Shown here one piece after another: positions 1 through 23,603 of a DNA stretch of 23,603 nucleotides (positions within the stretch are counted from its first letter, which is position 1; each line of letters begins with the position of its first letter). The notes under the pieces are model-generated. The model was not told the origin of the DNA, searched no databases, and saw only the letters and a list, made by a program, of their open reading frames with translations. Source of the stretch: a virus; the IMG/VR virus record IMGVR_UViG_3300003885_000102, positions 1 to 23,603 of that record; one strand, written 5' to 3'. The position numbers and the translations under genes were made by a program.

Positions 1-225
1 TTTCCATTGCTCATTGAACGTTTCTTCGCCGTAATCATCGCTCAATAGTAAGTCGATGCATTGCACCATTGCCTCTGTTTTATGAAGCGCTTTTATTGTC
101 TCGTTAAATTTGGCTATCGTTTCTTTACTTAACCCGTAAGCGTCGGCTGACGCAATGGCTCTTTCGATAGCTTCAGCGATATAGCGTAGTATGGCTTGAT
201 CGTAATCAAAATATCCGCCGCTCAT
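1..225 (-). CDS. Small phage protein of the MSGGYFDY type, partial (C-terminus outside window)
   Basis: An open frame of 75 codons runs from an ATG at 225 leftward to the window edge without a stop, so the C-terminus is missing. It begins MSGGYFDYDQ and continues with a charged, mostly helical sequence. Small phage proteins with a nearly identical MSGGYFDY start are common in accessory regions of proteobacterial phages and have no known function. The start is supported by a GGGTGA Shine-Dalgarno-like run just upstream and by position: the ATG lies one base after the stop of the AP2 gene. It is the last visible gene of the leftward operon. Family resemblance is from memory; function is unknown. 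Confidence 0.6.
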   Translation of the reverse strand, partial: MSGGYFDYDQAILRYIAEAIERAIASADAYGLSKETIAKFNETIKALHKTEAMVQCIDLLLSDDYGEETFNEQWK

Positions 226-226
226 A

Positions 227-745
227 TTAGGTCACCCTGCTGTTTGCAAAAATAGTATGTCGCTTGTATGGGACTAAAGGTCTGTAAGGTAATTGACGGA
301 TGGGCGCGACTATCGCTAATGTACCGTGTCGTTTAAAGCGTGCCTCACACGCCATGTGAAAGGCCTGCTCGTCTTCGTATTTGTTTGTACTGAAGGTCTT
401 TCGCCAATGTTTATAATCTACTTGTCCGCTCGCGGCCCAGAAGTGATATTCATTGTGTTTTTTGTAATTTATTTGGAAATGCACGCCAATAATTCCACTA
501 GTATTGCTCGCATGTCGATGTCGGATACAGGTTCCATTGTTATTAAGTAGATGTAGTTTTTTACACGCCTTTAGATAGTTATCCCTGTATGTAATGGCGG
601 CCTTTAATGATTTTGCTTTTGATCCATAGATGCCGTCACTAAAAGTTTTATTGTGATTGATGGGCCAATGCTCACGCTGCGCAAAACGAAAGTACCAGCA
701 GTGCGTATGTCCTGAATCAACGCGTGAGATATATTTGTATTTCAT
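227..745 (-). CDS. AP2-domain DNA-binding protein (two AP2-like units, no nuclease domain)
   Basis: This 172-aa protein carries two units resembling the AP2/ERF fold found in phage proteins and in HNH homing endonucleases. Unit 1 covers about residues 5-60, with WYFRF at 17-21 and KTFSDGIYGSK at 33-43. Unit 2 covers about 84-145, with GIIGV at 84-88, WAA at 103-105, KTFSTNKY at 116-123 and a helix ending CEARFKRHGT. AP2 units bind DNA through a three-stranded sheet. No HNH or GIY-YIG catalytic motif is visible, so it could be a stand-alone DNA-binding protein or a relic of a homing endonuclease. It overlaps the upstream gene by ATGA. The gene cut at the right edge (from 23186) is related: both end in a K-Y-x(4)-A-F-x-M-A-C helix. 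The domain call is confident; the role is not known. Confidence 0.75.
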   Translation of the reverse strand: MKYKYISRVDSGHTHCWYFRFAQREHWPINHNKTFSDGIYGSKAKSLKAAITYRDNYLKACKKLHLLNNNGTCIRHRHASNTSGIIGVHFQINYKKHNEYHFWAASGQVDYKHWRKTFSTNKYEDEQAFHMACEARFKRHGTLAIVAPIRQLPYRPLVPYKRHTIFANSRVT

Positions 746-996
746 ATTATTTCTGACCCGTTGTCAGCGCGGTTCATGTTCTTGATGATTCGCTTTTGCC
801 TGCCGAGGGCGTTACGGATTTTTTCACGTGCTTGACGACCTTTGTTAAGCTGGGCGCGCAATTGTCCGGCTGTTTTTTCCATTCGTTCCAGGCTATCTAT
901 GATCTTTTTATTGTCAGCGTCCAGCTTCTTCAGCATGTCGATATAGTGGGCGCGTTTATTATTGAGTTCAGTAGATTGTGATTTGACAGGTTTCAT
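742..996 (-). CDS. Small basic coiled-coil protein, function unknown
   Basis: An 84-aa protein, rich in Lys, Arg, Asn and Glu, with hydrophobic residues at heptad-like spacing from about residue 14 to 60 (MLKKLDADNKKIIDSLERME and onward). It is probably a single long helix or coiled coil. It has ATGA overlaps with both neighbours, upstream at 993-996 and downstream at 742-745, so translation is probably coupled along the leftward operon. I do not recognise a family. The basic C-terminal half (GRQKRIIKNMNR) could contact nucleic acid, but that is only an inference from charge. Confidence 0.6.
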   Translation of the reverse strand: MKPVKSQSTELNNKRAHYIDMLKKLDADNKKIIDSLERMEKTAGQLRAQLNKGRQAREKIRNALGRQKRIIKNMNRADNGSEII

Positions 997-1232
997 GGGT
1001 CGCTATCTTTCGCCTGTTGTATTGCAGCTTTAAGGGCGCATGCAGCGCCTTTTAGTTTGACATGCTCTTTGTTAGGGGAGTGCACTAGTATCTCGACAAG
1101 CATATAGGTACTGCCTCTTAATACGCCAGAAAGGTAGATAGACTTTAATTGCTCTAAACTCGCTAATGTCAGCTTTCCGGGTAGTGCGTCGCGCAGATCA
1201 AACCAGCCCGTAATATCAATGTCGTTTTTCAT
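993..1232 (-). CDS. Hypothetical 79-aa protein, paralogue of the upstream gene
   Basis: The core of this 79-aa protein, LKSIYLSGVLRGSTYMLVEI, matches the pattern of the adjacent 81-aa protein (LKRIYYAAFLDGINMTLQLI). The shared pattern is L-K-x-I-Y-x(4)-L-x-G-x(4)-L, followed by a helix of similar length. The two genes overlap by 17 nt and are most simply read as a diverged tandem duplication. Predicted structure is all-helical and cytoplasmic, with no signal peptide. I do not recognise the family or a function. Confidence 0.6.
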   Translation of the reverse strand: MKNDIDITGWFDLRDALPGKLTLASLEQLKSIYLSGVLRGSTYMLVEILVHSPNKEHVKLKGAACALKAAIQQAKDSDP

Positions 1233-1461
1233 TTTTATTCATTAAGACTGTCTCGATGGCTTCTATCTCCGGTATCAGCTTTATGGCTACCTTTTCTTTG
1301 CTGTTGGCGTTAATGTGGCCGTCGATTAATTGCAGCGTCATATTGATGCCGTCAAGAAATGCAGCGTAGTAGATTCGTTTTAACTTATTTCGCCTATCGG
1401 GCGTCAAGTCTGTAAAGCTATTTATAAACAGGTGCCATTTCTCTTCTGCGGTCATATCCAC
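1216..1461 (-). CDS. Hypothetical 81-aa protein, paralogue of the downstream gene
   Basis: An 81-aa helical protein beginning MDMTAEEKWHLFINSF. Residues around LKRIYYAAFLDGINMTLQLI align with LKSIYLSGVLRGSTYMLVEI in the next gene of the operon, supporting a tandem duplication. The C-terminal half is a charged helix. The gene overlaps the upstream 70-aa gene by 10 nt and the downstream paralogue by 17 nt. No function can be assigned. Confidence 0.6.
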   Translation of the reverse strand: MDMTAEEKWHLFINSFTDLTPDRRNKLKRIYYAAFLDGINMTLQLIDGHINANSKEKVAIKLIPEIEAIETVLMNKNEKRH

Positions 1462-1664
1462 GACTCCACAATAACGAGGTCATCGTCAGCTTCGCGCCGT
1501 AGTCTGACTAAGCCTCCGGGTATAAGGTCACGAACGCTATTTAATGAATCGCTGGTAAATATTTGCATAGTTGGATTAACGGTACCGTGTTCAATGCGGT
1601 ACTTCCTAGCAATAAATTTGCCAGGAAAGTCATGAGGTGAGTCGTATATAGTCCAAAGGTCCAT
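1452..1664 (-). CDS. Small conserved phage protein (IYDxPxDFPxKF ... DDLVIVESW type)
   Basis: This 70-aa protein begins MDLWTIYDSPHDFPGKFIAR and ends with GLVRLRREADDDLVIVESWI. Short proteins with this layout (an N-terminal 'T-I-Y-x-x-P-x-D-F-P' segment, a middle 'V-R-x-L-I-P-G-G-L' segment and a C-terminal 'D-D-x-x-I-V-E-x-W') recur in phages and prophages of Proteobacteria as uncharacterised proteins. The start is the ATG at 1664, eight bases after the previous stop. The start and end both fit the family as I remember it, so the gene is very likely complete. Function is unknown. Confidence 0.7.
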   Translation of the reverse strand: MDLWTIYDSPHDFPGKFIARKYRIEHGTVNPTMQIFTSDSLNSVRDLIPGGLVRLRREADDDLVIVESWI

Positions 1665-1672
1665 TGTCTCTC

Positions 1673-2032
1673 CTATGTGGGGCCTACTAGTATGGAAGGC
1701 GGGTATTCAACAAAGTCATTTGTATTGAACTTGCGCCACAAATGCAGTGTATAAGCATGACAGTTTACGTATTCAGATTTTGGCGGATGGAATTGAATGA
1801 CTCGGTCTTCGTGTGACCAGAACAAATCCTTTATGTAGCTCATTTCGGCCCAGGTAGGGCAGCGCTTTCTTAGTGAGATGCTGACGTGCTCCCAGCCCAT
1901 ACCGTCAGAGGCAATAATCCTTAAGATGTTCTTTTTTGTATAGGGTATAACGAACATGCCATTGTTTCCATCGGCGGCGGTGCTGGGCATCTCGCCGTGG
2001 AGAATTCGGTATTGCTCGGGAGCACAGAACAT
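1673..2032 (-). CDS. Conserved phage protein, probably the family labelled DUF7694
   Basis: A 119-aa protein with a central signature: IIASDGMGWEHVSISL (about residues 39-54), then R-C-P-T-W-x-E-M (57-64), K-D-L-F-W (68-72) and H-P-P-K-S-E-Y-V-N (82-90), ending in LHLWRKF. This string of invariant-looking residues is a widespread small phage and prophage family; I believe it is called DUF7694 but cannot check the number. Its function is unknown. Its start codon shares one base with the stop of the DUF3846-like gene (TAATG), implying translational coupling in the leftward operon. Confidence 0.7.
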   Translation of the reverse strand: MFCAPEQYRILHGEMPSTAADGNNGMFVIPYTKKNILRIIASDGMGWEHVSISLRKRCPTWAEMSYIKDLFWSHEDRVIQFHPPKSEYVNCHAYTLHLWRKFNTNDFVEYPPSILVGPT

Positions 2033-2355
2033 TAGGTTAGTTTGTTTTCGTGGGTGAGTAATACGGCCGTCCCGACAATATTAACGTCTGAGCCTATAAA
2101 GATATGCTTATTCGTATTGAGGGCGCTTCTATGTACACCTTCTAGATAGATTTCAGTTGCCACGGGGTTTATCGGTTTCCCGTTAAGTCGTCCATCTTCA
2201 TCGACAATAAGCTGCTCGGGATGGCCTTCGTATAGGACTCTTACGATCTCTATCCATTCGCATTCAATCCATTCCTTAAGCTGTTTTAATGTCGCTTTTT
2301 CGGTGTTGCCTTCTATCGTCGCCACCGAGTTGTCTGGCGTTATTATTTTTATCAT
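2032..2355 (-). CDS. DUF3846-like phage protein, first gene of the leftward operon
   Basis: A 107-aa protein starting MIKIITPDN. It contains K-Q-L-K-E-W-I-E-C-E-W-I-E-I-V-R-V, then LIVDEDGRLNGKPINPVATEI, and ends with a G-x-A-V-L-L segment (IFIGSDVNIVGTAVLL). The 'x-x-I-V-x-x-x-I-E-x-V ... D-E-x-G-x-L-x-x-x-P-x-N-x-x-A' layout is that of DUF3846, a small phage family of unknown function. The frame stays open to 2541, but I chose the ATG at 2355 because family similarity begins there, the extension covers the promoter and runs antisense to the next gene, and the extension has no recognisable sequence. No Shine-Dalgarno precedes the ATG, which lies about eight bases from the -10 box. Confidence 0.65.
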   Translation of the reverse strand: MIKIITPDNSVATIEGNTEKATLKQLKEWIECEWIEIVRVLYEGHPEQLIVDEDGRLNGKPINPVATEIYLEGVHRSALNTNKHIFIGSDVNIVGTAVLLTHENKLT

Positions 2356-2359
2356 GTGG

Positions 2360-2380
2360 CCTACTATAGACCACTGTAGG
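2360..2380. repeat. Short inverted repeat overlapping the leftward -10 box (possible operator)
   Basis: CCTAC (2360-2364) is repeated inverted as GTAGG (2376-2380) with 11 bases between. It overlaps the -10 box of the leftward promoter, a usual place for a repressor site. The arms are only five bases, so chance is a real alternative. Confidence 0.3.
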
Positions 2381-2392
2381 GGTTTCTGCCAA
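2363..2392 (-). promoter_or_regulatory. Sigma70-like promoter for the leftward accessory operon
   Basis: On the minus strand TTGGCA (plus positions 2387-2392) is followed after 18 bases by TATAGT (2363-2368). Each hexamer matches the sigma70 consensus at five of six positions. It lies in the only gap between the divergent leftward and rightward gene blocks. The expected start of transcription falls at or within two bases of the ATG at 2355, so the mRNA may be leaderless. Confidence 0.6.
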
Positions 2393-2413
2393 TAATTATT
2401 TCGTGAGACGTTG

Positions 2414-2767
2414 ATGATTATCGCTAAAGAAAAAGAGGGTCGATCTTTTGATATTGTGGTGCCTGATAAAAAGCAGGGCATAGCAGATATTGTGCCATAT
2501 CTTGAGTCGACGGTAGAACTTGACGATTTAGCGGCTTTCATCCAAAGCGACCGTGAGGTCAGTCTTTTGGGTAGCGTACCTTATACGATTACAAGCGGTC
2601 TCCAATTATCGATAGGTGAAGCGCGTGGGGCTTTTTTGGCTGATTATGATTGCAAGTCACCCATAAAGGAAGGGCGTCTTTATTGGCGGACAAAGCCGGC
2701 CTTATTCACATTCAGTGATCAGACTGGTTTTAAGTACGAAATAACCTGTCGTTTTTCAATTGTCTAG
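2414..2767 (+). CDS. Hypothetical protein directly upstream of the large terminase
   Basis: A 117-aa open frame starting at ATG 2414 (a TTG directly before it is a less likely start). It is the first gene of the rightward block, and its stop overlaps the start of the terminase gene by eight bases, so translation is probably coupled. Codon choice looks like that of its neighbours. This is the place where many phages encode the small terminase subunit, but I see no helix-turn-helix or terminase-small-subunit pattern: the sequence is a charged N-terminal half followed by a beta-rich C-terminal half (YTITSGLQLSIGEARGAFL, then RLYWRTKPALFTF). The Shine-Dalgarno signal is weak. I do not recognise it. 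It could be a divergent small terminase subunit or an unrelated early gene. Confidence 0.5.
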   Translation: MIIAKEKEGRSFDIVVPDKKQGIADIVPYLESTVELDDLAAFIQSDREVSLLGSVPYTITSGLQLSIGEARGAFLADYDCKSPIKEGRLYWRTKPALFTFSDQTGFKYEITCRFSIV

Positions 2768-4205
2768 ACTGACGGCGGGTAATCTGGCGGGTTTGGTTAA
2801 GCTCTTTTTATTGCCCCGCTATGATGCACCACAACCTATTCCACCCTTTCACCATGTCTTGTGGGATCACTGTTGTTCTATCGATACGCATGTGGCCTTA
2901 GCGGCGCCACGGGGGACCGCTAAGAGTACCTGTATCACACATGCCTATACCATTGGTAATGCCTTGATGGGGGATCGCGACTTTATTCTGATTATCAGTG
3001 ATACCGAGACACAGGCAGCACAGTTTTTAGGTGATATCAAGGCAGAATTTCAGGAAAACGAACCGTTAATAAAACAGTTCGGGATCAAAAAGTTTCTCAA
3101 AGAGACCGAGACCGACATTATCGTTGAAACCATTGCGGGACGGTTTCGTATTATCGCCAAGGGGTCCGAGCAAAAGGTCCGAGGTCTCAAATGGGGTAAT
3201 AAGCGGCCTAATCTGATTGTGATCGATGACTCGGAAAACGATGAGTCGGTTATGAATCCAGAGCGCCGTGAAAAATTCCGTAACTGGTTTATGAATGCGT
3301 TATTACCTTGCGGTAGTGATCACTGTATCTACCGTATGGTCGGTACCATTTTACACCTCGATTCGATGTTAAACCGGCTCTTGAGTGATAAGTCATGGCG
3401 CACGCAGCGATGGCAGGCCCACAACAAAGACTTTACCGATCTGCTTTGGCCTGAAAAATTCCCCAAGGAACGTTTGCAGAAAATCCGCTTAGGCTATGAA
3501 GAGCAAGGCAATCTTGAGGGTTACGCGCAAGAGTACCTCAATAATCCCGTTATTGAGGGCAATACCTATTTTCGTAAACAAGATTTTCTTGAGATGGAAA
3601 AGACCGGGAAAGATCAGGAAATGGTCTATGTCGCCGCTGCTGACTTTGCGATCTCTGAGCGCGAGAAGGCGGATTTTACCGTACTGATGGTCGCGGGTAT
3701 CGATGCCAAGGGGATTATTAATGTTGTTGACTGTCGGCGGGGTCGTTTTGATGCCGATGAGATTATCAGCGAGCTTTTGTCCGTTCAGCGTCGTTGGCGT
3801 CCTGACATATTTACCTTTGAAACTGAAAAAATTGATAAAGCCATCGGTCCTTTTTTAGAGCGCGAGATGATTCGCCAAGGTGTTTATATCAATATTCATA
3901 AGATGGTTCCCACCAAGTCTAAAACAACACGCGGTCGTAGTATCCAAGCCATGATGAAGGCAGGCGGTGTGAAGTTTGACAAAGACAATGACTGGTACGC
4001 CGACCTTGAGTCTGAATTAATGACCATTACGCCCGCTGGACCCAAGGGGCGCCATGATGACTTTTTTGATGCCTTTGCCTACATCGGCCTTACGGTTAAT
4101 TTGTACCATGAAGCGCGCACGCCCGCTGAAGTTGAAGAAGATGAATGGGAAGAGGAAATACACATTAATTTTGGTTATGGCGCAAGTGCCGTAACCGGTT
4201 ACTAG
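2760..4205 (+). CDS. terL: Terminase large subunit (DNA-packaging ATPase and nuclease)
   Basis: A 481-aa motor protein that pumps phage DNA into the procapsid through the portal and cuts the concatemer. The N-terminal ATPase shows Walker A APRGTAKST at residues 49-57 and Walker B LIVIDD at 152-157 followed by S-E-N-D. The C-terminal RNase H-like nuclease shows the expected acidic residues in AADFA (D295), FTFETE (around E354) and GRHDDFFDAFAY (D433/D434). Length is normal for the family. The start is a TTG at 2760: an in-frame stop lies at 2742-2744, the next ATG (about residue 70) would remove Walker A, and the eight-base overlap with the preceding gene suggests coupled translation. No obvious Shine-Dalgarno is present. 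The family is confident; the packaging strategy cannot be read from the sequence. Confidence 0.95.
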   Translation: MSRLTAGNLAGLVKLFLLPRYDAPQPIPPFHHVLWDHCCSIDTHVALAAPRGTAKSTCITHAYTIGNALMGDRDFILIISDTETQAAQFLGDIKAEFQENEPLIKQFGIKKFLKETETDIIVETIAGRFRIIAKGSEQKVRGLKWGNKRPNLIVIDDSENDESVMNPERREKFRNWFMNALLPCGSDHCIYRMVGTILHLDSMLNRLLSDKSWRTQRWQAHNKDFTDLLWPEKFPKERLQKIRLGYEEQGNLEGYAQEYLNNPVIEGNTYFRKQDFLEMEKTGKDQEMVYVAAADFAISEREKADFTVLMVAGIDAKGIINVVDCRRGRFDADEIISELLSVQRRWRPDIFTFETEKIDKAIGPFLEREMIRQGVYINIHKMVPTKSKTTRGRSIQAMMKAGGVKFDKDNDWYADLESELMTITPAGPKGRHDDFFDAFAYIGLTVNLYHEARTPAEVEEDEWEEEIHINFGYGASAVTGY

Positions 4206-4216
4206 GATGTCAATAC

Positions 4217-6193
4217 ATGCCGTCTATTGAACAGATACTCGCCGTCGATAATGTGGCTGAATTGCTTACCGATGACGAGCAGCATGACGTTTGCGCTAAA
4301 GCCCTGCGCGGTTTTGATAATGATTTAGCGTCTCGGACCGAGTGGGAAGAGCGTAATCGCGAGGCAATGGACTTAGCCTTGCAAGTCTCGAAAGAAAAAT
4401 CGACACCTTGGAAAAATGCCAGCAACGTCAAATTTCCCCTTATTACTATTGGCGCCATTCAGTTTAGCAGTCGCACCTATCCGGCTATGGTGAACGGCTC
4501 TGATATCGTCAAGTGTCGTGTCATTGGCAATGATGATACCGGTGAAAAAGAAAAGCGAGCAAAACGCATCTCGGACCATATGTCTTATCAGGTGCTTGAG
4601 GAGGATGAAGGCTGGGAAGAGGAGTTCGATAAGTTGCTTATGTCGCTGCCGATTATGGGTTGTGGCTTTAAAAAATCATATTTTGATTCACAGTTGGGAC
4701 ATAACGTATCGGTTAATGTTTTTCCTAAGCATCTTGTGGTTGATTACTTTGCCCGATCTTTAGAGACCGCTAAACGCGCCACGCATATTCTGGAATTCTA
4801 TAAAAATCAAATCATCGAAAAAATGCGCGGCGGTATTTATTTAGAACATGATATCGGCTTAGCGCCGATGCATTCCGATGATGCAGTGGATGAACGCCAG
4901 GGGACGTATGCGACCGATACCGAGGCGACGCATGTTGTTTTGGAACAGCATACGTGGTGCGACTTGGATAATGACGGTTACGAGGAACCCTATATTGTTA
5001 CATTCCTAAAAGACACGCAAAAAATACTGCGCATTGTGCCTCGTTTTAATGAGGCCAGGATACAGCGGGTTAGTGGCCGCATCGCCAAAATTGTGCCGAT
5101 TCATTATTTTACGAAATACTCCTTTATCCCTGCGCCGGATGGCGGTTTTTATGATCTGGGCTTTGGTTCGCTGATCGGCCCCATTACAGAATCGATTAAC
5201 ACCTTGATTAATCAGTTAATCGATAGCGGTACGCTGGCGAATATGCCGTCGGGTTTTATCGGGCGGGGTGCCCGCATGCGCGGGGGCGAGTATCGCTTTA
5301 AGGGCGGTGAGTTTAAGCAGATCAACGCCACGGGTGACGATTTACGCAAGAGCATTTTCATGCTACCGACAAAGGAGCCTTCGCAGACCTTGTTTCAATT
5401 ATTGGGCCTGCTGATCGAATACGGGGAACGTATTTCGGGTGTGACCGATATGATGGCAGGACAAACCCCGGGGCAGAATACCCCAGCCACAACGGCGATG
5501 GCGGCCTTAGAGCAGGGTCAAAAGGTGTTTTCGGGTATCCATAAACGCGTCTACCGTTCCTTACGATCTGAGTTTAGAAAGCTTTATCAGCTCAATGCCA
5601 CTTACCTGAATCCTGATGATTATTACCAAGTGCTTGATGGTGAGAATCAGCAGATATATCAACAGGATTATCAGGGCGATCCTACGGATATTAAACCGTC
5701 CGCTGATCCAAATTTATCATCCTCGCAGCAGCGGGTTGCTAAGGCAATGTTGGTCAAGCAGAACGCCACGCAGGCGATGTCACCCTATAACGGCTATGAG
5801 GTCGAAAAACGGCTTCTTGAGGCGGCAGAGATCGCTAATATCGAGTCGATTATGCCGGACCCTCAAGGTAAGAATGCCATCCCTGAAACGCCCGATCCAA
5901 AAATCGAAATAGAGTCCGCCACGTTCCAGCGTGATTCGGAAAATCAAGCAGAAGAATTGCAGATAAAAGCCATGCAGGCCGAGGCTGATATCGCTGTGAA
6001 AGAAACGCAGGCGATATTAAATCTCGCAAAAGCCGAGGCGCAAGAAGACGGTACGCAGATCAATTTGTATAAAAATCAATTAGACAGTTTTAAAGAACGT
6101 CGCGAACAATTAAAGGCCATGATCGATGCTCAGGATAAACAACGCGGACTTCAAGGAATGGAAGGAAAACCCGGTAACGGAGCTGTTCCTTAA
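4217..6193 (+). CDS. Portal protein
   Basis: A 658-aa protein that forms the dodecameric ring at one capsid vertex, through which DNA enters and leaves and to which the tail attaches. It belongs to the large portal group of podovirus-like phages: early W-E-E-R-N-R-E-A, then S-T-P-W-K-N-A-S-N-V-K-F-P-L-I (about residues 61-75), PIHYFTKYSFIPAPDGGFYDLGFGSLIGP in the middle, and GVTDMMAGQTPGQNTPATT (about 412-430) before a long charged helical C-terminus (about 560-650), as in the crown/barrel of P22-type portals. It starts 11 bases after the terminase stop with an AGGA-type ribosome-binding site, and its 3' end overlaps the next gene by 68 nt. Family and role are confident; the subfamily rests on size and context. 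Confidence 0.92.
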   Translation: MPSIEQILAVDNVAELLTDDEQHDVCAKALRGFDNDLASRTEWEERNREAMDLALQVSKEKSTPWKNASNVKFPLITIGAIQFSSRTYPAMVNGSDIVKCRVIGNDDTGEKEKRAKRISDHMSYQVLEEDEGWEEEFDKLLMSLPIMGCGFKKSYFDSQLGHNVSVNVFPKHLVVDYFARSLETAKRATHILEFYKNQIIEKMRGGIYLEHDIGLAPMHSDDAVDERQGTYATDTEATHVVLEQHTWCDLDNDGYEEPYIVTFLKDTQKILRIVPRFNEARIQRVSGRIAKIVPIHYFTKYSFIPAPDGGFYDLGFGSLIGPITESINTLINQLIDSGTLANMPSGFIGRGARMRGGEYRFKGGEFKQINATGDDLRKSIFMLPTKEPSQTLFQLLGLLIEYGERISGVTDMMAGQTPGQNTPATTAMAALEQGQKVFSGIHKRVYRSLRSEFRKLYQLNATYLNPDDYYQVLDGENQQIYQQDYQGDPTDIKPSADPNLSSSQQRVAKAMLVKQNATQAMSPYNGYEVEKRLLEAAEIANIESIMPDPQGKNAIPETPDPKIEIESATFQRDSENQAEELQIKAMQAEADIAVKETQAILNLAKAEAQEDGTQINLYKNQLDSFKERREQLKAMIDAQDKQRGLQGMEGKPGNGAVP

Positions 6194-6398
6194 GTATTGC
6201 AGGGATTTGTCTGAGCGCGAAGGTAATTTCGCCAAGGCAGATTTTCTATCAGGTTCACTACACTCGCGCAATCCGATGGATTTGGCGGTGGTAGCAGGCA
6301 AGGCTATCGTTTGGGCAGAACTAAGCGATATCGATTATCAGGAAATTGAGGAATTTTATGAAGAAAAGAGAGAATCCGATTCAGACAACACAGCATGA
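6126..6398 (+). CDS. Small conserved phage protein between portal and co-chaperonin
   Basis: A 90-aa protein with the motif DFKEWKENPVTELFLKYCRD near its N-terminus (about residues 8-27). Small proteins with a W-x(3)-P-x-T-x(3)-L start followed by a charged helix are common directly after portal genes. Because this motif is conserved, the ATG at 6126 inside the portal gene is preferred to later starts, even though it gives a 68-nt overlap. The 3' end overlaps the GroES-like gene by 41 nt. Acidic C-terminus (EEFYEEKRESDSD). Function unknown; the position suggests a minor head-assembly role, which is inference. Confidence 0.65.
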   Translation: MLRINNADFKEWKENPVTELFLKYCRDLSEREGNFAKADFLSGSLHSRNPMDLAVVAGKAIVWAELSDIDYQEIEEFYEEKRESDSDNTA

Positions 6399-6717
6399 CT
6401 ACCGGGGTAATCGTTCCGGCTGCATGCCTGTCGATACCAAGGTCTTGGTCTTACCGGACTTTATTAATGAGACCAGCGACGGTGGCATTGTATTAACCAC
6501 GGATACCGTCAAGCAGAACGAACTAGCGATTACTGAGGGGTTTATTGTTGATTGGGGTGATTCAGCCTTTAGTGATTGGGGCATAAGCAGGCCGGTTGAG
6601 GATGGCTGTCGGGTGGTGTGGGCCAGCTATGCAGGGCAAATGTTAGAAGGTGAAGACGGCTTAATGTATCGGTTGATTAATGATACCGATCTTGTTGCCG
6701 TGAGGAAAACATCATGA
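6358..6717 (+). CDS. GroES-like co-chaperonin (Cpn10 fold)
   Basis: A 119-aa protein resembling the ten-kDa co-chaperonin that caps GroEL. Visible features are PVDTKVLVLPD, followed by the mobile-loop region and GGIVLTTDTVKQ (compare SGGIVLP in GroES), then ITEGFIVDWGDSAF, a hydrophilic loop, VEDGCRVVWASYAGQMLEGEDG, and a closing strand (DTDLVAVRK) matching the GroES roof and C-terminal strand order. In T4 and related phages a GroES substitute (gp31) is needed for capsid-protein folding; the position just before scaffold and capsid genes fits such a role. I chose ATG 6358 because GAGGAA lies five bases upstream; the TTG at 6346 lacks this. It overlaps the scaffold gene by ATGA. Fold confident, capsid-folding role inferred. 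Confidence 0.8.
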   Translation: MKKRENPIQTTQHDYRGNRSGCMPVDTKVLVLPDFINETSDGGIVLTTDTVKQNELAITEGFIVDWGDSAFSDWGISRPVEDGCRVVWASYAGQMLEGEDGLMYRLINDTDLVAVRKTS

Positions 6718-7517
6718 CAGAGGTAGCAGAAGAGCAAGACATCGAACAGGTAGAACAGGCGGAACAGGTAGAGGTAGGTCAAGAAGAGGGGCCACAGGAG
6801 AATCCTGAAGAAAGTTACATTGAGCAACGTGCGGCAAAAATGGGATGGGTACCGAAAGACGAGTTTCGGGGTGATGCCTCGCGCTGGCGTCCGGCTGACA
6901 AATTTGTTGAACGTGGCGATATGATGATTCCTATCTTGCATAAAAAGATCAGGAATCTGGAAAAGCAGCAAGCCGATAAAGACAAGGCCTTTGAGGGTTA
7001 CTTGGGTGATTTGCGGACGAAAATCCACGAGGACAAGGTTGAAGCGCATGAAACACGTAAACGTCAAGCCGTAGAGGAAGGCGATACCGAGGCTTATTCT
7101 CGCTTGTCGATGGATGCCCCTAAGAATGAACTGCCAGAATACAAGGCGCCCGCACCAACGGCAGACCCGGCCTTTGATGACTGGATAGCCGAAAACGACT
7201 GGTACCAAAGTGATTATGAAAAAAACCAAGAGGCCGAAAATTACGGGCGTTTTTTACGTAGCACGAATCCCGGCCTAGAAGGACGTGACTTTCTTGATGA
7301 AGTTTCTAAGCATGTAAGGAAAAAGTTTGAAAACCCAAATCGTCAAAAGGCGTCAGCGGTAGACGGTGGCACGCCAAAAGGTAAGCCACCTTCTGGCAAG
7401 TTATACGAACGCTTGCCCGAAGAGGCCAAGCAACAATTTAATGCGTTTGTTCGTGACGGTATTTTCAAAAATACAGCCGAGCATCGTGAAGCCTACGCAA
7501 AAGACGTTGTCGAGTAA
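6714..7517 (+). CDS. Capsid scaffolding protein
   Basis: A 267-aa, highly charged, mostly helical protein directly upstream of the capsid genes, as expected for the internal scaffold that guides procapsid assembly and then leaves. The N-terminus is a Glu/Gln-rich stretch with a short repeated EQ(V/A)E pattern. Next come RAAKMGWVPKDEFRG and DKFVERG, a recognisable start of this scaffold group, then a coiled-coil-like centre (about residues 80-130) and a basic C-terminal third, usual for the part of a scaffold that binds coat. It is linked to the GroES-like gene by an ATGA overlap. The assignment rests on composition, the N-terminal pattern and gene order. Confidence 0.8.
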   Translation: MTEVAEEQDIEQVEQAEQVEVGQEEGPQENPEESYIEQRAAKMGWVPKDEFRGDASRWRPADKFVERGDMMIPILHKKIRNLEKQQADKDKAFEGYLGDLRTKIHEDKVEAHETRKRQAVEEGDTEAYSRLSMDAPKNELPEYKAPAPTADPAFDDWIAENDWYQSDYEKNQEAENYGRFLRSTNPGLEGRDFLDEVSKHVRKKFENPNRQKASAVDGGTPKGKPPSGKLYERLPEEAKQQFNAFVRDGIFKNTAEHREAYAKDVVE

Positions 7518-7529
7518 GGGGAATACGTT

Positions 7530-8006
7530 ATGAGTTCATTGAATCTAAGCAGCGACAGAAAAAACAAAGGCCAAAAGGACAGAAAAAAACGTATCCCCGT
7601 CGGTGCGCAGCGCATCAAGGGTGCCGTCGATAACCTGGACCCGCGTTATCAATACCGTTGGGTGAGTGATACGCCAGGTCGTCTGGGTCGATTTTTAGAC
7701 GGTGGGTATGAAATGGTTCTAAAAGATGGCGTTACGATTGGCTCTCACGATGACAAGAATTCAAACTTGGGGTCGATGGTCTCTCAATACGCCGGACGTG
7801 ACCCGGCTGGCTTAGCCTATAACCGTTACCTCATGCGTATTCGCAATGAATTTTATAATGAGGATTTTGAAACCAAGCAGGCGTTGGTCGATGAAACGGA
7901 CAGGGCTATTCGGGCGGGAAAATTTAAACGTGGCGCGCATGCTGAAGCGGAATATGTACCCGCGTCGGGTATTACTATTTCGTCGAGCAGTCGTGTGCCT
8001 ACTTAG
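7530..8006 (+). CDS. Conserved phage structural-region protein preceding the capsid genes
   Basis: A 158-aa protein with a basic, disordered N-terminus (RKNKGQKDRKKRIPVG), the pattern D-P-x-Y-Q-Y-R-W-V-S-D-T-P-G-R-L-G-R-F-L-D-G-G-Y-E at about residues 37-61 and a helical C-terminal half with YLMRIRNEFYNEDFETKQ. Proteins with this 'YRWV-D ... R--RF--GGYE ... LMRI--E-Y-ED' layout are regularly found next to capsid genes in tailed phages, with no assigned function. A good GGGGAA ribosome-binding site precedes the ATG. It may be a minor head protein or an assembly factor; neither can be decided here. Confidence 0.7.
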   Translation: MSSLNLSSDRKNKGQKDRKKRIPVGAQRIKGAVDNLDPRYQYRWVSDTPGRLGRFLDGGYEMVLKDGVTIGSHDDKNSNLGSMVSQYAGRDPAGLAYNRYLMRIRNEFYNEDFETKQALVDETDRAIRAGKFKRGAHAEAEYVPASGITISSSSRVPT

Positions 8007-8017
8007 GAGTTTTTAAC

Positions 8018-8644
8018 ATGGCTAATGTAAATACGCCATTTGGGCTGAAGCCACTGCGTTACAAAAGTGGCTTACCCTACAATGGTGCGGCTGTACCGAT
8101 GTATATTTCTGCCGGGTATGCGACGGCTCTGTTCGTTGGTGACGCTGTCGTTAAGGTGGCTGCGGGTTCTAATGTTAACGGTGTCACGGTCCCGGGTGCT
8201 GGGTCTTTTCCGCCAGGTACGTTACCAGCGGTCGAAAGGGCTATTGCGGGTGCGGCGGCTCGAATGACGGGCGTTATTGTGGGATTCGCAGCAGTGCCTA
8301 CCGACTTGGAGAGTCAATACAATCCCGGTAATACAGAGCGGGTGGTATTTGTGGCGAATGATCCTCAGTTGGTCTTTGAGATTCAGGCCGATGGCTTGGC
8401 GGCGCCGACTGATGTCGGGGTGAATGCCAATCTGAACTATGCCGTGTCGGGTTCTACGGCTAGTGGTCTGTCGGGCGCACAGCTTGATACCGGTCTGATG
8501 GCGCCTGATGCAACCTATCAGCTTCTTATCTTGCAAATGGTTAATCGTGAGGATGTCGATATCGCGTTTACGAATGCAAAGTTTGAAGTAATGATCAATC
8601 AGCACACCGAAAACCAAGGTACCGTTGGTACGGTCGGCGTATAA
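8018..8644 (+). CDS. Probable head decoration / capsid-associated structural protein
   Basis: A 208-aa protein starting MANVNTPFGLKPLRYKSG, the typical opening of a common phage virion protein ('N-T-P-F-G-x-x-P-x-R'). The rest is beta-rich and small-residue-rich, with GVIVGFAAVP in the middle, DPQLVFEIQADG, and a C-terminal KFEVMINQHTE that matches the family's ending. It lies between the scaffold and the major capsid gene with a strong AGGAG ribosome-binding site, implying high expression. In relatives it is annotated as a structural protein; a surface-decoration role is inferred from context and beta-rich composition. Confidence 0.75.
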   Translation: MANVNTPFGLKPLRYKSGLPYNGAAVPMYISAGYATALFVGDAVVKVAAGSNVNGVTVPGAGSFPPGTLPAVERAIAGAAARMTGVIVGFAAVPTDLESQYNPGNTERVVFVANDPQLVFEIQADGLAAPTDVGVNANLNYAVSGSTASGLSGAQLDTGLMAPDATYQLLILQMVNREDVDIAFTNAKFEVMINQHTENQGTVGTVGV

Positions 8645-8655
8645 GGGGATAAATC

Positions 8656-9567
8656 ATGGCAGTTATTACTAGTGGTAATCATCCCAAACTCTTATGGCCG
8701 GGTATTAAGGCGATTTGGGGGCGGTCATACGGTCAGCATGCAATGGAATATAGCGATATATTCGATTCAGATAATTCGACGCAATCGTATGAAGAGGATC
8801 TGCATATTACGGGGTTTGGTTTAGCACCCGTTAAGGCTGAGGGTAATTCAACAACGTACGATTCGGAAACGCAGGGTTATACGTCGCGTTATACGAATGT
8901 AGCTTATTCGTTGGGTTATATCGTGACGCGGGAAGAACGTGACGACAATCTTTACATGAAGTCGTCTAAGACCCGCGCTACTGCGCTGGCTTTCTCTATG
9001 GTCCAGACGGAAGAAAATGTTGCGGCCAATGTGATTAATCGGGGCTTTAATCCGATCTATCCCGGTGGGGATGGCGTTGAGTTGTTTTCGGTGGCGCATA
9101 CCGATGACGTGGGGGGCGTCTGGTCTAATCGGCTGGCGGTTGGGGCTGATTTGAGTGAGGCGGCGTTAGAGGACTTGCTGATTCAAATTTCGGATGCCCG
9201 TAACGGCAAAAACCTGAAAATCAGTATTTCGGGTCAAAAGTTGCTTATTCCAACCGCGTTGCAGTTTGAGGCGGAACGTATCTTAAATACGTCACTACGG
9301 TCGGGCACAGCGGACAATGATGTTAATGCCATGCGTTCACGCGGTTTGCTGCCGGGTGGTATTGCGATTAATCATTATTTTACCGATCCCGATGCCTTTT
9401 ACATCAAGACCAATGCACCAGAAGGTATGAAGAAGTACAACCGTGTTGCTATGCAGTTCACGCAGGATAATGACTTCGATACGGATAACGCCAAGGCTAA
9501 GGCCTATGTGCGCTATGCCTTCGGATGGACGGACCCGCGTGGTATGTACGGTAGCCCGGGCGCTTAA
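8656..9567 (+). CDS. Major capsid protein (Mu gpT-like, HK97 fold probable)
   Basis: A 303-aa protein resembling the gpT-type major head subunit group. Recognisable points are the N-terminal GIKAIWGRSY and YSDIFD, LGYIVTREERDDNLY (about residues 87-101) followed by a helix, LFSVAHTDDVGGVWSN in the middle, KLLIPTALQFEAERIL and the C-terminal KAYVRYAFGWTDPRGMYGSPGA. Position after scaffold and decoration genes, length, and an AAGGGGA ribosome-binding site (strong expression) support it as the coat subunit. A strong hairpin follows. The HK97 fold is expected for the family, not visible. Naming it Mu-like is less certain than the role. Confidence 0.85.
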   Translation: MAVITSGNHPKLLWPGIKAIWGRSYGQHAMEYSDIFDSDNSTQSYEEDLHITGFGLAPVKAEGNSTTYDSETQGYTSRYTNVAYSLGYIVTREERDDNLYMKSSKTRATALAFSMVQTEENVAANVINRGFNPIYPGGDGVELFSVAHTDDVGGVWSNRLAVGADLSEAALEDLLIQISDARNGKNLKISISGQKLLIPTALQFEAERILNTSLRSGTADNDVNAMRSRGLLPGGIAINHYFTDPDAFYIKTNAPEGMKKYNRVAMQFTQDNDFDTDNAKAKAYVRYAFGWTDPRGMYGSPGA

Positions 9568-9577
9568 AAGTAGTGTC

Positions 9578-9612
9578 TTGCAGCGGCGGCCAGGAAATGG
9601 CCGCCATTGCAA
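9578..9612. terminator. Strong hairpin between convergent capsid gene and antisense cassette
   Basis: GGCGGCCA and TGGCCGCC form an eight-base stem around a GGAAA loop. The outer bases TTGCA and TGCAA extend it after a two-base mismatch, from 9578 to 9612. The plus strand continues with an A/T-rich stretch and a T run at 9628-9633, not directly after the stem. It separates two convergent genes and probably stops transcription from either side, although the U-tract is imperfect in both directions. Confidence 0.6.
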
Positions 9613-9614
9613 TA

Positions 9615-9869
9615 TTATTGAATATTCTTTTTTGACGTTAGATTGCTTTGAGCAATAGCCAGAATTTTAGACTGGGTTGCTTGTATTTGCTTTAGCTGTT
9701 CTTGAATGCCACCTAATTCCCGCGCCTGACTTAATAGGACACCAGCGATTAACATCGTCAATCCCGTTAATGCCGCTAAGGCCCATTGGGTGAATTTCTG
9801 ATTGACTTTTATGCTCACGATATCGTTTGGTGATAACGGCATGTGCGCTTTAATTGTCTTGGTGTTCAT
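9615..9869 (-). CDS. Small membrane protein with C-terminal coiled coil (antisense cassette gene 3)
   Basis: An 84-aa protein with a hydrophilic N-terminus, one strong membrane segment (WALAALTGLTMLIAGVLLS, about residues 29-47) and a helix with heptad character (LGGIQEQLKQIQATQSKIL). There is no signal peptidase site. Its start overlaps the preceding gene by ATGA. The same layout, a short N-terminus, one membrane helix and a coiled coil, is found in the preceding gene, so the two products may pair. A holin, an inner-membrane spanin or a superinfection-exclusion factor would each fit the shape; no motif chooses between them. A second ATG at residue 10 is a possible start. Confidence 0.65.
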   Translation of the reverse strand: MNTKTIKAHMPLSPNDIVSIKVNQKFTQWALAALTGLTMLIAGVLLSQARELGGIQEQLKQIQATQSKILAIAQSNLTSKKNIQ

Positions 9870-10138
9870 TTGTCGGCCTTCAATAGTCTTGATATTTCTT
9901 TTTGACCGGTGGCGAGCGTTTTTTGGTTTTCTGCCAATGATTTTTGGTTGGTTTCTAATGCCTTGACGGTCTTTTTAATATCGTCCAGGTCTTTAAGTTG
10001 ATATTTAATGATACCAAGGTCCGTTTTTGTCTCGATCATGAGGCTGCCTAAGAGCAATACAACGGCAAAGGTCAGGCCTGATATCCATACCGATAGCTGC
10101 CCGGGGATACGGTCGACAGTTTCGCTGTGCGCTTTCAT
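9866..10138 (-). CDS. Small membrane protein with C-terminal coiled coil (antisense cassette gene 2)
   Basis: A 90-aa protein with a short hydrophilic N-terminus, one membrane helix (WISGLTFAVVLLLGSLMI, about residues 18-35) and a long coiled coil in which NQKSLAE-NQKTLAT-GQKEISR forms three successive heptads. It overlaps both neighbours by ATGA, so all three genes of the cassette are probably translated together. It shares architecture with the next gene. Membrane-anchored helices of this kind occur in inner-membrane spanins and in small exclusion proteins, but it is shorter than most spanin subunits and no outer-membrane partner is next to it. Function unresolved. Confidence 0.68.
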   Translation of the reverse strand: MKAHSETVDRIPGQLSVWISGLTFAVVLLLGSLMIETKTDLGIIKYQLKDLDDIKKTVKALETNQKSLAENQKTLATGQKEISRLLKADK

Positions 10139-10371
10139 TTTACGGCGCTCAGCAGTTCGGGAATGACAAGCTGACGAATGTCGCCGTTGTCTTGATTGGC
10201 GGACACGATGATCCGGCCATTGGCGATTTCATCAAGTGCCCAGCTTAACAATGTCAGCGATGCCGTCGTTATTTTTCGGTACGATTGGCGGCCCATGTGA
10301 TGCTGGATGGCCTGTAGTTGTTGGGTGTCGATGCGTACCCGGATATCAGTTTGGTCGTGAACGTTTTCCAT
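10135..10371 (-). CDS. Ribbon-helix-helix-like small regulator (antisense cassette gene 1)
   Basis: A 78-aa protein. DIRVRID (residues 9-15) looks like the DNA-contacting strand of a ribbon-helix-helix fold, followed by two helices (TQQLQAIQHHMG and a second one in ITTASLTLLSWALDEI). It ends with N-G-R-I-I-V-S-A-N ... I-R-Q-L-V-I-P-E-L, the usual tail of small phage/plasmid proteins of this class. The frame is open to 10542, but ATG 10371 is preferred: AAGGGA lies eight bases upstream, the domain begins right after it, and the extension would run through the promoter. First gene of a three-gene cassette with its own promoter; autoregulation is plausible because of the GACA boxes in its leader. 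Confidence 0.65.
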   Translation of the reverse strand: MENVHDQTDIRVRIDTQQLQAIQHHMGRQSYRKITTASLTLLSWALDEIANGRIIVSANQDNGDIRQLVIPELLSAVK

Positions 10372-10375
10372 ATAG

Positions 10376-10413
10376 TGTCCCTTTTGTTGTCTTATTTGTC
10401 CCGCTATGTTGTC
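10376..10413 (-). promoter_or_regulatory. Four GACA boxes in the leader of the antisense cassette (possible operator)
   Basis: On the minus strand GACA occurs four times in 38 bases (plus positions 10376-10379, 10388-10391, 10397-10400, 10410-10413), at steps of 12, 9 and 13 bases. The boxes lie between the -10 box and the start codon of the ribbon-helix-helix-like gene. Such regulators often bind short direct repeats about one helical turn apart, so autorepression is possible. A four-base word is weak evidence by itself. Confidence 0.3.
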
Positions 10414-10424
10414 CTCATTATAGG
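10396..10424 (+). promoter_or_regulatory. Weak rightward promoter candidate overlapping the antisense promoter
   Basis: TTGTCC (10396-10401), 17 bases, TATAGG (10419-10424). Each hexamer matches sigma70 at four of six positions. It would restart rightward transcription after the hairpin at 9578-9612 and reach the gene starting at 10481. It overlaps the -10 box of the leftward promoter, so the two could not be used at once. Weak evidence on sequence alone. Confidence 0.3.
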
Positions 10425-10445
10425 GCAATTTTGCGGCTTTATCAA
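10417..10445 (-). promoter_or_regulatory. Near-consensus sigma70 promoter of the antisense cassette
   Basis: On the minus strand TTGATA (plus positions 10440-10445) is followed after exactly 17 bases by TATAAT (10417-10422). The -10 box is a perfect match and the -35 box five of six. The expected start is near 10410, giving a leader of about 38 bases to the ATG at 10371. This is the best promoter I see in the window, and it points against the surrounding virion genes. Confidence 0.75.
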
Positions 10446-10480
10446 TGTACTGCCACGTTTTGTGGTGCTCAGGGGGTTTT

Positions 10481-10993
10481 ATGAGTGGTACTAATTTTCG
10501 GTCGGGCGTTTGTGTCCGCAAGCAATACAACGGTTCTGTCATTCAGAGCGATAGATCGGCGAATGCAGCGGTCTCGAAGCTTATTCGCAGGTCAGCGGTG
10601 ATTCACTGTGATGCGCAGACAGTAGAGACGCCCACCGCCTTCGTCTTTCCCTCTAAGGCCATTGTGCGCGAGGTGTTGTTGAATGTCCTTATTCCCGAGG
10701 CCGTTACCGTGCAAGTGGGGTTAATGGGTCCGTTCGCAAACTCGCAGGCCTATGCGGTGCTATTGAGTGTGGCGGCGGTCGGCGTCAAAAACGGTAGTTT
10801 GCTGGATGGGGCTATTACCTTGGGTGATTATCTCTATGAAGAGACGGGTGTGGGTGCGACTGTCGCTTATGCGCGCATGCCAGACCTTTTCGCCGGGGGT
10901 GGTCGCGTTTCTTATAGTTGTTCTGCTGGTGCGGCATTAACCGTTTTCGATATCCTGATCGACTACGACGAAGTCGTCGAAGAGGTTCAATAA
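10481..10993 (+). CDS. Minor virion protein, unknown
   Basis: A 170-aa beta-rich protein with alternating small and hydrophobic residues (SKAIVREVLLNVLIPEAVTVQVGLMG), a Gly/Ala-rich middle and an acidic end (IDYDEVVEEVQ). I do not recognise a named family, but proteins of this composition sit between coat and head-completion genes in many phages and are found in virions. I chose ATG 10481, preceded by a GGGGG Shine-Dalgarno; the earlier TTG at 10445 would overlap the antisense promoter and adds an unlikely Cys/Trp-rich leader. It is the first rightward gene after the antisense cassette and ends one base before the next start. Confidence 0.65.
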   Translation: MSGTNFRSGVCVRKQYNGSVIQSDRSANAAVSKLIRRSAVIHCDAQTVETPTAFVFPSKAIVREVLLNVLIPEAVTVQVGLMGPFANSQAYAVLLSVAAVGVKNGSLLDGAITLGDYLYEETGVGATVAYARMPDLFAGGGRVSYSCSAGAALTVFDILIDYDEVVEEVQ

Positions 10994-10994
10994 C

Positions 10995-11276
10995 ATGGCG
11001 GCCATCGGCAGACGTAGCAAGATCAATGTCGTGGTCACGGCAGACGGTGATTACTTTATTGTGACCACGGTCTGTGAGACGGGCACGGTCACGGTAGACG
11101 GTACCGCGACGGCACTCATCGGGCGTGAGGATAGTGGTGGCAATTTTGTCGCCTATCTTAATTCGGCAGTTGATGCAGGTGGCAAGCTGGTCAATCACGG
11201 TCTCGGCGAACGCCTGATGGTGAGAATTTCCGGTATTGCGGCGACGGTCACCATCGGTTATGCCCCGGGTTGCTGA
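10995..11276 (+). CDS. Small beta-rich protein, probable virion component
   Basis: A 93-aa protein composed almost wholly of predicted short strands (INVVVTADGDYFIVTTV, TGTVTVDGTATAL, RLMVRISGIAATVTIGYAPG), the look of a small beta-sandwich or decoration domain. It follows the 170-aa protein by one base after a GAGG-type ribosome-binding site, so the two are probably made together. No specific family recognised. A capsid or tail decoration role is inference from composition and position. Confidence 0.6.
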   Translation: MAAIGRRSKINVVVTADGDYFIVTTVCETGTVTVDGTATALIGREDSGGNFVAYLNSAVDAGGKLVNHGLGERLMVRISGIAATVTIGYAPGC

Positions 11277-11310
11277 TGGGGGGTAATCCCGGCTAAAGCG
11301 AGGGGGCGTT

Positions 11311-11712
11311 ATGCCTTTGTGGATAATGTTGATCTTCTGTCTCTTGTCGGGGTGCTCTTCCTCGCCGTTAATTCGTGGCGCTATCGATAGTGTTAGAGAC
11401 AGGCATATCTACATTATTATTAAGCATGAATGGGAGTGCCCCGTGGGACGATCAGACTATTACAAGCATGGTGACAATAATGTTATCTGTGATCGCTGTG
11501 GTTTCAAGTATAAAGCCAGCCAGTTAAGACGCGAATGGAACGGTCTATGGACCTGTCCTTTTGATTGGGAGCCCCGCCACCCTCAAGACCTTATTAAATC
11601 AAAACACGATGATCAGCGGCCTAGTCTTTCACGTCCTGGGGCGGAAGATATTTTTATCCCGGCGGTACCGTTTGCAAATGCCGGTATCGATCAGGTATCG
11701 ATCAGAACGTAA
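11311..11712 (+). CDS. Zinc-ribbon/REJ gene, 5' part, frameshifted by an 11-bp duplication
   Basis: A 133-aa open frame. It begins with a lipoprotein-like signal (hydrophobic IMLIFCLL, lipobox L12-S-G-C15) after a GAGGGGG ribosome-binding site. Residues 45-95 match a common small phage zinc-ribbon family (YKHGDNNVICDRCGFKYKAS ... EWNGLWTCPFDWEPRHPQD) with C60-x-x-C63 and C82, but D85 stands where a fourth Cys is often found. The family usually starts near G-R-S-D-Y-Y-K, and a GTG at 11443 with GGGAG upstream is a fair alternative start. The end, F-A-N-A-G-I-D-Q, is the opening of a REJ/PKD-type Ig domain that continues in another frame at 11694. So this is the 5' part of a broken 468-codon gene. 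Confidence 0.65.
   Translation: MPLWIMLIFCLLSGCSSSPLIRGAIDSVRDRHIYIIIKHEWECPVGRSDYYKHGDNNVICDRCGFKYKASQLRREWNGLWTCPFDWEPRHPQDLIKSKHDDQRPSLSRPGAEDIFIPAVPFANAGIDQVSIRT
11683..11704 (+). repeat. Perfect 11-bp tandem duplication causing a frameshift
   Basis: GGTATCGATCA occurs twice, head to tail, at 11683-11693 and 11694-11704. Removing one copy joins the two flanking frames into A-N-A-G-I-D-Q-N-V-I-V-L-D-L-V-Q-L-D-G, a canonical REJ/PKD domain start, and makes 11311-12728 one open frame of 468 codons. With two copies, translation ends at the TAA at 11710-11712. Confidence 0.9.
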
Positions 11713-11726
11713 TTGTCCTCGATCTG

Positions 11727-12728
11727 GTGCAATTAGACGGCTCACTGAGCCAGGATACGGACGGTTTGTTATTAACCTATCTGTGGACGCAAATTTCAGG
11801 TCCGACAGTGACGTTAAGTTCCAATACGGTTAGTCAGCCAACCTTTGTCGCGCCAAATTTTTTCACTAGCGAAACCCTTCAGTTTTCATTAGTCGTTAAC
11901 AACGGTGGAAAATCAAGCCAGCCAAATACCGTTAACATAGCCGTCAACCTTGTCCCGGGCGCGTGGGATGTCGCCAACATGGTCGCAGCGGGCACCTTCG
12001 ATGTCAGTGTGTTGAGCGAATCGGCCTACCATTGTGTCGTCGAGGCCGATGGTAAATATTTGTTCTGGGCAGTATTTCAATCAAATTTGTTACATCGGGT
12101 GACATTGTTGGACCCGTGGAATGTATTGAGTATCGACATGGGTACGCTACAGACCTATACAGTGACGTTAAATACTATCGGTATAGGGTTTAATCTCGAT
12201 GGCTCGATCATGATTACGACGGATGATACGAATAGATTTATAGAACACGCTATGACGTCGCCCTACGATTTAAATGCCACTACACCAACCGGTAAGGTGG
12301 CGTCTACAGGTATCGTGGGGGTTAACGCTACAGGGGGTCTGCATTTGCATCGGTCGGGAAGTCGGGCCTATGTTGGTAAATTCCTTTCCGGTGCGGGTAA
12401 TATCTACAGCTATACATTATCGAATTTCGATATAAATACCATCGCCCTAGAGGTGGCAAATATCCTGCCGGTACTTTATGCCAATCAGCGCGTCTATCAA
12501 CCCTATGTTCGGGAGGATGGGGCGCGAGCCTACATGGCTTTAAATGCCAATACGAATTTCGATAATATCGATCTATCGCCCGACTACGATCTAACGAGCG
12601 CGGTATTGGGCAATAATTTTGGTTTCCCGGGAACAAGTTCCTATGGCATTTATTGGAAGCCGGATGGGTCGCGGATTTACCGATTAGGAACCACTAGCTT
12701 GATCACACAATACGACGTTACATTATAA
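11727..12728 (+). CDS. REJ/PKD-type Ig domain plus propeller-like virion protein, 3' part of frameshifted gene
   Basis: A 333-aa open frame from a GTG at 11727, but real homology starts upstream at 11694 and in the previous frame. Residues 1 to about 75 complete a REJ/PKD-type Ig domain (QLDGSLSQDTDGLLLTYLWT, GPTVTLSSNTVSQPTFVAP). The remaining 250 residues hold repeats ending in an aromatic strand motif such as GSRIYRLGTTSLITQYDVTL and ending-related units (LHLHRSGSRAYVGKF, VREDGARAYMALN), as in beta-propeller proteins with 'K-P-D-G-x-x-x-Y' repeats. Such a protein would be an exposed head or tail decoration or carbohydrate binder. No convincing ribosome-binding site precedes the GTG, so expression may depend on a frameshift, on loss of one 11-bp copy, or may not occur. 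Confidence 0.65.
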   Translation: MQLDGSLSQDTDGLLLTYLWTQISGPTVTLSSNTVSQPTFVAPNFFTSETLQFSLVVNNGGKSSQPNTVNIAVNLVPGAWDVANMVAAGTFDVSVLSESAYHCVVEADGKYLFWAVFQSNLLHRVTLLDPWNVLSIDMGTLQTYTVTLNTIGIGFNLDGSIMITTDDTNRFIEHAMTSPYDLNATTPTGKVASTGIVGVNATGGLHLHRSGSRAYVGKFLSGAGNIYSYTLSNFDINTIALEVANILPVLYANQRVYQPYVREDGARAYMALNANTNFDNIDLSPDYDLTSAVLGNNFGFPGTSSYGIYWKPDGSRIYRLGTTSLITQYDVTL

Positions 12729-12740
12729 TCGCGAGGCTTT

Positions 12741-13664
12741 ATGGCAACCAGTGGGTCAGTAGACTTTACCTCAACACGAGACGAAATAATCATAGATGCC
12801 CTCACGCTCTGCCGTGCCATTGACCCTGAAGAACCGGTCGGCGCTTTTCAGATAGAGCAATCTGCTCGCTTTCTCAACCGCATGATTAAGACCTTTCAGG
12901 CGCGAGGGCTGGCATTGTGGATGGAGTCGGAAGCTATCTTGTTCATCGATAAAGGCACACGAATCTACACATTTCCAAATGCCAACGCGACCGATCCCGA
13001 GACGTATAACGATACTAAAACAGCGTTGGCCGCCTTAACCGGTGTGACCGCTGTTGATGTCGATAATATCGGGAATACCGCAATAAACGATATCATCTCT
13101 ATTATGCTGGATACCGGTGTCAGGCAGTGGACGACAGTGGTCTCAGTGGCGGGCGTTACGGTGACGATTACCGATGCATTGCTTGCAGATGTCGCTATCG
13201 GTCAAGAAGTTATTACCTTTGCAAAAAAAATCAACAAACCCTTAAAATTATTGTCTGCTAGGCGCACGATCAAAAAAATCGATTCCCCTCTGGAAATCGT
13301 TTCCCGTGAAGAATATGTCGATTTGCCCAATAAGGAGAGTATCGGTCTGATTAATGAGGTCTATTACAAGCCGTTACGATCAACCGGTGAGCTGTACGTT
13401 TGGCCGACCGGTAGCGGTTCTGATGATCGCCTGTCTTTCTCTTACCAGCGCCTCATTGAGGACTTTGACCTCACGGGTGATAACCCTGATCTGCCTGTTG
13501 AATGGCACGAGATGTTGGTCGCTAATCTCGCTCATCGTATCGCGCCCAGCTTCGGTGTGCCGCCCGATGTCTTTGCAATGGTGAAAGAGCAGGCGCAAAT
13601 GACCTATGCAATTGTCGATGGTTTTGATAATGAGTCGACGTCTGCCTATTTGGCGATGCGATGA
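12741..13664 (+). CDS. P22 gp4-like tail accessory factor / head-to-tail adaptor
   Basis: A 307-aa protein that should bind under the portal ring and start tail assembly. The N-terminus DEIIIDALTLCRAI ... QIEQSARFLNRMIKTFQARGLALWM (about residues 13-60) and the C-terminal block WHEMLVANLAHRIAPSFGVP with a final helix match the helical core of P22 gp4-type adaptors. A beta-rich insertion of about 130 residues (about 70-200, including VVSVAGVTVTITDALLADVAIGQEV) accounts for its length over P22 gp4 (166 aa). It directly precedes and overlaps (4 nt) the gp10-like gene, the same order as in P22. Assignment is by pattern and order. Confidence 0.75.
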   Translation: MATSGSVDFTSTRDEIIIDALTLCRAIDPEEPVGAFQIEQSARFLNRMIKTFQARGLALWMESEAILFIDKGTRIYTFPNANATDPETYNDTKTALAALTGVTAVDVDNIGNTAINDIISIMLDTGVRQWTTVVSVAGVTVTITDALLADVAIGQEVITFAKKINKPLKLLSARRTIKKIDSPLEIVSREEYVDLPNKESIGLINEVYYKPLRSTGELYVWPTGSGSDDRLSFSYQRLIEDFDLTGDNPDLPVEWHEMLVANLAHRIAPSFGVPPDVFAMVKEQAQMTYAIVDGFDNESTSAYLAMR

Positions 13665-15079
13665 AATTGCCTATTGTTGGCCCAGCTTATATGAGTCGCT
13701 CAATGGCTGTGTCGGCACAGGAATGTGTGAATTTGTATGCCGAGAGTGTCGAGCAAGGTGGTCGAGCTGAGTCTGTCCTGTACGGGACGCCTGGGCAGGT
13801 ATTGGTGGCGAGTCTCGGTTCTGGGCCTATTCGCGGTATGCGCGTGATGGGCGGTATTTTATATGTAGTTTCTGGGAATTTTCTTTATTCGTTAACGTCT
13901 GCTGGGGTCTCTGTCTCGCTGGGCCAAATTATCGGCAGTGCAACGGTGTCGATGGCGCATAGCTTTGATAGTCCGCCTGATATCTTACACGGCCCGTCTC
14001 AGTTATGTATCGTAAACGGGGCACAGGGTTATATCTATGACACGGTCAATGGCCTGTCTCAGATCGTGGACCCAGACTTTAATGCCAGTGATGTTGTTGT
14101 CTTTATGGATGGCTATTTTATCTTCCACTGGGTCGGTACGCACACGTTTTTTACCTCTGTCTTGTATGACGGCACTCAGTATCTCCCTACCGATATCGGT
14201 GAAAAGTTGACCGACGCCAGTAATATTATTGGCTTGGCTCGCAATCATAAAGAGCTGTGGGTATTCGGCGGAACGGCTATCGAGGTCTGGTTTAACGAGG
14301 GCTTGGGGGCTAGTTTTGCCTTTACTCAAATAGAAAGTGCCTATGTAGAGCGGGGCTGTGGTGCCGCGCTATCTATCGTTAATCTCGATAATACGCTTTT
14401 TTGGCTGGGCGACGATTTGATCGTCTATCGCGCCGAGGGTTATAGCGCCATTCGTGTATCGACACATGCCATTGAAGCCGAAATTAAAAAATATCCCTTT
14501 ACCCGCGATGCCCATGCCTTTAAATACACCGATGAGGGTCACAAGTTTTATGTGCTGACATTTCCCACCGGTAGCACGTGGGTGTTTGATGTCTCAACGG
14601 GTATGTGGCACGAACGTCGTACCTTTGGCCTGAATCGGTGGGCGGTTAATGCTTACGCTTTCTTTGATAATAAGCATTATGTCGGTGATGTGGTTAATGG
14701 CAATGTCTATTTGCTTGACTTAGATGCCTATACCGACAACGGGCTGCTTATCCAGCGGCGTCGTGCAACGACCTACATGCACTCCGAATCTGACCCTGTG
14801 GGTATTGATTGGCTACAATTGGTGGTCGAGTCGGGTGCAGGTCTAACCGTGGGGCAAGGCAGCGACCCGCAAGTCATGCTGCAATATTCGGACGACAGCG
14901 GCAAGACATGGAGCAATGAAAAATGGCGCACCATGGGAAAGATCGGTGAATATTCTCGGCGGGTGCGGTGGACACGGCTCGGTCGTTTTTATCAGCGCAT
15001 CTTCCGTATCGTTATTACGGACCCCATTAAAATCGCTATTATTGAACTCGATTTAGGTTTGTCGAAGGACAGCCGGTGA
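13661..15079 (+). CDS. Packaged DNA stabilisation protein, P22 gp10-like
   Basis: A 472-aa protein, the same length as P22 gp10, which plugs the portal/gp4 complex after packaging and keeps DNA inside. The N-terminus PIVGPAYMSRSMAVSAQECVNLY and following G-T-P-G-Q-V are the family's hallmark. Later segments RGMRVMGGILYVVSG, DPDFNASDVVVFMDGYFIF, ELWVFGGTAIEVWFN and DNTLFWLGDDLIVYR fit the expected order of strands. The start ATG overlaps the gp4-like gene by 4 nt (ATGA) and the end overlaps the fibre gene by 4 nt (GTGA). This is one of the most secure assignments in the window and anchors the P22-type tail interpretation. Confidence 0.92.
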   Translation: MKLPIVGPAYMSRSMAVSAQECVNLYAESVEQGGRAESVLYGTPGQVLVASLGSGPIRGMRVMGGILYVVSGNFLYSLTSAGVSVSLGQIIGSATVSMAHSFDSPPDILHGPSQLCIVNGAQGYIYDTVNGLSQIVDPDFNASDVVVFMDGYFIFHWVGTHTFFTSVLYDGTQYLPTDIGEKLTDASNIIGLARNHKELWVFGGTAIEVWFNEGLGASFAFTQIESAYVERGCGAALSIVNLDNTLFWLGDDLIVYRAEGYSAIRVSTHAIEAEIKKYPFTRDAHAFKYTDEGHKFYVLTFPTGSTWVFDVSTGMWHERRTFGLNRWAVNAYAFFDNKHYVGDVVNGNVYLLDLDAYTDNGLLIQRRRATTYMHSESDPVGIDWLQLVVESGAGLTVGQGSDPQVMLQYSDDSGKTWSNEKWRTMGKIGEYSRRVRWTRLGRFYQRIFRIVITDPIKIAIIELDLGLSKDSR

Positions 15080-15924
15080 GATTTAACGAGCAGCTATTAT
15101 TAAATGCCGGTTTAAGCAAGGCGGATATCGCCACACTGCGTAATATCTTAAAGTTCAATAATACCTTTGGAACGATGGCGCTGCAAGATGCAGATAATGT
15201 CAATATTATCGGCGGGGCTATTGCCAATACATCCATTGATAATGCCGTTATAGGTGCCGTTACGCCCCGTAATGGGGATTTTCTGATTATCAATGCCGAT
15301 ACGCTGAATCTCATCACGATTAACGCGACGTTCCTCGCGGGCACGTTAACTACGCCAGCACAGCCTAATATAACGTCCTTGGGCGCATTGCTGGCATTAG
15401 TCGCGGCCAATGTCACGCTAACGTCAGGCAATATTGATAATGTCATTATCGGTGCGACAACGCCCGCCAATGGCAATTTCGCGGTTTTTAGTGCCACAGG
15501 CAATGCAACGTTTGTAACCCTAAGCACCAGCGGGACCGCGACATTGACGGCGCTGACGGTACTCAATGGTGCCACGTTTACAAATATTACGGTGGTGGGT
15601 GTTGCTACGTTTAGCGATATTACCCGACACTCATCGCAATTAGCGGTCACTGCTTTTGCCGGAGGCGGTCAAGCAGGCGCATTCCAATTAGATAAAGACC
15701 TCGCAGTGATTGACGTGGTGGCAACAGCCGGTGATTCAGTCAAGCTTTTGGTCGGAGCGACCGGCTATCGAATGACTATCATGAATCACGGCGCTAATGC
15801 CTGCGATGTATTCCCGCAAGTCGGAGGGAACCTGGGCGCCGGTATTGATATAGCCGTCTCACTGGCAGCCGGGGCCAATGTAACCTATATGAATTATGCC
15901 GCTGATAACTGGGAATCTATATGA
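15076..15924 (+). CDS. Trimeric fibre / tail-needle-like virion protein
   Basis: A 282-aa protein in the place of the P22 tail needle gene (gp26, after gp10). After a short helical N-terminus (residues 1-35, a likely attachment part) the sequence becomes Ala/Thr/Asn/Gly-rich with repeats: S-I-D-N-A-V-I-G-A-V-T-P-R-N-G-D-F (53-69) and N-I-D-N-V-I-I-G-A-T-T-P-A-N-G-N-F (119-135), then TATLTALTVLNGATFTNITV. The C-terminal 80 residues (DSVKLLVGATGYRMTIMNHGANACDVFP ... YAADNW) are a common fibre-tip domain. This is typical of a trimeric beta-helical shaft with a knob. It starts with GTG overlapping the gp10-like stop. It may be a needle that plugs the tail or a side fibre; position favours the first. 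Confidence 0.7.
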   Translation: MRFNEQLLLNAGLSKADIATLRNILKFNNTFGTMALQDADNVNIIGGAIANTSIDNAVIGAVTPRNGDFLIINADTLNLITINATFLAGTLTTPAQPNITSLGALLALVAANVTLTSGNIDNVIIGATTPANGNFAVFSATGNATFVTLSTSGTATLTALTVLNGATFTNITVVGVATFSDITRHSSQLAVTAFAGGGQAGAFQLDKDLAVIDVVATAGDSVKLLVGATGYRMTIMNHGANACDVFPQVGGNLGAGIDIAVSLAAGANVTYMNYAADNWESI

Positions 15925-16430
15925 GTTTTTTTGTTCTTGGTCTGGCGCGTAGTCGTACCGCATGGCTGGCTAATTTTCTAACCACGGGTGATCATTTTTG
16001 TCACCATGAAGGCATGAACGGTTGTTCGTCTGTCGAGCAGTATAAGAAAAAAATAGGCAACGATGGAGATAGTTGTACCGGCCTTATGTTGTTTGATATG
16101 AATACCCTGTTTCCCGATTCCCCTATGGTGATTATCGAGCGTGACCCCTCGGTGTCGATTGAGTTTTGCTATAAGACGTATGGCTATTACGATCCCGAAT
16201 CGATGCATTATCTAAAAAAGCAGCTTGATGAGGTTGAGGGTTTACGTATTGAGTATGATGATATTAATGTGCGTCTACCTGAGATTTGGGGGCATTTGAT
16301 AGGGGATGGGTACGATCAGCGACGTGCAGATATGCTGATTAAACTAAACGTGCAAGTGGAAAACCCATTTGATATTGATCATAACGCAGCGAGGGAATTG
16401 TTTCGTGGCTATCGCCTTTCACAAGCTTGA
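15921..16430 (+). CDS. Sulfotransferase-like P-loop protein
   Basis: A 169-aa protein beginning FFVLGLARSRTAWLANFL (residues 3-20), a pattern like the 5'-phosphosulfate-binding loop of PAPS-dependent sulfotransferases, in which G-x-x-R-S-x-T/S contacts the PAPS. A possible 3'-phosphate site is IIERDPSVSIE (71-81), equivalent to the V-x-R-D-P-x-x-x-x-S motif of the family. It is shorter than most sulfotransferases (often 250-300 aa), but short phage versions with this opening occur. Its ATG overlaps the fibre gene by 4 nt, and its end overlaps the oxygenase gene by 26 nt, so it is made with the tail proteins. Possible targets are a virion protein or a host surface group; neither is shown. Fold fairly likely, activity unproven. 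Confidence 0.65.
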   Translation: MSFFVLGLARSRTAWLANFLTTGDHFCHHEGMNGCSSVEQYKKKIGNDGDSCTGLMLFDMNTLFPDSPMVIIERDPSVSIEFCYKTYGYYDPESMHYLKKQLDEVEGLRIEYDDINVRLPEIWGHLIGDGYDQRRADMLIKLNVQVENPFDIDHNAARELFRGYRLSQA

Positions 16431-16968
16431 TCTACGTGTCGATATTGCACCCCTAGCGCAAGAACTAAAAAAACACAACGACCTTTTCGGTCAATATTCC
16501 CAGCGGGCCAGTGCACCTAACTCTCCCCATATTGACATGACAGATATCTGGCTGCGCTATAAGGATGTCCGGCCATATTTGGAGAGTGGCGATTATTCAA
16601 CCTTCGCTGACGAACACATACCGATATGGTACCCGTCGGCGGAAAAATTGCCTGCCGCTGTCCGTATCGTCAAACAGGTTATGCGAGCCGTCGGGGGTAA
16701 GCGCCTGGGTGGCGTTTTGATTACCAAGCTCCCGGCAGGCAAAAAGATTCACCCGCATACCGATAGCGGCTGGCATGCGCAATTCTACGAAAAATACTAT
16801 GTCGCTGTAAAAAATTCTCCGGGCGCTGTTTTTGGTTTTGAATCAGGTGATATTGTGCCCGACGAAGGCGATGTCTTTGAGTTTGATAATGCATACCGGC
16901 ATTGGGTTAATAATGATAGCAACGAGGATCGTATCGCGATGATTATTTGTATCAAGGGGAAACACTGA
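16405..16968 (+). CDS. Aspartyl/asparaginyl beta-hydroxylase-like 2OG-Fe(II) oxygenase
   Basis: A 187-aa protein (from the GTG) of the Asp/Asn beta-hydroxylase type, enzymes that hydroxylate amino-acid side chains using Fe(II), 2-oxoglutarate and O2. The iron-binding set appears intact: KKIHPHTDSGWH gives H118-x-D120, AYRHWVNNDSNEDR gives the distal H166, and R176, ten residues later, is placed to bind 2-oxoglutarate. The frame is open from a TTG at 16369, but the GTG at 16405 is preferred: GAGGGA lies about eight bases upstream and the rest makes sense from there. It overlaps the sulfotransferase-like gene by 26 nt and joins the next gene by TGATG. A possible substrate is a virion or host protein; it is unknown. 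Confidence 0.75.
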   Translation: MAIAFHKLDLRVDIAPLAQELKKHNDLFGQYSQRASAPNSPHIDMTDIWLRYKDVRPYLESGDYSTFADEHIPIWYPSAEKLPAAVRIVKQVMRAVGGKRLGGVLITKLPAGKKIHPHTDSGWHAQFYEKYYVAVKNSPGAVFGFESGDIVPDEGDVFEFDNAYRHWVNNDSNEDRIAMIICIKGKH

Positions 16969-17681
16969 TGCCTTATTACGTGGTGGCTGCCGCTACGGTA
17001 TATTCTGCTTATTCACAAAACAAATCGATAGATAAGGCGTCCGAACTTTCTGCTGATGCAACGCAGTCTGCGGCCCAACTTGAACAGGCGCGATATGAAC
17101 AGAACCGAGCAGATATGGCACCTTGGAGGGAGTCTGGGAAAAAGGCATTGGGGTCGCTGGATAATCTAATGTACTCCGAGGATCGCGGCGCCGCTTTGAA
17201 GGATCGACCGGGCTATCAGTTTCGGCTAGACGAGGGCCTTCGGGCGTTGTCACGCCGTGCGGCGGCGGGCAGTGTTACCGGTCGAACGTATCGCGCTATG
17301 GTGGATTACGGTCAAAATACGGCGTCCAATGAATACATGAATGAGTTTAACCGATTGTCAGGCATGGCGGGTACAGGTCAGGTGGCAACGCAGTTTTCTG
17401 CGCAGCAGGGCGCACAGTCGGCGGCCAATCAAGGGGGCTATCTACAGCAGGCAGCCGATACACGGGGGTCGGCGTATATGGGGAGATCAAAGGTTATAGG
17501 GGATGCGCTGGGTTCTTTGGCGTCAGGGGCCTATGGGAAGTGGGGGGGAGGGAAACCGTCTATTGTCTCTAGCAATGTGGATAATAGTGGTAATTTCACA
17601 GGTTCGCCCGCGACAAGCCCCTATTACGCCAATGACTATCGACCTCCCGGTGGTTCCTTCATGAATACGCCGGGGTACTGA
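16968..17681 (+). CDS. Virion ejection / DNA-injection protein, first of three
   Basis: A 237-aa protein of a common virion family. It starts MPYYVVAAATVYSAYSQNKS (a hydrophobic N-terminus), has an Ala/Gln-rich helix, then P-W-R-E-S-G-K-K-A-L-G-S-L-D-N-L, D-R-P-G-Y-Q-F-R-L-D-E-G-L-R-A-L-S-R-R-A-A-A-G-S, Y-G-Q-N-T-A-S-N-E-Y-M-N-E-F-N-R-L-S-G-M-A-G-T-G-Q and a low-complexity Gly/Ser/Asn tail. These blocks are typical of proteins packed in the head and passed into the cell with DNA (the role of P22 gp7, gp20 and gp16). ATG 16968 is chosen because AAGGGG precedes it and it forms TGATG with the previous gene; a TTG at 16947 is less likely. Specific P22 equivalent not decidable. Confidence 0.75.
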   Translation: MPYYVVAAATVYSAYSQNKSIDKASELSADATQSAAQLEQARYEQNRADMAPWRESGKKALGSLDNLMYSEDRGAALKDRPGYQFRLDEGLRALSRRAAAGSVTGRTYRAMVDYGQNTASNEYMNEFNRLSGMAGTGQVATQFSAQQGAQSAANQGGYLQQAADTRGSAYMGRSKVIGDALGSLASGAYGKWGGGKPSIVSSNVDNSGNFTGSPATSPYYANDYRPPGGSFMNTPGY

Positions 17682-17683
17682 TT

Positions 17684-18961
17684 ATGGCCTTACAAGATAT
17701 GCTGGCTAATCCTGGTGCGCCGTTTCAATCCTCTTTCTTGCGGGCCGAGCGGAATCGTCGCGCCGAGCAGGCCTTCGGTCTTCAACAACAAATAAGACAA
17801 CAGTCGATTCAGCAAAACGATATGCGCCTTCAGCAGCAGCAACAGCAAATAGATACGGAATCACGGCGTAAGGCCACTGTCAGTGAGTATCAGGGTGATA
17901 AAAAGGGCCTTGTCGACGCGTTATATCAAGACGGTGATCTTGAGGGCGCGGCCAATGTTGTCGAGTTTGAGTCCCAGCTTGATACGCTCGACAGCGGTAA
18001 GCGTAAAGCGGTGGCTGAGCGCATGAAGGTCGTCCAGGGGGATACGCTCGATACGTCAGGCTCCATCTTAAAGGCATTTAAGCGTGATGACGGCGGTCGC
18101 AGTGGTATGCAGTTGGCTATTCAGGAAGGCGAGCGTATGCGCCAGGAGTATCCAGCGATTGCACAACAGTTGCCCGATTTTACCAGTATGCATCCTGAAG
18201 ATGTCAAAAATTGGTGGGAGAATAAATATAACCGATCTTCCAAGGTTCGTGACTTTGATCAGGGTCGCACAGCAATGGAACGATTGATTCTTAAGAAGGA
18301 CGCCGGTATTGCAACACCAGACCAATTAGCCCTTATTGATCGGGCAACGGGTAATAAGGGTGCGGCACCAGTCCAGGGTGCGGTTGAGCGCCATAACGAG
18401 CGCATGGCCTTAAAGAAAGATAAGTTTGGTTTTGAGCAAAGTAAACAAAAAGCAAAACGCACTAGCAAATTACGTGCCGAGGCCGATAAAGACCTAGATG
18501 TATTGAAATTTATGAATGGTGAAATTCAGCGTATCAAGGCGTTAATAAAAGTAGGCGACCCACTTTCAACCAAGCAAATTAGAGCAGGGCTGGCTAACTT
18601 GTCTGGGGCAAGAGTTCGTGCGCTGGCAGACCTAAAACAGTACGGTACATTTGGTACGCTACCTGAGCGCTTAGGTAATGCGGCGTCACTGTTTTTTAGT
18701 GGTAATTTTTCAGATGCAGCATTTCGGCAGGCGAACGAATTCGTGACGGGCCTAGAGGATACCTACGTTAAGCCCGGTATGAAGGAGATTAAAATTTATT
18801 GGCGTCAGCAGGCGAAGGGTGAGAAATTGAACCCACATAATGTTGCGCGCTACGATAACCCTGAAGAGGTCTTAAGCGATATGCTGACGGGTATATTGAC
18901 CAGAGAACAGGCGCGTTTGATTGCGGCGGACAATAAGCAATGGAACCTTAACAAACAATGA
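17684..18961 (+). CDS. Ejection / DNA-injection protein, second of three (Gln-rich)
   Basis: A 425-aa, strongly helical protein. Residues 30-57 are a Gln-rich stretch (LQQQIRQQSIQQNDMRLQQQ and more), followed by a charged helical region, a middle part with GIATPDQLALIDRATGNKG and a C-terminal half with long basic helices (KQKAKRTSKLRAEADKDLD). This composition, its length and its place between the 237-aa and 931-aa genes fit the second ejection protein of P22-type phages (gp20 class), thought to form part of a channel across the envelope. It begins two bases after the previous stop and overlaps the next gene by ATGA. I recognise no catalytic domain. Confidence 0.7.
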   Translation: MALQDMLANPGAPFQSSFLRAERNRRAEQAFGLQQQIRQQSIQQNDMRLQQQQQQIDTESRRKATVSEYQGDKKGLVDALYQDGDLEGAANVVEFESQLDTLDSGKRKAVAERMKVVQGDTLDTSGSILKAFKRDDGGRSGMQLAIQEGERMRQEYPAIAQQLPDFTSMHPEDVKNWWENKYNRSSKVRDFDQGRTAMERLILKKDAGIATPDQLALIDRATGNKGAAPVQGAVERHNERMALKKDKFGFEQSKQKAKRTSKLRAEADKDLDVLKFMNGEIQRIKALIKVGDPLSTKQIRAGLANLSGARVRALADLKQYGTFGTLPERLGNAASLFFSGNFSDAAFRQANEFVTGLEDTYVKPGMKEIKIYWRQQAKGEKLNPHNVARYDNPEEVLSDMLTGILTREQARLIAADNKQWNLNKQ

Positions 18962-21753
18962 AACACAATCGCCAACAAGAGATTGACGACTATTTCACCT
19001 TTGATAGCCCTCAGGACAATAAACCAAGCAGTCAATATTCGGCGCCGAATGATGGGTCGCGCCAACAAGAGATTGACGACTATTTCACTTATGATTCTAG
19101 TCCGGCGCCGGACGCCAATCAATTTGAAATGTCGCCAGAACGGCAAGCAAAACTCAGTAATGAAATGAGCTACCCGACATCACCAAAGACTGATTACAGT
19201 GTGCGTGGTGATATCTTGTCTGAAGGGGCAAAAAAGGGCGTGGGTGATCTGGCCTCGATGGGGGGCGTGCTGGCGGATCGGTCGGTGGAATTAAAAAACC
19301 AGCTTTATGATAACCTGCCGCCTGATGTGCAAAAGTTAATGGGCACACGCGCAGTAAAGCCTAAAGACAATTATGAACGGCTTGCACGTAAAGGTTGGAA
19401 GTTATTGCTAGATGGCAAAGATATAACACCTAAGAATGAAGCGGAAAAGTATGCTTATAAGGCTGCGCAATTTGTGGGTTCTGGCCTGCCGTTTACGGCC
19501 CGTATGATGGTGAAAGAAGCGGGACAGCTTATCGAGAAGGGCTTGAGCAAGCCCGCGATAACGAAAGAGCTAGGCAAGACATTAGGTGTTGATTTGACGT
19601 CAGGTGTTACAGGTGGGGTTAGCGCTCAATACTGGGGTGATATCGTATCTTCCGCCTATGGTGAGGAAAATCGCTGGGTTGGCGATCTTCTGGGCGGTGT
19701 CGGTGGGGGCGCAGCACCTTATTATGCCGCAAATTTGACTGGCGGCGCTAAGAATGTGAAAACATTATTTACGGATTCAGGGAACCGTCAAGGCATGATG
19801 GAGAATGTCGCTAAGGATCGCATTGAGGCGGCTATCGGTGAAAGTCCAAGGTCGGCGGGTAATTTGGAACGGTCTCAGCAGTTACAGCAAAAAATGGAAG
19901 GGTTTAATCCTAATCTCGCGGCGGCGGCTGATTCTGAAGGCTTAAGTATGATGCAGCGCAATATTGATGCGCGCAACGTCGAGAATTACAATCGTTCAGA
20001 GCAGATGATCGCCAAGAGTAACGAATCAATCGATGCCTATTATCGAAAGACCATGCCAACACTAAATGATGAATTGATGCCGTTTATTAAAGAACGTTAT
20101 AGCGGTGTTGTCGATACGGCGGGGCGTCGAATTTCCGCTATCGATAAAAAAAGGGCACGGCTGAAAGGATCGCTAGAGGCAAATTCGCCAGCAGTGGCCG
20201 GTAAACGCCTGCGTGAATTGAAAGAGCAGGCACATACCGACGCAAAAAATTTAAAGGACTTGCAGCACGCCAGATTAATAGAAGATGCTAAAAAGAATAA
20301 CGTCGAGGCGGAGGTTTCTGATATACGTGCTGAAGTGGATTCGATTCTCAAAGAAGATGCGAGTGCCTTTGCCGATTTACCGAGTGTTTATCAAAAGATT
20401 CTACGGGTTATTCCTGAAGACCGTATTATTGAATCACCTATCCTTACACCAGCGGGTGCACCAGCGGCGACCGAGACGTTAAAACCTATCGCTTCTTTTG
20501 AGGTAATTGACTCACTGCTTAAGGAAGTTCGCAGGCAATCACGGATCGCGAAGGATGCGGATAAGGGTAAAAATAGCTATTTCTTGGACCGCATTAAAAA
20601 AGTCGTTGAATCCAAAATGGATGGCTTTGATAGCGCTACTGAATACGGGTCGTTTGCGCAACATAAACGAGCGGTAGATGCTAGTGACAGGGAAAATTAT
20701 TATAGTGTTTTCAAGCAGGGCTTGGGTGCGCGTATCAATAAAACGACCAAGATCGGTGATCGCTCGCCCGATGAAGAAGTCGTTAAAAAGTTTGTATTGG
20801 GTCGTGGCTCCGACGGTATCAAACAATTCAATAGAGTGTATCAAAATATACCCGAAGCGCAGGGATTATTGAAGTCAGGCGTTATGGATGCCCTAACGAC
20901 TAAAATTAAAGATAGTGGATTCACGCAAGAAACCATCGATAACTTTCTGTCGAAAAATAGATATGTCTTTGATGAGCTGCCCGGTCTGCGAGGTACGCTG
21001 TCAGATACGGGTCGTGCCGTTGAAGCGCTGTCTCGCCGTAAGATCGAATTAGAAAACTTTCAAAAGCGTATCGTTAATGACAACAACAATATCCATGCCA
21101 AGGCCGCCGGGTTTGATGATATTGAAGATGCGGTCGCGTCATCGTTTAAAAACAAGGACGTTGCAAGGTTATTAATGCGGGCCGCTAAGACCGACACACA
21201 AAAGCAAAATTTGGCTACCGGGTTTGCCGATTACGTTATTAAGCAAAATAAACCGTGGGAATATCTCGCAAACAACGAAAAATTATTAAAGCCGATTTTT
21301 AACCGGCTGGGTGCGGGGCATTACAATAATCTTAAGGATGTGTCTGAAGCTATGCAAATAATGGGGCGTTATCAATTGCCTGCGCATTTGGCTCCAATGG
21401 CGGGCGGCGGCGATCCCTTGAAACGCTATACGGATACCTCGGTGGTGAGCGCCTTTGCACAGATGCGTTTTGCTTTCTTTTACGGTAAAACGAGTGCGGT
21501 TTACCCTTTCGTTGACATTGGTTCCAAGTTTCTGTTCAAACAGGGGCGCGAGGCCATTGACCGCTTAATCGAAAAATCGATGTATGACCCCGATTTGGCA
21601 AAAACACTATCCAACCTAACCAAGCGTAAAGAAATGCCGTTAAAGGTTTGGAGGTCTCTGTCGGAGAAAATGTTGGGTGTACGCGTCAGGGCCGCCGCTT
21701 CGGCTGCTGGTGAGCCTAGTCTAAATGATCAATTTAATGCAGAAGTGCAATAA
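18958..21753 (+). CDS. Large ejection protein, third of three, with duplicated N-terminal motif
   Basis: A 931-aa protein, the largest in the window. The N-terminus has R-Q-Q-E-I-D-D-Y-F-T-(F/Y)-D-S twice (residues 5-17 and 35-47). A Gly/Ala-rich, mildly hydrophobic segment follows at about 208-262 (GGVSAQYWGDIVSSAYG, GGVGGGAAPYYAANL), then long charged helices (about 390-470) and a helical C-terminus. No lysozyme or transglycosylase motif is visible, so a murein-cutting activity is not supported. Position at the end of the tail/ejection block, size and composition match the large internal virion protein (P22 gp16 class). Overlaps the previous gene by 4 nt. A terminator follows at 21775, closing the transcript. 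Confidence 0.7.
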   Translation: MKHNRQQEIDDYFTFDSPQDNKPSSQYSAPNDGSRQQEIDDYFTYDSSPAPDANQFEMSPERQAKLSNEMSYPTSPKTDYSVRGDILSEGAKKGVGDLASMGGVLADRSVELKNQLYDNLPPDVQKLMGTRAVKPKDNYERLARKGWKLLLDGKDITPKNEAEKYAYKAAQFVGSGLPFTARMMVKEAGQLIEKGLSKPAITKELGKTLGVDLTSGVTGGVSAQYWGDIVSSAYGEENRWVGDLLGGVGGGAAPYYAANLTGGAKNVKTLFTDSGNRQGMMENVAKDRIEAAIGESPRSAGNLERSQQLQQKMEGFNPNLAAAADSEGLSMMQRNIDARNVENYNRSEQMIAKSNESIDAYYRKTMPTLNDELMPFIKERYSGVVDTAGRRISAIDKKRARLKGSLEANSPAVAGKRLRELKEQAHTDAKNLKDLQHARLIEDAKKNNVEAEVSDIRAEVDSILKEDASAFADLPSVYQKILRVIPEDRIIESPILTPAGAPAATETLKPIASFEVIDSLLKEVRRQSRIAKDADKGKNSYFLDRIKKVVESKMDGFDSATEYGSFAQHKRAVDASDRENYYSVFKQGLGARINKTTKIGDRSPDEEVVKKFVLGRGSDGIKQFNRVYQNIPEAQGLLKSGVMDALTTKIKDSGFTQETIDNFLSKNRYVFDELPGLRGTLSDTGRAVEALSRRKIELENFQKRIVNDNNNIHAKAAGFDDIEDAVASSFKNKDVARLLMRAAKTDTQKQNLATGFADYVIKQNKPWEYLANNEKLLKPIFNRLGAGHYNNLKDVSEAMQIMGRYQLPAHLAPMAGGGDPLKRYTDTSVVSAFAQMRFAFFYGKTSAVYPFVDIGSKFLFKQGREAIDRLIEKSMYDPDLAKTLSNLTKRKEMPLKVWRSLSEKMLGVRVRAAASAAGEPSLNDQFNAEVQ
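18970..19088 (+). repeat. 29-bp direct repeat (two copies, 90 bp apart) inside the 931-aa gene
   Basis: Positions 18970-18998 and 19060-19088 are identical over 29 bases (start CGCCAACAAGAG, end GACTATTTCAC). They encode the duplicated R-Q-Q-E-I-D-D-Y-F-T motif. Perfect identity at DNA level, including third codon positions, points to a recent duplication or recombination, or to selection on the DNA itself. Confidence 0.9.
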
Positions 21754-21774
21754 CGCTTAATTACACTGAATTGC

Positions 21775-21798
21775 AAACCGCCTTTATGGCGGTTTTTT
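21775..21798 (+). terminator. Rho-independent terminator before the tailspike gene
   Basis: AAACCGCC (21775-21782), loop TTTAT, GGCGGTTT (21788-21795), followed by TTT. A perfect eight-base stem with a six-base T run straddling its end is textbook. It ends the head/tail/ejection transcript. It also shows that the tailspike frame, open from a TTG at 21771, must start later. Confidence 0.85.
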
Positions 21799-21812
21799 AT
21801 GGGGATCAATCT

Positions 21813-23162
21813 ATGCCATTTAGTCCATTACTCGGTAGTCCAAAGCCACAGTTTTTCGACAACAACGGCGCGCCACTTGTCGGCGGTAATGTAGCATTCT
21901 TTGCGGCCGGTACTAGTACGCCCTTAGATACATACACTACTGTCGTGGGCGACGTGGCGAACGCTAACCCTATCGTGCTAGATTCACGTGGTGAGCCGCC
22001 AGAACAGATTAACGGCGTCGATCTCATTGCTTATAAGGCGGTATTACAAGATGCCGCCGGTGCCGTGCTATGGACGATTGACTTTATACTTTCGACAAAT
22101 TCAGGCGGCACAGCCGGGTCGCTCGGGTTTTTGAATAAAACCATTAGCACGATTGTAAATTACAATATGATCGCAGGCGATGACGGTGCGTTGGTTAGCG
22201 TTACCGGAAACGCCGTGCAGATTGGGTTGATGGATTCCGGCGTGGCCGGAAATGGCTATGTGGCCACAGTGATTAATAACGGCGATAATATTGTGACCGT
22301 TATCGGCGGTGAGTTCGATTTGATCAATGGTCTGGCTACGCAATATTTGCAGCCCGGTGAGCATTTAATTGTAACCTCCAACGGCTCATCATGGAATGGC
22401 CCACAGACCTACAATGGGTTGCCTTTGGCAATAGCCCTTGGCTCAGTAAATGCCATGACAGCGGACTTTACACCAAATATCGTCCCAACCATATTTTCTG
22501 GCGGCGTTGTTATTCAGGTTAAGCCGGTAGGTCAGATTACAACTTTCATACCAACGCTATCGGTTAACGGGTCCGTGCCTGAGTTTATAGTCAAAGAGGA
22601 CGATAAACCGCTAAGCCTGACCGATATTGTGGCCTCGTCGCAAACAATGCTGTTGCAGTATGATTCCGTGCTTAGTAAATGGATTTACTTAAACCCGTTA
22701 AACCGTCCTCTTGGGTTTGGGGGGGCGCTGGTTTACAGGACTGCCGATATATCTATTGTTAATGGTGTACCGACAATCCTCGATTTTGATTTCACTGACT
22801 ACGATACGGAAAATGGCACGATACATGATGACGTGACAAACAGTTCTCGTCTAACCGTACCGTCTGGTGCTTCATGGGTAAGGTTGACCGCTTACTCGGA
22901 ATGGGGCCCCCCTACAGTAGCAGGAAGCTATAATTTTGCAGCGAAAATTCTTAAGATGGGACTCTCTAACGTTGCCGGTTTGCCACGTACAAGCCTATCG
23001 GGGGCTGACTCTGATAATCCTGGCTTGCCTACTGTGTCAGCGGTAATACCTGTTGCTCCTGGCGATTATTTTGAACTTGAAGTAACCAATTTTTTTAATA
23101 ATGCCCTTGCTCTTAAAGGTGGTATCTCGGGTACGTGGTTCTCAATGGAAATATTACGGTAA
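21813..23162 (+). CDS. Tailspike / tail fibre with phage-tail N-terminal domain
   Basis: A 449-aa protein. Its N-terminus (about residues 1-95) is a widespread tail-attachment domain: S-P-K-P-Q-F-F-D-N-N-G-A-P-L-V-G-G-N-V, then FFAAGTSTPLDTYTTVVGD, A-N-P-I-V-L-D-S-R-G-E, and a strand pair YKAVLQDAAGAVLWTIDFI. The rest is beta-rich with no repeats of a pectate-lyase kind and no visible endosialidase or depolymerase motif; the last 150 residues could be a receptor-binding lectin-like domain (DFDFTDYDTENGTIHDD, APGDYFELEVTNFF). The start is ATG 21813 with GGGGA upstream, after the terminator. Transcription must come from a promoter I could not find or from readthrough. Host recognition is inferred from family and position. 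Confidence 0.8.
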   Translation: MPFSPLLGSPKPQFFDNNGAPLVGGNVAFFAAGTSTPLDTYTTVVGDVANANPIVLDSRGEPPEQINGVDLIAYKAVLQDAAGAVLWTIDFILSTNSGGTAGSLGFLNKTISTIVNYNMIAGDDGALVSVTGNAVQIGLMDSGVAGNGYVATVINNGDNIVTVIGGEFDLINGLATQYLQPGEHLIVTSNGSSWNGPQTYNGLPLAIALGSVNAMTADFTPNIVPTIFSGGVVIQVKPVGQITTFIPTLSVNGSVPEFIVKEDDKPLSLTDIVASSQTMLLQYDSVLSKWIYLNPLNRPLGFGGALVYRTADISIVNGVPTILDFDFTDYDTENGTIHDDVTNSSRLTVPSGASWVRLTAYSEWGPPTVAGSYNFAAKILKMGLSNVAGLPRTSLSGADSDNPGLPTVSAVIPVAPGDYFELEVTNFFNNALALKGGISGTWFSMEILR

Positions 23163-23185
23163 TTTTTTAACACGCTGAAGGCTAG

Positions 23186-23603
23186 TCATGCCATTATCCA
23201 GGGCACATTGGGCTTAAGCTTGACATTTTCTAACAATCGTATTGTCCCGCAATAGCTGTACCTCACCCTACAGGCCATTTGAAATGCGGCCTCGTATCCA
23301 TACTTACGGATTGAGAAGCTTTGTTTTTGGCCGATCTCGTTTTCAGAATATCGAGCGGTCCAGCTTAAAAAAACTTTCTTTCTCTGTGTAGTCTTTGTCA
23401 CATAAACACCAATGGCAGGCCTTTTTCTTATCGTCTTAAACGAATCTGGGCTATGCTTATAATCCAATCGCCACAATAATCCATTATCATCCAGTCTTTT
23501 ATCCCTCCACGCTACAGCGCATTCCATTGCCTTGCGCTTACCTCTAAATTTATCAAAATTAAAACATTTTGTTTTGCGTTTACCCTTTACCGTTACCGAT
23601 GCC
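23186..23603 (-). CDS. AP2-domain DNA-binding protein, partial (N-terminus outside window)
   Basis: The frame remains open from the stop at 23186 to the right edge, so the gene starts beyond the window; the ATG at 23527 is internal. The visible 139 codons hold the end of one AP2 unit (K-R-K-T-K-C-F-N-F-D-K-F ... A-M-E-C-A-V-A-W-R-D) and a second one (R-P-A-I-G-V-Y-V, F-L-S-W-T-A-R-Y, K-Q-S-F-S-I-R-K-Y-G-Y-E-A-A-F-Q-M-A-C). The second unit resembles unit 2 of the AP2 gene at 227-745. No nuclease domain is seen in the part present. It converges on the tailspike gene with a gap of 23 bases and no clear terminator. Domain confident, function unknown. Confidence 0.75.
   Translation of the reverse strand, partial: ASVTVKGKRKTKCFNFDKFRGKRKAMECAVAWRDKRLDDNGLLWRLDYKHSPDSFKTIRKRPAIGVYVTKTTQRKKVFLSWTARYSENEIGQKQSFSIRKYGYEAAFQMACRVRYSYCGTIRLLENVKLKPNVPWIMA

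Follow-up and report, generated by a model that had tools for sequence, protein, structure and literature searches.

A perfect 11-bp tandem duplication splits a single gene in the virion block of an SU10-like tailed phage, putting a PKD Ig domain and a repeat region out of frame behind a short zinc-ribbon-like domain. The gene was analysed in a 23,603-bp linear assembled virus record, here called the window, which carries virion genes of the phage (Table 1) and has no DNA-level match among known phages. We consider its most probable history (at roughly 0.55) to be a slippage duplication of recent date by which a dispensable display tail was lost, a change that would be passively reversible and not an evolved switch. 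The exactly defined position of the duplication may be one where a phage has shed an exposed adhesion-like tail or switches it on and off. The position of the split gene between the capsid and tail-adaptor genes makes "virion gene", the label used in a preliminary description of this DNA, a reasonable one, with the location of the product in the virion extrapolated from gene order.

Table 1. Coordinates of the split gene, the repeat and the neighbouring virion genes in the window
Feature	Position	Strand	Remarks
Terminase large subunit	2760-4205
SU10-type portal	4217-6193
Capsid protein	8656-9567
In-frame upstream extension	11311-11442	+	Lipoprotein-like start MPLWIMLIFCLLSGCSSS; missing from homologues
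Zinc-ribbon-like domain gene as sequenced	11443-11712	+	89 aa; GTG start; stop 11710-11712
Copy 1 of the 11-bp unit	11683-11693	+	GGTATCGATCA
Copy 2 of the 11-bp unit	11694-11704	+	Identical to copy 1; shifts the frame, after which the upstream frame ends at 11712
Downstream open frame	11703-12728	+	341 codons without a stop; PKD domain to ~11945, then a repeat-containing, tentatively propeller-like region
SU10-type adaptor	12741-13664		Next gene after the split gene

The repeat at 11683-11704 consists of two adjacent identical copies, which confirms the perfect duplication first described, and is followed by one extra matching base (G at 11705). It is the strongest tandem array in the window, where the unit occurs nowhere else. 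When the window was simulated 300 times with a first-order Markov model, 21 of the copies contained a perfect tandem with a period of at least 9, and the repeat by itself is therefore moderately unusual, not extraordinary; what is non-random about it is its exact coincidence with a switch of reading frame. The copy number, two, is the minimum possible for a repeat. With a unit of 11 bp, a copy-number change shifts the frame, and a single copy gives a joined ORF.

That the two frames are one gene split by the duplication, as had been proposed, finds good support in the boundary of the PKD domain, in the frame switch in codon usage and in the architecture of the family. With two copies present, the upstream frame terminates at a stop at 11710-11712, soon after copy 1 as originally reported; the downstream frame, which is -1 relative to it, is open from 11625 to 12728, giving an overlap of 88 nt (11625-11712). 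Read across one copy, the joined stretch matched PF22352 (PKD, K319L-like; curated cut-off 27) over model positions 1-84 of 84 with 48.1 bits, whereas the downstream frame on its own matched positions 12-84 with 41.4 bits. The junction thus reads as the start of a REJ/PKD-type Ig domain, as the preliminary description had expected: the domain start ANAGIDQ is encoded in the upstream frame, and the frame shift falls within the first strand of the domain. With the remaining genes of the window as training set, the codon-usage score favoured the upstream frame until about 11700 and the downstream frame afterwards; the latter reached 96.8 bits over its 341 codons, and the other two frames were negative and stop-rich. 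Together, the domain and codon evidence suggests that the one-copy state is ancestral.

GTG 11443 is a more likely start of the gene than ATG 11311, because homologues and codon usage point to it. Homologues begin at, or a few residues from, the position encoded by GTG 11443, and the codon-usage score is positive from about this point, with a non-coding value of -7.1 over the 44 codons of 11311-11442. A Shine-Dalgarno-like sequence (GGGAG, 11432-11436) lies ahead of the GTG. Although ATG 11311 is likewise preceded by a strong Shine-Dalgarno-like sequence (GAGGGGG), the upstream extension is probably outside the gene product. This start would give ~424 aa, not 468, for the joined product and 89 aa, not 133, for the truncated one. 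The single 468-codon gene proposed for the one-copy state accordingly stands in so far as the frames do join from ATG 11311, but its N-terminus is probably over-extended, the count from GTG 11443 being 424 codons.

The front part of the gene belongs to an unnamed zinc-ribbon-like family of ~80-90 aa, which lies 3' of the capsid gene and usually beside adaptor or tail genes in related phages, and for which one scan returned at least 589 matching loci. The conserved core (ICDxCG...W...WEPRxPQD) is present in the window protein, which is 35-58% identical to its relatives with 11 invariant columns; this core has three cysteines, not four, and some relatives lack all of them. Measured from the start of the match, ORF length in 124 closed relatives ranged from 68 to 579 aa. 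Stand-alone genes of ~80-90 aa are the rule, and 37 of the 124 (~30%) have at least 125 aa and carry unrelated long tails (repeat, Ig-like or other); the truncated window product is thus about as long as the natural short forms of the family. Relatives whose fronts are 75-90% identical may differ in tail and in tail length. At loci L044, L060, L061, L077 and L191, among others, the C-terminal tails differed strikingly and comprised repeat arrays, Ig-like domains and domains of other kinds. Gene position and domain type suggest that these proteins reside in the virion with their tails exposed. An abundant phage family is thereby brought to light, in which a small conserved domain bears freely swapped tails, where adaptation to host or surface is likely to take place.

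The split gene resembles the zinc-ribbon-like gene found between capsid and adaptor in SU10-like phages in its conserved front, its gene neighbourhood and the variability of the tails, but the combination of PKD and repeat tail on a zinc ribbon was found only in this phage, and out of frame there. The zinc-ribbon alignment search recovered many relatives, none carrying the PKD tail, and searches for either gene half in IMG/VR and for the tail in GTDB genomes returned no relatives. The repeat region of the tail contains five similar motifs, of which only some pairs score above shuffles. Structure prediction for the tail from the single sequence gave a mean pLDDT of 30, and a propeller-like fold of its second half is only weakly suggested. 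Two large hypothetical proteins of the Roseobacter phages CRP-9 and CRP-2 (L041 and L042; about 1,220-1,240 aa) are 24-30% identical to the repeat domain.

The history we favour would begin with a zinc-ribbon-like protein of the virion block that bore the PKD Ig domain and the repeat domain as its C-terminal tail, in a family whose tails would have been swapped freely between relatives. Replication slippage would then have produced a spontaneous, recent 11-bp tandem duplication and with it the frame shift, leaving the current gene to encode the 89-aa front domain only, with the 341-codon tail silent. With two perfect copies side by side, the long form could come back at some low rate through loss of one of them. 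We infer, and do not observe directly, the recency of the duplication, its physical reality in the DNA, slippage as its origin and the dispensability of the tail. The two identical copies and the absence of the repeat from relatives favour a recent event, although identity over just 22 bp dates it weakly.

For calibration, perfect tandem duplications of period 9-40 were collected from 2.33 Mb comprising the window and related phage loci. Among 79 distinct duplications, 71 were multiples of three that keep the frame; 8 were not, seven of these having period 10 and not being flagged as ORF-breaking. The window's 11-bp duplication was the only ORF-breaker in the set, as expected of a fresh, uncommon event, and also the only one of period 11 or more whose length is not divisible by three. 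This rarity is easier to reconcile with a recent mutation or an error than with a design that is selected and recurs.

An assembly error is the main rival to a recent mutation, and we regard it as possible though clearly less probable. In that case the real phage would carry the unit once, with its 424-aa gene intact, and the second copy would stem from a short overlap doubled at a contig join or from a wrongly resolved graph bubble. The near absence of frame-breaking duplications from related phages, the fully intact downstream frame and the nature of the record as an assembled linear contig all speak for this account; however, we came across no further gene in the virion block that was obviously broken, and exact 11-bp duplications also arise through normal mutation. 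Of the three options that the preliminary description had offered, recent mutation and assembly error both fit the data, and phase switching has no positive evidence behind it.

Such a phase switch, in which slippage between one and two copies would determine whether the PKD/repeat tail is displayed on a constantly produced anchor domain, is unlikely in our assessment, even though the unit length is not divisible by three, the whole conserved domain is retained after truncation and the tail is of an adhesion-like type. It is slightly less likely still that the phage population mixes long-tailed and bare particles through gain and loss of one 11-bp copy, with an Ig/repeat adhesion tail toggled on a virion anchor. 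A precedent exists in pneumococcal capsule genes (serotypes 3, 8 and 37), where spontaneous tandem duplications within the ORF disrupt a gene for a surface feature, as here, and are described, with citation of Waite 2001 and 2003, as reversible and as controlling phase variation (PMC4022640, PMC4243769). Reversion and phase change are reported in that system, whereas the present case is a phage gene on one contig with no variant seen. In Xenorhabdus, lrp is disrupted by tandem duplications that arise as ordinary loss mutations and involve no switching mechanism (PMC6786866), and a duplication alone is therefore no evidence of switching. Phase-variable genes of the Neisseria type also have a unit within the coding region that is not a multiple of three, but they contain a long tract of short units, in contrast to the mere two copies of a long unit (an 11-mer) found here. 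Comparison with related phages also went against the idea: none shares the 11-bp repeat, and no clear out-of-frame tail was found in 126 relatives. A pattern scan for one, two or three copies in IMG/VR, from which near-identical records may be left out, revealed no variant. The portal relative L004 (77% identity) ends short of the repeat site. The out-of-frame matches obtained in relatives were weak (30-45% identity over at most 66 aa, beginning several hundred bases downstream), and were read as small domains of neighbouring genes and not as frame breaks.

Recoding, by which the ribosome would shift -1, or hop 11 nt from a codon of one copy to its counterpart in the other, to yield a minor long form, appears very improbable. 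In its favour, the overlap has the downstream frame at -1 with respect to the upstream one, all codons of copy 1 recur 11 nt further on, and phages append Ig-like domains through programmed -1 frameshifting (PMC5009743), with a short and an Ig-tailed form of virion proteins (e.g. in T3 and A2) as could be the case here. Unlike those examples, however, the frame here is changed by a perfect duplication: the overlap at 11625-11712 contains no X XXY YYZ slippery heptamer, RNA folding is not unusual as regards a stimulatory structure (z-score -0.70), and the frame break is not conserved as a signal in relatives.

Least probable of all are two separate genes, with a genuine upstream stop at 11712 and an independently translated downstream ORF, which would agree with the stand-alone genes prevailing among relatives, but the PKD start sits in the upstream frame, the downstream frame has no plausible start taking it in, and the sole standard start near its beginning, GTG 11727, is inside the PKD domain and lacks a Shine-Dalgarno-like sequence. 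Elsewhere in the window, three overlapping minus-strand ORFs (84, 90 and 135 aa; 9615-10542), which matched no Pfam family above its cut-off, lie within the plus-strand virion block right after the capsid gene.
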